NCBI RefSeq assembly: GCF_004121055.1
Contig: NZ_PYAL01000001.1
Span: 1,054,001 to 1,118,000 of the forward strand
From: Achromobacter aloeverae
GTDB lineage: Bacteria; Pseudomonadota; Gammaproteobacteria; Burkholderiales; Burkholderiaceae_B
Length of the DNA stretch: 64,000 nt
Direction of reading: 5' to 3'
The notes under the pieces were generated by a model. That model worked only from the letters and a program-made list of their open reading frames with translations, was not told where the DNA came from and searched no databases. The position numbers and the translations under genes are program-made. Below are positions 1-64,000 of the stretch, in pieces; the stretch's first letter is position 1, and every line of letters begins with the position of its first letter.

Positions 1-462
1 CTGCAGGTTGCGCGCGAAATAGATGTGGATGATCTCGGTGGAGTACGCGATGGCCAGGTGCAAGGCGCCGGCATAGGCCCATTCGCCGCCCCGGTAGCCG
101 GTTTCCTCCAACAGCTCGCGCCGGCCGCAGTCGTAGGGATCCTCGCCCGGATCCAGTTTGCCGGCGGGGAATTCGATCATGACGCGGCCCACGGGATAAC
201 GGTACTGGCGCTCGACCAGCACGCGGCCGTCATCCAGCAGCGGAATGACGACGACCGCGCCCGGATGCACCACGTATTCGCGCGTGGACGTGTTGCCGTT
301 GGGCAGGCGCACGGTGTCGCGGCGCGCTTCCAGGAAGCGGCCGTGGAACAAGGTCTCGCGGCCGACCAGGGTCTCGACCAGATGGGACTCGTCGGCGGGC
401 GAAATCGCGGATGCGGTCTCGATGCCTGGCGCGGCGGAATGTTTGTCGTCGGGGCTAGTCAC
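1..462 (-). CDS. Nudix hydrolase, ADP-ribose pyrophosphatase-like (3' end beyond window)
   Basis: The visible 154 residues are the N-terminal part of a Nudix pyrophosphatase of the ADP-ribose diphosphatase (NudF) type, which would split ADP-ribose into AMP and ribose 5-phosphate in the cytoplasm. The Nudix box is complete at about residues 101-123: it starts GKLDPGED and ends RRELLEETGY, which matches the GX5EX7REUXEEXGU signature. The preceding segment with RQYRYPVGR and EFPAGK is typical of the NudF branch. I chose the GTG at 462 because no ATG is available in frame and the other frames close nearby; the ribosome site is weak, so the start is uncertain. The C-terminus lies beyond base 1. 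Substrate is inferred from family resemblance only. Confidence 0.85.
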   Translation of the reverse strand, partial: MTSPDDKHSAAPGIETASAISPADESHLVETLVGRETLFHGRFLEARRDTVRLPNGNTSTREYVVHPGAVVVIPLLDDGRVLVERQYRYPVGRVMIEFPAGKLDPGEDPYDCGRRELLEETGYRGGEWAYAGALHLAIAYSTEIIHIYFARNLQ

Positions 463-535
463 GATGTCTCGGGATGTTCGGGAAAAGCATTTACTTTAGC
501 AGCCGGGCATGACAGGTCATACTGGGCCAGGTTGC

Positions 536-1420
536 CTATGCGGACCGCCGCCGCTTGCCGCCGAGGGCCAGCTGCACGAAGGCCTCGACCAGTTGCGCGC
601 GCACCGCTGAAGGCTGCCATAGGACACCCACGGTGCGCGTGGGCCGTGGCGCGGGCAGCGTCCACTTTTTCAGCGCGGGATCCGCGCGGCCGATGACCGG
701 CCAGTCAGGCAGCACGGATACCCCCAGCCCTTCCGAGACCAGCTTGGCGATCGACTCGATGCCGTCCAGTTCGAAGCGCACGCGCGGCCTCACGCCGCGC
801 TCGCGCAGATAGTCGTCGGCCAGACGTCCCCCCACCACGCTGCGGTCATAGCGGATGAAGGGCTCGCGCGCGGCGATGGCCAAGGCGTCGCGGCCGGCGA
901 CATCGTGGCGCGTCAGCAAGATCAGCGGTTCCTCGCGCAAGGGGCGCCAGGCATAACCCTTGGGCAGGTCGAACAAAGGATGCACCAGCACCGCGGCGTC
1001 CAGTTCGCCTGCCAGGACGCGGCTGTACAGGCGCACCGTGGAGCCCGGGTCGATATAGATTTCGATATCGGGATGGCGTGCCACCCATTGCTTGAGTACG
1101 GTCGGCACGATGCCTGTCAAGGCGGTGGGCGTGGCGCCCAGGCGCAGCGGCCCGGCGGGCAGGTCCGTGCCGGAGGCGGCCGACTTCAAGTCGCGCACTT
1201 CGTCCACCAGGCGCCTGGCGCGTTCCATGATGCGATTGCCGGCCACCGTGGGCCGCACATTGCGGCCGGACCGCGCCACCAGCTTGCTGCCGACCGAGGC
1301 CTCCAGCGCCTTCAGCCGCTGCGCCACCGACGCGGGCGTCAGGTCCAGCCGGCGCGCCGCCTCGGCGATGGACCCGGACTCGACCACATGGATGAAGCTT
1401 TGCAGGAAGCGTGTGTCCAT
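536..1420 (-). CDS. LysR-type transcriptional regulator
   Basis: A 294-residue LysR-family regulator of normal length. The N-terminal winged helix (residues 1-60, beginning MDTRFLQSFIHVVESGS) contains the expected AARRLDLTPASVAQRLKALE recognition helix region. The rest is the periplasmic-binding-protein-like effector domain. The ATG at 1420 is used; a longer open frame upstream lacks family similarity. The gene is divergent from the mandelate-racemase-like gene at 1669 and its two Bug receptor genes, the usual arrangement for a LysR activator that responds to the substrate of the pathway next door. The shared 248-bp gap contains an inverted repeat and a direct repeat that could be its operator. 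The inducer is unknown, probably a sugar acid or other organic acid. Confidence 0.9.
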   Translation of the reverse strand: MDTRFLQSFIHVVESGSIAEAARRLDLTPASVAQRLKALEASVGSKLVARSGRNVRPTVAGNRIMERARRLVDEVRDLKSAASGTDLPAGPLRLGATPTALTGIVPTVLKQWVARHPDIEIYIDPGSTVRLYSRVLAGELDAAVLVHPLFDLPKGYAWRPLREEPLILLTRHDVAGRDALAIAAREPFIRYDRSVVGGRLADDYLRERGVRPRVRFELDGIESIAKLVSEGLGVSVLPDWPVIGRADPALKKWTLPAPRPTRTVGVLWQPSAVRAQLVEAFVQLALGGKRRRSA

Positions 1421-1433
1421 ATGCCTTGGTATA

Positions 1434-1459
1434 TGAATGCGATGCGTGAATGCGATGCG
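1434..1459. repeat. perfect 13-bp tandem duplication in the lysR/enolase-family promoter region
   Basis: Two exact adjacent copies of TGAATGCGATGCG lie 14 bases upstream of the lysR start codon. Just before them, CATAT-N8-ATATG (1418-1435) forms a short dyad across the lysR start. Either could affect autoregulation; no function is shown. Confidence 0.7.
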
Positions 1460-1510
1460 GCCGGCCACCCTGCGCCGCGCAGGTATCGGCAAGGCGCACC
1501 CCGCCATCGG

Positions 1511-1531
1511 GAAGATGGATATTACATCTTC
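1511..1531. promoter_or_regulatory. candidate LysR operator: inverted repeat GAAGATG-N7-CATCTTC
   Basis: Two perfect 7-bp arms (1511-1517 and 1525-1531) with an AT-rich spacer of 7 bases lie between the divergent lysR and enolase-superfamily genes. The AAGATG half-site recurs at 1534-1539. LysR regulators bind dyads of this size near divergent promoters, so this is the best operator candidate in the gap. No binding evidence exists. Confidence 0.45.
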
Positions 1532-1668
1532 ACAAGATGCCGGAACGCTATTTTTCTTTTTCCTGGATTCCCGAAGAATGTGCCTCGTTCCCCTGGTTTC
1601 CGCCCTCTTTCGACGGCGGCGTCCAGCGTCCATCCGATTCCATACCCATCATTCCCAAGGAGTTCGCC

Positions 1669-2799
1669 GTGCCCCGTATCGCCTCGGTCCAGTTCTGCCA
1701 TGCCGCCGTCCCGCTCGACAAAGTCACGTCCTTTTCCACCCGCACCGTCAGCACCCGCCACTACGGCCTGGTCAAGGTGCGCAGCAGCGACGGCGTCGAA
1801 GGCATCGGCTTCTGCTATGTCGGCAGCGCCGCCGGCCAGCTGTTTTCCGTCGCCGTCGAACAATTGCTGGCGCCGCTCCTGGTGGGCGAGGACAGCAGCG
1901 CCGTCGAGGCCCTGTGGCAAAAGATGTACAACGAATCGCTGCTGCAAGGCCGCGCCGGCACGGTGATGCGCGCCATCAGCGCGCTGGACACCGCCCTGTG
2001 GGACCTGAATGCGCGCAGCGCCGGCCTGCCCCTGCACCGCTACCTGGGCGCGACGGCGCTGGACCGCGTGCCGGCCTATGCCAGCGGCGGCTACTACCTG
2101 GATGGCAAGACGCCGGCCAAGCTGGGCGACGAACTGGCCAGCTATGTGGCCAAGGGCTTCACCGCCGTGAAGATGAAGGCCGGCCGCCTGAGTCCGAAGG
2201 AAGAGGAAGATCGCCTCCGCGCGGCGCGTGCCGCGGTGGGCCCGGACATCGAACTGATGCTGGACCTGAACAATGCCTGGACCGACGTCACCCAGGCCAT
2301 GCAGTACGTGCGCCGCTTCGAGCAATACGACCCCTACTTCCTGGAGGAACCTTTCTCGCCGGACGACATCGACAGCCACGCCAAGCTGGCTCGGCTGACC
2401 CGCGTGCCGGTCGCCACGGGCGAAATCGGCTACGGCCGCTGGTATCACAAGGAACTCCTGGACAAGGGCGGCGCCGCCATCCTGCAAACCGATGCGCTGG
2501 TCTGCGGCGGCATCACGGAGTGGAAGCGCATCGCGGCCACCGCCGCCAGCTATGGCGTCGTTGTCTGCCCGCACTGGTTCCACGACGTGCACGCGCCGCT
2601 GGTGGCGGCCACGCCCAATGCCCGCTATGTCGAGTTCTTCTGGGATGACCAGGTGCTGAACTTCCGCCGCCTGGTCGACCGGCAACTGGAGCACCGCGAT
2701 GGCCACGTCATCCTGCACCAGGAGCCGGGGCTGGGCTTCGGCTTCGACGAAAAGGCCGTCGCCCGCTACGGCCAGTGGGGCAGCGTCGACGCCAAATAA
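1669..2799 (+). CDS. mandelate racemase/muconate lactonizing enzyme family protein (enolase superfamily)
   Basis: A 376-residue member of the mandelate racemase subgroup of the enolase superfamily, which abstracts a proton alpha to a carboxylate to racemise or dehydrate acids or sugar acids. Expected residues are visible: the KxK base motif (Lys168/Lys170 in VKMK), metal ligands Asp199 (MLDLNNAW), Glu226/227 (LEEP) and Glu252 (ATGEIG), and His302 (CPHWFHDVH) where the MR group has its second base. The GTG at 1669 was chosen because AAGGAG lies at 1657-1662. The frame runs open further upstream, but that part is not family-like. Two Bug solute receptors follow, and a LysR gene is divergent, so the enzyme probably acts on the imported acid. 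The exact substrate cannot be told from sequence. Confidence 0.9.
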   Translation: MPRIASVQFCHAAVPLDKVTSFSTRTVSTRHYGLVKVRSSDGVEGIGFCYVGSAAGQLFSVAVEQLLAPLLVGEDSSAVEALWQKMYNESLLQGRAGTVMRAISALDTALWDLNARSAGLPLHRYLGATALDRVPAYASGGYYLDGKTPAKLGDELASYVAKGFTAVKMKAGRLSPKEEEDRLRAARAAVGPDIELMLDLNNAWTDVTQAMQYVRRFEQYDPYFLEEPFSPDDIDSHAKLARLTRVPVATGEIGYGRWYHKELLDKGGAAILQTDALVCGGITEWKRIAATAASYGVVVCPHWFHDVHAPLVAATPNARYVEFFWDDQVLNFRRLVDRQLEHRDGHVILHQEPGLGFGFDEKAVARYGQWGSVDAK

Positions 2800-2831
2800 C
2801 AAGCCGCCGGCAAGGCATCGGCGGCACGGCG

Positions 2832-2868
2832 GCATCCCGGGCATCCCGGGCATCCCGGGCATTCCCGG
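2832..2868. repeat. 9-bp tandem repeat (GCATCCCGG, about four copies)
   Basis: Three exact GCATCCCGG units and a fourth with one inserted base occupy the 90-bp gap between the enolase-family gene and the first Bug receptor, just before its GGAGGAGG ribosome site. Several gaps in this window carry such arrays with unrelated units. Confidence 0.8.
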
Positions 2869-2889
2869 CACACGGAGGAGGAGACTCTC

Positions 2890-3867
2890 ATGCATCGCAA
2901 GGAATTCCTGCGTACCACGCTCGCCGCCATGGCGACCCTGGCCCTGCCCCGCGCCCGCGCGGCGACCAATGGGTGGCCCAACCGGCCCATCAACTATGTG
3001 GTGGCCTTTCCGCCGGGTAGCAACACCGACGTGCTGGGCCGCATCGTCGCCCAGCACCTGGGCGACGCGCTGCGCACCTCGGTCGTGGTGGACAACCGGC
3101 CGGGCGCCACCGGCATGATAGGGTCGGCCTACGTCGCCAAGGCGCCCGCCGACGGCTACACCCTGCTGGGCGCCAGCATCGCGTCGCACGCCATCAATCC
3201 CAGCCTGTTCCGCAATATGCAGTACGACCCGGTGCGCTCCTTCCAGCCCGTCACCATCATCGGGATGAACGGCAATACGCTGGTGGTCAGGCAGGAGAGC
3301 CCCTATCGCAGCGTCGCCGACCTCATCGCCGACGCCCGCAAGCGGCCCGGCGCGATCGCGTTCGCGTCCTCGGGCATAGGCACCACCCAGCACTTGTCCG
3401 GCGTGCTGCTGGAGCAAATGGCCGGTGTGAAGATGGTGCACGTGCCCTATTCCAGCCGCTCGGCGCTGCCGGACGTGATCGGCGGGCAGGTCGACTTCAT
3501 GTTCGAGGGGCCGACGGTCGTCCCGCATGTGAAGGGCGGCAAGCTGCGCGCGCTGGCGGTGACCTCCCCGCGGCGCCTGGAAAGCCTGCCCGACGTGCCT
3601 ACCATGATGGAAGCAGGCGTGGCCGGCTACCAGGTGCAGGCGTGGCAAGCCATCTTCGCGCCGGCCGGCATGCCGGCCGACATCCTCGATAAGCTTTATC
3701 GCGCCATCGCCGACGTGCTCAAGCAGCCCAAGGTGCTGGCGCAGCTGCGCGACATGGGCGTGGAGCCCTCCGGTATGCCGCCACGGGAATTCGCGCAATT
3801 CCAGCAGGCGGAGATACGCAGGTGGGCCGAGGTGGTGAGCAAGGCCGGCATCAAGACGGAGGGTTGA
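2890..3867 (+). CDS. Bug/TctC-family tripartite tricarboxylate transporter substrate-binding protein
   Basis: A 325-residue periplasmic solute receptor of the Bug (Bordetella uptake gene) family, the extracytoplasmic component of tripartite tricarboxylate transporters. Residues 1-25 form a signal peptide ending PRARA. The family start WPNRPINYVVAFPPGSNTDVLGR, the VDNRPGATGMIG turn, and GIGTTQHLSGVLL/VPYSSRSALPDVIGGQ are all recognisable. A strong GGAGGAGG ribosome site precedes the ATG. No TctA/TctB membrane genes are nearby, which is usual for this hugely expanded family: most receptors are orphans that may share transporters or act as sensors. Linkage to the enolase-family enzyme suggests an organic or sugar acid ligand. 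Confidence 0.93.
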   Translation: MHRKEFLRTTLAAMATLALPRARAATNGWPNRPINYVVAFPPGSNTDVLGRIVAQHLGDALRTSVVVDNRPGATGMIGSAYVAKAPADGYTLLGASIASHAINPSLFRNMQYDPVRSFQPVTIIGMNGNTLVVRQESPYRSVADLIADARKRPGAIAFASSGIGTTQHLSGVLLEQMAGVKMVHVPYSSRSALPDVIGGQVDFMFEGPTVVPHVKGGKLRALAVTSPRRLESLPDVPTMMEAGVAGYQVQAWQAIFAPAGMPADILDKLYRAIADVLKQPKVLAQLRDMGVEPSGMPPREFAQFQQAEIRRWAEVVSKAGIKTEG

Positions 3868-4051
3868 CGCGGCCCCGGGGACGGCGCGCGCTGCCGGCCT
3901 GCCCCCGGGATTTGGAGCATGGCTGGCACCGCGCGGACTGCCGTATAGTCTCCCGATATACATACAAGATTCGGCGCCGGACCCGCCGCCCATGCGGCGA
4001 CCCGATGCGCGGAAGAATCCCGCGGCTCGCGGATAAACGAGGAGGAAGACA

Positions 4052-5047
4052 ATGACGAGCAGTCCCGCCATCACCCTGCGCCGGCGCATCGCCACCGGCG
4101 CCCTGTTGGCAAGCGCCTTGCTGGGTAGCCTGGCCGTCACGGGCTCGGCCCGGGCGGACACCTATCCGGACAAGCCCGTCAAGGTCGTCGTGGCGTTCAC
4201 GGCGGGCGGTACGACCGATATTCTTACTCGCAGCGTCGCCAACCTGCTCAGCCAGCGCCTGAAGCAGACCTTCATCGTCGAGAACAAGCCCGGCGCGGGC
4301 GGCAACATCGGCACGGAATACGTCGCGCGATCGGCGCCGGACGGCTATACCCTGATCGTCGATTCGGTCGGCCCGATCGCGGTGAACTCCAGCCTCAACA
4401 AGCTGAACTACGATCCGCTGGTCGACCTGGTGCCCGTCATCCAGCTCGCCGACGTTCCCAACGTGCTGGTGGTGCCGCCCGACCTGCCCATACACGACAT
4501 GAAGGAGTTCCTGGTCTACGCCAAGGCGCACTCGGGCAAGCTGAACTACGGTTCGACGGGCATAGGCACGTCCTCGCACCTGTCCAGCTATATGCTGATG
4601 CAGCTCAATGGCCTGCAGGCCACGCACGTGCCCTACAAGGGCGCGGACGCGCTGAACGATCTTCTCACCGGCCGCGTGCAGTTCATGTTCGCCACCATCC
4701 CGTCGGTGATCGGCCAGATCAAGGCCGGCAAGCTGCGGGCGATCGCGGTGAGCAGCGCGCGCCGCTCGGCCTCCATGCCCGATATTCCCAGCGTGGCGGA
4801 AAGCGGTTTCCCTGGCTTCGAGGCCGGATCCTGGTTCGGCATGTTCGCGCCCAAGGGTACGCCGCCGGAGGTGATCGCCACGCTCAATACGAACATCAAC
4901 CGCTTGCTGCCGGAACTCAAGGACAAGATGATCGCCGAGGGCGCCGACCCGGTGGGCGGCAGCGCCGCGGACTTCGGCAAGTTCACGCAGGCGGAACAGC
5001 GCAAATGGAGCGCGCTGATCAAGCAGATGAACACCAAGGCGGAATAA
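4052..5047 (+). CDS. second Bug/TctC-family substrate-binding protein
   Basis: A 331-residue Bug receptor paralogous to the one at 2890. Its signal peptide (about residues 1-35) ends GSARA-DTYPDKPVKVVVAF. Family landmarks are AFTAGGTTDILTRSVA, VENKPGAGGNIGTEYVA and GIGTSSHLSSYMLMQ with VPYKGADALNDLLTGRVQFMF. A GAGGAGG ribosome site precedes the ATG. The 184-bp gap after the first receptor could hold its own promoter, so the two need not be one transcript. Two different receptors beside one enzyme suggests two related ligands or a duplication that diverged. The ligand is unknown. Confidence 0.93.
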   Translation: MTSSPAITLRRRIATGALLASALLGSLAVTGSARADTYPDKPVKVVVAFTAGGTTDILTRSVANLLSQRLKQTFIVENKPGAGGNIGTEYVARSAPDGYTLIVDSVGPIAVNSSLNKLNYDPLVDLVPVIQLADVPNVLVVPPDLPIHDMKEFLVYAKAHSGKLNYGSTGIGTSSHLSSYMLMQLNGLQATHVPYKGADALNDLLTGRVQFMFATIPSVIGQIKAGKLRAIAVSSARRSASMPDIPSVAESGFPGFEAGSWFGMFAPKGTPPEVIATLNTNINRLLPELKDKMIAEGADPVGGSAADFGKFTQAEQRKWSALIKQMNTKAE

Positions 5048-5124
5048 GCCCGTCCGCCTGGGCGCGACGGCCGGCGCGTGGCTATTCCAGTGAGCGCGCC
5101 AGTGAGCACGCTGCCTGCAGGCGC

Positions 5125-6861
5125 CTAGCGCCGCGCATGGCGCCGCAGCCGCCATTGCAGCGCTTCGAAGAACAGTTCGCTGGCCAGCGCCAGCGCGGCG
5201 GCGGGCACCGCCCCCGCCAGCATCAACGCGCGGTCGTTCAATGCCAGTCCGGTGACGATGCGCTCGCCATATCCCCCCGCGCCGATGAACGCCGCGATGG
5301 TGGCCGTGCCGATGGCGATCGACGACGCGGTCCGGATACCGGCGATGATGGTCGGCCGCGCGAGCGGAAACTGCACCAGCCGCAAGGCCTGCCAGGACGT
5401 CATGCCCAGCGCGATCGCCGCCTGCCGCATCGATCCCGACACCTCGCCCAGGCCGGCGCAGGTATTGCTGAAAATGGGCAATAGCGCGTAGAGCATCAAT
5501 GCCGTCAACGCCGGCAAGGCGCCGATCGCGCCGGTCAGCGATATCAGCACGGCCAGCAGGGCCAGCGAGGGTATGGTCTGCAACAGCCCCGCCAGGCCCA
5601 GGGCCAGTGCGCGCAGCCGCGGCCGCGCGTGCACCAGGATGCCGGCCGGCACCGCCACCAGGCAGGCGGCCAGGACGGCCACGCCCACCAGCAGCAGATG
5701 CTGCGCCGTCAAGCGTCCCAGGTCCGGGCCGAACAGCTTGGCCCAGAACCCACGCGCGCCGCTGCCGGGAGCGGGCGCGGTCCGTCCCTGGCTGCGCGCC
5801 GCCAGCCAGTCGTGCGCGATGGCCTGGAAGGAAACGCCGTCCAGCTCGGCCCGCGCGTTCATGGCGATCATGGCGCGCTCGTCGATGCTGCCTGCCAGGT
5901 CGCGCATCGCCGCCCAGGCGCGGGGATGCCGTTGCGGCAGGTCCAGGCGATAGAGCACCACGGCGTCGTAGCGGGGGAAATAGCCGAGATCGTCGCGCAG
6001 CACGCGCAGGTCCAGCGCCTTGATCTTGGCATCCGTCGTGTAGATATCGATGACATCGACCTGCCCCTTGGCCAGGGCCTCGTAGGCCAGGCCATGGTCC
6101 AGGCCCACCGGCGCCTGCCGATAGCCGTAACGCCGGGCAAGGCCGCGCCAGCCGTCGGCGCGGCCGATGAACTCGTTCGACAAGCCCAGGCGCAGGTCCT
6201 GATGCCGGGCCAGGTCGCTGAGCGTGGCAATGCCCAGGCGGTCGGCGTCGGCCGCGCGCATGGCCAGCGCATAACCGTCGTTGAAGCCGAACGGGATGTC
6301 GGCGCCCAGGCCGCGCGCGGCCAGTTCGGGCTGCATCTGCGCCAGGGTCAGCGGGCGATCGCTGCGCAGGATTTCCTGCGCGATCGTGCCTGCATATTCG
6401 GGATACAGGTCGATGCCGCCGGTCTGCAAGGCCTGGTAGACGATGGCGGTGTTGCCCAGCCCCTGCCGGACGACCGGCGCCTGCCCCGTCCGCGCGGCGA
6501 CGGCCTGGGCCAGCACTTCCGCGAGGATGTAGGACTCGGTGAACCGCTTGGAGCCGATGCGCAGCGGCGTGGGATCCGCCATGGCGGCTGGCGTTGTCGC
6601 ATGCGCCGCATCGACGACATGGACCGCGTTGGACGGGGAGCCTGGATCGGCCGCGGCGGGCGCGGCGGAAGCTGGAGCGGCAGGCGCTGCGGACGTTGGA
6701 ACGGCGTTGGCGGCCGAGACCGGGGCGACGGCAGCCGCGAAGGCGGGGGCGACCTCGAAATACGACGCGGTCGCCAGGCAGCATGCCAGCGCGACCACGG
6801 CCGGGATCGCCGTCATTTCCCGGAAAAAACGCGCTAGCAGGCGGCGGATCAAGCCAGGCAT
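5125..6861 (-). CDS. osmoprotectant/glycine-betaine-type ABC transporter: fused substrate-binding and permease protein
   Basis: A 578-residue fusion. Residues 1-45 hold a signal or anchor helix, and 45-95 an Ala/Pro-rich linker. Residues 95-340 are an OpuAC-type binding domain (PLRIGSKRFTESYILAEVLAQ, IDLYPEYAGTI, VDVIDIYTTDAKI), and 375-578 an OpuB/ProW-type permease with about five membrane helices and the EAA-like loop IALGMTSWQALRLVQFPLARPTIIAG. Related proteins such as OpuB/EgtU relatives usually have the permease first; here the order is reversed. No ATP-binding subunit gene lies within the flanking 5 kb, so it must borrow an ATPase from elsewhere. It is convergent with the Bug genes. 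The ligand could be betaine, choline, ergothioneine or another quaternary amine. Confidence 0.88.
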   Translation of the reverse strand: MPGLIRRLLARFFREMTAIPAVVALACCLATASYFEVAPAFAAAVAPVSAANAVPTSAAPAAPASAAPAAADPGSPSNAVHVVDAAHATTPAAMADPTPLRIGSKRFTESYILAEVLAQAVAARTGQAPVVRQGLGNTAIVYQALQTGGIDLYPEYAGTIAQEILRSDRPLTLAQMQPELAARGLGADIPFGFNDGYALAMRAADADRLGIATLSDLARHQDLRLGLSNEFIGRADGWRGLARRYGYRQAPVGLDHGLAYEALAKGQVDVIDIYTTDAKIKALDLRVLRDDLGYFPRYDAVVLYRLDLPQRHPRAWAAMRDLAGSIDERAMIAMNARAELDGVSFQAIAHDWLAARSQGRTAPAPGSGARGFWAKLFGPDLGRLTAQHLLLVGVAVLAACLVAVPAGILVHARPRLRALALGLAGLLQTIPSLALLAVLISLTGAIGALPALTALMLYALLPIFSNTCAGLGEVSGSMRQAAIALGMTSWQALRLVQFPLARPTIIAGIRTASSIAIGTATIAAFIGAGGYGERIVTGLALNDRALMLAGAVPAAALALASELFFEALQWRLRRHARR

Positions 6862-6879
6862 CGGGTCGGCTACTCCAGG

Positions 6880-6934
6880 TCGATAGCGGGTCGAGGATCG
6901 GTCGAGCGGTCGGTCAAGGGGTCGGTCGACGGCG
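6880..6934. repeat. GGTCGGTC-rich degenerate repeat in a divergent promoter gap
   Basis: The gap between the ABC fusion (minus) and the Lon-N gene (plus) is largely made of imperfect GGTCGA/GGTCGGTC repeats. No clear -35/-10 pair is visible within it. Confidence 0.55.
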
Positions 6935-6967
6935 GCGGATGAGGGCTATCTAGCTTATCATCGACCC

Positions 6968-7600
6968 ATGGCTTCCATTCCCCTCTTCCCGCTGGGCAAC
7001 GCCGTCTTTCCCGCCGGCGTCCTGCGGCTGCGCATCTTCGAGGTGCGCTACCTGAGCCTGGTCGAACGCTGCATCGCCGACGGCACGCCCTTTGGCGTGG
7101 TCCCGCTGCTGGCCGGCAGCGAGGTCCGCACGCCGGACGGCGGCGAGGTGCTGGCCCAGGCCGGCACCCTGGTGCGGGTGGAGGAAAGAACCGCGCCCAT
7201 GCCCGGCCTGATGCAGATCACGTGCAGCGCCGGCCAGCGCTTCCGCCTGCGCGCCAGCGAGGAGGGGCAATACGGCCTGTGGCACGGCGAGGCCGACCTG
7301 CTCGCGGACGACCCCGTGCTGCCCGTACCGCAGCGCCTGCAAGGCTGCGCCAATGCGCTGGGCGCCTTGATCGCCCAGTTGCAGCGCAGCGGCACGCCCG
7401 CGCATCTCATGCCCATGGTGCCGCCCTTCCGCCTCGACGAGTGCGGCTGGGTGGCGGACCGCTGGGCCGAACTGCTGCCCCTGCCGATGGAAGAGAAGGC
7501 GGCGCTGCTGCTATCCAGCGATCCGCTGCATCGGCTCGCGCTCATCCATACCGCACTGGCCGATCGTCGGCTGCTGCCGCCCGAAGACGCAGGCGAATAG
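6968..7600 (+). CDS. Lon N-terminal (LON substrate-binding) domain protein
   Basis: A 210-residue protein made only of the LON substrate-binding domain: IPLFPLGNAVFPAGVLRLRIFEVRYLSLVERCI at the start is the PUA-like N-domain signature. It lacks the AAA and protease domains of Lon, as expected for this stand-alone family, which is widespread in proteobacteria. The role is undefined; it may bind unfolded protein or act as an adaptor. The ATG at 6968 has no convincing ribosome site close by (GAGGG lies about 25 bases upstream), but the family start fits it. It is convergent with the GH63-like gene, and the two stop codons are only 16 bases apart. Confidence 0.85.
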   Translation: MASIPLFPLGNAVFPAGVLRLRIFEVRYLSLVERCIADGTPFGVVPLLAGSEVRTPDGGEVLAQAGTLVRVEERTAPMPGLMQITCSAGQRFRLRASEEGQYGLWHGEADLLADDPVLPVPQRLQGCANALGALIAQLQRSGTPAHLMPMVPPFRLDECGWVADRWAELLPLPMEEKAALLLSSDPLHRLALIHTALADRRLLPPEDAGE

Positions 7601-7618
7601 CGCCTCGAATAGCGCCTC
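7595..7618. repeat. 12-bp tandem duplication across two convergent stop codons
   Basis: GAATAGCGCCTC occurs twice in tandem, covering the end of the Lon-N gene and the stop of the convergent GH63-like gene. The duplication looks recent because both copies are exact. Confidence 0.75.
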
Positions 7619-10412
7619 AATCTTCCCGCAGGTCTATCGATTCCCCTTCATCCCGGACGCCGGCGATGGCGTCGTCGCAGGTGCGCTGCAACAGCAAGGC
7701 GACCAGGCTGGTCCAGCCGGTCTGGTGCGACGCCCCCATGCCCCGGCCGTCATCGCCGTGGAAATACTCGTGGAAAAGGACCATGTCGCGGGTCGCCGGA
7801 TCGGTCTGCAAGGCCGGATAGCCGGCCATCGAGGGACGGCGGCCGGACGCATCCTTGACGAAGAGCCCGATGACCCGGTCCGACAGGGCCCGGGCGATCT
7901 CCCGCAGGCTGAGCAGCTCTCCGGAGCCGGTCGGGTACTCGACGCGGAAGTCGTCGCCGTAGTAGCGGTGGAATTCGTAGAGCGACTCGATCAGCAGGTA
8001 GTTGACCGGCAGCCATACCGGCCCGCGCCAATTGGAATTGCCGCCGAACACGCGGCCTTCCGATTCCCCGGGCAGATAACGGATGCCGAAGCTGTCGGTC
8101 CCATGCTGGTAGACGAAGGGATGTTCACGGTGATAGCGCGACAGGGCGCGCACGCCGTGATCGGACAGGAATTCATCCGCGTCGAGGGCGCGGCGCAGCA
8201 GGGCCTTGGTGCGATGCCCGCGCAACAGCGACAGCAGCACGGAATTGCCCGCGCCGTGTTCCGTCCAGCGCGAAACCAGCCGCGCCAGATCCGGCCGATG
8301 CCGCAGGAACCAGCGCAGGCGCTCCTTCAGTCCGGGCAGGCGCCCATGCACGCGCTCCTCCAGCACGTGCACCGCGAACAGCGGAATCAGGCCGACGATG
8401 GACCGCACCCGCATGGGCTGGCTGCTGCCGTCCGGCAGGTGCAGCGCGTCGTAGAAGAATTCGTCTTCCTCGTCCCACAGGCCCCGTTCGTCCTCGTCGC
8501 CGCTGTTGACCGCCCCGGCGATATAGAGGAAATGCTCGAAGAACTTGACGCCGATGTCGACGAACGTCCGATTGACGGTCGCCAATTCCAGGGCAATGCG
8601 CATCATGTCCAGCGCGTAGGCCGCCATCCATGCCGTGCCGTCCGCCTGATCGATATGGCCGCCGGTGGGCAGGGGCGCCGATCGGTCGAAGATGCCGATG
8701 TTGTCCAGGCCCAGGAAACCGCCCTGGAAGATATTGTGGCCGTCCGCGTCCCGGCGGTTGACCCACCAGCCGAAATTCAACAACAGCTTGTGGAAGACCA
8801 GTTCCAGGAATTCATGGTCCGGACGGCCGGTCCAGGCCCGGTCGATCTCGTAGACGCGCCAGGCGGCCCAGGCATGCACGGGCGGATTGCCATCCCCGAA
8901 GGCCCATTCGTAGGCGGGCAACTGGCCGTTGGGATGCTGGTAGCGGTCCTTGACCAGCAGCAGCAGTTGCTGCTTCGCGAATGCCGGATCGACCAGCGCG
9001 AACGCCGCCGCCTGGAAGGCCAGGTCCCACGATGCGTACCAGGGATACTCCCATTTGTCCGGCATGGAAATCACTTCGCCGTTGGCCAGGTGGCGCCAGT
9101 CCGCATTGCGTCCATGCTTGCGGCGCGCCGGCGGCGTGGGCTGCGCCGCATCGCCATCCAGCCAGCGGCTGACATCGAATTCGTAGTACTGCTTGGACCA
9201 TAGCAAGCCGGCGAGCGCCTGCCGTTGCACCAGGCGGGCGTCGGGATCGGTCAGGGCCTGCTGCAAGCAGGCATAGAAAGCATCCGCCTCCGCGCGGCGC
9301 AGGGCAAACAGGCTGTCGGCGTCATAGGGAGCATGCGCGTGGTCGTGGGCATCCGTGGCGCGAGGGCTGGCCTGGCTGCCCGCATCCTTGCCGGCCGGTG
9401 GGTGGCCGGCCGCGGCCGCCGTGGCGAGCGGCCGCCAGCGCAGCGTCATTACCTGGCAGCCCCCCGGGGGCAGGCGCAATTTCAGATAGGCCGCCGCACG
9501 CGTGCCCGCATCGTGCCGCACCGCATCCGCGTCGCCATGCACCAGGTAGTCGTTGAAGCCGTCCTTGAACGGCCCGGCCCCCTCGCTGCCGAACAGGCGG
9601 CGCACGTTGGTCTCGTTCTCGCAAAACAACCACCGGGGCGTCGCCGCATCCGCGTGCGCGGTGATCAGCAGCGGCTCGTGGGCGCCGTGGCGCGCCACGA
9701 CTTCCTCCCCCGATGCGCCGGCGCGGCGGCGCAGCGATGGCTTGCTCCGGTCCCCATTCCAGGACCAGGTATTGCGCGCCCAGAATTGCGGCAAGAGATG
9801 CAGCTCCGCCGGCTCGTCCGCGCGATTGTGCACCGTGACGCGCATGGTGATGTCGTCATACGCATGCTTGGCATATTCCACGAACACGTCGAAATAGCGC
9901 TGATCGTCGAACACGCCCGTATCGAGGATTTCGTACTCCACCTGGTCGGGGCCGCGCCGGGCGTTCTCCGCCACCAGGTCCGCATACGGGAAGGCGGCCT
10001 GCGGATAGCGGTACATCATCCGCATGTAGGAATGCGTGGGCGTGGCGTCCAGGTGGAAGTACAGCTCCTTGACGTCCTCGCCGTGGTTGCCCTCCGCATT
10101 GTTCAAGCCGAACAGGCGTTCCTTGATGATGGGGTCGCGGCCGTTCCACAAGGCCAGTCCCACGCACCAGCGCAGTTTTTCGTCGCCGAAGCCGGCGATG
10201 CCGTCCTCGCCCCAGCGATAGGCGCGGCTGCGCGCGTGATCATGCGGGAAGTAGTCCCATGCGGTGCCGAACTCGCTGTAGTCCTCGCGCACCGTGCCCC
10301 ATTGCCGGTCGCTAAGGTACGGCCCCCAGCGACGCCAGGGCGTCTTGTCGGCGGCGTGCAGGCGCCTGCCTTCTACGGTATCGAACAGCCCAGGGGGCAG
10401 CTTGAACGGCAT
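7617..10412 (-). CDS. GH63-like (mannosyl-oligosaccharide glucosidase-related) glucosidase
   Basis: A 931-residue cytoplasmic glycoside hydrolase of the bacterial GH63-related (alpha/alpha)6-barrel type; no signal peptide is present. Recognisable stretches include WGPYLSDRQWGTVREDYS near the N-terminus, KWEYPWYASWDLAFQA and GGHIDQADGTAWMAAYALDMM in the barrel, and NSNWRGPVWLPVNYLLIESL near the C-terminus. Related enzymes hydrolyse small alpha-glucosides or glucosyl-glycerate-type solutes; the true substrate is not known. The ATG at 10412 lies 12 bases after the stop of the upstream amylo-1,6-glucosidase, so the two are one transcription unit. Both point away from otsBA further upstream, on the same strand. 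Placement suggests a job in alpha-glucan or trehalose-type solute turnover. Confidence 0.85.
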   Translation of the reverse strand: MPFKLPPGLFDTVEGRRLHAADKTPWRRWGPYLSDRQWGTVREDYSEFGTAWDYFPHDHARSRAYRWGEDGIAGFGDEKLRWCVGLALWNGRDPIIKERLFGLNNAEGNHGEDVKELYFHLDATPTHSYMRMMYRYPQAAFPYADLVAENARRGPDQVEYEILDTGVFDDQRYFDVFVEYAKHAYDDITMRVTVHNRADEPAELHLLPQFWARNTWSWNGDRSKPSLRRRAGASGEEVVARHGAHEPLLITAHADAATPRWLFCENETNVRRLFGSEGAGPFKDGFNDYLVHGDADAVRHDAGTRAAAYLKLRLPPGGCQVMTLRWRPLATAAAAGHPPAGKDAGSQASPRATDAHDHAHAPYDADSLFALRRAEADAFYACLQQALTDPDARLVQRQALAGLLWSKQYYEFDVSRWLDGDAAQPTPPARRKHGRNADWRHLANGEVISMPDKWEYPWYASWDLAFQAAAFALVDPAFAKQQLLLLVKDRYQHPNGQLPAYEWAFGDGNPPVHAWAAWRVYEIDRAWTGRPDHEFLELVFHKLLLNFGWWVNRRDADGHNIFQGGFLGLDNIGIFDRSAPLPTGGHIDQADGTAWMAAYALDMMRIALELATVNRTFVDIGVKFFEHFLYIAGAVNSGDEDERGLWDEEDEFFYDALHLPDGSSQPMRVRSIVGLIPLFAVHVLEERVHGRLPGLKERLRWFLRHRPDLARLVSRWTEHGAGNSVLLSLLRGHRTKALLRRALDADEFLSDHGVRALSRYHREHPFVYQHGTDSFGIRYLPGESEGRVFGGNSNWRGPVWLPVNYLLIESLYEFHRYYGDDFRVEYPTGSGELLSLREIARALSDRVIGLFVKDASGRRPSMAGYPALQTDPATRDMVLFHEYFHGDDGRGMGASHQTGWTSLVALLLQRTCDDAIAGVRDEGESIDLRED

Positions 10413-10424
10413 GGACGTTTCCAG

Positions 10425-12818
<2,394 letters not shown>

Positions 12819-12962
12819 GGTTCCCTTTTATCCTTATTCCCCGCCAGGATGATGCATTGCACAATACAGCCGCGAACCTGGGAACATACGCCTCTTTATT
12901 TTGCATTTTTGTGGCGGCCGCAACGCTTTTTCACCTGGAATTAGAAAAGAACCCGATGAATG

Positions 12963-12992
12963 TTGCGACGCATCAAAATCCGGGCTTATCAT
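12963..12992 (+). promoter_or_regulatory. candidate sigma-70 promoter for the 81-residue protein gene
   Basis: TTGCGA (12963-12968) and TATCAT (12987-12992) are separated by 18 bases in an AT-rich stretch that stands out from its surroundings. Transcription would start near base 13000, giving a 5' leader of about 70 bases that contains two hairpins. Confidence 0.4.
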
Positions 12993-13002
12993 GAACACGC
13001 CT

Positions 13003-13046
13003 TCCCCCACGCAGCATGGGGGACTGGCGGCGATCGTCGCGCCGCC
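13003..13046 (+). promoter_or_regulatory. two adjacent 7-bp stem / 7-nt loop hairpins in a 5' leader
   Basis: TCCCCCA (13003-13009) pairs with TGGGGGA (13017-13023), and GGCGGCG (13026-13032) pairs with CGCCGCC (13040-13046). Both have perfect 7-bp stems and 7-base loops, end to end, just before a C-run and the start codon at 13068. They could control translation or transcript stability. Confidence 0.45.
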
Positions 13047-13067
13047 CCCCTTACGAGAACTTGAATC

Positions 13068-13313
13068 ATGTCGTTCCACCGCATCGTCCTTACCGCCCTG
13101 CTGCGTGTCGACGCCGCCGTGTGGCGCGGCGCCCTGCATGCCGCCCGCTATCTCGACCGCAACGTCGCCACGCCCGCCGCGTACTTCCTGTACGACTCGG
13201 TCGACGACGTCATCAATTTCACGTCCGACCTGGTGGACTCCGCCCGTGAAGTGAACCGCGCCATGGACCGCGCGCGGGCCCGGCGCCCCTCCCTGCCCGC
13301 GCACCGGTTCTAG
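13068..13313 (+). CDS. small hypothetical protein, 81 residues
   Basis: Not recognised. Nearly every codon ends in G or C, as in the clear genes around it, which supports real coding. The protein is mixed amphipathic: residues 1-30 are helical with Arg and Ala, residues 35-65 are acidic (YDSVDDVINFTSDLVDSA), and the end is Arg-rich. No signal peptide, membrane helix or known motif is seen. It sits alone on the plus strand between the debranching-enzyme gene and otsA, with its own candidate promoter and structured leader. The Shine-Dalgarno match is weak (GAGAA about 10 bases upstream). It could be a small stress protein, but that is a guess. Confidence 0.6.
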   Translation: MSFHRIVLTALLRVDAAVWRGALHAARYLDRNVATPAAYFLYDSVDDVINFTSDLVDSAREVNRAMDRARARRPSLPAHRF

Positions 13314-13342
13314 GCGGCTCCGGCGCATGGCTGCCGGCTTCG

Positions 13343-14734
13343 TCAACCAGGCGTGCCGGACTCCTGCAGATCGTGCAGGAAACGGTCGCGCCAATGCGAT
13401 AGATTGTTGTCGTTCAGGCGCTGCAGCATGTGTTCATACCGTTCCCGGCGCTCCGGCAGCGGCATGGTCAAGGCCCGGTGCAGCCGCTCCGCCATGCCGT
13501 CCGGGTCATAGGGATTGACCAGCAAGGCGCCCTCCTCCAGTTCCTCGGCCGCGCCCGCGAATTCCGACAGCACCAGCACGCCCGGATCGTCGGGAGGCTG
13601 CGCCGCCACGTACTCCTTGGCCACCAGGTTCATGCCATCGCGCAGCGGCGTCACGTAGCCCACCTGCGATGCGCGGAACAAGGACATCAGCAGCGAGCGG
13701 TCGAAGGACTTGTTGATGTATCGCAAGGGGGTCCACGACAAGTCCGAGAAGCGGCCGTTGATGCGGCCCGCCGCGCTCTCCAGCTGGCGCCGGATCTGCC
13801 GGTACTGCTCGACGTCCGAACGCGAAGGCGGCGCGATCTGGATGAAGCTCACCTGTCCGCGATGTTCCGACTTCGTTTCCAGCAGGCGCTCGAACGCGGT
13901 GAAGCGCTCGACCAGGCCCTTGCTGTAGTCCAGGCGATCGACGCTCACCATCAGTCGACGCTGCACCAGGCCTTGCTTGAGGTTGGTGATCTGCCGCGAC
14001 CGGCTGTGCTTGAGCGACAGCCGCTGGATCTCCTCCGGATAGATGCCGATGGGGTATGCCCCCACGCCGATGCGCTTGCCGTCCAGTTCGATGGCCCGGT
14101 CCACCACCCGCGATCCCCCCAGCCGCCGGCGCACGTAGTCGGTGAAGGCGCGGCGGTCGCTGTCGGTCTGGAAGCCGAGCTGGTCGTACTCGCACATGGC
14201 CTCGACCAGTTCCTGGTGGGGCGGCACGGTGGCCATGACCTGTTCGGCCGGAAACGGAATATGCAGGAAGAAACCAATGCGGTTGCGCAGGCCGGCGCGG
14301 CGGCAGGCCTGCGCGAAAGGCAGCAGGTGGTAGTCGTGCACCCACAAGCGGTCTTCCGGCTTGATCAAGGGCTTCAGCCGCGCGACCATCCATTCGTTGA
14401 CGCGCAGATAGCCGGCATACTCGCGCCGGTCATAGCTGCTGAGATCGGGACGGTAGTGAAAGACCGGCCACAGCGTGCCATTGGAGAAGCCGCGGTAGTA
14501 GAGGTCGTAATCGTTGCGCGCCAGGGCCACGGTGGCATAGGTGATGTTGTCGCGCGACTCCAGGCGCACGTCATCCGGCGGCGTGGATCCTTCGACGATC
14601 TCGCCGTTCCACCCGAACCAGATGCCGCCGGCCTGCTTGAGGGCGTCGAATACCCCCACCGCCAGGCCGCCGGCGGTAGGCTTGCCTTCGGCGATGGGCG
14701 CGACCCGATTCGATATGACGATTAATCTGCTCAC
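13343..14734 (-). CDS. otsA: trehalose-6-phosphate synthase
   Basis: A 463-residue GT20 glycosyltransferase that makes trehalose 6-phosphate from UDP-glucose and glucose 6-phosphate. Family motifs run in order: ISNRVAP at the start, the GGLAVGVFDALKQAGGIWFGWNG loop, VHDYHLLPFA, FFLHIPFPAEQ, VSVDRLDYSKGLVERFTAFE and the nucleotide-sugar site TPLRDGMNLVAKEYVAAQ. Translation starts at a GTG with AAGGAG 8 bases upstream. It lies 110 bases downstream of otsB on the same strand, so both steps of trehalose synthesis are encoded together. Trehalose is an osmo- and desiccation protectant, which fits the nearby osmoprotectant transporter fusion. Confidence 0.96.
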   Translation of the reverse strand: MSRLIVISNRVAPIAEGKPTAGGLAVGVFDALKQAGGIWFGWNGEIVEGSTPPDDVRLESRDNITYATVALARNDYDLYYRGFSNGTLWPVFHYRPDLSSYDRREYAGYLRVNEWMVARLKPLIKPEDRLWVHDYHLLPFAQACRRAGLRNRIGFFLHIPFPAEQVMATVPPHQELVEAMCEYDQLGFQTDSDRRAFTDYVRRRLGGSRVVDRAIELDGKRIGVGAYPIGIYPEEIQRLSLKHSRSRQITNLKQGLVQRRLMVSVDRLDYSKGLVERFTAFERLLETKSEHRGQVSFIQIAPPSRSDVEQYRQIRRQLESAAGRINGRFSDLSWTPLRYINKSFDRSLLMSLFRASQVGYVTPLRDGMNLVAKEYVAAQPPDDPGVLVLSEFAGAAEELEEGALLVNPYDPDGMAERLHRALTMPLPERRERYEHMLQRLNDNNLSHWRDRFLHDLQESGTPG

Positions 14735-14844
14735 GGCTGGAACTCCTTATATTTATTTCCGGACATAGCCCGGTGCACCGCATGGCGCGTGCCTCGCACA
14801 GCCGCCGCCCGCCCTCCTGCCGGCACGTTCCGGTCAGGAATACG

Positions 14845-15585
14845 TCAACAAAGCAAGTCGAGCCAGGCCGCCAAGGCCGCCGGCGTGGGCATGCGCCATT
14901 GCGCGCGCGTGTCGCCGTCGCCGACCTTGATCGACACGCCGCCCATCCGGCGGGCAATGTCGAAGCCGGCTTCATCGGTCAGGTCGTCGCCCGCGAACAG
15001 GGGCAGCCGGCCGGCGAAAGGCGACATGTCCATCAGGCGGGAGATGGCCCCTGCCTTGCTGGCCTGGCGCGGCTTGATTTCCAGCACCATCTTGCCGGGC
15101 TGGAGCACGAAGGCATGCGTATGCGGACGCAAGGCCTCGTTGACGGCCTCGCTCACCAGGCCTTGCAGCGCCGGCGCATTGCGATAGTGCAGCGCCAGCG
15201 ACAGGCCCTTGTCTTCCAATTTCAAACCGGCATGGGCCTGCGTCAGCGGGAGCAGCGCGCGCACCATGGCGGCGACGGCTTCGGCATCCACTTCAAGCTG
15301 CGCCTGCCGGCCGTCCGGGCCGCGCAGCTGCGCGCCATGCAAGCCGCCCGCGCAATAAACGCGCGGGGCGAGCAGGTGGTCGATTTCGCTGATGGGCCGA
15401 CCGGAGACGATGGCGAGTGCGCCACCGCAGACGGCATGCAATTTCTCCAAGGTCGCGCGCGTAGCTTCGGGCACGGCGGCCAGTTCGGGGGAAGCGGCGA
15501 TCGGGGCCAGCGTTCCATCGAGATCGAACAGGAATGCGTACCCGGTGATATTGTTTCTCGTGACCGGCAGGGATGTACTCGGCAA
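14845..15585 (-). CDS. otsB: trehalose-6-phosphate phosphatase
   Basis: A 246-residue HAD-superfamily phosphatase that releases trehalose from trehalose 6-phosphate. The catalytic DxD motif I is FLFDLDGTLAP (about residues 19-29), motif II is AIVSGRPISEID, and the C-terminal FAGDDLTDEAGF holds the acidic metal-binding motif. The start is a TTG at 15585: no ATG or GTG occurs before motif I, and a GGGGAG ribosome site lies just upstream. It is the first gene of otsB-otsA and is divergent from the response regulator at 15716. The 130-bp gap between them must hold both promoters. Confidence 0.95.
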   Translation of the reverse strand: MPSTSLPVTRNNITGYAFLFDLDGTLAPIAASPELAAVPEATRATLEKLHAVCGGALAIVSGRPISEIDHLLAPRVYCAGGLHGAQLRGPDGRQAQLEVDAEAVAAMVRALLPLTQAHAGLKLEDKGLSLALHYRNAPALQGLVSEAVNEALRPHTHAFVLQPGKMVLEIKPRQASKAGAISRLMDMSPFAGRLPLFAGDDLTDEAGFDIARRMGGVSIKVGDGDTRAQWRMPTPAALAAWLDLLC

Positions 15586-15715
15586 AATAGGCTCCCCCCG
15601 AGCTGGGGCAGGCTGGTTTTTTGGATAAATTTGTTATACCGCAGGGCCTGAAGAGGATTACGATTCTGGACGTTACAAAACGAGAGAAAACACCGCGCGA
15701 TAGGGAGGCCTGCCT

Positions 15716-16375
15716 ATGCGTGTCCTGCTAGTCGAAGACGACAAGATGATAGGCGAAAGCGTGCGCGACGGACTGCGCGCCGAAGCCTATGCGGTGGATT
15801 GGGAAAAGCACGCCGGCGGGGCCGACCTGGCCTTGCGGACTACGCCATACGACGCCGTCCTGCTTGACCTGGGGCTGCCGGATGGCAACGGCCTGGCCTT
15901 GCTGCGCGACCTGCGCGCCCGCAACAACCGCGTGCCCGTCCTGATCGCCACCGCGCGCGACGCGGTCGCGGACCGCATTGCCGGCCTGGATGCCGGCGCG
16001 GACGATTACGTGGTCAAGCCCTACGACCTGGACGAACTGCTGGCGCGCCTGCGCGCGCTCCTGCGCCGCAGCGCGGGACGCGCCGAACCCATCTTCGAGC
16101 ATGAAGGCGTCACCATCGATCCGCGCAATCACACCGCGACGGTCAACGGCGAACCGGTCATGCTGACGGCGCGCGAATGGGCCGTGCTGCAACCCCTGAT
16201 CGCGCGGCCGGGCATGATCTACTCGCGCGCCCAGCTGGAGGAAAAACTCTACAGCTGGCAGGACGAAATCAGCAGCAACGCGGTCGAGGTCTACATACAC
16301 GGCCTGCGCAAGAAACTCGGCCAGCGCTTCATCCAGAACGTGCGCGGCGTCGGCTACGTCATTCCCAAGACATGA
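15716..16375 (+). CDS. OmpR-family response regulator, QseB/PmrA-like
   Basis: A 219-residue response regulator. The receiver (1-115) has the acidic pocket VEDD, the phospho-acceptor Asp51 (VLLDLGLPDG), the Thr/Ala switch and the Lys of VVKPYD. The winged-helix domain (125-219) ends SSNAVEVYIHGLRKKLG and VRGVGYVI, typical of the QseB/PmrA/TctD group. AGGGAGG precedes the ATG. Its stop overlaps the start of the sensor kinase gene (ATGA), so the two are co-translated. A PmrA-box-like sequence lies before the degP gene just downstream, making degP a plausible target. The signal is unknown. Confidence 0.92.
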   Translation: MRVLLVEDDKMIGESVRDGLRAEAYAVDWEKHAGGADLALRTTPYDAVLLDLGLPDGNGLALLRDLRARNNRVPVLIATARDAVADRIAGLDAGADDYVVKPYDLDELLARLRALLRRSAGRAEPIFEHEGVTIDPRNHTATVNGEPVMLTAREWAVLQPLIARPGMIYSRAQLEEKLYSWQDEISSNAVEVYIHGLRKKLGQRFIQNVRGVGYVIPKT

Positions 16376-17700
16376 AACTTCCCCTGGGCAATTCCCTGCG
16401 CGCGCGACTGCTGTTTTTCCTGCTGGCCTCCATCCTGGTCGCCGCCGTGGCGCAAGGCGTGGTGGCCTATCGCAGCACGCTGCAGCAGACCGACCAGATT
16501 TTCGATGCGCAGCTGGTCAGCACCGCCACGTCGCTGACGGCCGGCGACGGACTGCTCTCCGCCTCGCCCATGCCGTCCATCGACGCCGCGCCGGCCGACG
16601 ACCTGATCATCCAGATATGGACCGCCAGCGGCGCGCGCCTGTTCAAGTCGCGCACCGGCAAGCTGCTGCCGGACCCCGTCGTGCTGGGTTTCTCCGACGT
16701 GCGCGTGGACACGTCGACCTACCGCGTGTACGCGGTGGCCTCGCCTTTCCAGGTGACGCAGGTGGCGCAGGACATGAAGGTGCGCAGGGACACCGCGCGC
16801 GCCCTCGCGCTGCGCACGCTGGTCCCCATCGCCGCCGTGGCCCCCCTGTTGATGCTGGTGGTGTGGTTCGTCGTCGGCACGTCGCTGCGGCCCCTGCGCC
16901 GCGCCCGCGCGGAGCTGGCGGCGCGTCAGCCCGAGGCGCTGGACCCCGTCGACGAAAGCGGGCTGCCCGACGAAATCCTGCCGCTGGTGCGCGAATTGAA
17001 CCTGCTGCTGGACCGCACCCGCCATGCCTTCGCCCTGCAAAGGCGTTTCGTCGGCGATGCCGCGCATGAGTTGCGGTCGCCGCTGGCCGCCCTGCGCCTG
17101 CAGTTGCAGGCCCTGCAGCGGCCCGGCGATGCCGAGGCGCACCAGGTCGCCTTGCAGCGACTGGCCAGCGGCATCGAACGCGCCAGCCGCCTGATCGAGC
17201 AATTGCTTTCCATGGCGCGCCACGACGCCGCCGCCGAAGCCCTGCCCGCGCAGCGGGTGGACCTCGGCGAAGTCGCGCGCCAGGCCATCGCCGACGTCCT
17301 CGCCGAAGCCAACGCGCACGACATGGACATCGGCATGGACGGCGCCGCCCATGCCTGGGTGCGTGGCAACAGCGACGCCCTGGCGCTGCTCCTGCGCAAT
17401 CTGCTGGACAACGCCATCAAGTACACGCCATCCGGCGGCCGCATCGATATCATCCTGGAACCCACGCCCGGCGGCGCACGGCTATTGGTCGACGACAGCG
17501 GGCCGGGCGTGCCCGAAGCTGAGCGCGAACGGGTGTTCGACCGCTTCTACCGCCTGGCGAACCACGACGAAGTCGGCAGCGGGCTGGGCCTGTCCATCGT
17601 CCGCGCCATCGCCGAGCGCCATGGCGCCACCGTGCGCCTGGACCAGGCGCCCCAACTGGGCGGACTGCGCGTGCAGGTGGATTTCCCGGCCCTGTCCTGA
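16372..17700 (+). CDS. sensor histidine kinase, QseC/PmrB-like
   Basis: A 442-residue inner-membrane kinase, partner of the overlapping response regulator. A membrane helix at about residues 10-32 and another near 150-172 flank a sensor domain of about 115 residues. A short HAMP-like linker follows, then the H-box (GDAAHELRSPLAALRLQ) with the phospho-accepting His232, the N-box (LLRNLLDNAIKYTPSGG), DDSGPGVP, and the G-box (GSGLGLSIVRAIAERHG). Gene order and architecture match QseBC/PmrAB-type pairs, which sense envelope cues such as metals or cationic peptides in other species. The start ATG at 16372 overlaps the regulator stop by 4 bases. Confidence 0.93.
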   Translation: MKLPLGNSLRARLLFFLLASILVAAVAQGVVAYRSTLQQTDQIFDAQLVSTATSLTAGDGLLSASPMPSIDAAPADDLIIQIWTASGARLFKSRTGKLLPDPVVLGFSDVRVDTSTYRVYAVASPFQVTQVAQDMKVRRDTARALALRTLVPIAAVAPLLMLVVWFVVGTSLRPLRRARAELAARQPEALDPVDESGLPDEILPLVRELNLLLDRTRHAFALQRRFVGDAAHELRSPLAALRLQLQALQRPGDAEAHQVALQRLASGIERASRLIEQLLSMARHDAAAEALPAQRVDLGEVARQAIADVLAEANAHDMDIGMDGAAHAWVRGNSDALALLLRNLLDNAIKYTPSGGRIDIILEPTPGGARLLVDDSGPGVPEAERERVFDRFYRLANHDEVGSGLGLSIVRAIAERHGATVRLDQAPQLGGLRVQVDFPALS

Positions 17701-17861
17701 CGTCCGCCTTCCCCGGCGCGCGGCAGCCAGGACCTGATGCCGCGCGGGCGCGGGCCGGCCCCCAAGTCGTGCATGCGGCGGCGGGCCAGGCCCCATCCCC
17801 GCGCGCGGCGGCCCGGGCCTCGCACCGGGCCGCGCCAATGCGATTGCAATTTCCTTCCTTT

Positions 17862-17878
17862 CTTAAGTTTGGCCTAAG
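17862..17878 (+). promoter_or_regulatory. PmrA-box-like site CTTAAG-N5-CCTAAG upstream of degP
   Basis: Two half-sites with 5-base spacing (11-bp period) match the YTTAAK-N5-YTTAAK consensus known for PmrA, with one mismatch in the second half. The site lies 52-68 bases before the degP start codon and just after the PmrA/QseB-type regulator pair. This suggests direct control of degP by the neighbouring two-component system. Confidence 0.5.
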
Positions 17879-17929
17879 ACTGCGGCTGCACCATGGCGCC
17901 GTGTTCCCAACCAGCCTAGAGGAAGCGAC

Positions 17930-19390
17930 ATGAAAACCAGCACTCTCCACCCTACCCGCCTGGCGCTGGCCCTGCTGGCGGCGGGCGCCATCGGCGGCGC
18001 CGGGATCAGCGCGGCCGTGGGGTCGGCGCACGCGCAAAGCGCGCCGTCCGTGGCCCAGCAGCAGGCGCAGCCCTCGGTCGGCACCGTCACGCCCCCGAAT
18101 TTCGCCCAGATCACCCGTGAATTCGGTCCCGCGGTGGTCAATATCAGCGTGAGCGGCTTGCGCAAGGTCTCGGCCGCGGACGACGACGACAATCCGCTGG
18201 CGCAGTTCTTCGGCGGCCAGTTCCCCGGCATGGTGCCCTTCGGCCCCAATGTCACGCGCGAAGTCCCCGTCCGCGGCGAAGGGTCGGGCTTCATCATCAG
18301 TCCCGACGGCGTCATCCTGACCAACGCCCACGTGGTCAAGGACGCCAAGGAAGTGGTGGTCAAGCTGACCGACCGCCGCGAATACCACGCCAAGGTGCTG
18401 GGTTCCGATCCGCAGACCGACGTCGCCGTGATCAAGATCGACGCGAAAAACCTGCCCATCGTGAAGATTGGCGACGTCGGCGCGCTGTCGGTCGGCGATT
18501 GGGTGCTCGCCATCGGCTCCCCCTACGGCCTGGAAAACACCGCCACCGCCGGCATCGTCAGCGCCAAGGGACGCTCGCTGCCGGACGATACCTCGGTGCC
18601 CTTCATCCAGACCGATGTCGCCGTCAATCCCGGCAATTCGGGCGGCCCGCTATTCAACGACCGGGGCCAGGTGGTCGGCATCAATTCGCAGATCTACACC
18701 CGCACCGGCGGTTTCCAGGGCCTGTCCTTCGCCATCCCCATCGATGTCGCCTACAAGATCAAGGACCAGATCCTGGCGCACGGCAAGGTCGAGCACGCCA
18801 GACTGGGCGTGATGGCGCAGGAAGTCAACCAGGACCTGGCCGACTCCTTCAAGCTGGACACGCCCACCGGCGCGCTGATCGCCAACGTCGAGAAGGGCAG
18901 CGCCGCGGACAAGGCCGGCCTCAAGCCGGGCGACATCATCCGCGACATCGATGGCCGCGCCATCATCTCGTCCGGCGACCTGGCCTCGGTCATCAACCTG
19001 GCCGCGCCGGGACAGAAGATCAAGCTGGATGTCTGGCGCGACGGCAAGCACGAAACGCTGACCGCCACGCTGGGCACCCTGAGCAAGTCGGACGCGGTGG
19101 CGGGCAATGGCGACCAGGGCGCCGCGCACGGCAAGCTGGGACTGGCGCTGCGGCCTTTGACGCCTGATGAACGCGCGCAGGCGGATACCGACGGCCTGTT
19201 GGTGCAGCAAGCCAGCGGGGCTGCCGCCAAGGCGGGCATACAGCAAGGCGACGTCATCCTGTCCATCAACGGGGTGCCCGCGCACAGCGTGCAGCAAGTG
19301 CGCGATGCGTTGAAGAAGGCGGGCAAGACGGTGGCCTTGCTGGTCCAACGGGGCGACGACAAGATCTTCGTCCCCGTGCAGATCGGCTGA
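17930..19390 (+). CDS. degP: DegP/HtrA-family periplasmic serine endoprotease
   Basis: A 486-residue Do-type protease/chaperone that clears misfolded envelope proteins. Residues 1-36 are a signal peptide (AHAQ). The trypsin-like domain has the full triad: His134 (TNAHVV), Asp164 (TDVAVIKI) and Ser237 (NPGNSGGPL). Two PDZ domains follow (about 290-375 and 395-480), the second starting LGLALRPLTPDERAQ. AGAGGAAG precedes the ATG. It follows the QseBC-like pair after a 229-bp gap that holds a PmrA-box-like site, and may form an envelope-maintenance unit with the downstream LytM lipoprotein. Bordetella genomes usually have another DegP/MucD beside rpoE, so this may be a paralogue; the symbol marks the family. 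Confidence 0.92.
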   Translation: MKTSTLHPTRLALALLAAGAIGGAGISAAVGSAHAQSAPSVAQQQAQPSVGTVTPPNFAQITREFGPAVVNISVSGLRKVSAADDDDNPLAQFFGGQFPGMVPFGPNVTREVPVRGEGSGFIISPDGVILTNAHVVKDAKEVVVKLTDRREYHAKVLGSDPQTDVAVIKIDAKNLPIVKIGDVGALSVGDWVLAIGSPYGLENTATAGIVSAKGRSLPDDTSVPFIQTDVAVNPGNSGGPLFNDRGQVVGINSQIYTRTGGFQGLSFAIPIDVAYKIKDQILAHGKVEHARLGVMAQEVNQDLADSFKLDTPTGALIANVEKGSAADKAGLKPGDIIRDIDGRAIISSGDLASVINLAAPGQKIKLDVWRDGKHETLTATLGTLSKSDAVAGNGDQGAAHGKLGLALRPLTPDERAQADTDGLLVQQASGAAAKAGIQQGDVILSINGVPAHSVQQVRDALKKAGKTVALLVQRGDDKIFVPVQIG

Positions 19391-19575
19391 AGTCCACCCG
19401 CTTACCGGCCGCCTACCGTTCGCCTGTCGGCCACGTATCGGCCACGTATTGGCCGCGCCGGCGAATCGCAGGACGGCCGTCGCCTTGCGCATGCGTCGGA
19501 ATTTCTTGGTACCCTTCGGACTCCCAGGGGAGCGACTCCCCCGGTCCCCCGACTCCAGGAATCCGACGCTTTCCA

Positions 19576-20346
19576 GTGCCTGTTTTCTCCGCATTCGACT
19601 TTCGCCTTCCGTCTACGCGCCCAGCGCAACGCTCATGGGCCACGCGCCTGGCCGGCGTCGCCCTGGTGCTCCTGCTGGCTGCCTGCGCCTCGTCAGGCCC
19701 GGTCGGCCCGGGCTATTACCGGGTACAGCCGGGCGACACGCTCACCCAGATCGCCCGCGACCATGGCCGCAGCGTCGGTGAACTGGTGCGCTGGAACAAC
19801 CTGTCCAGCGCCAATCGGATCGACAAGGGGCAGGTCTTGCGCGTCGACCCGCCAGGCGGCTCGGCCGCCAGCGGCGATAGCGCCGGCGGCAGCGCGTCCA
19901 CCAAGCACAAGACCCGCAGCGCGGGCGGCGGGTCGGGCGAACCGGCGCCGTCGAAGCTGCCGCCCGGGGCGCCCATCACCGACATCAAGCTGATCTGGCC
20001 TGCCGCCGGCACGGTCGCGCGCGGCTACGACGGCGGCCAGTCGCGCGGCCTGTCCATCGTCAACCGCGCCGGCACGCCGGTCATCGCGGCCGCCGCCGGC
20101 ACCGTGGCCTACGCCAGCAATGGGCTGCGCGGATACGGCAACCTCATCATCGTTCGCCATGGCTCGACCTACCTGACCATTTATGCGCACAATCGCAAAC
20201 TGCTGGTCAAGCAGGGCCAGACCGTCAAGCAGGGCCAGACCATCGCGGAAATGGGCGACAGCGACAGCAAGCGCGTCGAGCTCTATTTCGAGTTGCGTCG
20301 CGGCGGGACCGCCGTGGATCCCACCCGCGCCTTGCCGGCGCGATGA
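19576..20346 (+). CDS. LysM/LytM (M23-like) lipoprotein, NlpD-type, catalytically degenerate
   Basis: A 256-residue outer-membrane lipoprotein. The lipobox LLLAACAS lies after an N-terminal helix (cleavage before Cys, about residue 37). A LysM peptidoglycan-binding domain (YYRVQPGDTLTQIARDHGRSVGELVRWNNL) follows, then a Ser/Gly/Lys linker and a LytM domain (about 140-256). Zinc ligands of active M23 peptidases are missing: the first motif reads RGLSIVN instead of HxGxD, and the HLHFE motif is LYFEL. It should therefore act like NlpD or EnvC, switching on cell-wall amidases rather than cutting peptidoglycan. The GTG at 19576 is the only usable start before the lipobox. Canonical nlpD normally lies by pcm/rpoS, so this looks like a second copy. 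Confidence 0.85.
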   Translation: MPVFSAFDFRLPSTRPAQRSWATRLAGVALVLLLAACASSGPVGPGYYRVQPGDTLTQIARDHGRSVGELVRWNNLSSANRIDKGQVLRVDPPGGSAASGDSAGGSASTKHKTRSAGGGSGEPAPSKLPPGAPITDIKLIWPAAGTVARGYDGGQSRGLSIVNRAGTPVIAAAAGTVAYASNGLRGYGNLIIVRHGSTYLTIYAHNRKLLVKQGQTVKQGQTIAEMGDSDSKRVELYFELRRGGTAVDPTRALPAR

Positions 20347-20366
20347 CGCCCCGGCATCCCGCCGGC

Positions 20367-20383
20367 CAACATATGCTATGTTG
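20367..20383. promoter_or_regulatory. 17-bp dyad CAACATA-TGC-TATGTTG
   Basis: Perfect 7-bp arms with a 3-base centre lie in the 66-base gap between the LytM lipoprotein and the next gene. A second small hairpin (GCGG-TTTT-CCGC) follows. It could be an operator, or the right arm TATGTT could act as a -10 box for the gene at 20413. Confidence 0.35.
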
Positions 20384-20412
20384 AGCGGTTTTCCGCCCTC
20401 GCCTGCTTCCTG

Positions 20413-21255
20413 ATGGCCCTGGTTCTGGCTCGTTTCGCTTTTGGTTTTTCACTTTCCTGGATCGTGGCCGGCGTGCTGCTGCTGGCCACGCTGTTGTGCA
20501 TACGGCTGGTGGGCATCGCCGTCGTCGCCTTCGCCGACGAGCGGCGCGGCAATGTGGCCGGCGCGGTCGCGGTGGCGCTGCTGGTCATCGGATCGCTGGC
20601 GCTGATCTATTTCCTGGGCGACCGCCTGCACATGGCCCTGGGAACGTCCCTGCTGGCCGACGGCGCCCCCGACTGGGTGGCCGGCGGCAACCACCTTTCC
20701 GCCGCCGCCGTTTTCGGCGCCATGAGCGGCGTGGCGGCGCTGGCCGCCATACCCGCCTGGCTGAACCGGCCGCGCCTGACGCCGGAGGAAAAGGCCGCGC
20801 GCGCCGAGGCGATGCGCGCCCTGAAGGAGAAGCGGCGCCTGGAACACGCCAAGGCCAAGGAGAAAGCGGACAAGGAGCACGCCAAGGCGCTGAAGGCCGA
20901 GGCCAAGGCCCAAGCTGCCGCGGCGCATGAGGCCAAGGCCGCGGCCAGGGAAGGCAAGGCCGCGGCGGCGGGCGGCGGCAAGCGCGCCAAGGCCCAGGCG
21001 CCGGCCCCGCGCGGACCGCGCCGCGCCGGCCTGGGCTGGACCGCCCTGTTCCTGCTGCTGCTGGGCGCGGCCATGCTGGCCTTCGCCTTCAGCATGGCGC
21101 CCCTGTGGCCGCCGCATAACGCCAGCGCCTCGGCGGTGACCTACTATCACAACCTGGCCGAACGGGCGCGGCCCGTCTACCTGGCCGGCGGCGTCCTGGC
21201 GGGGCTGGGGATATTGCTGTTGATGCTGTGGCAGGTCTGGCGCCGGCCGGAATAG
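20413..21255 (+). CDS. membrane protein with long Lys/Ala/Glu-rich cytoplasmic helix
   Basis: A 280-residue protein I do not recognise. Membrane helices are visible at about residues 8-38, 45-72, 95-117, 208-232 and 252-275. Between the third and fourth lies a charged segment (about 118-200) rich in Lys, Ala and Glu (for example RLEHAKAKEKADKEHAKALKAEAKAQ), predicted to be a long single helix or coiled coil, ending in a Gly/Pro/Arg linker. This TolA-like composition suggests a cytoplasmic arm that bridges a distance or binds acidic partners. It follows the LytM lipoprotein by 66 bases and may share its transcript. The similar composition makes spurious matches to histone-like tails likely, so no function is assigned. 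Confidence 0.75.
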   Translation: MALVLARFAFGFSLSWIVAGVLLLATLLCIRLVGIAVVAFADERRGNVAGAVAVALLVIGSLALIYFLGDRLHMALGTSLLADGAPDWVAGGNHLSAAAVFGAMSGVAALAAIPAWLNRPRLTPEEKAARAEAMRALKEKRRLEHAKAKEKADKEHAKALKAEAKAQAAAAHEAKAAAREGKAAAAGGGKRAKAQAPAPRGPRRAGLGWTALFLLLLGAAMLAFAFSMAPLWPPHNASASAVTYYHNLAERARPVYLAGGVLAGLGILLLMLWQVWRRPE

Positions 21256-21275
21256 CTGGCCTGAATAGACTGCGT

Positions 21276-21340
21276 AGCAGGCCTAAGTAGCGGGCCTAAG
21301 TGGCAGGCCCAAGTAGCGTGCCTAAGTGGCAGGCCCAAGT
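21276..21340. repeat. five 13-bp tandem repeats (consensus AGCRGGCCYAAGT)
   Basis: Five adjacent near-identical 13-bp units occupy the gap between the membrane protein gene and the convergent hypothetical gene. Divergence among units (one to three changes) indicates an older array than the exact duplications elsewhere. Confidence 0.85.
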
Positions 21341-21411
21341 AGCTGGCCTGACCAGCCAGCCCCGGCAGCCGCTTGCATAGTCGCCTGGACGGCCGGCCTG
21401 GATGCCGGGCG

Positions 21412-21882
21412 TCAGTTGCCGGATCGGCGCATGATGCGGGGCCGCGCCTCGCTCAGCCAGCGCGACCACGCACCGGAACGGCGTCCCCAGGGCACCCGGT
21501 CCCCCGGCTCGATGCCATCGCTTTCAACCCCCAGCCGTCCCGGGCTCCACAGGCTGGAGGGCGGCGGCTCGGCGGCATCGCCGTCGAATGCCATCCGGAT
21601 TTCCTCCGCGGCCCGCTTCACCAGCCGGATGATCTCCGGCAGGGGGATTTCATACCCGTTCTTGTTTTCATCGGGCCGGTAGCCCGCTTCCATCAAGAGG
21701 ATGTGCGCCAGCTGTTCCGCGGCAAACCCGCGCGTCACCGGCTCGCAGTGGGCGATCTGGTAGCCGGCGGGCACCCCCTCCTCCTGGCCGCCCTCGCGCT
21801 CCAGCGGAGACCGCACGGAACGGAGCAGCCAGGCCTTTCCCGGGGTATCGGCGGTCGTCACAACGTATAGGTACTGAGACAT
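21412..21882 (-). CDS. hypothetical cytoplasmic protein, 156 residues
   Basis: Not recognised. The N-terminal half (MSQYLYVVTTADTPGKAWLLRSVRSPLE...) looks like a compact alpha/beta domain, and HILLMEAGYRPDENKNGYEIPLPEIIRLVKRAAEEIRMAF is a plausible helical segment. The last 50 residues are Pro/Gly/Arg-rich and probably disordered. No membrane helix or signal is seen. GGGAGC lies 8 bases before the ATG at 21882. It is convergent with the membrane protein gene and divergent from the 63-residue protein gene, with no operon partner. Confidence 0.65.
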   Translation of the reverse strand: MSQYLYVVTTADTPGKAWLLRSVRSPLEREGGQEEGVPAGYQIAHCEPVTRGFAAEQLAHILLMEAGYRPDENKNGYEIPLPEIIRLVKRAAEEIRMAFDGDAAEPPPSSLWSPGRLGVESDGIEPGDRVPWGRRSGAWSRWLSEARPRIMRRSGN

Positions 21883-21978
21883 GATCGGCTCCCGCGCCGT
21901 AGGTATGACTGGTCTATGCATGGTTGATCGGCTCGTGCGCCCCACCCACGGGGTCCACCCAGGCCGACCAACTCAACT

Positions 21979-21999
21979 GATAACGATTCTTAATATAAT
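21979..21999 (+). promoter_or_regulatory. candidate promoter -10 (TATAAT) overlapped by a Fur-box-like sequence
   Basis: An exact TATAAT (21994-21999) lies in a short AT-rich patch. The 19 bases from 21979 match 13 of 19 positions of the classical Fur box. Any repressor bound here would cover the -10 region. The target would be the 63-residue membrane protein gene at 22065. The -35 region is poor. Confidence 0.35.
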
Positions 22000-22064
22000 C
22001 AAGCACGCGCGACACCGAAAACTGTCCCCCAAAACACTGCCCCAATCAAAGGAACCGGATCCGC

Positions 22065-22256
22065 ATGGCCGCATCGAACAATTTCTGGTTTATCTGGCGG
22101 ATACCCACCCTGCTGGGCCTGCTGACGGTCTTCGGCCTGCTGGCTGCCCTGCTGGGCACCGGCGGCTGGCACTGGGCCTCATGGATCGCCATGGCCTTGC
22201 CGCTAGCGGTAATTGCACTATGCCTGATCCGCCCCTCGAAAGGCCAGCGTCCGTAG
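22065..22256 (+). CDS. small two-helix membrane protein, 63 residues
   Basis: Two clear membrane helices (about residues 12-32 and 36-54) joined by GTGGWHWAS, with a short basic tail (RPSKGQRP). The family is not recognised, but very short two-helix proteins of this kind are common near stress genes in Burkholderiales. AAAGGAA lies about 11 bases before the ATG. It stands alone between a candidate Fur-like promoter and the Hsp20 gene. Likely inner membrane; role unknown. Confidence 0.65.
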   Translation: MAASNNFWFIWRIPTLLGLLTVFGLLAALLGTGGWHWASWIAMALPLAVIALCLIRPSKGQRP

Positions 22257-22431
22257 GATCTACATACGAAGGATTACCGATGAGCACCTGCATCCTGCCC
22301 GATGCAGGGAAGCTTCCGCCATTTGCTCGCAAATGACGCATTATTCCGTTCCTATCACGACCGGATCGCCGTACTCTTGAAACATGCATGGGCGTCGCCA
22401 TTTACGTCCCATACCAGAGAGGCATGCCATC

Positions 22432-22839
22432 ATGAGATCCCGTGATTTGTCATCCTGGATGTGGGGTGACGCCCTGTCGATGCTGGAACAGGCCGAGCGC
22501 CTGCACCGGCAATTCTTCAAGACGTGCACCGCCGATCCGCAGCGTTGGGAACCTCCCATCGATGTCATCGAGACCGCGGATGCGGTCATCGTGTATGTCG
22601 CCCTGCCGGGCGTTCCCGCTACAGCGGTTACCGTCGGCTACGAAGCCGGCGGCATCACGGTTGCTGGCGTGCGACGCCTGCCGGCGACCCAGGCCGCCCA
22701 CATCCATCGCGTCGAAATCCCCTATGGCCGCTTCGAGCGGCGCATCGCCCTGCCTTTGCACGCGCTCGAGCCCGAACCGCCGGTGATGGCGGACGGCTGC
22801 CTCGTTCTCACCCTCGTCAAGAGAAAGGAAACGCCATGA
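22432..22839 (+). CDS. Hsp20-family small heat-shock protein
   Basis: A 135-residue alpha-crystallin-domain protein, an ATP-independent holdase that keeps unfolding proteins soluble. Core features are PPIDVIETADAVIVYVALPGV, GGITVAGVRR and IEIPYGRFERRIALPL-like strands (here VEIPYGRFERRIALPLHALEPEPPVMADGCLVLTLVKR). AGAGAGG lies upstream of the ATG at 22432. Its stop codon overlaps the lon start (ATGA), so the holdase and the protease are translationally coupled. The C-terminal I-X-I motif that drives oligomer assembly is not evident: the protein ends KRKETP, which may make it a smaller oligomer or a dedicated partner of this Lon. Confidence 0.9.
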   Translation: MRSRDLSSWMWGDALSMLEQAERLHRQFFKTCTADPQRWEPPIDVIETADAVIVYVALPGVPATAVTVGYEAGGITVAGVRRLPATQAAHIHRVEIPYGRFERRIALPLHALEPEPPVMADGCLVLTLVKRKETP

Positions 22840-25283
22840 AGTTCTGGCCCACGATGCAAGTGCGGTCCGGCGACGATGCGCCGCGGACCGGCGGCGGCGC
22901 CGCAACCGCTGCCGCCCAGGCGAACAGCACGCTCAAGCGCCTGCCCCAGGATGCGATCATCCTCGTTCCGCTGCGCGAGGCGGTGCTGTTTCCCGGCGTC
23001 CTGTCGCCGGTGGCGCTGCGCCGCCCGCCCACCGTGACGGCGGTGCAGGAAGCCGTCAAGAGCGAACTGCCGGTGGGCTTCCTGCTGCAGCGCGATCCGC
23101 AGAAGGACGACGTCGGCCCCGACGACCTCTATTGGGTCGGCACCCAGGGCCCTATCGTGCGCTACATCACCGGCCAGGACGACACCCATCACGTCGTGGT
23201 CCAGGGCGAGTCGCGCTTTCGCGTGCTGGAATTCCTGGAGGGCTGGCCCTACCTGGTGGCGCGCGTCGCCACCATCGAGCCGCAGGACGCCAAGACCCAG
23301 GGCGTCGAGGCGCGCGCCTTGCAGCTGAAGGAACAGGCCGTCGAGGCCATCAAGCTGCTGCCGCACGTGCCCGATGAGCTGGCCGCCGTGGTGGAAAGCA
23401 TCGAATCGCCGTCGGCGCTCGCCGACATGGTCGCCAACCTGGTGGACGTCAAGGCGGAGGAAAAACAGGACATCCTGGAAACCTTCGACCTGTCGCGCCG
23501 CCTGGACAAGGTCATCGATTTGCTGGCCGCGCGCGTGCAGGTGCTGAAGCTGTCGCGGGAAATCGGCGAGAAGACCAAGGCGCAGTTCGACGAGCGTCAG
23601 CGCGAGCACGTCCTGCGCGAACAATTGCGCCAGATCCAGAAGGAACTGGGCGAAGGCGACGACACCGCCGCCGAGGTCGAGGAACTGAAAGAGGCCATCG
23701 ACAAGGCCGGCATGCCGGAGGACGTACTCAAGCACGCGACCAAGGAATTCAAGCGCCTGCAACGCATGAGCGAAGGCGGCGGCGAATACGCCATGCTGCG
23801 CACCTACCTGGAATGGCTGACCGAATTGCCATGGAAGCAGGCGCCGCAACCGCCCATCGACATCGCCGAAGCGCGGCGCGTGCTGGATGACGACCATTTC
23901 GGCCTGGACAAGATCAAGCGCCGCATCCTGGAGTACCTGGCCGTACGCAAGCTCAATCCGAACGGCAAGAGCCCGGTGCTGTGTTTTGCCGGCCCTCCGG
24001 GGGTCGGCAAGACCTCGCTGGGGCAGTCCATCGCGCGCGCCACGGGACGCGAGTTCCAGCGTGTGGCCCTGGGCGGCGTCCACGACGAAGCCGAGATCCG
24101 CGGCCATCGGCGCACCTACCTGGGCGCGCTGCCGGGCAACATCATCCAGGCGATGCGCCGCGCCGGCACGACCAATGTCGTGCTGATGCTCGACGAAATC
24201 GACAAGCTGGGCGCCGGCGGTTTCCATGGCGACCCGGGCAGCGCGCTGCTGGAGGTGCTCGATCCCGAACAGAACTACAAGTTCCGCGACAACTACCTGG
24301 GCGTGGACTTCGATCTGTCGCGGGTGATGTTCATCTGCACGGCCAACGTGCTGGACACCGTGCCGGGCCCCCTGCGCGACCGTATGGAGATCATCCAGCT
24401 GCCGGGCTACACGGAGGAAGAGAAGATCCAGATCGCGCGCCGTTACCTGGTGCGCCGCCAGCTGGAGGCCAATGGCCTGCAAGCGGACCAGGCGACCATC
24501 AGCGACACGGCCCTGGCCGCCATCGTGGCCGACTACACCCGCGAGGCGGGCGTGCGCGGCCTGGAGCGCGAGATCGGATCGGTGCTGCGCCACGCCGCGA
24601 TGCAGATCGCGGAAGGGGCCACGCCGCCGATCGCGGTGGACGAGGCCGACCTGCCGACCTCGCTGGGCCCGCGCCGCTTCGAGAACGAAGTGAAGCTGCG
24701 CACCAGCGTGCCTGGCGTGGCCACTGGCCTGGCCTGGACGCCGGTGGGAGGCGACATCCTGTTCATCGAGGCCAGCAAGGTGCCGGGTAGCGGACGCCTG
24801 ATCCTCACCGGGCAGTTGGGCGACGTGATGAAGGAATCGGCGCAGGCCGCCTTGACGCTGGCCAAGACCTGGAGCGGCGACGCGATGGACAAGATCGATG
24901 TCCACGTGCACGTGCCGGCCGGCGCCACGCCCAAGGACGGGCCCAGCGCGGGCGTGGCGATGTTCGTCGCCCTGGCGTCCCTGCTCAAGGGCCGGCCGGT
25001 GCGTTCGGACGTGGCCATGACGGGCGAAGTGAGCCTGCGCGGGCTGGTGCTGCCCATCGGCGGCGTGAAGGAGAAGACGCTGGCCGCGCTGCGCGCCGGT
25101 ATCACCACCGTCATGCTGCCCCGGCGCAACGAGAAGGACCTGGAAGACGTGCCCAAGGAAGCGCGCGAAAAGCTGAAGTTCGTGCTGCTGGACAACGTCG
25201 AGGATGCCTTGAAGTGCGCGCTGGAGGAAGACCCGGCGGCCCCCGGCGTTGCGTCGGCGCTGGACCAGGCGGCGGTCGCCTGA
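22836..25283 (+). CDS. lon: Lon protease (second-copy type, coupled to Hsp20)
   Basis: An 815-residue ATP-dependent Lon protease. The N-domain (about 35-240) begins DAIILVPLREAVLFPGVLSP. The AAA module has Walker A GPPGVGKT near residue 387 and Walker B VVLMLDEIDKLG. The protease domain has the Ser704/Lys747 dyad (DGPSAGVAM and GGVKEK). A 30-residue poorly conserved N-terminal extension precedes the N-domain. Overlap with the Hsp20 gene and lack of clpP/clpX neighbours suggest this is a paralogue of the housekeeping lon, which in betaproteobacteria usually follows clpPX. A strong intrinsic terminator ends the transcript 80 bases after the stop. Confidence 0.95.
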   Translation: MKFWPTMQVRSGDDAPRTGGGAATAAAQANSTLKRLPQDAIILVPLREAVLFPGVLSPVALRRPPTVTAVQEAVKSELPVGFLLQRDPQKDDVGPDDLYWVGTQGPIVRYITGQDDTHHVVVQGESRFRVLEFLEGWPYLVARVATIEPQDAKTQGVEARALQLKEQAVEAIKLLPHVPDELAAVVESIESPSALADMVANLVDVKAEEKQDILETFDLSRRLDKVIDLLAARVQVLKLSREIGEKTKAQFDERQREHVLREQLRQIQKELGEGDDTAAEVEELKEAIDKAGMPEDVLKHATKEFKRLQRMSEGGGEYAMLRTYLEWLTELPWKQAPQPPIDIAEARRVLDDDHFGLDKIKRRILEYLAVRKLNPNGKSPVLCFAGPPGVGKTSLGQSIARATGREFQRVALGGVHDEAEIRGHRRTYLGALPGNIIQAMRRAGTTNVVLMLDEIDKLGAGGFHGDPGSALLEVLDPEQNYKFRDNYLGVDFDLSRVMFICTANVLDTVPGPLRDRMEIIQLPGYTEEEKIQIARRYLVRRQLEANGLQADQATISDTALAAIVADYTREAGVRGLEREIGSVLRHAAMQIAEGATPPIAVDEADLPTSLGPRRFENEVKLRTSVPGVATGLAWTPVGGDILFIEASKVPGSGRLILTGQLGDVMKESAQAALTLAKTWSGDAMDKIDVHVHVPAGATPKDGPSAGVAMFVALASLLKGRPVRSDVAMTGEVSLRGLVLPIGGVKEKTLAALRAGITTVMLPRRNEKDLEDVPKEAREKLKFVLLDNVEDALKCALEEDPAAPGVASALDQAAVA

Positions 25284-25295
25284 GGGTCGCCCGAA

Positions 25296-25331
25296 GGCCG
25301 ACCTGGGGGCTGACCTGAGGGCCGACCTGGG
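25296..25331. repeat. three 12-bp tandem repeats (GGCCGACCTGGG)
   Basis: Three adjacent units, the middle with three changes, lie directly after the lon stop codon and before the terminator. Confidence 0.8.
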
Positions 25332-25364
25332 CCCACCAGAGCCTGATCCCCCGGCTCCCTGACG

Positions 25365-25398
25365 ACACCCCAAAAGTTGGACTTTTGGGGTGTTTTTT
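25365..25398 (+). terminator. intrinsic terminator after lon
   Basis: A perfect 13-bp stem (ACACCCCAAAAGT, 25365-25377, with its complement at 25381-25393) and a 3-base loop are followed by six T residues (25393-25398). This is the best rho-independent terminator in the window. The A-run on the left arm means it may also work on the minus strand. Confidence 0.95.
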
Positions 25399-25566
25399 CA
25401 TGCCTGCCCGTGGCCGGCCACGCCCGGCCACTCCACGGCGGAGGGTCGTGCGGCGGAAGGCCGTACAATGGCGGCCCGGCACGCCGCCATTCCCCCACCC
25501 TGTCCCGATCCGCACCCGCGCCTACCCGCGCAAGGCGCGGCGCCTCTGCTTTCCGCATCCGCCTTC

Positions 25567-26832
25567 ATGACTGCATCCTCCCCCGCCACCGCCTGCGGCG
25601 TCGACTTCGGCACTTCCAACTCCACCGTCGGCTGGCTGCGTCCTGGCCAGCACTCGCTGCTTTTGCTGGAGGAGGACCGCCCGACGCTGCCCTCGGCCAT
25701 TTTCTTCCACGACGAGGACGAGACCGTCAGCTATGGCCGCGGCGCCCTGGCGGACTACCTCGCCGGCTACGAAGGCCGATTGATGCGCGCCATGAAGAAC
25801 CTGCTGGGCAGCCCCCTGATCGACGGCCACACGGAAATCCGCGGCCGCGGGGTGCCCTTCCGCGTGCTGCTCACGCGCTTCATCCAGCAGCTGCGCGACC
25901 GCGCGCAAGAGGCGGCCGGCCGCGAATTCACGTCGGTGGTCATGGGCCGCCCCGCCTTCTTCGTCGACGACGACCCGGCCGCCGACAAGCTGGCCCAGGA
26001 CACCTTGGGGGAAATCGCCGCGGCCGTCGGCTTCAAGCACATCGAATTCCAGTTCGAACCGCTGGCGGCGGCCTTCGACTATGAATCGGCGCTGGACCGC
26101 GAGGAGCTGGTGCTGGTGGTCGACATCGGCGGCGGCACCTCGGACTTTTCGCTCATCCGGCTGGGCCCGCAACGCGCGCGGGCGCTGGACCGCCGCGCCG
26201 ATATCCTGGCGCATGGCGGGGTGCACATAGGCGGCGGCGACTTCGACCGGCAGCTGAACCTGAAGACCGCCATGCCCCTGCTGGGCCTGGGCAGCCAGTT
26301 GCGCAGCGGCAAGGACGTGCCTTCCACCGTCTACGGCAACCTGGCTTCGTGGCACACGATCAACTTCGTCTATGCGCCCAAGGCGCGCGAGCAATTGGCC
26401 TACATCCGCGCCAATGCCGCCGAGCGCGACAAGATCGACCTGCTGTTCCGGCTGATCGAACAGCGTGAGGGCCATTGGCTGGCGCTGCAGATCGAGCAGG
26501 CCAAGATCACGCTGTCGGACGCGCCGCAGACGCGGCTGGTGCTGGACCGCATCCGGGCCGACCTGGACCTGGTGGTCGACCGGCCCGTCCTGGATGACGC
26601 CACCACGCCCTTGATCGCCCGCATCGAGAGCACCGTCGCCGGCTTGCTGCGCGAGGCCGGCGCGAATGCCGGCAAGGTCGACACCGTCTTCTTCACCGGC
26701 GGTTCCAGCCGCCTGCCCCTGCTGCGCGAACGGGTGGCCGCCCTGCTGCCCGAGGCTCGCGCGGTGGAAGGCGACCTGTTCGGCAGCATCGGCGCCGGCC
26801 TGGCGCTGGACGCGGCCCGGCGCTTCGGCTGA
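25567..26832 (+). CDS. Hsp70-family protein, YegD-like
   Basis: A 421-residue member of the Hsp70/actin ATPase superfamily, consisting of the nucleotide-binding domain only. Phosphate loop 1 is CGVDFGTSNSTVGW, the second loop VLVVDIGGGTSDFSLI, and the adenosine motif FFTGGSSRLPLLRERVAAL. It lacks the DnaK substrate-binding domain and lid, as E. coli YegD does, so it is probably a specialised chaperone or regulator. The ATG at 25567 fits the family start; the open frame upstream runs through the terminator region. It forms a proteostasis group with Hsp20 and Lon, but the terminator makes it a separate transcript. Confidence 0.9.
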   Translation: MTASSPATACGVDFGTSNSTVGWLRPGQHSLLLLEEDRPTLPSAIFFHDEDETVSYGRGALADYLAGYEGRLMRAMKNLLGSPLIDGHTEIRGRGVPFRVLLTRFIQQLRDRAQEAAGREFTSVVMGRPAFFVDDDPAADKLAQDTLGEIAAAVGFKHIEFQFEPLAAAFDYESALDREELVLVVDIGGGTSDFSLIRLGPQRARALDRRADILAHGGVHIGGGDFDRQLNLKTAMPLLGLGSQLRSGKDVPSTVYGNLASWHTINFVYAPKAREQLAYIRANAAERDKIDLLFRLIEQREGHWLALQIEQAKITLSDAPQTRLVLDRIRADLDLVVDRPVLDDATTPLIARIESTVAGLLREAGANAGKVDTVFFTGGSSRLPLLRERVAALLPEARAVEGDLFGSIGAGLALDAARRFG

Positions 26833-27174
26833 TACACCGGTCGTCGCCCTTTGTGGCGCCGCCGCCATCCGGCGGTCGGGCGGTCGGGCGGTCGGGCGGT
26901 CCGGCGATCCGGCGATCCGGCGTCGCCATGCCGCGCCGCCCAGGCCGGCGGCGATGTGGCGGCACCGCGTGTCCTCGCTCCCAGGCGGTCATCGCCCGGG
27001 GGTCCGGACAGGCGCACGGGCCGCCTAGGCCACGCACGGGCGGCGAACAGGCGACGGACGCCGCGGACAATGTGGAAAGACTGAGGAATTTCCCCCTGCA
27101 TTGCCCGGCAAACAGGCGCCGTTCAGGCAGCGATGGATACATTCCGGCACCGCCATGTCCGCCGGGCCAGAAGC
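26833..27174. other. 342-bp gap between the YegD-like and TPR/ATP-grasp genes
   Basis: Apart from the 8-bp array at 26873-26920, the stretch is GC-rich without a convincing promoter pair, terminator or small gene. An alternative upstream start for the next gene (ATG at 27133) falls inside it. Confidence 0.6.
26873..26920. repeat. six 8-bp tandem repeats (CGGTCGGG / CGATCCGG)
   Basis: Three exact CGGTCGGG units, one CGGTCCGG and two CGATCCGG units run in tandem 40 bases after the YegD-like stop codon. The stepwise change suggests local slippage with later point changes. Confidence 0.9.
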
Positions 27175-28812
27175 ATGTCTGCCACTACCGATTTCGTCCT
27201 CCCCGCCGCTCTCCAGCTCACCGGCGAAGAGTGGCTGGTCCTCGGGCGCGCGCTGCAAGGCGCCGGCCGCCACGCCGACGCGGTGGCCGCATTGCAGCAG
27301 GCGGCTTCCAGGCTGCCGCTGAACGCGGAGGTGTACCAGGCGCTGGTCGTGTCGCTGGACGCCACCGGCCAGACGGCCGACGCCGCCTCCGCCCGCATAG
27401 GGGCCGACGCCATCGGCCGGCGGCGCGCGATCGACATGTTCGAAATCGGACGGGTGTATGCCAGGCACCGGCAGTGGGAGGCCGCCGCCCACTGGCTGGA
27501 AAAGGCCCTGCTGGTCGATCCCCGCCTGGCCGCCGCGCACATATGCCTGGCCTGGTCGCTGCGACAGCTGGGACGGGACCAACCTGCCAGGCGGCCCACC
27601 GGGCCCGAGCCGAGGGAGCCGAAGGATCAGCAGACCTCGCAACGACAGGAGGAACGGCGACAGGAAGAACGACGACACCAGGAAGAACGGCGACAAGAAG
27701 AACGACGACACCAGGAAGAACGGCAAGCACGCCAGGAGTCCCAGGCCGCATCGGCGGACACGCCCGATACGGTCTCCCCCGCCCTGCCCGACCCGCGTCG
27801 GCGCGACCTGTACCGGGCCTATCGCCGTCAACCCGCCTTCATCGCCGCGAAGGCCATCCGCCGCCGCACCGTGCTCGTGCTGTGCACCAATGAGCGCGCC
27901 AACCTTCCCTTCCACCACCTGGTACGGCCCGGCTTCAATCGCCTGGTGCGCTGGATCATGGAGCTGGGCGTGGCCGGCATCGGCCGGGGCCGGTCGCGCA
28001 AGCTGCCGCCCTACGACGTCATCTTCAATGTGATATCGGACGCCGACCGCGGCGCGCCTTGCCGCGCGGAGCAGGCACGCTTCATGGCCACGGATCCCGG
28101 CCCCATCCTGAACCCGCCCGACCGCATCGAACACACCCGCCGCGAGAACACCGCCACCTTGCTGGACGGCGTTGGCGATGTCGTGGTCCCGTCCACGCTG
28201 CGCTGGGATCGTCAATCGAATCCGGCGGCTGCCATCCACGCGGCGATCAAGGTGGCGGGCATGGACTACCCTGTCATCGTGCGCCCGGCGGGCGAGCACG
28301 GCGGCGAGGGGGTGGTGCTGCTGTCCTCCCCCGCGGACGTTAACGACCCTCCCGCGCAGGGCGAGATGTACCTGACCCGCTACCATGAGTACCGCTCGCC
28401 CGACGGCTACCACCGCAAGTATCGCGTGATCTTCATCGACCGCGTGCCCTATGCCTATCACCTCGCCATCGGCGAACCGTGGCTGCTCCACTACTTCTCC
28501 GCCGACATGCTGTCGGCGCCGTGGAAGCTGGAGGAGGAGCGGCGCTTCCTGGATGATCCGGAGCAGGCCCTGGGCGCCAAGGCCTGGGCCGCCCTGCATG
28601 TCGTCGGCCGACGCATGGACCTCGACTATTGCGGCATTGATTTCTCGCTGCTGCCCGACGGCCGGATCCTGGTCTTCGAGACCAACGCAACCATGCTGGT
28701 GCATCCGGAGGACGAGCAGGACGGCTTGCGTTTCAAGAACGTCTACATCGACCGGATATACGACGCGTTCGAGGCGCTACTGGCCCGCCGGGCCGGTATC
28801 CCCGCCGTCTGA
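27175..28812 (+). CDS. TPR / ATP-grasp-fold protein with Gln-Glu-Arg repeat linker
   Basis: A 545-residue protein. Residues 10-150 form tetratricopeptide-like helices (WLVLGRALQGAGRHADAVAALQQAASRLP and WEAAAHWLEKALLVDPRLAAAHICLAW). Residues 157-183 are a low-complexity QEERRQEERRH repeat coded by a 33-bp DNA duplication. The C-terminal part (about 230-540) resembles an ATP-grasp ligase: RPAGEHGGEGVVLL, YLTRYHEYRSPDGYHRKYRVIFIDRVPYAYHLAIG, and VFETNATMLVHPED, where Glu and Asn would bind metal-ATP. The substrate is unknown; amide or peptide ligation is possible. ATG codons at 27133 and 27175 are both in frame; I chose 27175 because the longer N-terminus is only basic and not TPR-like. Confidence 0.75.
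   Translation: MSATTDFVLPAALQLTGEEWLVLGRALQGAGRHADAVAALQQAASRLPLNAEVYQALVVSLDATGQTADAASARIGADAIGRRRAIDMFEIGRVYARHRQWEAAAHWLEKALLVDPRLAAAHICLAWSLRQLGRDQPARRPTGPEPREPKDQQTSQRQEERRQEERRHQEERRQEERRHQEERQARQESQAASADTPDTVSPALPDPRRRDLYRAYRRQPAFIAAKAIRRRTVLVLCTNERANLPFHHLVRPGFNRLVRWIMELGVAGIGRGRSRKLPPYDVIFNVISDADRGAPCRAEQARFMATDPGPILNPPDRIEHTRRENTATLLDGVGDVVVPSTLRWDRQSNPAAAIHAAIKVAGMDYPVIVRPAGEHGGEGVVLLSSPADVNDPPAQGEMYLTRYHEYRSPDGYHRKYRVIFIDRVPYAYHLAIGEPWLLHYFSADMLSAPWKLEEERRFLDDPEQALGAKAWAALHVVGRRMDLDYCGIDFSLLPDGRILVFETNATMLVHPEDEQDGLRFKNVYIDRIYDAFEALLARRAGIPAV
27646..27723. repeat. 33-bp in-frame repeat coding QEERRQEERRH
   Basis: Two full 33-bp units (27646-27678 and 27679-27711) plus a partial third lie inside the TPR/ATP-grasp gene. 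Length is a multiple of three, so copy number can vary without breaking the frame. Confidence 0.9.
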
Positions 28813-28924
28813 AGAAGGCCGGGCGTATCGCCGCGCAAGCAGGCGGCGCCGCTGCGCGACCTGTTCGGGCCCGGCGTGCTGGAACCCATCCGCCTGCATG
28901 TCAACCGCGCCAGCTCCAGGTCGC

Positions 28925-29767
28925 CTAGCGCAGGGCCATCGTGGCCGCGATGGTGCGGAATGTCGGCATCAGCTGGCGCCACGCTTCCTTGGCCAGTCCG
29001 TCCGGACGCAGGATGGCATCGGCGCGCAAGCGCGCCGCCAGGTCCGCGGCGCTGGCATAGACGATGCTATTGGCCAGGTCTTCGTCGGCCACTTCGAGCA
29101 AGCCCGACGGAAACAACGCCATCAGGTCATGGAGGCACGGCGAATAGTCCGGCGCCTGCCGATGCAGGTTGGCGACCAGGATGCCCCGGTGCCGCAGGCA
29201 GCGCCGGCAGTCCTCGAAGAATTCGCGGCCGCGCAGGCGCGTCGGCAGGCCGTTGTCGTCGTAGCCATCGAGCAGCAGCACGTCGGCCGTCTGCGCGTGC
29301 GCGCGGACATAGTCCGCGCCATCGCCCGGCACCACGCGCAGCCGCGCATCGTCCGGCGGAATCCGGAAGGAATCGCGCAAGGCGATGACGCGGGGGTCGA
29401 TCTCCACCACGGTGATGCGCGCATGCGGCAGGTAGCGATGACAAAACTTGGCGAGCGAACCGCCGCCCAGGCCGATCTGCACGATGTGCGCGGGCGCCGG
29501 CTCGAACAGCAGGAAGCCCATCATCAAGCGCGTGTATTCGAGGTCCAGGGCGTCGGGCTGGCGCAAGGACATGCGGCTTTGCACCGCGCCGCCCGGCCGC
29601 AAGCGCAGCGTCAGCCCGTCGGCATCGCCGGTGACGTCCACCGGCGCGCCGGGGCCGTTCGCGCCGTTCGCACCATCGGCCCCGACGCGCGCGGACGCGG
29701 CGGCATCGTCCGCACCCTCGGGGCGGCCGGCCTCGGCGGCATCGTCATCGCGCCGGTCCGCGTTCAT
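28925..29767 (-). CDS. spermidine-synthase-like (SpeE-fold) methyltransferase family protein
   Basis: A 280-residue Rossmann-fold protein related to polyamine aminopropyltransferases. It has the nucleotide-binding [12 protein letters not shown] loop, [15 protein letters not shown] (acidic ribose contact) and DGADYVRA. Catalytic features of true spermidine synthases are altered: the loop after beta-4 reads [12 protein letters not shown] rather than the DxxDP pattern. Amine substrate use is therefore doubtful. An Asp/Ala/Gly-rich N-terminus of about 60 residues precedes the core. Its ATG overlaps the stop of the ABC-2 permease gene by 4 bases, so it is translated with the exporter. It may modify the exported compound. 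Confidence 0.75.
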
Positions 29768-30525
29768 GCCTTCAACCGGTAGCCGGTCTTGAAGATCCAG
29801 CGCACCGCGATCATGCACAGGACCAGGAAGACCACCGTCATGCCCACGCTGATGCCCACCGTCACGTCCGACACGCCGTAGAAGCTCCAGCGGAAACCGC
29901 TGACCAGGTAGACCACGGGATTGAACAAGGTGACGGTGCGCCAGAACGGCGGCAGCATATTGATCGAGTAGAAGCTGCCGCCCAGGAAGGTCAGCGGCGT
30001 GACGATCATCAGCGGAATGACCTGCAGCTTCTCGAACCCATCGGCCCATATGCCGATGATGAAGCCGAACAGGCTGAAGGTCACACAGGTCAGCAGCAGG
30101 AAGCCCACCATCCATACCGGATGGGCGATATGGAACGGCACGAAAATGCGCGCCGTCAACAGCATGATCGTCCCCAGGATGACGGACTTGGTGGCCGCCG
30201 CCCCTACGTAGCCCAGCAGGATCTCCACATACGAAATCGGCGCCGAGTGGATCTCGTAGATCGTCCCCGTGAAGCGCGGCATGTAGATGCCGAAGGACGC
30301 ATTGGAGATGCTCTGCGTCAGCAGGGCCAGCATCACCATGCCGGGCACGATGAAGGCGCCGTAGCTGACCCCGTCGATATCGACCATGTGCGACCCGATG
30401 GCCGACCCGAAGACGACGAAATACAGGGAAGTGGAGATGACCGGCGAGGCGACGCTCTGCATGAGGGTGCGCCACATGCGGGCCATTTCAAATAGATAAA
30501 TGGCGCGGACGGCGTAGACGTTCAT
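29764..30525 (-). CDS. ABC-2 type transporter permease (YadH-like)
   Basis: A 253-residue inner-membrane protein with six membrane helices and the ABC-2 signature region: [22 protein letters not shown] near the start, [39 protein letters not shown] and [16 protein letters not shown] at the C-terminus. It pairs with the ATPase gene upstream, which it overlaps by 4 bases, to form an export system of the YadGH type (drug, polysaccharide or lipid export). The downstream overlap with the spermidine-synthase-like gene makes a tightly coupled three-gene unit. Confidence 0.9.
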
Positions 30526-31451
30526 GATTCATGCACCAGGCTGACGAAAATATCTTCCAGGGAGCTTTCCGACGTGCGGATATCGGAGAACTCCACCCCC
30601 GTCTCGGCGAGCTGCCGCAGCAGCGTGGCGATATCGGCGCCGCCCTCCTGGTTGTCATAGGTATAGACGATCTGATGGCCGTCGCCGGCCAGCGCCACGT
30701 CGTGGCCCGCCAGGGCGCCCAGCGTGGGCAGCGCCGCCAGCGGCTGTTTCAGCGTCAAGGTCAGCTGCCGCTTGCCCAGCTTGCGCAGCAGCGCCGCGGT
30801 CTGCTCGACCAGGATGATGCGGCCCTTGCGGATGACGCCGATGCGATCGGCCATCTCCTGCGCTTCCTCGATGTAATGGGTGGTCAGGATGATGGTGACG
30901 CCCCGCTCGCGCAGGCGCCGCACCATGTCCCACATGCCGCGGCGCAACTCCACGTCCACGCCCGCGGTCGGCTCGTCCAGGAACAGGATGTCCGGTTCGT
31001 GCGACAGGGCCTTGGCGATCATCACGCGCCGCTTCATGCCGCCCGACAGGGCCATGATGCGGGAATCGCGCTTGTCCCACAGGGACAGGTCGCGCAACAC
31101 CTGCTCGATATACGCCGGGTTGGACGGCTTGCCGAACAGGCCGCGGCTGAAGGTGACGGTATTCCACACGCTTTCGAAGGCGTCGGTGTTCAGTTCCTGC
31201 GGCACCAGGCCGATCTTGCCGCGCGCCGCGCGGAAATCGGCGCGGATATCGTGGCCGTCCGCCAGCACCGTGCCGGCGCTGGCGTTGACGATGCCGCAGA
31301 TGATGCTGATAAGGGTGGTCTTGCCGGCGCCATTGGGGCCTAGCAGGGCAAAGATTTCGCCACGCCGGATTTCCAGGTCGATACCTTGCAGCGCCTGGAA
31401 ACCCGACGCGTAGGTCTTGGACAAACCTTTGATCGAGATGACGCTATCCAC
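30522..31451 (-). CDS. ABC-2 transporter ATP-binding protein (YadG-like)
   Basis: A 309-residue ABC ATPase. Walker A is [13 protein letters not shown], the Q-loop lies in LVPQELN, the signature is [15 protein letters not shown], Walker B is [13 protein letters not shown], and the H-loop is [10 protein letters not shown]-terminal extension of about 80 residues is typical of the CcmA/YadG group. It starts at a GTG with AGAGG nearby and is the first gene of the exporter unit, energising the permease encoded downstream. Confidence 0.93.
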
Positions 31452-31576
31452 ACAAGCCTCTTGATAGGTAGGGATCCGTCGATTCTACCCAAGGGAGCTG
31501 CGGGCGCCCCGCTTGCCAGAGGCAATTACTGTTTCCGGCTGTGGCGAACAATGACGCGGTGGCGCCCGGCGGCAAG

Positions 31577-32515
31577 CTACGCCGGCGGCAGCGCCGCGCG
31601 CTTGTCGTGGCGCGCCAGGCGGGTCAGCAGGTGCTCCACCTCCGCGCGCGCGGTCGCCGACATGGGGCTGGCCGGCCGCCGCTGGGCGGCGGACGTCAGG
31701 ATGCCACGGCGCATCATCACGTACTTGCGCACGGCCAGGCCGGCGCCGGGCTGCTGCTCGTAGCGCAGCAGCGGCAGGTGCGCGTCGAACAGGTCGTGCG
31801 CGGCCTCGCGGTCGCCGGCGGCGTTCAGGCGCACCACGTCGCACAGCATGTCGGGGAAGGAATAGCCGGTGTTGGCGCCGTCCGCGCCCCGTTCGACCTC
31901 GTAGTCCAGGAACAGGCCATTGTTGCCGCACAGGATGGAAATATGCCGCATGGACCCGTCCTTCTCGAACCCACGCAAGGTGGAGATCTTCTCCAGGCCG
32001 GGCCAGTCCTCGTGCTTGAGCATGACGCAGGACGGCAGCTCCTGCACGATGCGGCGTATGACGGCGGGCGTCATCTGCACCGAGAACGTCAGCGGGTAGT
32101 CCTGCAGGACGAAGGGCACGTCGGCGCCGATCGCCTCCACCGCCTGGCGGTAGTAGTTGACGATCTGGTCATCCGTGCGCAAGGTATTGGGCGGCGCGAT
32201 CATCACGCCGGCAGCGCCCTGCGCCATCACTTCGTGCGTCAACGCGCGCATGGCGGCGAAACCGGGCGCCGACACGCCCACCACCACCGGCAGGCGCGCG
32301 GCCCGGCGGATCACCTGGCCGGCCACCGCCACGGATTCCGCGTGCTCCAGCTTGGGCGCCTCGCCCAGCTGGCCAAGCACGGTCAGGCCCGTCGAACCGC
32401 AGGACAGGTAGAAATCCGTCATGCGGTCCACCGACGCCGTGTCGATGGCGCCGTCATCGAAGAATGGCGTGGGGGCAATGGGAAAAACGCCTTTGGCGTC
32501 GGCGGTGAGCAACAT
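31577..32515 (-). CDS. dihydrodipicolinate synthase (DapA) family lyase
   Basis: A 312-residue class I aldolase-type lyase of the DapA/N-acetylneuraminate lyase superfamily. The Schiff-base Lys is in CVMLKHED and the catalytic Tyr in LQDYPL; the GSTGLTVLGQLGEAPKL loop is the phosphate/carboxylate-binding motif with GE replacing the usual GTTGE pattern. The DapA used for lysine is normally elsewhere, and the residues around the active site differ, so this is likely a keto-acid or sugar-acid lyase. AGGGAGT precedes the ATG. It lies 102 bases downstream of the JmjC-like gene on the same strand. The substrate is unknown. Confidence 0.85.
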   Translation of the reverse strand: MLLTADAKGVFPIAPTPFFDDGAIDTASVDRMTDFYLSCGSTGLTVLGQLGEAPKLEHAESVAVAGQVIRRAARLPVVVGVSAPGFAAMRALTHEVMAQGAAGVMIAPPNTLRTDDQIVNYYRQAVEAIGADVPFVLQDYPLTFSVQMTPAVIRRIVQELPSCVMLKHEDWPGLEKISTLRGFEKDGSMRHISILCGNNGLFLDYEVERGADGANTGYSFPDMLCDVVRLNAAGDREAAHDLFDAHLPLLRYEQQPGAGLAVRKYVMMRRGILTSAAQRRPASPMSATARAEVEHLLTRLARHDKRAALPPA

Positions 32516-32617
32516 GCAGCGACTCCCTGGATCGGTGGAGGGAAAAGGGGCGACGTGCCCCGGGCTGCGTTCGATCTTAACCGCACCTTCGCGCCAGCAC
32601 CCTCCCGCAGTGCAGCA

Positions 32618-33523
32618 TCACCCTTTCAGCCCCGTCTCCGACCAATTGGTGATGCCGGGATATGGGTGATTGCCCATGGCCTGGATCTGTCGCAGGAATG
32701 CATTGACCAGGCGCTCGTCCAGCAGGCGCCGCGGCATTTCGTCGAGCAGCTCGCGCAGGACGCTCATGTTGTCCGCGCCGGGGCGTAGCGTGGCGCGCGC
32801 GCCCAGCAGGTCGGGCAGCACCCGGTCGCAGCACCAGGCAATGTAGTCGGCCACCTTGCCGGTATGCGCGCCGGCGGCGACGTGAAAGCTGGGCATGCCG
32901 TCCTGCGGCAGGGTTTCATGCCACCAGCCGCGCGGGATATAGAGCAGGTCGCCTGCTTCCAGCCAGATATCCAGCGCCGGCCGCGCGGGACAATCTTCTT
33001 CGCGGGCGAAACTGTTCTGTTCCGGCATGGGCAGCGGGAAGGTGGGACGATAAAGGCGCCAGCGCTTGCGCCCCAGCAGCTGCACGGCGAATACGTCGTG
33101 CGTCTCCCAATGCTTGCCGAAGGCGCCCTCGCCGCGCAGCGCGACATAGCCATCGGCTACCAGCCGGTGCCCGGTGTACTCGGCGATGCAGTCGCACAGG
33201 CGCGCCACCTTGCGGCAGCGCAGGTCCAGGCGGCGCATGACCAGCGTGGCGCCCTCCTCGATGTAGCGCCGCACCTCGGCCGCGAGCAGGCGCAGCCGGC
33301 GGTCGTCGATGTCCTGATAGGACTGCACGTACAGCTCGGGCGAAATGACGTGCCCCTTGCGCAGTTCGATGTCGGCTTCGGCCACGTTCCAGGCATGCAG
33401 GATGTCGTCGACATCGCTCCAGGCAAAGAGCGGCTTGCCGCCGAGCGCGCCATGCACCAGCAAGGGGTTTTGCTCGAAATGGGAAGAAAAGAATTCGGTG
33501 CGAGATAGGCCGAAGTCCAGCAT
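32618..33523 (-). CDS. JmjC/cupin-like oxygenase, ribosomal-oxygenase (ROXA/YcfD) type
   Basis: A 301-residue protein of the Fe(II)/2-oxoglutarate-dependent JmjC group related to YcfD, which hydroxylates an arginine of ribosomal protein L16. The iron triad is visible as His-x-Glu (GKHWETHDVFAVQLLGRKRWRLY) and the distal His (YIPRGWWHETLP); most family members use His-x-Asp at the first site. A C-terminal helical winged region of about 80 residues follows. The ATG at 33523 has GGAG about 8 bases upstream. An L16 role is possible, but the Glu substitution and the position beside a lyase gene and the amidase operon leave other substrates open. Confidence 0.78.
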   Translation of the reverse strand: MLDFGLSRTEFFSSHFEQNPLLVHGALGGKPLFAWSDVDDILHAWNVAEADIELRKGHVISPELYVQSYQDIDDRRLRLLAAEVRRYIEEGATLVMRRLDLRCRKVARLCDCIAEYTGHRLVADGYVALRGEGAFGKHWETHDVFAVQLLGRKRWRLYRPTFPLPMPEQNSFAREEDCPARPALDIWLEAGDLLYIPRGWWHETLPQDGMPSFHVAAGAHTGKVADYIAWCCDRVLPDLLGARATLRPGADNMSVLRELLDEMPRRLLDERLVNAFLRQIQAMGNHPYPGITNWSETGLKG

Positions 33524-33705
33524 GGGGTTTCTCCAGGTTGCGTAGGGACAAAAAGGACCGAGGGATAAATCGGTCCGGTCGCACCAGCGACGCCCGGAAT
33601 TCTGAACAATCTGGAGAAATTTCAAGCAGGGGGACGCGGAAATAGGACTACTCTGGCATGATTTCTACGCCGAGCAGGGGCTTTCGCGTTGCGCGCAAGG
33701 AACGC

Positions 33706-33729
33706 AGGCGGTCGGTGGACCGACCGCCT
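33706..33729 (-). terminator. hairpin terminator after fmdB
   Basis: A perfect 10-bp stem (AGGCGGTCGG, 33706-33715, with its complement at 33720-33729) and TGGA loop lie 4 bases after the fmdB stop. On the minus strand it is followed by only a weak T-run (GCGTTCCTTG), so it may act as a pause or mRNA-end structure rather than a full intrinsic terminator. Confidence 0.6.
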
Positions 33730-33733
33730 GGCC

Positions 33734-34066
33734 TCAGTGGCTGATCATCCAGGGCCGGCTATTGGCGAAGGTCTTGCCGCCATCCGCCGTCTTGCGGGTC
33801 TTGCCGGGCAGCTTGCCGCCCCCGCAGCAGCCGCAATTCATGCCGTGACCGCCCCGCGAGCTGCGCGGCTCGTGCGCGTTGCGCTCGTTCATGGCGTGCG
33901 CCCGGTTCACCGCCGACGACAAGGCGCCCAGCGCGGGCGCGCCGCCAATGATGCGCGGCGCGTCTCCCCCGCACTCCGGGCAGGCGGCGGGGTCGCGCCA
34001 TGCCGCCAGCGGACGCATGACCGAGAACTCCCCGCAGACGGGGCAGCTGTAATCGTATAGAGGCAT
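33734..34066 (-). CDS. fmdB: FmdB-family zinc-ribbon regulatory protein
   Basis: A 110-residue protein starting MPLYDYSCPVCGEFSVMRPL with a second CPECGG pair, the CxxC...CxxC zinc ribbon of FmdB, a presumed regulator of formamidase expression in Methylophilus. A second Cys-rich stretch (MNCGCCGGGKLPGKT) lies near residues 76-90. An AAGGAGA ribosome site precedes the ATG, 19 bases after the fmdA stop. It is the last gene of the urt-fmd operon. Function beyond metal binding has not been shown for the family. Confidence 0.9.
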   Translation of the reverse strand: MPLYDYSCPVCGEFSVMRPLAAWRDPAACPECGGDAPRIIGGAPALGALSSAVNRAHAMNERNAHEPRSSRGGHGMNCGCCGGGKLPGKTRKTADGGKTFANSRPWMISH

Positions 34067-34085
34067 GACGGCTTCTCCTTGCGAC

Positions 34086-35315
34086 CTACAGGTCCGGCGA
34101 CAAGGGCATGTCGACGCCCCCGCTGACGGCCTTGACCGGTCCGCTGGCCGAAGGCTGGATATCGAAATCGAAGATTTCGGTCGGCAACCACAGCGTGGCG
34201 CACGCATTGGGAATGTCCACCACGCCGCTGATGTGCCCCTGCACGGGCGCCGTGCCCAGGATGGAATAGGCCTGCGCGCCGGAATAGCCAAACTTCTTCA
34301 GGTACTCGATGGCATTGAGGCAGGCTTGACGATACGCGATGTGCACGTCGAGATAGTGCTGGCTACCCTTTTCATCAACCGAAATACCTTCGAAGATCAG
34401 GTAATCCTTGTAATTCGGCGTAATGGGACTGGGCTTGAAGATGGGGTTGCGGATGGCGTATTTCTCCATGCCGCCCTTGATCAGGTTGACCCGCATATGG
34501 ATCCAGCCGGCCATCTCGATGGCGCCGCAGAACGTGATCTCGCCATCGCCTTGCGAGAAATGCAGGTCGCCCACCGACAGGCCGCCGCCCTTCACGTAGA
34601 CCGGGAAGAAGACGCGCGAACCGCGCGACAGGTCCTTGATGTCGCAATTGCCGCCATGTTCGCGCGGCGGCACCGTGCGCGCGCCTTCGGACGCCGCCTT
34701 GTCGCGGGCGGCGCCGGACAGCTTGCCCATGTGCGCCGTCTTGGGCGCGGGCGGATTGGCCAGCGGCGGCACGCGGTTGGGGTTGGTATCGATCAGCGCC
34801 TGTTCGCGCCTGTTCCAGGTATCGAGCATCGCCTGGTCGGGCAGGCAGCCGATCAGCCCGGGGTGGATCAAGCCGGCGAAGTTCACGCCCGGGATATGGC
34901 GCGAACTGGTGTACATGCCGTGGAAATCCCAGATGGATTTCTGCGCCTGGGGAAAGTGCTCGGTCAGGAAGCCGCCGCCGTTCTTCTTGCTGAAGAAGCC
35001 GTTGAACCCCCACAGGCTGTCCGGCTTGGCGCCGATGTCGAGGAAGTCCACCACCAGCAGGTCGCCCGGCTCGGCGCCTTCGACACCCACGGGGCCGGAC
35101 AGGAAGTGCACCGTCGACAGGTCGACGTCGCGCACGTCGTCGGCGCTGTCGTCGTTCTTGATGGCGCCGCCGGTCCAATCGTAGGTTTCCAGCACGAAGT
35201 CATCGCCCGGCTTGACCCAGACGGCGATGGGAATGTCCGGATGCCAACGGTTATGGATGTTCTCGTTTTCGTAGGGTGACTGGGCCAGGTCGACTTTGAT
35301 CAGGGTATCGGGCAT
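34086..35315 (-). CDS. fmdA: formamidase / short-chain amidase
   Basis: A 409-residue acetamidase/formamidase-family enzyme hydrolysing formamide (and sometimes acetamide or propionamide) to the acid and ammonia. Landmarks are HNRWHPDIPIAVWVKPGD, HFLSGPVGVEGAEPGDLLVVDFLDIG, EHGGNCDIKDLSRGSRVFFPVYVKGGGLSVGDLHFSQGDGEI and CGAIEMAG. AAAGGAGC precedes the ATG. Position directly after urtE matches the fmd cluster of Methylophilus, where the amidase and an amide/urea importer are co-expressed for nitrogen supply. Product ammonia would enter glutamine synthesis. Confidence 0.95.
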   Translation of the reverse strand: MPDTLIKVDLAQSPYENENIHNRWHPDIPIAVWVKPGDDFVLETYDWTGGAIKNDDSADDVRDVDLSTVHFLSGPVGVEGAEPGDLLVVDFLDIGAKPDSLWGFNGFFSKKNGGGFLTEHFPQAQKSIWDFHGMYTSSRHIPGVNFAGLIHPGLIGCLPDQAMLDTWNRREQALIDTNPNRVPPLANPPAPKTAHMGKLSGAARDKAASEGARTVPPREHGGNCDIKDLSRGSRVFFPVYVKGGGLSVGDLHFSQGDGEITFCGAIEMAGWIHMRVNLIKGGMEKYAIRNPIFKPSPITPNYKDYLIFEGISVDEKGSQHYLDVHIAYRQACLNAIEYLKKFGYSGAQAYSILGTAPVQGHISGVVDIPNACATLWLPTEIFDFDIQPSASGPVKAVSGGVDMPLSPDL

Positions 35316-35381
35316 GACTTGCTCCTTTGGTGGATGAAGCGATTGGAACGGAACGGCGGCGGCCGGGGCGGTTCGCCGCGG

Positions 35382-36074
35382 CTACACGGACAGGTAGCGG
35401 CTGATGGTCTGCTCGTCCACCTCGTCGCGCTTGTTCTCGTGCACGAAGCGTCCCTTGTCGATGACGATCAGGCGGTCGGCGATCTGCATGGTGAAACTGA
35501 GCACCTGCTCGGACACGACGATGGCCAGGTCCTTGAGCTTGCGGATTTCCAGCAGCGTGCGGGCGATGTCCTTGATGATGGACGGCTGTATGCCTTCGGT
35601 GGGCTCGTCCAGCATCAGCACCTTGGGCTGCGTGACCAGGGCGCGGGCGATGGCCAGTTGCTGCTGCTGGCCGCCGGACAGGTCGCCGCCGCGCCGCCGC
35701 CGCATCTCGTGCAGCACCGGGAACAGCGCGTAGATGTCCTCGGGCACCGGATCGCGCAAGGCGCTGCCGCGTAGTCCGGTGCGGATGTTCTCCTCCACCG
35801 TCAGCGTGGGAAAGATCATGCGCCCCTGCGGCACGTAGGCCACGCCCGCGCGCACCCGCTGGAAGCTTTCCATCCGGCTGATGTCGCGGCCGTCGACCTC
35901 CACCTTGCCGCCCATGGCGGGCAGCACGCCCATCAGGGTCTTGAACAAGGTGGTCTTGCCCATGCCGTTGCGGCCCATCACGGCCACGATTTCGCCCTTG
36001 GCGACATCGAGGTCCACGCCGTGGATCACACGGCTCTGGCCATACCCGGATTGCAGTCCCGATACGGTGAACAT
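35382..36074 (-). CDS. urtE: urea/short-chain amide ABC transporter ATP-binding subunit
   Basis: A 230-residue branched-chain-type ABC ATPase (LivF group). Walker A is AVMGRNGMGKTTLFKT, the signature LSGGQQQQLAIARAL, and Walker B LMLDEPTEGIQPSII. It teams with UrtD to energise the UrtBC permeases. It is separated from urtD by 98 bases that contain two strong GC hairpins, so it may be translated from a processed or attenuated mRNA. Subunit naming follows gene order and family similarity: UrtE is very close to LivF/FmdF. Confidence 0.93.
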   Translation of the reverse strand: MFTVSGLQSGYGQSRVIHGVDLDVAKGEIVAVMGRNGMGKTTLFKTLMGVLPAMGGKVEVDGRDISRMESFQRVRAGVAYVPQGRMIFPTLTVEENIRTGLRGSALRDPVPEDIYALFPVLHEMRRRRGGDLSGGQQQQLAIARALVTQPKVLMLDEPTEGIQPSIIKDIARTLLEIRKLKDLAIVVSEQVLSFTMQIADRLIVIDKGRFVHENKRDEVDEQTISRYLSV

Positions 36075-36092
36075 GGCTTTTCTCCTGGAGCA

Positions 36093-36161
36093 CGGGGCCA
36101 CGGCCCCGGTTCGATGGGTACGGCGTCGATGACCGGGCGCGGCGTTCGAGGCCGCGCCCGG
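36093..36161 (-). promoter_or_regulatory. two GC-rich hairpins between urtD and urtE
   Basis: CGGGGCC (36093-36099) pairs with GGCCCCG (36102-36108). CCGGGCGCGGC (36133-36143) pairs perfectly with GCCGCGCCCGG (36151-36161) across a 7-base loop. The larger one sits 11 bases after the urtD stop. Such structures inside an operon can end, pause or protect transcripts and so set urtE and fmdAB levels relative to urtABCD. Confidence 0.5.
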
Positions 36162-36172
36162 CCGGCGCCGCT

Positions 36173-36942
<770 letters not shown>

Positions 36943-36946
<4 letters not shown>

Positions 36947-38124
36947 GCGGCCTCCGTATTGCCGGCAGCGGATTGGGCGGGAGCGGCGGGACTTGCCGGG
37001 TCGGCGGCCGCGGGACTGCCTGCCCGGGCCGCCACGGCGCTGCCCCGGCGCGCCAGGCGCGGCTTGACGTACTGCGCGTAGAGGCCTGCCAGGCCATTGG
37101 GGAAGGCCATCACCACCGCGATGAAGAGGCCGCCCATCAGGAACAGCCACAGCTGGGGGAAGCTTTCCGAAAAATAGCTCTTGCCGAAATTCACCAGCAG
37201 GGTGCCGTAGACCGCGCCCAGCAGCGACAGCCGGCCGCCCACCGCGGCGAAGATCACCATCTCGATCGAGGGCACGATGCCCACGAAGGACGGCGACATG
37301 AAACCGACCTGCAGCGTGAACATGGCGCCGCCGATGGCGGAGAACACGGCCGCCACGCAGAATACGAATACCTTGAAGCTGGACACGTCATAGCCGGAGA
37401 AGCGCACCCGCTCCTCCTTGTCGCGCATCGCCATCAGCAGCTTGCCCAGCTTGGAGGACAGCAGGAAGCGGCCGAACAGCAGGCAGGCGAACAACAGCGC
37501 GGCATTGACGAAGTACAGGATCACGCGCGCCGAGTCGCTGCGGATGTCCCAGCCGAGCAGCGTGCGCAGGTCCGTGATGCCGTTGACGCCGCCGGTGTAC
37601 CCCTGCTGGCCGATGATCAACACCGACAGGATCAGGGCCACGGCCTGGGTCACGATGGCGAAATAGGTGTCGCCCACGCGCCGCTTGAACATGGCCACGC
37701 CCAGCACCAGGGCCAGCAGCGCCGGCACGATGGGCACCGCGAACAAGGTGAAGATGAAGCTCTTGAACGGCACCCAGAACCACGGCAACGCCGTGATCTG
37801 GTTCCAGTCCATGAAATCCGGTATGCCGGGCGTGGACTGGATCTTGGTGGCTTCCACGCTGGACGCCTCCAGCTTGAGGAACATGGCCATGCAGTAGCCG
37901 CCCAGGCCGAAGAACACGCCCTGCCCCAGGCTGAGTATGCCGCCATAGCCCCAGCACAGCACCAGCCCGAGGGCGACGAAAGCGTAGGTCAGGTACTTGC
38001 CGACCAGGTTCAGCCTGAAGCTGTCCAGCAGCAGCGGGAAGAGGACGAAGATCAGCGCCGCGAGGATGGCGATGCCGATGAGGCCCTCGCGTCCGCCCAG
38101 GACATTCTTGTATAGGGTTTTCAC
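36943..38124 (-). CDS. urtC: urea/short-chain amide ABC transporter permease
   Basis: A 393-residue inner-membrane permease of the LivM/UrtC type with about ten helices. It contains the segment MFLKLEASSVEATKIQSTPGIPDFMDWN, a loop characteristic of UrtC, and the C-terminal KLGKLLMAMRDKEERVRFSGYDV coupling region. It starts at a GTG (38124) with GGAGTAGGA directly upstream; an open frame extends further but antisense to urtB. The last 40 residues are Ala/Pro-rich and probably disordered. It pairs with UrtB. Confidence 0.94.
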
Positions 38125-38141
38125 GTTCCTACTCCCGCCGC

Positions 38142-39059
38142 CTACTTGCGGACCTTGATCGAGAACAACCCTTGCGGGCGCAGCATCAGGATGATGACCA
38201 CCGCGGACAGGGTCAGCACCTTCGCCATGGAACCGGTCAGGAAGAATTCCGACACGGATTGGGTCTGGGCGATGACGAAGGCCGACGCGATGGTGCCGTA
38301 CAGGCTCGCGGCGCCGCCAAACACCACCGTCAGGAAGGTATCGACGATGTACAGCGATCCGCTGGTGGGCCCGGTCGATCCGATGGTGGTGAACGCCGCG
38401 CCCGCGATGCCGGCGATGCCGCAGCCCAGCGCGAAGGTCACGCGGTCGACCCGCTTGGTATCGATCCCCACCGAGCCGCTCATGACGCGGTTCTGCACCG
38501 TGGCGCGCACATGCAGGCCCCAGGTCGACCGGAACAGGGCCAGCAGCAGGCCGCAGGTGAGGATCACGGTAATGACCATCACCGTCAGGCCGTTGACGGG
38601 AATATCGACGCCCGGCAGCGGCTGCACCGAACCCATCAGCCACTCCGGCAGCGTCGGGCTGACTTCGCGCGGGCCGAAGATCGAGCGCAGCGCCTGCTGC
38701 ATCACCAGCGACAGCCCCCAGGTCGCCAGCAGGGTGTCCAGCGGCCGGCGGTACAGGTGGCGGATCAATACCCACTCCACCAGCCAGCCCAGCGCGAAGG
38801 TGACGGCGAAGGCCGCGGCGATGGCGACGAAGAAGTAATAAGGCATGAGCGACGGCAGGTACTGCTGCGTCAGCTCCGAGAACAGGTAGGTGGTATAGGC
38901 GCCGACGGCGAGGAACTCGCCATGTGCCATGTTGATCACCCCCATCTGGCCGAAAATGATGGCCAGGCCCAGGGCCATGAGCAACAGGACGCTGAAGACG
39001 GACAGGCCATTGAAGCCCTGCATCAGCAGGATGGCGCCGAGGTCTGAGAAGGATTCCAT
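38142..39059 (-). CDS. urtB: urea/short-chain amide ABC transporter permease
   Basis: A 305-residue LivH/UrtB permease with about eight membrane helices. GLAIIFGQMGVINMAHGEFLAVGAYT is the conserved N-terminal family motif, and TQSVSEFFLTGSMAKVLTLSAVVIILMLRPQGLFS the C-terminal one. ATG start at 39059. The gap from the urtA stop (178 bases) contains a small hairpin (GACCCG-ACG-CGGGTC, 39123-39137), which may help keep the binding protein at higher level than the membrane parts. Confidence 0.94.
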   Translation of the reverse strand: MESFSDLGAILLMQGFNGLSVFSVLLLMALGLAIIFGQMGVINMAHGEFLAVGAYTTYLFSELTQQYLPSLMPYYFFVAIAAAFAVTFALGWLVEWVLIRHLYRRPLDTLLATWGLSLVMQQALRSIFGPREVSPTLPEWLMGSVQPLPGVDIPVNGLTVMVITVILTCGLLLALFRSTWGLHVRATVQNRVMSGSVGIDTKRVDRVTFALGCGIAGIAGAAFTTIGSTGPTSGSLYIVDTFLTVVFGGAASLYGTIASAFVIAQTQSVSEFFLTGSMAKVLTLSAVVIILMLRPQGLFSIKVRK

Positions 39060-39237
39060 GGCAGGCCCTCAGGTTGGATGAATGCTTGCGTCGGGGAGAT
39101 CGGCGCTGCCCTTGCCGCCGTGGACCCGACGCGGGTCGACCGTGTGGCGACGACGTCGCAACGCCCTCGCCGCGGGACGCTGCGCGCGGCCCGCCACGGG
39201 ATACTCGTCCCCCGGGCAGGCGGCGCGCGGCGCCTGC

Positions 39238-40500
39238 TTACTGGTATCCCTTGGGGAAGGGATCCGGCTTGATCAGGTCCTTGGTTTCGAAGACCACGTC
39301 GAATTGCCCGTCCTTGCGGATCTGTCCCACGCGGGTGCGGCTCCACAAGTGGTGGTTGGGATCGACCTTCACGTAGCCCTCGGGCGCTTCCTTGAACTCC
39401 TGGCCCGGCGCCGCCGCCACGACCTTGTCGACGTCGAAGCTGCCGGCCTTCTCGACCGCCATCTTCCACAGCCACGGCCCCAGGTAGGCGGCCTGCGTCA
39501 CGTCGCCGATCACGGCGTTGGGACCGTACTTGGCCTTGAAGGCGGCGACGAACTTCTTGTTGTTCGGGTTGTCCAGGCTCTGGAAGTACTTCATGCAGGA
39601 ATAGAAGCCCTCGGCGTTCTCGCCGCCGATGCCCAGCAGCTCGTCCTCGGTGACGGACAGCGTCAGCAGCTTCTGCTTGTCCGCCGTAACGCCCGCGGCC
39701 TTCAACTGCTTGTAGAAGGACACGTTGCTGCCGCCCACCACGTCGGCGAACACCACGTCCGGCTTTTTCAGCTTGATCTTGTTGATCAGCGAGCCGAACT
39801 GCGTGTGGCCCAGCGGGTAATACTCTTCTCCCACCACCTCGCCCTTGAGCACGTTCTCGATGTGCTTGCGCGCGATCTTGTTCGACGTGCGCGGCCAGAT
39901 GTAGTCGGACCCGACCAGGTAGAAGGTCTTGGCTTTCTTTTCCTCGTGCAGCCAGTTCAGGCTGGCGAGGATCTGCTGGGTGGCTTCCTGGCCGGTGTAG
40001 AACACGTTCTTGGACTGCTCCAGCCCTTCATAGAACGTCGGGTAGTACAGCAGGCCGTTTTCCTTTTCGAAGACCGGCAGCACCGCCTTGCGCGAAGCCG
40101 ACGTCCAGCAGCCAAACACGGTGGCGACCTTGTCGCTCACCAGCAGCTTGCGCGCCTTCTCGGCGAACGTCGGCCAGTCGGACGCGCCGTCTTCCTGGAT
40201 GATCTTGATCTGGCGGCCCAGGATGCCGCCGGCGGCGTTGATCTGCTCGATCGCCAGGCGCTCGGCCTGGATCGAACCGGTCTCGCTGATGGCCATGGTG
40301 CCGGTGGCCGAATGCAACTGGCCGACGGTCACTTCGGTGTCGGTAACGGCCAGCCCCGTCGTATTGACGGCCGCCGTGGCCGGGCCGGCGGCGCGGCTGA
40401 AGGCGGGAATGCCCAGCAGCGGCAGCGACGCCAGCGCCAGGGTGGCGCGGCGACGCGCGGGCGACGCGAGTTCGTTGGGATAACGGGGGTTGCGAGACAT
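39238..40500 (-). CDS. urtA: urea/short-chain amide ABC transporter substrate-binding protein
   Basis: A 420-residue periplasmic binding protein of the UrtA/AmiC-FmdD type. A twin-Arg-like signal (SPARRRATLALASLPLLGIPAFSRAAG) precedes the mature start. Family features are VGQLHSATGTMAISETGSIQAERLAIEQINAAGGILGR, VFGCWTSASRKAVLPVFE and LLYYPTFYEGLEQSKNVFYTG, the ligand-binding region for urea or amides. ATG at 40500. It leads the operon urtABCDE-fmdAB, and because fmdA follows rather than ureases, short-chain amides may be the main cargo. The divergent transporter-kinase gene shares the 248-bp promoter region. Confidence 0.95.
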   Translation of the reverse strand: MSRNPRYPNELASPARRRATLALASLPLLGIPAFSRAAGPATAAVNTTGLAVTDTEVTVGQLHSATGTMAISETGSIQAERLAIEQINAAGGILGRQIKIIQEDGASDWPTFAEKARKLLVSDKVATVFGCWTSASRKAVLPVFEKENGLLYYPTFYEGLEQSKNVFYTGQEATQQILASLNWLHEEKKAKTFYLVGSDYIWPRTSNKIARKHIENVLKGEVVGEEYYPLGHTQFGSLINKIKLKKPDVVFADVVGGSNVSFYKQLKAAGVTADKQKLLTLSVTEDELLGIGGENAEGFYSCMKYFQSLDNPNNKKFVAAFKAKYGPNAVIGDVTQAAYLGPWLWKMAVEKAGSFDVDKVVAAAPGQEFKEAPEGYVKVDPNHHLWSRTRVGQIRKDGQFDVVFETKDLIKPDPFPKGYQ

Positions 40501-40588
40501 CGAACGCTCCTTGCGGATGAGACGCTTTAGGGGAAACCCGATGTCGCGGCGATGCTGGAATATGCGCCACGCCCGGGGGTTCGATGCC

Positions 40589-40615
40589 ATACTAGGAACG
40601 CATGACGCAGCGCAA
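40589..40615 (-). promoter_or_regulatory. candidate urtA promoter
   Basis: On the minus strand TTGCGC (40610-40615) and TAGTAT (40589-40594) are separated by 15 bases, a short spacer that would need activation. The proximal dyad at 40616-40634 touches the -35 element, the place for a class II-type activator. Confidence 0.35.
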
Positions 40616-40684
40616 CATACGTTGATTGACGTAGTGGCTACCCAGCCTCCCAGGAAGTACAAAGCCGGCATACGTCAATCGACG
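40616..40684. promoter_or_regulatory. paired regulator-binding dyads between urtA and the transporter-kinase gene
   Basis: CATACGTTGATTGACG (40616-40631) and CATACGTCAATCGACG (40669-40684) are 13/16 identical as direct repeats, and each contains a CGTY-N4-GACG dyad. They are 53 bp apart, about five helical turns, so proteins bound to both would face the same side. One abuts the urtA -35 and the other precedes the divergent kinase gene. The natural candidate binder is the LuxR-type regulator encoded at 44155. Confidence 0.6.
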
Positions 40685-40748
40685 CATACATGGACGCGTC
40701 GGTCGGACGCGACGTGGTTACATAAACACAACAAGGGGACGCGAAAGC

Positions 40749-43700
40749 GTGGACGCAAGCGCAACACAACGCATCGTCAAGATCCGCCGCGACTACAACA
40801 CCTGGGTCGCCAACGAGACCCTGGAAGACTACGCGCTGCGCTTCACGCCGCTGTCCTTCCGCAAGTGGTCCGAATTCCGGGTCGCCAACACCGCCGTGGG
40901 CGCCGTGTCCTTCCTGGCGCTGGAGGCCATCGGCGGCGCGCTGGCCTTGAACTACGGCTTCATCAACGCCTTCTGGTCCATCATGGCGGTGTCGGTGCTG
41001 ATCTTCCTGACGGGGCTGCCCATCGCCTACTACGCCGCCCGCCACGGCCTGGACATGGACCTGCTCACGCGCGGCGCCGGCTTCGGCTACATCGGATCGA
41101 CCATCACGTCCCTGATCTACGCGTCCTTTACCTTCATTTTCTTCGCGCTCGAAGCGGCCATCATGGCGCTGGCGTTGGAATTGTGCACGGGCTTGCCGCT
41201 ATCGCTGGGGTACCTGGTGTGCGCGGTGGCCATCATTCCCTTCGTCACCTATGGCATCACGCTGGTCAACCGCCTGCAGGCGTGGACGCAACCCGTCTGG
41301 CTGGTGCTGCTGGCGCTGCCTTACGTCTTCATCCTGGCCAAGGATCCCGGCGCGCTTGGCGGCCTGTTCGACTATGCCGGGCGCAACGGCAACGGTGGCC
41401 ACTTCGACCTGCTGATGTTCGGCGCCGGCGTGGCCGTCGGCGCGGCGCTGATCACGCAAATCGGCGAACAGGTCGATTTCCTGCGCTTCCTGCCCGCCAG
41501 GACGGCGGCCAACCGCCGGCGCTGGTGGCTGGCCTTGCTGTGCGCCGGGCCGGGCTGGATCATTCCCGGCGCGGCCAAGATGCTGGCCGGCGCCTTCCTG
41601 GCCTACCTGGCGCTGGGCCATGGCGTGCCCGCCGCCAAGGCGGCCGACCCGACCAAGATGTACCTGGTGGCCTTCCGCTACGTCTTCGACCATCCGGCGT
41701 GGGCGCTGGGCGCGATGACGCTGTTCGTGGTGGTGTCGCAGGTGAAGATCAACGTCACCAACGCCTATGCCGGCTCGCTGGCCTGGTCCAACTTCTTCGC
41801 CCGCATCACCCACAGCCACCCCGGCCGCGTCGTGTGGCTGGTGTTCAACGTGCTGATCGCCATTGGCCTGATGGAGATGGGCGTGTTCGATGCGCTCGAA
41901 CACGTGCTGGCCATCTTCGCGCACGTGGCCATCGCGTGGATAGGCTCGCTGGTGGCGGACCTGGTGGTCAACAAGCCGCTGGGCCTGAGTCCGCGCGGCA
42001 TCGAGTTCCGGCGCGCCTATCTGTATGACATCAATCCGGTGGGCGTGGGCAGCATGCTGCTGGCGCTGGTCCTGTCGCTGGTGGCCTATGCCGGCGCCTT
42101 CGGCGCGGTGGCCCAGGCCCTGTCGCCCTTCATCGCCTTGCTGGCGGCATTCGTCACCGCGCCGGCGATCGCCCGCGCCACGCGCGGCCGCTACTACCTG
42201 GCGCGCCAGCCGCACGACCTGTCCGGCGCCGCGGCCGGCCCGGACGCGCCCGCGACGCCATACGGCCTGCGCTGCGTCATCTGCTCCAACCTGTTCGAAG
42301 CGCAGGACATGGCGCAATGCCCTGCCTACAACGGCGCCATCTGCTCCCTGTGCTGCACGCTCGATGCCCGCTGCCAGGACCGCTGCAAGACCGGGTCGCG
42401 CCTGCAGGACCAGTTCGGCTCGGCGCTGCGCCGCATCCTGCCCGGCGCGGCGACGCCGCTGTTCCACACCCGGCTGGCGCACTACCTGGTCGTGATCGGC
42501 ATGATAGGCGGACTGCTGGCCGCCATCCTGGCGCTGATCTACTACCAGGAAGCGGTCACGTTCGCGCAGGTGGGCGCCGACACCTCGGCCTTGCGCGCGA
42601 CCTTCCTGAAGCTGTTCGCCGCGCTGCTGCTGATCGGCGGCGTGGCCGCATGGTGGCTGGTGCTGACGAACGAAAGCCGCCAGGTGGCGCAGGAAGAGTC
42701 CGACCGCCAGACCAACCTGCTGCTCAGGGAAATCGAGGCCCACCGCCAGACCGACGCCCAGCTGCAGAAGGCCAAGGAAGCCGCCGAAGCCGCCAACCTG
42801 GCCAAGAGCCGCTTCATGGGCGGCATGAGCCATGAACTGCGCGCGCCGCTGAACAGCATCCTGGGCTATGCGCAGATCCTGCAACGCGACGCCGCCATGC
42901 CCGCCGGCAGGCGCGAGGCCATCGATGTCATCCATCGCAGCGGCAAGCATCTGCTCGGCCTGATCGACGGCCTGCTCGACATCGCCCGCATCGAAGCCGG
43001 CAAGCTGCGCCTGGAAACCGCCGACCTGCGCCTGCCGGAATTCCTCGACCAGATCGTCAAGATGTTCCAGCCGCAAACCGCGCTCAAGGGGCTGGCCTTC
43101 CACTACGAGGCCGCGCCCAACCTGCCCAAGATCGTCCATATCGACGAGAAGCGCCTGCGACAGATCCTCATCAACCTGTTGAGCAACGCCGTCAAGTTCA
43201 CCCGCGCCGGACACGTGGCGCTGCGCGTGCGCTATGCGTCCAACATGGTGCAGATGGAAGTCGAGGACAGCGGCGCCGGCATACCGGCGCCGGACCTGGA
43301 GCGCATCTTCATGCCCTTCGAACGCAGCTGGGCGGCGACCGAGCAGGCCGACACCGGGACCGGCCTGGGCCTGACCATCTGCCGCATGCTGACCGGCATC
43401 ATGGGCGGCGAACTGACCGTACGCAGCGTGTTGGGCCAGGGCAGCGCCTTCACCCTCAAGCTGTTCCTGCCGGAAGTGCGTTCGCCGCGCAGCGACCTGC
43501 GGCCCGGCGGCACGGTGGTCGGCTACGCGGGAGAACGGCTGGGCGTGCTGATCGTCGACGACCAGCCCTCGCAGCGCCGCATCCTGCGCGACATGCTGGA
43601 GCCGCTGGGCTTCACCATCCACGAGGCGGGCAATGGCCAGGACTGCCTGGCGCGGGTGCACACCTTGCGGCCGGCGCTGATCCTGATGGACATCTCCATG

Positions 43701-44174
43701 CCGGGCATGCCGGGTTCGGAAGTGTGCCGGGTGCTGCGCGACCAGGGCGTGGGCGTGCCGGTCATCATCGTGTCGGCCCATGCCCATGGCCTGGACCCCA
43801 AGGAAGCGGTGCAATCGGGACTGACCGACTGGCTGGTCAAGCCGGTCAACCTGGACGACCTGCTCCACAAGATCGGCCAGCATCTGAAGCTGGCGTGGGT
43901 GACGCAGGCCCCACCGCCCGAACCCGAGGCGCCGGACGAGGCGCGCCTGCGCACGGTGGCGCTGGACCGCGAGGACGCCGAGTCCTTGCTGGAGCTGGGC
44001 GCCATGGGCTATATCAAGGGCATATTCGCGCGCCTGGACGAGATCCGCGCGCGCGCCCCGCATACCGCGCCGCTGATCGACCATCTGGCGCTGCTGGCCA
44101 AGGATTTCCGGCTGGCCGAATACAACACGCTATTGAAGGAATACGTACAGCACCATGCCGCAAGCCTCCGATAA
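40749..44174 (+). CDS. NCS1-type transporter / cysteine-rich module / hybrid histidine kinase-receiver
   Basis: A 1141-residue membrane protein. Residues 30-480 are an NCS1 (nucleobase/allantoin/hydantoin) transporter with about 12 helices (LALNYGFINAFWSIMAVSVLIFLTGLPIAYYAARHGLDMDLLTRGAGFGYIGS). Residues 507-547 hold eight cysteines (509, 512, 524, 532, 535, 536, 542, 546). Two further helices follow (about 570-595 and 625-645). The kinase core has His695 (GGMSHELRAPLNSILG), the N-box LINLLSNAVKF, and GTGLGLTICRML. A receiver with Asp981 (LILMDISMPG) and a helical tail complete it. The GTG at 40749 has AAGGGG upstream. Divergent from urt-fmd and overlapping the LuxR regulator, it is probably a sensor for urea, amide or a nucleobase breakdown product. 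Confidence 0.93.
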   Translation: MDASATQRIVKIRRDYNTWVANETLEDYALRFTPLSFRKWSEFRVANTAVGAVSFLALEAIGGALALNYGFINAFWSIMAVSVLIFLTGLPIAYYAARHGLDMDLLTRGAGFGYIGSTITSLIYASFTFIFFALEAAIMALALELCTGLPLSLGYLVCAVAIIPFVTYGITLVNRLQAWTQPVWLVLLALPYVFILAKDPGALGGLFDYAGRNGNGGHFDLLMFGAGVAVGAALITQIGEQVDFLRFLPARTAANRRRWWLALLCAGPGWIIPGAAKMLAGAFLAYLALGHGVPAAKAADPTKMYLVAFRYVFDHPAWALGAMTLFVVVSQVKINVTNAYAGSLAWSNFFARITHSHPGRVVWLVFNVLIAIGLMEMGVFDALEHVLAIFAHVAIAWIGSLVADLVVNKPLGLSPRGIEFRRAYLYDINPVGVGSMLLALVLSLVAYAGAFGAVAQALSPFIALLAAFVTAPAIARATRGRYYLARQPHDLSGAAAGPDAPATPYGLRCVICSNLFEAQDMAQCPAYNGAICSLCCTLDARCQDRCKTGSRLQDQFGSALRRILPGAATPLFHTRLAHYLVVIGMIGGLLAAILALIYYQEAVTFAQVGADTSALRATFLKLFAALLLIGGVAAWWLVLTNESRQVAQEESDRQTNLLLREIEAHRQTDAQLQKAKEAAEAANLAKSRFMGGMSHELRAPLNSILGYAQILQRDAAMPAGRREAIDVIHRSGKHLLGLIDGLLDIARIEAGKLRLETADLRLPEFLDQIVKMFQPQTALKGLAFHYEAAPNLPKIVHIDEKRLRQILINLLSNAVKFTRAGHVALRVRYASNMVQMEVEDSGAGIPAPDLERIFMPFERSWAATEQADTGTGLGLTICRMLTGIMGGELTVRSVLGQGSAFTLKLFLPEVRSPRSDLRPGGTVVGYAGERLGVLIVDDQPSQRRILRDMLEPLGFTIHEAGNGQDCLARVHTLRPALILMDISMPGMPGSEVCRVLRDQGVGVPVIIVSAHAHGLDPKEAVQSGLTDWLVKPVNLDDLLHKIGQHLKLAWVTQAPPPEPEAPDEARLRTVALDREDAESLLELGAMGYIKGIFARLDEIRARAPHTAPLIDHLALLAKDFRLAEYNTLLKEYVQHHAASLR

Positions 44175-45153
44175 CAAACTGGTGATGCTGGTCGACGATA
44201 CGCCCGACAACCTGAAGATGCTGTCGGACGCGCTGGACGAGGCCGGCTACATGGTCGTCGTCGCCACGGACGGGGCGTCGGCCGTGGAACGCCTGGATTT
44301 CGTGCTGCCGGACATCGTGCTGATGGACGCCGTCATGCCCGTGATGGACGGCTTCGAGGCCTGCCGCCGCATCAAGGCCCATCCCGCCGCGAGCCACGTG
44401 CCGGTGGTCTTCATGACGGGACTGACCGAACCCGAGCACGTGGTGCGCGGCTTCCAGGCCGGCGGCATCGATTATGTGACCAAGCCCATCGACACGGACG
44501 TGGTGCTGGCGCGGCTGGACGCCCACCTGCGCAATGCCCGCATGATGTCCGTGGCCATGAATGCCATGGACGCGGTCGCCAACGCGGTGGTGGTGCTGGA
44601 CGCGCAAGGCCAGGTGACGTGGAAGACCAGCAAGGCGCGCTTGTGGCTGAGCGAGTATTTCGGTCATCCGGAAGACACGGCCGGCCTGGCGCCGGCACTG
44701 GCCACCTGGATCGCCCAGCAGCTGGAGCGCCCGCAAGCCCAGGAGGCGGCGGTGTTCACCATCGCCGCGCCCGAAGGCGGCGCCAGGTCAGGCAGGGCAA
44801 GCGGAACGGAAGCCAGGGAGACCGAGGCTGGCGCCGCCGGCCGGCGCGAACTGCGCCTGCGGCTGACTGCCTCGCGCAAGGCGGGTGAGTATGTGCTGTT
44901 GATGGACGAGCGCGCGCTGCCGGCCGATGCCGCCGATACCTTGGCGGCCGCCTACCAGTTGACCACGCGCGAGCGCGAGGTGCTGCTGTGGCTGGCCAAG
45001 GGCAAGACCAATCGCGACATCGGCGAGATCCTGGGCATGGCGCCGCGCACCGTCAACAAGCACCTGGAACACGTCTACGTGAAACTGGGCGTGGAGACGC
45101 GGGCGGCCGCCACGGCGCTGGTGCTGACGCATATGCACAAGGGGGCCGCGTAG
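44155..45153 (+). CDS. response regulator, receiver plus LuxR-type DNA-binding domain
   Basis: A 332-residue regulator. The receiver (residues 1-125) has VDD and phospho-acceptor Asp58 (IVLMDAVMPVMDG), Thr and Lys (VTKPID). The middle (130-255) resembles a PAS-like domain interrupted by an Ala/Gly/Glu-rich loop. The C-terminus is a LuxR/FixJ helix-turn-helix (LTTREREVLLWLAKGKTNRDIGEILGMAPRTVNKHLEHVYVKLGV). Its gene overlaps the transporter-kinase gene by 20 bases, so the two are translated together and should form a phosphorelay. The likely targets are the paired dyads between that kinase and urtA. Confidence 0.93.
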   Translation: MPQASDNKLVMLVDDTPDNLKMLSDALDEAGYMVVVATDGASAVERLDFVLPDIVLMDAVMPVMDGFEACRRIKAHPAASHVPVVFMTGLTEPEHVVRGFQAGGIDYVTKPIDTDVVLARLDAHLRNARMMSVAMNAMDAVANAVVVLDAQGQVTWKTSKARLWLSEYFGHPEDTAGLAPALATWIAQQLERPQAQEAAVFTIAAPEGGARSGRASGTEARETEAGAAGRRELRLRLTASRKAGEYVLLMDERALPADAADTLAAAYQLTTREREVLLWLAKGKTNRDIGEILGMAPRTVNKHLEHVYVKLGVETRAAATALVLTHMHKGAA

Positions 45154-45172
45154 GCCACCTTTTCGTGCACAA

Positions 45173-45191
45173 GGGCGCCGCATGGGCGCCC
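45173..45191. terminator. GC-rich hairpin between convergent genes
   Basis: GGGCGCC (45173-45179) pairs with GGCGCCC (45185-45191) across a 5-base loop between the LuxR regulator and aceA, which converge here. No T-run follows on either side, so terminator activity is uncertain. A 16-bp near-exact direct repeat (45134-45149 and 45166-45181) covers the regulator's end and the hairpin's left arm. Confidence 0.35.
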
Positions 45192-45243
45192 ACGCTTTCC
45201 ACGCGGCCACGGCTCGTGGCCATGGCCGCCTTGCCGGCGCATC

Positions 45244-46605
<1,362 letters not shown>

Positions 46606-47041
46606 GGTCTTGCTCCTCGAAGGTTTGAATGGAGATGCCGAACTGCATGGCTGCCTGGACTGCCGGCCGCCGATTCACCGAATCGGTGTCGCAGGCGTCG
46701 GGCTGTCCTTCCAGCAAGCCCTGTTTGCCCGCAACGGTGATTCGTTGAGAACAGTCTAGGGTTTTGCTGCGCGGCAAAAACATTCGAGGACTTCTACAAG
46801 ACGAATTTTTTAATTGTTTTAAATCAACTACTTATATATTTTGTTTCGGATAATGAAATTAAAACCGGCAGCATGAAACGCTGCCATATGGCGACGCGGC
46901 ATGACATTTCACGGCGCGCGCGGCGCATTTCACAATACGGGAAATCAGCACCCATCCCTATCCGCGCCTCGATACGGTGTCGCGACGGCATGCCGGCGGC
47001 CGGGCCTAAAATGGCAACCTGACTGTTTTCCCTGTATCGCC
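46606..47041. other. 436-bp divergent promoter region between aceA and queF
   Basis: It includes an AT-rich island (about 46785-46866) that contrasts sharply with the GC-rich surroundings, the dyad listed at 46762, a GGCAGC/GCTGCC hairpin (46867-46885) and the palindrome GCCATATGGC (46883-46892). No protein-coding gene is supported. It should hold the aceA promoter on one side and the queF promoter on the other. Confidence 0.7.
46762..46779. promoter_or_regulatory. candidate aceA operator TTTTGC-N6-GCAAAA
   Basis: Perfect 6-bp arms lie 160 bases upstream of the aceA start, at the edge of the AT-rich island. TTTGC-N-GCAAA dyads of this kind are bound by acetate and short-chain-acid regulators in other bacteria, so this may be the control site for the glyoxylate shunt. 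Confidence 0.35.
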
Positions 47042-47872
47042 ATGACTTTGCAAGACGCGCCCCTGGGCCACGAGGTCGCCTATCCCGACCGCTACGATCC
47101 CTCCCTGCTGTTCCCCATCGACCGCGCGCCCAACCGGGCGGCGCTGGGCATCGCGGCGGGCCGCTTGCCGTTCGACCAGGGCGTGGATATCTGGAACGCC
47201 TATGAAGTGTCCTGGCTGGACGCCCGCGGCAAGCCGCGCGTCGCGCTGGCCACCTTCACCGTGCCTGCCCATGCCCCGCGCATCATCGAGTCGAAGTCCT
47301 TCAAGCTTTACCTGAATTCCTATAACCAGGAACGGCTGCCGGACGCGGCCACGGTGGCAGCGCGGATGCGCAAGGACCTCGGCGCGGCGGCAGGCGGCGA
47401 CGTTGGCGTGCGCCTGGTCATGCCGGCGGAGTTCGCCTCGCAGCGCATCGCCGAACTGGATGGCGACTGCCTGGACGACCTGGATGTGGAAATCGAGACG
47501 TACACGCCGGCGCCGGAGCGCCTGCGCGTGGCCGAGGCGGCGGATGTCGTCGAGGAAACCCTGATGTCCCGGCTGCTGAAATCGAATTGCCCGGTGACGG
47601 GACAACCGGACTGGGGCAGTGTGCAAGTCCGCTACCGCGGGCCGCGCATCGACCGCGCCGGCCTGCTGGCCTACATCGTGTCCTTCCGCCAGCATGCGGA
47701 TTTCCATGAGCATTGCGTCGAACGCATGTTCACGGACATCCTGCGGACTTGCCGGCCGGAGATGCTGTCGGTCTATGCGCGCTATACCCGGCGCGGCGGG
47801 CTGGATATCAATCCCTGGCGGGCGACGGCGGGGGTCGCCGCGCCGGCGGATGCGCGCACCGCGCGGCAATAA
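47042..47872 (+). CDS. queF: NADPH-dependent 7-cyano-7-deazaguanine reductase
   Basis: A 276-residue bimodular QueF that reduces preQ0 to preQ1 in queuosine tRNA-modification synthesis. The active-site Cys is in LLKSNCPVTGQPDWGS, the NADPH-binding ESKSFKLYLNSYNQ motif lies in the N-terminal module, and SFRQHADFHEHCVERMFTDI is the conserved C-terminal stretch with catalytic Asp and His. The ATG at 47042 fits the family start even though the ribosome site is weak. It is monocistronic here and convergent with pgsA. Confidence 0.96.
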   Translation: MTLQDAPLGHEVAYPDRYDPSLLFPIDRAPNRAALGIAAGRLPFDQGVDIWNAYEVSWLDARGKPRVALATFTVPAHAPRIIESKSFKLYLNSYNQERLPDAATVAARMRKDLGAAAGGDVGVRLVMPAEFASQRIAELDGDCLDDLDVEIETYTPAPERLRVAEAADVVEETLMSRLLKSNCPVTGQPDWGSVQVRYRGPRIDRAGLLAYIVSFRQHADFHEHCVERMFTDILRTCRPEMLSVYARYTRRGGLDINPWRATAGVAAPADARTARQ

Positions 47873-47893
47873 GGCATACCCGGGTCAAGCCCG

Positions 47894-47972
47894 GGCCATA
47901 TTCAGGCCATATCCGGGCCATATCCAGGCCAAACCCGGGGCCATACCGCATACCCTGGCCATGTCCGGCCAT
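47894..47972. repeat. 11-bp tandem repeats (GGCCATATYCR) after queF
   Basis: Three close units (47894-47926) and several more diverged ones fill the gap between the queF stop and the convergent pgsA gene. The GGCCATA core recurs about eight times. Confidence 0.8.
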
Positions 47973-47985
47973 TCTCGCCGGGCGG

Positions 47986-48558
47986 CTACTGGCTCTTTTC
48001 CCGGATGGCCGGCCAGGCCCGTTGCAGGTAGTACAGCATCGACCATACCGTCAGGATGGCGGCGACCAGGATCAGGATATCGCCCAGCACCCGGGTGCTG
48101 ATGCCGTGTATGGGCTGGTTGTACAGCAGGCAGGGAATGGCGATCATCTGGGCCGCCGTCTTGAACTTGCCCAGCCGGTGCACCGCCACGCTGGCGCTGG
48201 CGCCGATCTTGGCCATCCATTCACGCAGCGCCGAGATGGTGATCTCGCGGCCGATGATGATCAAGGAGATGAAGGCATCGACGCGGCCCAGGTCCAGCAG
48301 GACGATGAGCGCGGCGCATACCATCAGCTTGTCCGCGACCGGATCGAGGAAGGCGCCGAAGGCCGACGTCTGGTTCCAGCGGCGCGCCAGCCAGCCGTCG
48401 AACCAGTCGGTCAGCGCCGCCACGATGAAAGACACCGCCGCGAGCAAATCGCGGCTGCCTTCGTCGAGCCAACTGCCGGGAAGATAGAACAGGCCCACCA
48501 CCAGGGGAATCATGGCGATGCGCAGCCAGGTCAGGATGATCGGTACGTTTAAGGGCAT
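47986..48558 (-). CDS. pgsA: CDP-diacylglycerol-glycerol-3-phosphate 3-phosphatidyltransferase
   Basis: A 190-residue membrane enzyme making phosphatidylglycerol phosphate. The CDP-alcohol phosphotransferase motif D-G-x2-A-R-x8-G-x3-D-x3-D is intact in TDWFDGWLARRWNQTSAFGAFLDPVADK, and about five membrane helices follow. ATG at 48558, preferred over an upstream ATG because MPLNVPIILTWLRI is the usual family start. It lies downstream of uvrC on the same strand, separated by a gap with a nested inverted repeat. Confidence 0.95.
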   Translation of the reverse strand: MPLNVPIILTWLRIAMIPLVVGLFYLPGSWLDEGSRDLLAAVSFIVAALTDWFDGWLARRWNQTSAFGAFLDPVADKLMVCAALIVLLDLGRVDAFISLIIIGREITISALREWMAKIGASASVAVHRLGKFKTAAQMIAIPCLLYNQPIHGISTRVLGDILILVAAILTVWSMLYYLQRAWPAIREKSQ

Positions 48559-48603
48559 GATGACGCGTATGCTACAACAGCCGGGCATCCAGGGTTTGTC
48601 ATG

Positions 48604-48660
48604 AAGCGATTCCCCGCTAATTTGTCATCATTTGAAGACAAATAGTCGCCTTAATCGCTT
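48604..48660. promoter_or_regulatory. nested inverted repeats between uvrC and pgsA
   Basis: An outer pair, AAGCGATT (48604-48611) and AATCGCTT (48653-48660), encloses an inner pair, ATTTGTC (48620-48626) and GACAAAT (48637-48643). A TTTGTCAT copy recurs just before 48604. The whole forms a 57-base fold that could act on the pgsA transcript or mark the end of uvrC. No T-run follows. Confidence 0.45.
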
Positions 48661-48679
48661 ACTTGTCCCCCGCCCCGGC

Positions 48680-50506
48680 TCAATGCAGGGCGTCGTAGAT
48701 GCGTTCGGCCAGGTCCTGCGAAATTCCGTCGACGGAAGCCAGGTCCTCGATGCTCGCCCGGGACACCCCGGAGAACCCGCCGAACCGCGCCAGCAGCCGC
48801 TGCCGCCGCCGCGCCCCGACGCCTTCGATCTCCTCCAGGCGCGAGACATTGCGCGCCTTCGCCCGCCGCGCCCGCATCCCGGTGATGGCGAAGCGGTGCG
48901 CCTCGTCCCGCACCTGGGCGATCAGCATCAGCGCCGCGGATTCCGCGCCCAGCGCCACCGGCGGCCGCTCGTCGGCGAAGATCAGCGTTTCCAGCCCCAC
49001 CTTGCGCCCTTCCCCCTTGGCCACGCCCACCAGCACGTGGATGTCCAGCCCCAGCTCGGCGAACACCTGGCGGGCCACCTCCACCTGCCCCTTGCCGCCG
49101 TCGATCAGCACCAGCCCTGGCAGCTCGGCGTCGCCATCGGCGACCTTGGCGAAACGGCGCGTCAGCACCTGCCGCATCGCCGCGTAGTCGTCGCCCGGCG
49201 TGATGCCGGCGATGTTGTAGCGGCGATAAAGCGACGGCTGCATTTCATGATGCTCGAACACCACGCAGGACGCCTGGGTGGCCTCGCCCGCCGTATGGCT
49301 GATGTCGAAGCACTCGACGCGCAAGGCATCCAGCGCGGCTTCGTCGGTCTCCAGGTCCAGCGCCTCGGCCAGCGCCAGCGTGCGGGCGGCCCGCGCGCCG
49401 GATTCGGTAAGCGCCCGCGCCAGCGCCATCTCGGCGTTGCGCTGCGCCTGCTCCAGCCAGGAGCGCCGTACGCCCTGCGGCCGGGTCAGCACGCGCACGC
49501 GCACGCCGGCCTGCTCGGCCAGCAGGTCGACCAGCTCCGCGTCGGGCAAGGCATGCGAACAGACCAGCACCGGCGGCAGCTTGTTGTCCGTGTAATGCTG
49601 GCCGACAAAGGCCTCCAGCACGTCGCCCGCCGCCTCGCCTTCGGCATGCGCGGGGAAGAAAGGCTTGTCGCCCAGGTGCCGGCCGCCCCGCACCATGGCC
49701 AGGTTGACGCAGACGCGCCCCCCGGCCACCGCCACCGCGATGATGTCGCTGTCCTCGCCGCCCATGTCCTCCATGGTCTGCTGGTGCAGGACACGCGCCA
49801 GTGAGCCCATCTGGTCGCGCAACACGGCGGCCTGCTCGAATTCCAGCGCCTCGGAGGCGCGCAGCATGCGCGCCTCGATCTCGCTCATCACGTCCTTGGC
49901 CTGGCCATTGAGGAAACGGGCGGCGCGCTCGACGTCGCTCGCGTACGCCTCGGCCGCGACGGCGTTCACGCAAGGCGCCGAACAGCGCCCGATCTGCGCC
50001 AGAAGGCAGGGCCTCGACCGGTTGGCGAAGACCGTGTCCTCGCATGTGCGCAGGCGGAATACCTTTTGCAGGATCTGTATGGTCTCGCGCACTGCCCAGG
50101 CATTCGGGAAGGGGCCGAAGAACTGCCCGCGCTTGTTGGTGGCGCCCCGGTAATAGGCGATGCGCGGCCACTCATGCCCCGTGATCCACAGGTAGGGATA
50201 GGACTTGTCGTCGCGGAACAGGATGTTGTACCGCGGCCGCAGGCTCTTGATCAGGTTGTTTTCCAGGATCAGGGCCTCGGCCTCGGAGCGGGTCACCGTC
50301 ACCTCGACCAGCGCGACCTTGGACACCATCTGCGCGATGCGCGGGCTGCTCAGCGTCTTCTGGAAATACGACGAGACGCGCTTCTTGAGGTCGCGCGCCT
50401 TGCCGACATACATGACCTGCCCTTCCGCATCGATGTGCCGGTATACGCCCGGCAGGTGCGGCAGGTCAGCCAGAAACGATTTCAGATTGAAGGCTGCTTC
50501 GGGCAT
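48680..50506 (-). CDS. uvrC: excinuclease ABC subunit C
   Basis: A 608-residue UvrC of normal length, the nuclease that makes both cuts in nucleotide excision repair. The N-terminal GIY-YIG domain ([31 protein letters not shown]), UVR interaction motif, and RNase H-like second nuclease ([20 protein letters not shown] and [11 protein letters not shown]) are present, as are the two C-terminal helix-hairpin-helix motifs. The start overlaps the end of the nagZ gene by 41 bases; the [24 protein letters not shown] start is the family's usual one. Confidence 0.96.
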
Positions 50507-51524
50507 GCTGGTAACGGCGTTCGGCTTGCAGGGCGTCCCAACGCGGGGCGCGGAAACGGGGCATCAGGTGGCGGATGCGTTCGACGGCGCGGTCGTCCAG
50601 GTCCCACGACAGGCGCTCCAGCAGCTCATCGGCCAGGTCCGGCCGGTTGCACACCAGGACCATGTCGCAACCGGCGTGCAGCGCCGCCTCGGCGCGCGCC
50701 AGGATGTCGCCGGCCACCGACGCGCCTTCCATGGTCAGGTCGTCGGAAAACACCACGCCATCGTAATGCAGGCGGTCGCGCAGGATCTCGCTCACCCAGC
50801 GGCGGGAGAAGCCGGCGGGATGCTTGTCCACCTTGGGATAGATGACGTGCGCCGGCATCACGGCGCTGAGCACGTTGTCGCCCAGCCAGCCATAGGGCGC
50901 GGCGTCCTCGTGCAGGATGCGCTCCAGGCTGCGCGGGTCGACCGGAATGTCGTGGTGCGAATCGGCGCTGACGAAACCGTGGCCCGGGAAATGCTTGCCG
51001 CAGGATGCCATCCCGGCCAGGCCCAGCCCCTGGATCACGGCGCGCGACAGCATGGTGACCACCCGCGGATCGCGATGGAAGGCGCGGTCGCCGATCACCT
51101 TGCTGACGCCGTAGTCGAGGTCCAGCACCGGCGTGAAGCTCAGGTCCACGCCGCAGGAACGCAGTTCGGCGGCCAGGACGTAGCCGACATCGGACGCCGC
51201 GCGCATGGCCACCAGCGGATCGCGATTCCAGATCTCGCCCAGCCGCCGCATGGGCGGCAGGACGGTGAAACCGTCGCTGCGGAAGCGCTGCACCCGGCCG
51301 CCCTCGTGGTCCACCGCGATCAGCAGCGGCTCATCGCGCGCCTCGTGGATGGCGTCCGTCAGCTCGCACAGCGCGCGGCGATCCTGGAAATTACGGGCAA
51401 ACAGGATGACGCCGCCCACCAGCGGGTGGCGCAGGCGCTTCTTTTCCTGCTTGGTCAGCGTGGCGCCCGCCACGTCGACCATGACGGGACCGGGCGGCAG
51501 CGATTTCTTTTTCTTGCGGGACAT
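50466..51524 (-). CDS. nagZ: beta-N-acetylhexosaminidase, cell-wall recycling
   Basis: A 352-residue GH3 enzyme that removes N-acetylglucosamine from anhydromuropeptides in peptidoglycan recycling, in the cytoplasm. The family's [18 protein letters not shown] motif, the catalytic Asp in [12 protein letters not shown], and [10 protein letters not shown] are clear. The ATG at 51524 with the basic start [20 protein letters not shown] is chosen; the open frame beyond is acpS on another frame. The last 41 bases overlap uvrC. Confidence 0.95.
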
Positions 51525-51559
51525 GATCGATAGAACTCCGATAAGCGGTGTAACGCGGC

Positions 51560-52033
51560 TCAGCGCCGCGTCTCCACCACGACATAGGCGGCCGCCATGT
51601 CGGACTCGTCCGTCAGCGACACATGGGCGGCGCCGAAGCGCGCGTCGTACCAGGCCTGCAGTTCCGGCGCGAGCACCAGGACGGGCTTGCCGCTGGGCGC
51701 ATTCAGGGTCTGCACGCGGCGCCAGGTCATGGGCATGCGCATGCCCAGCCCGACCGCCTTGGAAAAAGCCTCCTTGACGGCGAAGCGGGTGGCCAGGAAC
51801 AGGACGCCGCGCCGCGCATCGCGGCGGCGGCGGGCATGGAATTTCTGCATTTCCTGGGCGCCGAGGATCTTCTCCGCGAAACGGTCGCCGTGGCGCTCCA
51901 GCGCGCGGGCGATGCGATCGACACGGATCAGGTCCATGCCGATGCCCGCGATGGCCGGCGCCGGCGCGGCGGCGGCGTCCGCGGGCGCGCCGGCAAGCGG
52001 GACGGTGGTCGAGGAGGAGGACGGCGTGCTCAT
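51560..52033 (-). CDS. acpS: holo-[acyl-carrier-protein] synthase
   Basis: A 157-residue 4'-phosphopantetheinyl transferase that activates acyl carrier protein. [38 protein letters not shown] holds the metal-binding Asp of the family, and [17 protein letters not shown] the catalytic Glu-Lys motif. An extra 28-residue Ala/Ser-rich N-terminus precedes the core, longer than in most AcpS proteins; a later start at the IGMDLI region would fit better, but no such ATG has a ribosome site. It lies between nagZ and pdxJ, the normal Bordetella/Burkholderia order. Confidence 0.94.
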
Positions 52034-52105
52034 GGTGGATACGATGGATTCCAGGGTCTCGTGGCGCGACGGCAGGCATCGCGGCCACGGCCATCCATCA
52101 TACCG

Positions 52106-52861
52106 TCAGGCCGGCGTAAACACCTTGCCGCGCGCGGCCTCCACGCGCGCCTGCACCATCAGCGCCTTCATGTCGCGCACCGCCTTGTCCCAGCCGTCGA
52201 ATACCGCCTGGGCGACGATGGCATGGCCGATGTTCAGTTCGGCCAGCCCGTCCAGGGCCGCCACCGGCTGGACATTGCCGTAGTGCAGGCCGTGGCCGGC
52301 ATTCACGCGCAGCCCATGGCGCAAGCCCTCGGCGATGGCGGCCTTGATGCGGGCCAGCTCGGCGACCGCCTGGGCCCCCTGCGCTTCGGCATACGCACCG
52401 GTATGCAACTCGATGACCGTGGCGCCCGCGCGGGCGGCGGCCTCGATCTGCGCGGCCTCCGGGTCGATGAACAAGGACACCCGGATGCCGGCCTCGCGCA
52501 GCTGCGCGACCGCGGCGCTGACCGCCGCCTGCCCGCCGATGACGTCCAGCCCCCCTTCGGTGGTCAGCTCGGCGCGCTTTTCCGGCACCAGGCAGACGTC
52601 GTTCGGGCGCACCTGGCAGGCGATGTCCAGCATTTCCGCCGTGACCGCGCACTCCAGGTTCATGCGGGTGCGCAGCTGGGGCCGCAGGGCATGCACATCG
52701 GCATCCTGGATATGGCGCCGGTCTTCCCGCAGGTGCAGGGTGATGAGGTCGGCCCCGGCGTCCTCGGCGCGCAGCGCCGCGGCGATGGGGTCGGGATAAC
52801 CGGCGTGGCGCTGCTGCCTGAGCGTGGCCACGTGGTCGATGTTTACACCTAGTTCTATCAT
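52106..52861 (-). CDS. pdxJ: pyridoxine 5'-phosphate synthase
   Basis: A 251-residue TIM-barrel enzyme that condenses 1-deoxyxylulose 5-phosphate with amino-acetone phosphate to give pyridoxine 5'-phosphate. [29 protein letters not shown] at the N-terminus and [15 protein letters not shown] near residue 210 (phosphate loop) are diagnostic. Its ATG overlaps the stop of the outer-membrane efflux gene by 4 bases, an unusual coupling of vitamin B6 synthesis to drug efflux. In most relatives recO or acpS is the neighbour. Confidence 0.96.
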
Positions 52862-54420
52862 TGCGCTGCCGTCTTGGTCGTTTCTTCCCAGCCTCCGCCC
52901 AGCGCCTTGTACAGCTGCACGCGGTTGACCAGCGAAGCCAGCCGGGTCTGCACCACCCCCAGCTGGGCGTTGAAATAATCCACCTGGGCGTTCTGCACCT
53001 GCAGATAACTGTCGATGCCGCCCGTGTAGCGCATGTTCGACAACTCCAGGCTGCGCGCGGAGGACTGCTGGAATGCCTGCTGCGCCTGCAGCTGGGCCCC
53101 GTAGGTCGCCTCGCCCGCCAGGGCGTCCGACACTTCCTGGAACGCCTGCTGGATGGTCTTTTCGTACTGCGCCACGGCGATATTATCGCGCGCCTTGGCC
53201 AGGTCCAGGCCGGCGCGGATGCTGCCGCCGGCGAAGATGGGGGTGGTCAGCGACGGCGAGAAGCTCCAGAAGCCGTTGCCGCCCTTGAACAGGTCGGACA
53301 GCGAGGGGCTGGCCGCGCCCAGCAGCCCGGTGAGGGACAGCGTGGGAAAGAAGGCCGCGCGAGCCGCGCCGATATTGGCGTTGGCCGAGCGCAGGCTGCT
53401 TTCCGCGGCGAGGATGTCGGGCCGCCGCTCAAGCAGGTCGGACGGCAAGCCCGCCGGCACGGCCGACACGATGCTGTCCATGTCGAAGGGCGCGGGCGCC
53501 GGCAGGTCGGGCGGCATGGGCGCGCCGGTCAGCAGCACCAGGGCGTTGACGGCCTGGGATCGCGTGCGCGCCAGTTGCGCCAGGTCGGCCGACGCCGTAT
53601 CCAGCAGGGACTTCGACTGGTTCAGGTCCAGTTCGGACGCCACGCCGCCGTCGAAGCGGCGCTTGACCAGGTCGTAGGACTGCTGCCGCGAATCGAGCGT
53701 CTTGCGCGTCAGGTCCAGCTGGACGTCCGCCGCGCGCAGGTTCAGATAGGCTTGCGCCACCTCGCCCACCAGCGAAATCTGCACGCTGCGCCGGGCCTGC
53801 TCGGTGGACAGGAAGTTCTGGTAAGCCGCTTCCGACAGGCTGCGCAGGCGACCGAACAGGTCGATCTCGAAGGTGGTCAGTCCCAGGCCGGCCTGGTAAC
53901 TACTGGAAATCGACGGGCTGTCCGGCCCGCCGACCCGCATCTTGGGCGGCAGGCGCTCTCGCGTGCCCTGGATGCCGGCGCCGATGGACGGCCACAGCGC
54001 GCCGCGCTGCTGGCCCCACTCGGCGCGGGCTTCCTCGACGCGCTGCACGGCCACCCGCAGGTCGCGGTTGTTGGCCAGCGACAGGGCGATGAGCGCGCGC
54101 AGTTGGTCGTCGCGGAAGAACTGGCGCCACCCCAGGTCGGCCGCGGCCGCGCCCTGGGCGGGCGTCACGGCGGCGGCGGGCTGCATACCCGCCGTCGCGG
54201 CCTTGTCGTAGCCGTTGTAGGCGACCTTGGGCTGGTCCGGCCAGTCGGCCTGGACCGGCGCGGCCGGCCGTTGATAGTCGGGCGCGAGGGTGCAGGCCGA
54301 CAGCAGGCCGGCCAGCAGGGTCACGGACCAGACCGGCGCCAGGCGGGAAGGACGCCGCGGATGCCGCCGCGAGGCCGTGCCACCGGCGGGCCGCCGCTTA
54401 TCGATGCGGGCCGTGCTCAT
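52858..54420 (-). CDS. RND efflux outer-membrane lipoprotein, OprM/NodT-like
   Basis: A 520-residue TolC-type outer-membrane channel protein. The lipobox [14 protein letters not shown] marks a lipid-anchored N-terminus after a 30-residue basic and hydrophobic leader. Two repeated OEP domains follow, with motifs [39 protein letters not shown] and [16 protein letters not shown]-type periplasmic helices; [22 protein letters not shown] is the second-repeat signature. It starts 4 bases inside the end of the RND pump gene and ends overlapping pdxJ. It should form the exit duct for the coupled pump. Confidence 0.93.
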
Positions 54421-57400
54421 TGTTGCTCCTTGTCGTCGGTGGAAGGCCGGCCCGGCGCCGCCATGGGCGGAATCGGCGGACCGTCGGCGGCGACTTCGCC
54501 GCGCGCCCGCCGCTCGGCCTGCTCGGCCTCGAAGGCGCGGGCCTCGGCGCCCAGCAGGCGCGGCTTGGTCTTGAAGAAGCCCAGCACCACCACGAAGAAT
54601 GTCGGTACGAAGATCACCGCGAAAGGCGTGGCCGCCAGCATGCCGCCCAACACGCCCAGGCCCACCGCGCGCTGGCTGGCCGCGCCCGCGCCGGTGGCGA
54701 TGGCCAGCGGGATCACCCCCAGGATGAAGGCCAGCGAGGTCATCAGGATGGGGCGGAAGCGCAGCCTTGCCGCGTCCACCGCCGCCTCCATGAGGCCCCT
54801 GCCGCGGGCATATTCGTCCTTGGCGAATTCCACGATCAGGATGGCGTTCTTGGCCGCCAGCCCGATCACCGTCACCATGCCCACCTGGAAATACACGTCG
54901 TTGGACATGCCCAGGGCGCTCACCAGCCCGACCGCGCCCAGCATGCCCAGCGGCACGACCAGCATGACGGACAAGGGGATCGCCCAGCTTTCATACAGGG
55001 CGGCCAGCACCAGGAAGACCACCAGCAGCGACAGCCCCATCAGGATGGGCGCCTGGTTGCCCGCCTGGCGTTCCTGGTAGGACAGCCCGTTCCATTCGTA
55101 GCCGAAGCCCTGCGGCAGCTGGTCCATCAGCCTTTCCATCTCCGTCATGGCCTCGCCGGTGGTGTGGCCCGGCTGCGCGTCGCCGCTGATGCGGATCGAT
55201 TCGTAGCTGTTGTAGCGGACGATCTGCACCGGCCCCTGCTTCCAGTGGGGCGTGACGAACGTCGACAGGGGGACCATGCCGCCCTCGGAATTGCGCGCAT
55301 TCAGCTTGAGGATATCGTCCACCTGCATGCGGTACTTGTCGTCGGCCTGCACCCACACATTCTGCATGCGCCCGAAGTTCGGGAACTTGTTGACGAAGGC
55401 GCTGCCCACCGCGGTCGATATCAGGTTCGCGGCCTCGGAGAAGTCCACGCCCAGGGCGGCGGCCTTGTCGCGGTCGATGTCCAGGCTCAGCTGCGCGCCC
55501 GGCCCGAGGCCGGAAATACGCACCTGCGACAGGATGGGACTCTTCATCGCCAGGCCCATCAACTGCGCGGTAGCCTGGCCCAGCGCCTCGGTGCCGGCAT
55601 TGGCGCGGTCCTGCAGGCGGAAGTCGAAGCCCGTGGCATTGCCCAGCTCGGAGATCGCCGGCGGCACGACCGTGAAGACCATGGCGTCGTGTATGCCCAT
55701 CAGCAACTTGTTCAAGGCCCGGAAGGAAAGCGCCTGGGCCGAATTCGCAGGGCCCTTGCGCTGGTCGAAATCCTTCAGCGTGGTGAACGCGATGGCCGCG
55801 TTCAGGCCGTTGCCGTTGAAGCTGAAGCCCTGCACCGCGATGATGTTCTGCACCTGCGGCTGCGCCATGAAGTACTTCTCGACCTGTTCCAGCACCTCCA
55901 CCGCGCGGTTGGCGCTGGACCCGGTGGGCAGCTCGACGTTGCTGATGACGTAGCCCTGGTCCTCTTCCGGCAGGAAGGAGGACGGCAGGCGCGCATACAA
56001 CCAGCCCAGTCCGAGCACCAGCACCAGGTAGATCACCATCATGCGGCCGCCCTTGTGCAGGATGCGCGACACCCAGTTCTGGTAGGCGGTGGTGGTGGCG
56101 TCGAAGCGGCGGTTGAACCAGCCGAAGAAGCCCCGCTTCTCATGGTGGTGATCCGCCGGCACCGGCTTGAGTATGGTGGAGCACAGCGCGGGCGTGAAGG
56201 TCAGCGCCAGCAATGCCGAGAAGAAGATGGATACGGCCATCGCCACCGAGAACTGGCGATAGATCACGCCCACCGACCCGCCCATGAAAGCCAGGGGCAG
56301 GAACACGCTGACCAGCACCAGCGTAATGCCGGTGATGGCGCCCGTGATCTGCGGCATGGCGCGCGATGTCGCCTCCTTGGGGCCCAGGCCCTCCGTGGCC
56401 ATGATGCGCTCGACGTTCTCCACCACCACGATGGCATCGTCCACCAGGATGCCGATGGCAAGCACCATGGCGAACATGGTCAGCACGTTGATGGAAAAGC
56501 CCAGCGCCAGCATCACCGCGAAGGCGCCCATCATCGCCACCGGCACCACCAGGGCGGGAATCAGCGTATAGCGCACGTTCTGCAGGAACAGGAACATCAC
56601 AAGGAAGACCAGCACCATGGCCTCCAGCAGCGTGTGGACCACGTCGATGATGGACACCTTGACGTAAGGCGCGGTGTCGTACGGGATGTCGTACTTGATC
56701 GTCGCGGGGAAGTAGCGGGACAGCTGCTCCATCTGGGTGCGCACGCCCTGGGCGGTCGCCAGCGCGTTGGCATCGGGCGACAGGATGATGGCGAAGGCGG
56801 CGGTCGGCTTGCCGTTCAGGCGCGCGCCGAAGAAGTAGTTGTCGGCGCCGATCTCCACGCGCGCGACGTCGCGTACGCGCACCACCGACCCGTCGCTGTT
56901 GGCCCGCAGCACCAGGTTGCCGAAACCTTCCACCGTCGCCAGCTGGCCATTGGCCACCACCGTCGCGGTGGTGCGCTGGCTCTCGGGATTGGGCGGGCCG
57001 CCCAGGTTGCCGCCGGAAATCAACACGTTCTGCGCCGCGATGGCCTGGTTGACTTCGGCCATGCTCAGGTTGAAGCCCACCAGCTTCTGCGGATCGACCC
57101 AGATGCGCATGGCGCGCGGCGCCGCGAACAACTGGAACTGGCCGACGCCCGGCACGCGCGAAACAGGGTTCTTGATGTTGCGCGTGACGTAGTCGGCCAG
57201 CGCGGTCTGGTCCATCGAGCCGTCGGTGGACGACAGCGTGACGATCATCAGGAAGCCCGTGCTGGTCTGCTGGAACTGCAGGCCTTGCTGCGTCACCGCT
57301 GCCGGCAGCTGGGCGGTGACGTTGGCGACGCGATTCTGCACGTCCACCTGCGCCAGGTCGGGATCGCGCCCGGGTGCGAAGGTGGCGGTGATGGTGGACT

Positions 57401-57659
57401 GGCCGTTGGAATCGCTGACCGATTCGTAGTACAGCAGGCCCTTGGCGCCGTTGAGCTGGTCCTCGATCAGGCTGGTGACGGAATCAGCCACTTCCTTGGC
57501 CGAGGCGCCCGGATAGGTGGCGGTGATTTCGATGGCCGGCGGCGCGACGTTCGGATACTGGGAGATCGGCATATTGGGGATGGCCAATATGCCCGCCAGC
57601 AGGATGAACAAGGCGACGACCCAGGCGAAAATCGGTCTATCGATAAAAAATTGCGGCAT
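54417..57659 (-). CDS. RND multidrug efflux pump inner-membrane protein, AcrB/MexB-like
   Basis: A 1080-residue RND transporter with twelve membrane helices. MPQFFIDRPIFAWVVALFILLAGILAIPNMPISQYP is the standard HAE1 start. The proton-relay Asp pair sits in GILVDDAIVVVENVERI, and the periplasmic porter repeats (TYPGASAKEVADSVTSLIEDQLNGAKGLLYYESVS and its copy) are present. A 30-residue charged C-terminal extension (EAEQAERRARGEVAADGPP...) is longer than in AcrB. The ATG at 57659 has AGGA upstream; the open frame further upstream encodes only an Asn-Asp-Gln-Pro repeat and is not counted. Confidence 0.96.
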   Translation of the reverse strand: MPQFFIDRPIFAWVVALFILLAGILAIPNMPISQYPNVAPPAIEITATYPGASAKEVADSVTSLIEDQLNGAKGLLYYESVSDSNGQSTITATFAPGRDPDLAQVDVQNRVANVTAQLPAAVTQQGLQFQQTSTGFLMIVTLSSTDGSMDQTALADYVTRNIKNPVSRVPGVGQFQLFAAPRAMRIWVDPQKLVGFNLSMAEVNQAIAAQNVLISGGNLGGPPNPESQRTTATVVANGQLATVEGFGNLVLRANSDGSVVRVRDVARVEIGADNYFFGARLNGKPTAAFAIILSPDANALATAQGVRTQMEQLSRYFPATIKYDIPYDTAPYVKVSIIDVVHTLLEAMVLVFLVMFLFLQNVRYTLIPALVVPVAMMGAFAVMLALGFSINVLTMFAMVLAIGILVDDAIVVVENVERIMATEGLGPKEATSRAMPQITGAITGITLVLVSVFLPLAFMGGSVGVIYRQFSVAMAVSIFFSALLALTFTPALCSTILKPVPADHHHEKRGFFGWFNRRFDATTTAYQNWVSRILHKGGRMMVIYLVLVLGLGWLYARLPSSFLPEEDQGYVISNVELPTGSSANRAVEVLEQVEKYFMAQPQVQNIIAVQGFSFNGNGLNAAIAFTTLKDFDQRKGPANSAQALSFRALNKLLMGIHDAMVFTVVPPAISELGNATGFDFRLQDRANAGTEALGQATAQLMGLAMKSPILSQVRISGLGPGAQLSLDIDRDKAAALGVDFSEAANLISTAVGSAFVNKFPNFGRMQNVWVQADDKYRMQVDDILKLNARNSEGGMVPLSTFVTPHWKQGPVQIVRYNSYESIRISGDAQPGHTTGEAMTEMERLMDQLPQGFGYEWNGLSYQERQAGNQAPILMGLSLLVVFLVLAALYESWAIPLSVMLVVPLGMLGAVGLVSALGMSNDVYFQVGMVTVIGLAAKNAILIVEFAKDEYARGRGLMEAAVDAARLRFRPILMTSLAFILGVIPLAIATGAGAASQRAVGLGVLGGMLAATPFAVIFVPTFFVVVLGFFKTKPRLLGAEARAFEAEQAERRARGEVAADGPPIPPMAAPGRPSTDDKEQQ

Positions 57660-57700
57660 GTGTAGGTGTCCTGGGGACGGTGCTGACCGTTTTTGGAGCT

Positions 57701-57748
57701 GATCATCGGGTTGATCATTGGGCTGATCGTTGGCTTGATCATTGGCTT
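57701..57748. repeat. four 12-bp tandem repeats (GATCATTGGCTT type) between efflux genes
   Basis: Units at 57701, 57713, 57725 and 57737 differ by one to four bases; a fifth diverged one follows. The array lies in the 233-bp gap between the membrane-fusion and pump genes, close to the pump's ribosome site, where a change in copy number would alter spacing. Confidence 0.85.
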
Positions 57749-57892
57749 GATCGCCGGGGGCGATCCCGATTTCCTTCCCTGCGGTCTTATGAAGTTCCGG
57801 TCTCTTGAGGTTCCAGTCTTGCTGCGCTTGCGGGGCGGCTGGGGCGGGCAGGCGGGTCGGCGCAAACGTGCGGCCTTCCCTTCCGGCGCGGG

Positions 57893-59149
57893 TCAGGACT
57901 TCTGCGCCGGGGCCCCGCCCTGCCCGCCCGACGCCGGCGCGGCGTCCTTGCCGGCGGCCCCGGCCGGGGCGGGCGCGGCGGGCGCCTGTCCTGCCTGTCC
58001 CGGCGTCCACTGCGAAACCACCACCGGCGCGCCGGGCCGGATTTTCTGGAAGCCTTCCACGATCACGACGTCGCCCGCCTTCAGCCCGCTGCTGACGATC
58101 CAGCGGCCATTGCTGACCCCGGCCGTGGTCACGTTCACCGTGGCGACGACGTCCTTGTTGTCCTTGTCCTTGCGCACCAGCATCAGGCTCTGCAAGCCGT
58201 CGGGTGTCCGCTGCAAGGCCTGTTGCGGCACCAGCAGCGCCTGGTTGTCGATCCCCTGGGCCAGGCGCACGCGCACGTACATGCCGGGCAGCAGGTCATG
58301 CTCCGGATTGGGAAACTCCGCGCGCAGATTGACCTGGCCGGTGCCCGGATCCACCGTGATGCCGGTGAACAGCAGCTTGCCGGCGTGCTTGTACTCGGAC
58401 CCGTCTTCCAGCACGACCTTGGCCTGGGCGGCGTCGTTGCCGATCTTCTGCAACTGGCCGCTGGCCATGGCCTTGCGCAACTGGGCAAGTTCCGTGGTGG
58501 ACTGGGTGAAATCCACATAGATGGGATCGAGCTGCTGCACCAGCGCCATCTGCGTGGCCGCCGACGCCTCGACCAGCGCGCCCTCGGTCACCAGCGGCTT
58601 GCCGATGCGCCCCGCGATGGGCGAGGTCACGTCGGTGTAGCCAAGATTGATGGACGCCGTCTGCAAGCTGGCGCGCGCGGCCGCCACCGCGGCGTCGGCC
58701 TGGCGGTAGCTGGCCACCGCGTTGTCATATTCCTGCTTGCTGACCGCGTTGGCCTTGACCAGGGGCGCGTAGCGGTCCGCCAGGGCCTTGGCGCTATAGA
58801 GATCGGCCTGGGCCTGCTTCAACTGGGCGGCCGCCTGGTCGTAGGCGGCCTTGTAGGGCGCCGGATCGATCTTGAACAGCAGCTGGTTTTCCTTGACGTC
58901 GCCGCCTTGCTCGAAAGCCAGTTTCTGGACGATGCCCGTCACGCGGGCCCGTATCTGCGCATCCCGCACGGCATCGACCCGGCCGGGAAGCTCGGAAACA
59001 GTGGGGGTACGCTCGGGTTGGACGGTCACCACGCCTACCTGCGGCGGCCCGGGATTCAGTTGCGGACGTTCGCCGCAGGCGGCGAGCAGCACGGTCAAAA
59101 CAACACCGGCGCAAGCCGGCTTCCAGACACGCGTAAAGCTGAGACCCAT
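57893..59149 (-). CDS. RND efflux periplasmic adaptor (membrane fusion protein), AcrA/MexA-like
   Basis: A 418-residue lipoprotein adaptor. The lipobox LLAACGERP follows the signal helix. The lipoyl half-motif VELPGRVDAV-like start, the coiled-coil hairpin (AAAQLKQAQADLYSAKALADRYAPLVKANAVSKQEYDNAVASYRQADAAVAAARASL), and IDPAPYKAAYDQ mark the AcrA family; a Pro/Ala/Gly-rich tail of 40 residues ends it. The ATG at 59149 has GAGGG upstream. It is the first gene of the operon MFP-pump-OMF-pdxJ. Hairpins and AT-rich sequence lie upstream, and the nearest regulator is the atypical one at 59404. Confidence 0.95.
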   Translation of the reverse strand: MGLSFTRVWKPACAGVVLTVLLAACGERPQLNPGPPQVGVVTVQPERTPTVSELPGRVDAVRDAQIRARVTGIVQKLAFEQGGDVKENQLLFKIDPAPYKAAYDQAAAQLKQAQADLYSAKALADRYAPLVKANAVSKQEYDNAVASYRQADAAVAAARASLQTASINLGYTDVTSPIAGRIGKPLVTEGALVEASAATQMALVQQLDPIYVDFTQSTTELAQLRKAMASGQLQKIGNDAAQAKVVLEDGSEYKHAGKLLFTGITVDPGTGQVNLRAEFPNPEHDLLPGMYVRVRLAQGIDNQALLVPQQALQRTPDGLQSLMLVRKDKDNKDVVATVNVTTAGVSNGRWIVSSGLKAGDVVIVEGFQKIRPGAPVVVSQWTPGQAGQAPAAPAPAGAAGKDAAPASGGQGGAPAQKS

Positions 59150-59403
59150 GTATCCCTCACGTAAAGACAACCGAGCGAAGAGGATGGTGCTCCCACGCGT
59201 GCGGCAAATGCCGCTTGCCGCCCTGCCTCCCGGCCGCATGTCCGGGCCGAGATCAGGGATCCCGCCCGTTATTTATTAATTGCTACTTATGAATGCGCGG
59301 AAGCTTACATACTTTCCGACGACTGTGGCATGGACTGTAACTCAATTTTTTGTAAGGATACTTTTTCCCCTTGAAGTCTCCACAGCCGCCGCGCGCCAGG
59401 GGG

Positions 59404-60279
59404 TCACCCTTCCTCGTGCGCCACGAGGGTGCCCGCGAAGACATAACCGAGGCGATGCACGGTATGCAGGGGCAGGCGCTCGCCGACCGACAAGACCTTT
59501 TTGCGCAAGCGGCTGATCACGACATTCATGGACCGCAGGTTGGCTTCGGACATGAAGCGGCGCAGGTCCCTGCGTGACAGCTCGCGTTGCGGGCTGGCCA
59601 GCATGCACTTGAAGCAGCTGCGCTCCAGCCCGGTCAGCGGAATGCGGGCGCCGCCGGGCGCCATCAACACCCAGCCCTGGTACATGAGGGTCCAGGGCGT
59701 GACGGCGGGCGCCGGCGCATCGGCCGGCCGCGCCTGCGGCGCCTCGGCGCGCAGGGGCGGAAGAATGCCCGGATAGCGCACCGCGCGCCGTGGCGGCGGC
59801 ACGGCCGCCGGCCGCGCGCCCGTGCCCCGGCCGGCATGGCCCAGCCCCGCACGGCGCGCCTGGGCGCGCAGCAAGGCGGCGAACTCCAGGCCGTCGTATT
59901 CGCGGTCCAGGCACAGGTGAGCGCCCGCGCCCAGCACGCGCACCCGCAAATCGGCGGCCGCGCCGGGCATCTGCACCACCACGCCGGCCGTGTGCTCGGC
60001 TTCCAGGCGCGGCAACAGGGTGTCGGTCAGCAAGCCTTGCGGCGTACCGGCTCCCAGCACGACCAATTGCGCGGGATGGCGATTGAGCCAGCGGAACAGC
60101 GTGTCGGCATCCTGCACGCCATGCACATGAAGGCCGGAGGGGCGAAGCAGATTCAGCATGCGCGTACGGGCCGGGGCCTGCGGCTCATACAGCACGACGG
60201 AAATCGGACGGCAGGCGGTCGGACGGGAGGAGCCGGGACGGGAGGAGATTTCGGGATTGATGGTGTGGCGCGCTTCCAT
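59404..60279 (-). CDS. atypical OmpR-like regulator with a pseudo-receiver
   Basis: A 291-residue protein. Residues 25-150 have the alpha/beta shape of a receiver but not its chemistry: the phospho-acceptor site reads LVVLGAGTP (Gly in place of Asp), the acidic pocket is only LYEP, and the Thr and Lys switches are absent. A Pro/Ala/Arg-rich linker follows, then an OmpR-type winged helix (about 195-285: LTGLERSCFKCMLASPQRELSRRDLRRFM, NVVISRLRKKV and RLGYVF). The protein probably binds DNA without phosphorylation. It sits directly upstream of the RND efflux operon on the same strand, so it may control it. No kinase gene lies nearby. ATG at 60279; the ribosome site is poor. Confidence 0.85.
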   Translation of the reverse strand: MEARHTINPEISSRPGSSRPTACRPISVVLYEPQAPARTRMLNLLRPSGLHVHGVQDADTLFRWLNRHPAQLVVLGAGTPQGLLTDTLLPRLEAEHTAGVVVQMPGAAADLRVRVLGAGAHLCLDREYDGLEFAALLRAQARRAGLGHAGRGTGARPAAVPPPRRAVRYPGILPPLRAEAPQARPADAPAPAVTPWTLMYQGWVLMAPGGARIPLTGLERSCFKCMLASPQRELSRRDLRRFMSEANLRSMNVVISRLRKKVLSVGERLPLHTVHRLGYVFAGTLVAHEEG

Positions 60280-60468
60280 GACATTCCATAAAGGTTCGTA
60301 TCAAGGAAAAAACTACCACCCTCATACCGCTCGTGGAGTACCTCTCCCAAACAATCAGACTGATCCGACAGAAAAATTCATCCCATCCTGGGCTTTGCTT
60401 CTCGCCGAGCCGCCTGTCCCCCGCCCTGCTTACGTATTCATACGCAGCCGCCGACAACGCCGGCCGAT

Positions 60469-61665
60469 TTAGCCGCGGTGTATGTCATGGGTGACGAAGC
60501 CGCTGCCGCCATTCGGACGGTCCAGCACGCCGGGGCGCGCCAGGGTGGCCCGGATATCGGCCAGGCCCGACTGCCAATGCTCGCGCATGGCCTCGGTGCC
60601 GAATTCGTAATCCTTGGAGTGGCGCTCGTAGTTCTTGCTTTGGTAGATCAGGTTGATGACGTTGATGACCGGCGTGCTGGCCGCCTCGCGAATGTGCGCG
60701 AGCTCCGGGGCATTGCGCTGCTTTTCCGGCAGCAAGGACAGCAGGCGCTGCATATCGCGCCGCAACCCCAGGTTCCGTTGCAGCGTATCGGTGACCAGGC
60801 GCGTGCGGCTGGAGTACTGGATGTCCTTCAGGCGCTCCATGACTTTTTCCATGGTGTCCGGCAAGGGACCGCGCGCCGGCCAGAGATCCACCTGCAAGGC
60901 CAGGGTGTCCCACGTAGGGTGCGGCGACAACACGTAATAGAGCGGCGTATTCGACACCACGCCGCCGTCCCAGTAGTACTCGCCGTCGATTTCCACGGCG
61001 GGAAAGCCCGGCGGCAGCGCGCCCGAGGCCATCACGTGGCGGGCGGTCAGGGTGATCTTGTTGCTGTCGAAATACGCGAAGTTGCCCGTTCGCACATTGA
61101 CCGCGCCGAAGCTCGCGCGCACGTCGCCGAGGTTGAGCAGATCGAAATCGACATACGTGTTCAGCGTCTTTTCCAGGGGCGCCGTGTCGTAGTAGCTGGC
61201 GCCGGCCGGCCCATTGCCTTGCGGCCAGAATGGCGGAAACGGCCGTGGCTGGAAAAATCCCGGCTGTCCGTACAGCAGCGCGTACGATGCCGCCAGCCGG
61301 CTGTTCACGTCCGGCGAACCATAGGCGTAGGACCCGCCCGGCGCGCCCTGCATCAGGCCCGCCAGCAGGTCGCCCCACGGCAAGGCGCCGTAGCCGTAGG
61401 GACGGCAGATCGATTCCCAGAAACCACGCAGGCGCTCGACCCGCTCGTCCGGGGGCGAACCCGCGATGATGGCGGCATTGATGGCACCGATGGAGATGCC
61501 GGCTACCCAGTCCGGCTGCAGGCCGCCCTCGTGCATTCCCTGGTAGACGCCCGCCTGGTAGGACCCCAGCGCGCCACCGCCTTGCAACACCAGCGCCACG
61601 GTGTCATAGCCGGACCGGGACTGCTTGCCCCGCCCCTTAGCCCGCCCCTTCGCGTTACCTGCCAT
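60469..61665 (-). CDS. patatin-like phospholipase with C-terminal DUF3734
   Basis: A 398-residue serine lipid hydrolase. The patatin motifs are GGGALGSYQAG (oxyanion hole), GISIG (catalytic Ser nucleophile) and DGGVVSNTP (catalytic Asp); the C-terminal SRTRLVTDTLQRNLGLRRDMQRLLSLLPE region matches the DUF3734 extension. The basic start MAGNAKGRAKGRGKQ suggests a cytoplasmic or membrane-surface protein; no signal peptide. ATG at 61665 chosen over a longer open frame because family similarity starts there. It may hydrolyse membrane phospholipids or polyhydroxybutyrate-related substrates. Confidence 0.92.
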   Translation of the reverse strand: MAGNAKGRAKGRGKQSRSGYDTVALVLQGGGALGSYQAGVYQGMHEGGLQPDWVAGISIGAINAAIIAGSPPDERVERLRGFWESICRPYGYGALPWGDLLAGLMQGAPGGSYAYGSPDVNSRLAASYALLYGQPGFFQPRPFPPFWPQGNGPAGASYYDTAPLEKTLNTYVDFDLLNLGDVRASFGAVNVRTGNFAYFDSNKITLTARHVMASGALPPGFPAVEIDGEYYWDGGVVSNTPLYYVLSPHPTWDTLALQVDLWPARGPLPDTMEKVMERLKDIQYSSRTRLVTDTLQRNLGLRRDMQRLLSLLPEKQRNAPELAHIREAASTPVINVINLIYQSKNYERHSKDYEFGTEAMREHWQSGLADIRATLARPGVLDRPNGGSGFVTHDIHRG

Positions 61666-61770
61666 GTGACTTCCGCCATCGAAAACGATGGCGGGTATTG
61701 TGCCGTTTTTCCGCGGCGCCCGCCGCCGGCGCGCCAGGGCCCCCCGCTCGCGCCGGCGACACCCGGCGCT

Positions 61771-61833
61771 CCGGTGCTGCCGGTGCTGCCGGTGCTGCCG
61801 GTGCTCCCGGTGCTCCTGGTGCTCCCGGTGCCC
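61771..61833. repeat. seven 9-bp tandem repeats (CCGGTGCTG/CCGGTGCTC)
   Basis: Four units with G, C and T variants at the ends and single substitutions run from 61771 to 61833 in the gap between the phospholipase and crotonase genes. Confidence 0.9.
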
Positions 61834-61882
61834 CCGGCGCCAGGGCGCCATGACAATAGCCCGCGCGGAGCGCTACGCCCGC

Positions 61883-62668
61883 TCAGAACTTCGGCGGCCG
61901 CTTTTCGATGAAGGCGGTCACGGCCTCCCGATGTTCCGCCGTCTTGTGCGCAAGGGCCTGGTAGCTGGCCGACAGCTCCAGCAGGGACGCGAGGCTGGCG
62001 TGCTGCCCCTCCCGCAGCAAGCGTTTGGTCATGCGCATGACGGTGCCGGGATTGGCGGCAATCTTGGCGGCCAGCGCCCTTGCGGCCGGCAACAGTTCGT
62101 CCGCCGGCACCGCGCGGCTGATCAGCCCGCAAGCCAGCGCATCGCGCGCATCGATGGCTTCGCCGGTGAAAGCCATTTCGCTGGCCTTGGCCATTCCCAC
62201 CGCGCGCGGCAGGAACCATGCGCCGCCGTCACCCGGAACGATGCCCACCCGCACGAAGCTTTCCGCGAAGGTCGCGGTATCGGCCGCGATGCGGATATCG
62301 CACATGCAAGCCAGGTCCAGGCCCGCGCCGATGGCCGGACCGTTGATGGCGCCGATGACGGGCACGTCCAGCGCATGCAGCGCCAGCGGAATGCGCTGTA
62401 TCCCCTGCCGGTATTCCTCGCAGATGCTTTCCGGCGTCAGCGCCTCGTCGAAGAAGCGCCGCATATCCTTTACGTTGCCGCCGGAACTGAATATCGGCCC
62501 GGCCGCCGTGACGATCAGCACCTTCACGCTCGTGTCCTGGCGTATCTCCGCGCACAGGCGCACGAATTCTTCGACGGCGGTATTGCCGGTCAGCGCATTG
62601 CGCGTCTCCGGCTGGTTCATCGTGGCGATGACGATGCCGCCGTCGCGTTCAATCTGAAGAAATGCCAT
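61883..62668 (-). CDS. enoyl-CoA hydratase/isomerase (crotonase) family protein, PaaG-like
   Basis: A 261-residue crotonase. Oxyanion-hole loops are SSGGNVKDM and GAINGPAIGAGLDLACMCD. The first catalytic Glu of classical enoyl-CoA hydratase is replaced by Phe in FAESFVRVG, as in PaaG-type ring isomerases, and an Asp (VPGDGGAWFLPR) sits near; the second Glu is kept (SEMAF). So it is more likely an isomerase or ring-epoxide enzyme, or an enzyme of branched/aromatic acyl-CoA breakdown, than a plain hydratase. It lies just downstream of the two acyl-CoA dehydrogenase genes and could share their pathway. Confidence 0.87.
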   Translation of the reverse strand: MAFLQIERDGGIVIATMNQPETRNALTGNTAVEEFVRLCAEIRQDTSVKVLIVTAAGPIFSSGGNVKDMRRFFDEALTPESICEEYRQGIQRIPLALHALDVPVIGAINGPAIGAGLDLACMCDIRIAADTATFAESFVRVGIVPGDGGAWFLPRAVGMAKASEMAFTGEAIDARDALACGLISRAVPADELLPAARALAAKIAANPGTVMRMTKRLLREGQHASLASLLELSASYQALAHKTAEHREAVTAFIEKRPPKF

Positions 62669-62688
62669 GTGTGATTCTCCTGTAGCTT

Positions 62689-62758
62689 CTGGTCGGTAGT
62701 TCCTGGTCGGTAGTTCCTGGTCGGTAGGTCCTGGTCGGTAGGTCCTGGTCGGTAGGTC
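62689..62758. repeat. five 14-bp tandem repeats (CTGGTCGGTAGKTC)
   Basis: Five adjacent 14-bp units, the first two ending TTC and the last three GTC, lie just upstream of the crotonase start codon and before the dehydrogenase stop. Copy changes would alter the 5' spacing of the crotonase mRNA. Confidence 0.95.
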
Positions 62759-62786
62759 CCTGTCAGTCCCTGTCAGTAGACCCCGA

Positions 62787-63800
62787 TCAGGCCGCGACGT
62801 CGGTAATACTGCGCACGAGATCGAGGGTCAGTCCTTCGTGCGCGAGCAGGGCCTCCCCGGCGACTTCCTGCCAATACGCTTCGCTGCCCGCGGTCTGGCG
62901 CCAGGCATGCAGCCGACGCGTATAGAGCTGCAAGTCATACTCCTCGGTGAAGCCGATGGCCCCGTGGATGGCATGGCCCAGCTCGCACACCGCCAGCGCC
63001 GCCTCGCTGCAGCGCGCCTTGGCCGTGGCCACGCGCAGGCGGTCCGGCAGCGCGCCCGCGCCGCTGCAACCTAGCTGTGCCGCCATGCGGGCCGCGCACA
63101 CGTGTTCGGCCATCACCGCCAGTTGATGCTGGATGGCCTGGAACTTGCCGATGGGACGACCGAACTGCTGGCGCTCGTTGGCGTATTGCAGCGTGCGCGC
63201 CAGTACGCCGCCCAGGGCGCCGGCCATCTGCGCCGCCACCACGGCCGCTTGCAGCGTCCAGACATCCACGGCCGGCGCCACGTCCACTCGCGGCGCGGCC
63301 TGGCCCGGCCCGGCCGCCCAGGTCATGGCCGCGTCCGGCGGCAAGGCATGCGGCAAGCAGCGCGCGTCCGCCACCGCCAGCAGCCGCCACTGGCCCTCGG
63401 CCTGTGCCAGCACATGCGCCGCCGTGCGGCCGCCGCGCACCAGCGCGCAATGCCAGGCGCCGTCATCCTGCCGCTGCCCGCGCGCCAGCGCGATGCTGCC
63501 GGCCGGCCGCGCCGGTGCCGGCAGCAGCGCCCGCGCGATCATGGTCTCGCCCAACAGCAGGGGCAAGGCGTGCGCGCCGCATTGCTCCAGCACGCCAAAC
63601 ACCTGGCTCAGGCCCAGGCCCGAGCCGCCCTCTTCCTCACTGACCAAGGCGTCAGCCAGGCCGGTGGCCTCCAGTTGCGCCCACACCGCGGCCGCCGCCT
63701 CGCCGCCCGCCTCGATGTCGCGCACCGCCCGCGGCGTGCAGTGGTCCGCCAGCACGTCACGCGCGGCGTCGGCGTACGGATCGCTGTCGTTCATGTTCAT
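62787..63800 (-). CDS. acyl-CoA dehydrogenase (short, possibly one subunit of a heteromeric enzyme)
   Basis: A 337-residue acyl-CoA dehydrogenase, shorter than the usual 380-400. LEATGLADALVSEEEGGSGLGLSQVFGVLEQCG begins the N-domain, ERQQFGRPIGKFQAIQHQLAVMAEHV holds the FAD contacts, and HGAIGFTEEYDLQLYTRRLHAW the C-domain. No clear catalytic Glu is found in the expected GGxGYxxE context; it may be a non-catalytic partner. An acyl-CoA dehydrogenase gene lies 7 bases upstream, so the pair may make a heterotetramer, as known for cholesterol and other side-chain pathways. ATG codons at 63800 and 63794 are both possible. Confidence 0.9.
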   Translation of the reverse strand: MNMNDSDPYADAARDVLADHCTPRAVRDIEAGGEAAAAVWAQLEATGLADALVSEEEGGSGLGLSQVFGVLEQCGAHALPLLLGETMIARALLPAPARPAGSIALARGQRQDDGAWHCALVRGGRTAAHVLAQAEGQWRLLAVADARCLPHALPPDAAMTWAAGPGQAAPRVDVAPAVDVWTLQAAVVAAQMAGALGGVLARTLQYANERQQFGRPIGKFQAIQHQLAVMAEHVCAARMAAQLGCSGAGALPDRLRVATAKARCSEAALAVCELGHAIHGAIGFTEEYDLQLYTRRLHAWRQTAGSEAYWQEVAGEALLAHEGLTLDLVRSITDVAA

Positions 63801-63807
63801 GCCCCCG

Positions 63808-64000
63808 TCACCGCAAACCCAAGCCGCGCGCGATCATGCCGCGCAGGATGTCGCGGGTGCCGCCCCGCAAGGAAAAGGAAGGCGAGGCCTCCGTGACGTA
63901 TTTCAGCGTCATCAGCAACTCCACGGGTATGTCTTCCACCGTCCGCGAAAACAGGTCCTGCGCGATCTCGGCGGGAATGGCCTGCTCCAGCGTGGTGCCC
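63808..64000 (-). CDS. acyl-CoA dehydrogenase, C-terminal fragment (start beyond window)
   Basis: Only the last 63 or so residues are visible (ending TRDILRGMIARGLGLR). The stretch AQDLFSRTVEDIPVELLMTLKYVTEASPSFSLRGGTRDILRG is the C-terminal helix region of acyl-CoA dehydrogenases, and the Gly-Gly-Thr-Arg-Asp region matches the flavin and subunit contact segment. Its gene continues past base 64000. It is followed after 7 bases by the next dehydrogenase gene, so the two are coexpressed. Confidence 0.85.
   Translation of the reverse strand, partial: GTTLEQAIPAEIAQDLFSRTVEDIPVELLMTLKYVTEASPSFSLRGGTRDILRGMIARGLGLR

What the first reader, a model, noticed from the sequence alone, without database searches (positions are those of the whole stretch)
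33734..45153. A transporter-kinase transceptor divergent from a complete amide uptake and hydrolysis operon
Seen: urtABCDE-fmdA-fmdB on the minus strand, and divergently a 1141-residue protein in which a full NCS1-type transporter is joined to a hybrid histidine kinase, overlapped by a LuxR regulator gene. Known: Methylophilus fmd genes couple an amide/urea importer to formamidase, and transporter-kinase fusions such as CbrA (SLC5 type) act as nutrient sensors. Inferred: the NCS1 domain reports amide, urea or a nucleobase product and drives urt-fmd through the LuxR regulator. I know of no described NCS1-kinase amide sensor, so this could be a new control circuit.
Basis: partly seen in the sequence, partly recalled or inferred. 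Interest (0 to 1): 0.75.

Follow-up and report, generated by a model that had tools for sequence, protein, structure and literature searches.

The report
Transporter-kinase sensor for amides and urea
A bacterial sensor made of a membrane transporter fused to a signalling kinase sits beside, and probably switches on, the genes for taking up and breaking down urea and small amides, and the same sensor is found next to such genes in many other bacteria.

Summary
In detail: fmdB-fmdA-urtEDCBA (-) lie divergent from a 1141-aa transporter-kinase (TK, 40749-44174) whose end overlaps a LuxR-type regulator gene. The sensor fails Pfam's NCS1 model, but an intermediate sequence and the predicted fold (CodB Z 32.9, Mhp1 29.3) make it NCS1-like. 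New: an eight-cysteine module (140 of 140 rows) and a two-helix hairpin link transporter and kinase.

The linkage is conserved. In a phylum sample, 54 of 56 TK loci lie beside urt, fmdA/amidase or urease genes; the other two sit at contig ends. All 38 genomes with a close UrtA also have TK. A 7-2-7 palindrome, TACGTCA-N2-TGACGTA, lies twice in the window's divergent promoter region; all 97 sites (up to two mismatches) in 141 loci precede TK, urt, fmdA or amidase units. None of 20 sampled genomes without TK has it upstream of urt.

Best reading: an NCS1-type transceptor kinase senses urea/short-chain amides and, through the regulator, induces their uptake and hydrolysis genes. Ligand, phosphotransfer and DNA binding are untested; urease-only loci mostly lack the palindrome. 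A new variant of the transporter-kinase kind; no description found in the papers searched.

The parts
33734..34066 (-). fmdB, FmdB-type zinc-ribbon protein (110 aa)
   Evidence: TIGR02605 and NF053663 above cut-off; start set at MPLYDYSC
34086..35315 (-). fmdA, formamidase (409 aa)
   Evidence: NF045496 777 bits, PF03069 617 bits
35382..36074 (-). urtE, ABC ATPase
   Evidence: TIGR03410 336 bits
36173..36946 (-). urtD, ABC ATPase
   Evidence: TIGR03411 380 bits
36943..38124 (-). urtC, permease
   Evidence: TIGR03408 441 bits
38142..39059 (-). urtB, permease
   Evidence: TIGR03409 399 bits
39238..40500 (-). urtA, urea/short-chain amide binding protein
   Evidence: TIGR03407 545 bits; start set at MSRNPRY
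40501..40748 (.). divergent promoter region urtA / TK
40618..40633 (.). palindrome copy 1, TACGTTGATTGACGTA (2 mismatches), proposed regulator site
40671..40686 (.). palindrome copy 2, TACGTCAATCGACGCA (2 mismatches), proposed regulator site
40749..44174 (+). TK, NCS1-like transporter fused to hybrid histidine kinase (1141 aa)
40824..42206 (+). TK residues about 26-486: NCS1-like transporter domain
   Evidence: CodB Z 32.9, 398 residues; Mhp1 Z 29.3
42261..42392 (+). TK residues 505-548: eight-cysteine module
   Evidence: C509 C512 C524 C532 C535 C536 C542 C546 in 140 of 140 rows
42471..42668 (+). TK residues about 575-640: predicted transmembrane hairpin
   Evidence: helices 575-607 and 613-679; hydrophobic segments read from the sequence
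42801..43001 (+). HisKA, H695
   Evidence: PF00512; H695 in 140 of 140 rows
43143..43469 (+). HATPase_c
   Evidence: PF02518
43545..43874 (+). internal receiver, D981
   Evidence: PF00072; D981 in 138 of 140 rows, the two others (L184, L194) have a gap there
44155..45153 (+). LuxR/NarL-type response regulator (332 aa): REC, PAS-like middle, HTH
   Evidence: PF00072, PF00196; model

Best explanation
TK is a transceptor-type histidine kinase. Its NCS1-like membrane domain binds urea and/or short-chain amides (inferred). Binding changes the domain's conformation; the cysteine module and hairpin pass that change to the kinase (inferred). H695 is phosphorylated and the phosphate reaches the neighbouring LuxR/NarL-type regulator (pairing shown by linkage, transfer inferred). 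The regulator dimer binds the 7-2-7 palindrome TACGTCA-N2-TGACGTA between urtA and TK (site shown by conservation, binding inferred) and activates the urtABCDE-fmdAB operon and probably its own genes. In relatives the same module serves urt-amidase, urt alone, or urease operons, and where fmdA or the amidase gene forms a separate unit it can have its own palindrome.
For: Linkage: phylum sample, 54 of 56 TK loci beside urt, fmdA/amidase or ureC, the other two at contig ends; nearest-relative set, 73 of 80. LuxR-type regulator in the same locus in 54 of 56 and 73 of 80; the seven misses of the second set have 852 bases or less downstream. Co-occurrence: 38 of 38 genomes with a class-1 UrtA (69% or more) carry TK, among 398. 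Different enzymes replace each other next to the same sensor: FmdA, AmiE/AmiF-type amidase, urease. Palindrome: up to 2 mismatches in 51 of 72 urtA-TK intergenic regions, shuffles mean 0.07, max 2 (the motif was found on this set). Outside the discovery set, 22 of 57 urease/urt2 loci have it. Of all 97 sites in 141 loci (2.73 Mb), 80 lie within 500 bases upstream of TK and/or urtA, 7 directly before an ORF that precedes urtA2 (five of them 11 kb from TK), 7 lie 73-123 bases before fmdA, 2 before amiE, 1 before a displaced urtC. Upstream of urt2: 16 of 31 loci with TK against 0 of 20 in genomes without TK. Own genome: 5 sites within 2 mismatches, two of them here. Fold: NCS1 proteins are the best matches. 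The 7-2-7 layout is that of NarL sites (PMC4549865, passages). M. methylotrophus fmd genes are induced by formamide and urea (PMC10781810, passages).
Against: No ligand, transport, phosphotransfer, DNA-binding or expression data. No site within 4 mismatches in 7 of 72 intergenic regions, and only 1 of 15 loci with ureC and no urt has one within 2 mismatches, so urease control may use another site or none. Five of 80 nearest-relative loci are unlinked despite about 10 kb upstream (L057, L066, L071, L073, L084; L073 has only 1.2 kb downstream). TK is patchy even near home: 18 of 151 genomes of the family and 4 of the 6 listed for the own genus have it. The reversed control pattern gives more chance hits in the own genome (9) than the motif (5) at 2 mismatches. 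No HPt domain was found, so the route of phosphate from a hybrid kinase to the regulator is open. The NCS1 substrates that I recall are nucleobases, hydantoins and the like, not urea.
Confidence: 0.7

Rival explanations
1. TK controls the operon, but its membrane domain senses something else: a nucleobase or ureide, cyanate, ammonium or general nitrogen status.
For: The NCS1 fold is that of nucleobase and hydantoin carriers. The M. methylotrophus fmd genes are also repressed by ammonia (PMC10781810, passages). In Dechloromonas a kinase-receiver pair of fitting size lies among urt, cynS and nif genes (PMC2907700, passages).
Against: The neighbours are urea/amide uptake and hydrolysis genes in 54 of 56 loci, with interchangeable enzymes.
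Confidence: 0.15
2. TK does not bind the nutrient itself but reads the state of the UrtABCDE importer or of liganded UrtA (trigger transport), its NCS1 domain being a structural relic.
For: Every sampled genome with a class-1 UrtA has TK (38 of 38).
Against: TK stands next to ureC with no urt seen in 15 of 136 sampled loci, 11 of them with 8 kb or more upstream, and next to fmdA with no urt in the stretch read (L184, L194; plasmid locus L201); urt may lie elsewhere in those genomes. The NCS1 domain keeps many invariant polar residues.
Confidence: 0.07
3. The eight-cysteine module is the true input: it senses metal (for instance nickel for urease, zinc for amidases) or redox state, and the NCS1 domain only anchors it.
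For: All eight Cys invariant in 140 of 140 rows. FmdB in the operon is also a zinc-ribbon protein. The module occurs as a tail of kinase-free NCS1-like proteins too (L019; degenerate in L020).
Against: Its presence on kinase-free transporters argues for a structural role with the NCS1 domain. AmiE and AmiF, whose relatives stand next to some copies, hold no metal ions in H. pylori (PMC10781810, passages).
Confidence: 0.06
4. Linkage without regulation: TK and its regulator act on unrelated genes.
For: No expression data exist; five of 80 nearest-relative loci are unlinked.
Against: Palindromes stand before urt units 11 kb from TK and before separate fmdA and amiE units, and none was found upstream of urt2 in 20 genomes without TK.
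Confidence: 0.02

Closest known systems
SLC5-STAC sensor kinases CbrA, CrbS, RpuS
   Same: Transporter-type membrane domain fused to a histidine kinase, used as nutrient sensor; CbrA is called a transceptor (PMC13022988, passages; CrbS and RpuS from the search listing)
   Different: SLC5 domain and cytoplasmic STAC domain there; here NCS1-like domain, eight-Cys module and a predicted membrane hairpin. Different nutrients (histidine for CbrA; acetate use for CrbS, a pyruvate symporter for RpuS).
Amt-type ammonium sensor kinase of Kuenenia (Ks-Amt5; name recalled)
   Same: Nitrogen transporter domain fused to a kinase (PMC5764959, search listing)
   Different: Amt fold and ammonium; no Amt family among the TK matches at E<=1
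NCS1 carriers CodB and Mhp1
   Same: Best fold matches of the sensor
   Different: No kinase, no Cys module; 16-18% identity in the structural alignment; substrates cytosine and hydantoins
Methylophilus methylotrophus fmdCABDEF
   Different: In the passages seen only a putative positive regulator within the cluster is named; no sensor kinase
AmiC/AmiR amidase control
   Same: Controls an amidase operon by its ligand (PMC13209695, passages)
   Different: AmiC ligand sensor plus antiterminator AmiR, not a membrane kinase
NarL
   Same: REC-HTH regulator; 7-2-7 palindromic sites (PMC4549865, passages)
   Different: Half-site TACGTCA here; an extra domain between REC and HTH

Membership tests
NCS1 transporter family | Direct match to Pfam PF02133 | tested here: not met
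   No match at E<=1; 0 matches in the own genome. I therefore call the domain NCS1-like, not an NCS1 member by Pfam's definition
NCS1 transporter family | Homology to an accepted member | tested here: met
   L196 ORF, 29% identical to TK over 479 columns, E 6e-42, matches PF02133 with 36.4 bits, cut-off 23.5. hhalign of A1 with CodB is weak alone: E 3.5e-4, probability 37
NCS1 transporter family | NCS1-type LeuT fold | tested here: met
   The five best Foldseek rows are Mhp1 and CodB. CodB Z 32.9 over 398 residues, 3.3 A; Mhp1 29.3, 28.0, 25.9; next family AgcS 25.5, tied with the lowest Mhp1 row
NCS1 transporter family | Transport of a substrate | not testable with these tools
   needs uptake assay
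SLC5-STAC sensor kinases | SLC5/SSF domain | tested here: not met
   No SSF match at E<=1; NCS1 structures score above SLC5 ones
SLC5-STAC sensor kinases | STAC four-helix domain between transporter and kinase | tested here: inconclusive
   Model shows a strand-rich Cys module, then helices 552-563, 566-573, 575-607, 613-679; no STAC model was searched as such
Hybrid histidine kinase | HisKA, HATPase_c, REC with phospho-acceptor His and Asp | tested here: met
   H695 140 of 140, D981 138 of 140
NarL/LuxR-type response regulator | REC plus GerE HTH | tested here: met
   PF00072 94 bits, PF00196 61 bits; D58 invariant in the 52-row alignment
NarL/LuxR-type response regulator | Binds a 7-2-7 palindrome | tested here: inconclusive
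   Conserved palindrome present; binding not tested
Urea/amide ABC importer UrtABCDE with formamidase | Curated family scores | tested here: met

The most novel reading that the evidence does not exclude
A whole, undescribed class of bacterial sensors: NCS1-family receptors fused to kinases that have become dedicated detectors of urea and short-chain amides, with an invariant eight-cysteine (probably metal-binding) relay taking the place of STAC, spread over Alpha-, Beta- and Gammaproteobacteria and onto conjugative plasmids, and feeding a NarL-type regulator with its own 7-2-7 code. It would be the first transporter-derived urea/amide receptor in bacteria that I know of, and the missing inducer sensor of the fmd genes.
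Probability: 0.45. Interest if true: 0.8.

Novelty: new variant of a known kind. Interest (0 to 1): 0.68.

Why it matters
Induction of the amide/urea operon by formamide and urea has been reported since 1998 without, in the passages seen, a named sensor (PMC10781810). This gives a defined sensor, regulator and DNA site, each testable. It adds NCS1 to the transporter folds turned into receptors, next to SLC5 and Amt, with a different coupling module. The same pair sits on a pKPN3-307 Klebsiella plasmid whose urea transporter is discussed as a urinary-tract trait (PMC5506382, PMC13060141, passages) while the sensor beside it is annotated only 'ATP-binding protein'.

Tried and rejected
Direct sequence searches for the membrane domain failed: no PF02133 match, and the only PDB match of profile A1 at E<=10 was a chance zinc-finger match at E 3.8. 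hhalign with CodB was weak. DUF7942 (E 1e-4, below its cut-off) was set aside as a short low-scoring match. A strict sigma-54 site was rejected as the shared promoter signal: 4 of 72 regions. A sigma-70 scan of window 40400-40850 found 0 sites. A Pfam scan of three copies of the ORF before urtA2 that carries the palindrome found nothing, so its identity as an FmdC-like porin is only a guess. The regulator's middle was not matched to a known fold: the list was filled by receiver domains; PAS-like is read from the strand/helix order. Na+ and substrate positions were compared with CodB by alignment, with CodB residue roles recalled; nothing firm came of it. DUR3, a urea carrier of the same broad fold, appears lower in the fold lists; that shows only that a LeuT-type fold can hold urea. 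Literature: ten searches of the open PMC subset listed no paper whose title or abstract start describes an NCS1-kinase or a sensor for urt-fmd; listings were capped and most subscription papers are not held. PMC6286996 (passages) had nothing on this.

Rows left out before counts: L196 (29% identity, no kinase) from the 57 fetched phylum regions; G386 (contig-end fragment) not fetched; the short loci L001-L030 and L111-L139 from the linkage counts; two rows (L069, L097, under 800 aa) from the conservation count; no row from the tree. In one search several nearest-relative loci (for example L048, L051, L053, L054, L064) end near urtA2, so their upstream sequence is short and counts against the motif.
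Full report
OBSERVATION. The window holds fmdB, fmdA, urtE, urtD, urtC, urtB, urtA on the minus strand (33734-40500) and, divergently after 248 bases, a 1141-codon gene with GTG start (TK, 40749-44174) whose end overlaps by 20 bases a regulator gene (44155-45153). The operon genes pass NCBIfam's curated cut-offs. TK passes Pfam's for HisKA, HATPase_c and Response_reg, the regulator for Response_reg and GerE.

IS IT NCS1? Pfam's NCS1 model does not match TK and a 77-row profile of the sensor module finds no solved relative by sequence. But a kinase-free protein in another genome (L196) is 29% identical over 479 columns and itself passes PF02133 (36.4 bits, cut-off 23.5). The predicted structure of residues 1-680 (pTM 0.83, mean pLDDT 82) aligns best to NCS1 structures: the five best Foldseek rows are Mhp1 and CodB; CodB Z 32.9 (398 residues, 3.3 A), Mhp1 29.3, 28.0 and 25.9; the next family (AgcS) has 25.5, so the lowest Mhp1 row is tied with it. 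I call it NCS1-like and derived.

WHAT LINKS TRANSPORTER AND KINASE. Residues 505-548 hold eight cysteines (C509, C512, C524, C532, C535, C536, C542, C546), invariant in 140 of 140 rows. Then come two long helices with hydrophobic cores (575-607, 613-679), read as a membrane hairpin, then HisKA. A kinase-free NCS1-like protein (L019) carries the same Cys tail and L020 a degenerate one, so the module goes with the transporter, not with the kinase. H695 is invariant (140 of 140) and D981 is present in 138 of 140; the two others, L184 and L194, have a gap there.

LINKAGE. I used two sets. Set B: TK matches at 52-71% identity in 398 Pseudomonadota genomes drawn evenly, fetched with about 8 kb upstream and 11 kb downstream where the contig allowed, 56 loci after leaving out L196. 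In set B 54 of 56 lie beside urt, fmdA/amidase or ureC (U1+FmdA+amidase 18, U1+FmdA 17, U2 7, U2+ureC 5, ureC 4, fmdA 2, U1+ureC 1); the two misses sit at contig ends. In set A 73 of 80; of the seven misses, five (L057, L066, L071, L073, L084) have about 10 kb upstream and are unlinked within it (L073 has only 1.2 kb downstream) and two are shorter. Here U1 is the UrtA type of the window (69% or more identical) and U2 a second type (39-45% identical in these loci). The LuxR-type regulator is present in 54 of 56 and 73 of 80; the seven misses of set A have 852 bases or less downstream. The two misses of set B are informative: L184 and L194 keep the sensor module beside fmdA but have a plain kinase, followed by a gene for a REC-HisKA-HATPase protein, and a further gene that reads by eye as a receiver protein stands divergent from fmdA. 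Within the own family, 18 of 151 genomes have TK at 55% identity or more; in their short stretches 15 of 18 show urtA, one fmdA, two neither (L017, L018). Two of the six listed genomes of the own genus lack TK.

CO-OCCURRENCE. Of the 398 genomes, 53 carry TK (two as partial copies), 168 a UrtA relative at E<=1e-60, and 38 a U1 UrtA. All 38 have TK (Fisher p 3e-41, without correction for shared ancestry; the own genome, source of both queries, is one of them). Of 130 genomes with other UrtA relatives only, 14 have TK.

ENZYMES CHANGE, SENSOR STAYS. Next to the same sensor stand FmdA, AmiE/AmiF-type amidases, or urease. On pKPN3-307 of Klebsiella pneumoniae the order is formamidase-urtEDCBA, divergent TK, with the regulator found by tblastn; that formamidase is a 335-aa protein unlike FmdA and is called AmiF in the literature (PMC5506382, passages). 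Of 482 plasmid records with a TK match, 332 are Klebsiella. On Burkholderia vietnamiensis pBVIE02 amidase, FmdB, FmdA, urt, TK and regulator follow one another; Rhizobium and Shinella plasmids have urt alone; Methylovirgula has fmdBA beside TK. A tree of 142 sensor modules needs 7 changes between amide-type and urea-type neighbourhoods; one clade of 48 rows holds no amidase-linked copy (urease 25, urt2 only 16, unlinked 7) (quick tree, several long branches).

THE PALINDROME. Words shared by 72 urtA-TK intergenic regions point to TACGTCA (54 of 72; highest 7-mer count in 20 shuffles 30) arranged as TACGTCA-N2-TGACGTA. At up to 2 mismatches it is in 51 of 72 (30 shuffles: mean 0.07, max 2), at up to 4 in 65 of 72 (mean 4, max 8). 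These are the discovery set. Split by source at 2 mismatches: set B 18 of 35, set A 30 of 34, plus the window and two plasmid loci. Outside it, 22 of 57 urease/urt2 loci have a site: ureC without urt 1 of 15, U1+ureC 3 of 6, U2+ureC 2 of 9, U2 16 of 27; and 0 of 9 loci without a linked operon (counted from the list). Of all 97 sites in 141 loci (2.73 Mb), 80 lie within 500 bases upstream of TK and/or urtA. Seven lie 28-96 bases upstream of an ORF directly before urtA2, five of them 11 kb from TK. The remaining ten lie 73-155 bases before fmdA (seven loci), amiE (two) or a displaced urtC (one), that is, before second transcription units of the same pathway. Upstream of urt2 the site is in 16 of 31 loci with TK and 0 of 20 in genomes without TK (Fisher p 4e-5; within set B 6 of 10, p 4e-4). 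The 20 were chosen by hand from the capped listing. The perfect site is in 7 of 53 TK genomes and 2 of 345 others; six of the seven are in the urtA-TK gap and the seventh (G292) is about 12 kb from TK, 3.5 kb before a visible urtC; the two others (G390, G492) are not among the 168 genomes with a UrtA relative. In the own 6.5 Mb genome 5 sites within 2 mismatches exist, two of them here; the reversed control pattern has 9. The 7-2-7 layout is that of NarL sites (PMC4549865, passages).

REGULATOR. The model (mean pLDDT 87) shows REC, a middle domain with strand-strand-helix-helix-three-strand order that I read as PAS-like, and an all-helical HTH part. The fold list covered only the receiver.

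HOW IT PROBABLY WORKS. Shown: architecture, pairing, linkage, co-occurrence, site conservation. Inferred: urea or short-chain amide binds the NCS1-like domain; the signal passes through Cys module and hairpin; H695 is phosphorylated; phosphate reaches the regulator, directly or through another protein, since no HPt domain was found; the dimer binds the two palindromes 53 bases apart and activates transcription both ways. [quoted passage not shown]

AGAINST. Urease-only loci mostly lack the site. Seven U1 loci lack it even at 4 mismatches. Some TKs are unlinked and TK is patchy within its own genus. Nothing is measured.

NOVELTY. Transporter-kinase fusions are known (SLC5-STAC: PMC13022988, passages; Amt: PMC5764959, listing). 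Earlier genome papers list what are probably members without comment, not checked by sequence here: Dechloromonas aromatica, histidine kinase 1131 aa and receiver 308 aa beside UrtA (PMC2907700, passages); Ectopseudomonas G3, a LuxR regulator pair beside a urt operon that adjoins fmdA, and a hybrid kinase in its urea-gene figure legend (PMC13296017, passages). Ten searches of the open PMC subset showed no description of its nature or role. I file it as a new variant of a known kind.

Noticed in passing
L184:7003-11525, L194:6874-11570: Variant relay beside fmdA: same NCS1-Cys sensor with a plain kinase, a neighbouring REC-HisKA-HATPase gene, and a further receiver-type gene (judged by eye) divergent from fmdA, instead of the LuxR-type regulator.
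   Followed up: partly
L019:1396-3069, L020:1348-3051: Kinase-free NCS1-like proteins ending in the same cysteine module (degenerate in L020).
   Followed up: partly
L074:20232-21350, L102:19870-20991, L092:14987-16123: An ORF of about 370 aa lies between the palindrome and urtA2 in several loci; three copies scanned (L074, L102, L109) had no Pfam match. Possibly an FmdC-like outer-membrane channel.
   Followed up: partly
L197 (pKPN3-307 plasmid): TK of the Klebsiella plasmid urea cluster is annotated only as 'ATP-binding protein'; the regulator is absent from the PLSDB gene table, and insertion sequences flank the region.
   Followed up: partly
L012:1369-3234: In genome G011 the TK reading frame stops after 622 codons with kinase homology beyond it; the gene looks broken or split.
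   Followed up: no
L207, L208: Two genomes without TK or a listed UrtA relative (G492, G390) carry one perfect palindrome each; chance or another NarL-type regulator.
   Followed up: no
L196:8350-11566: An NCS1 protein at 29% identity to TK sits next to a long protein that reads as a double nitrilase-type amidohydrolase (judged by eye).
   Followed up: no
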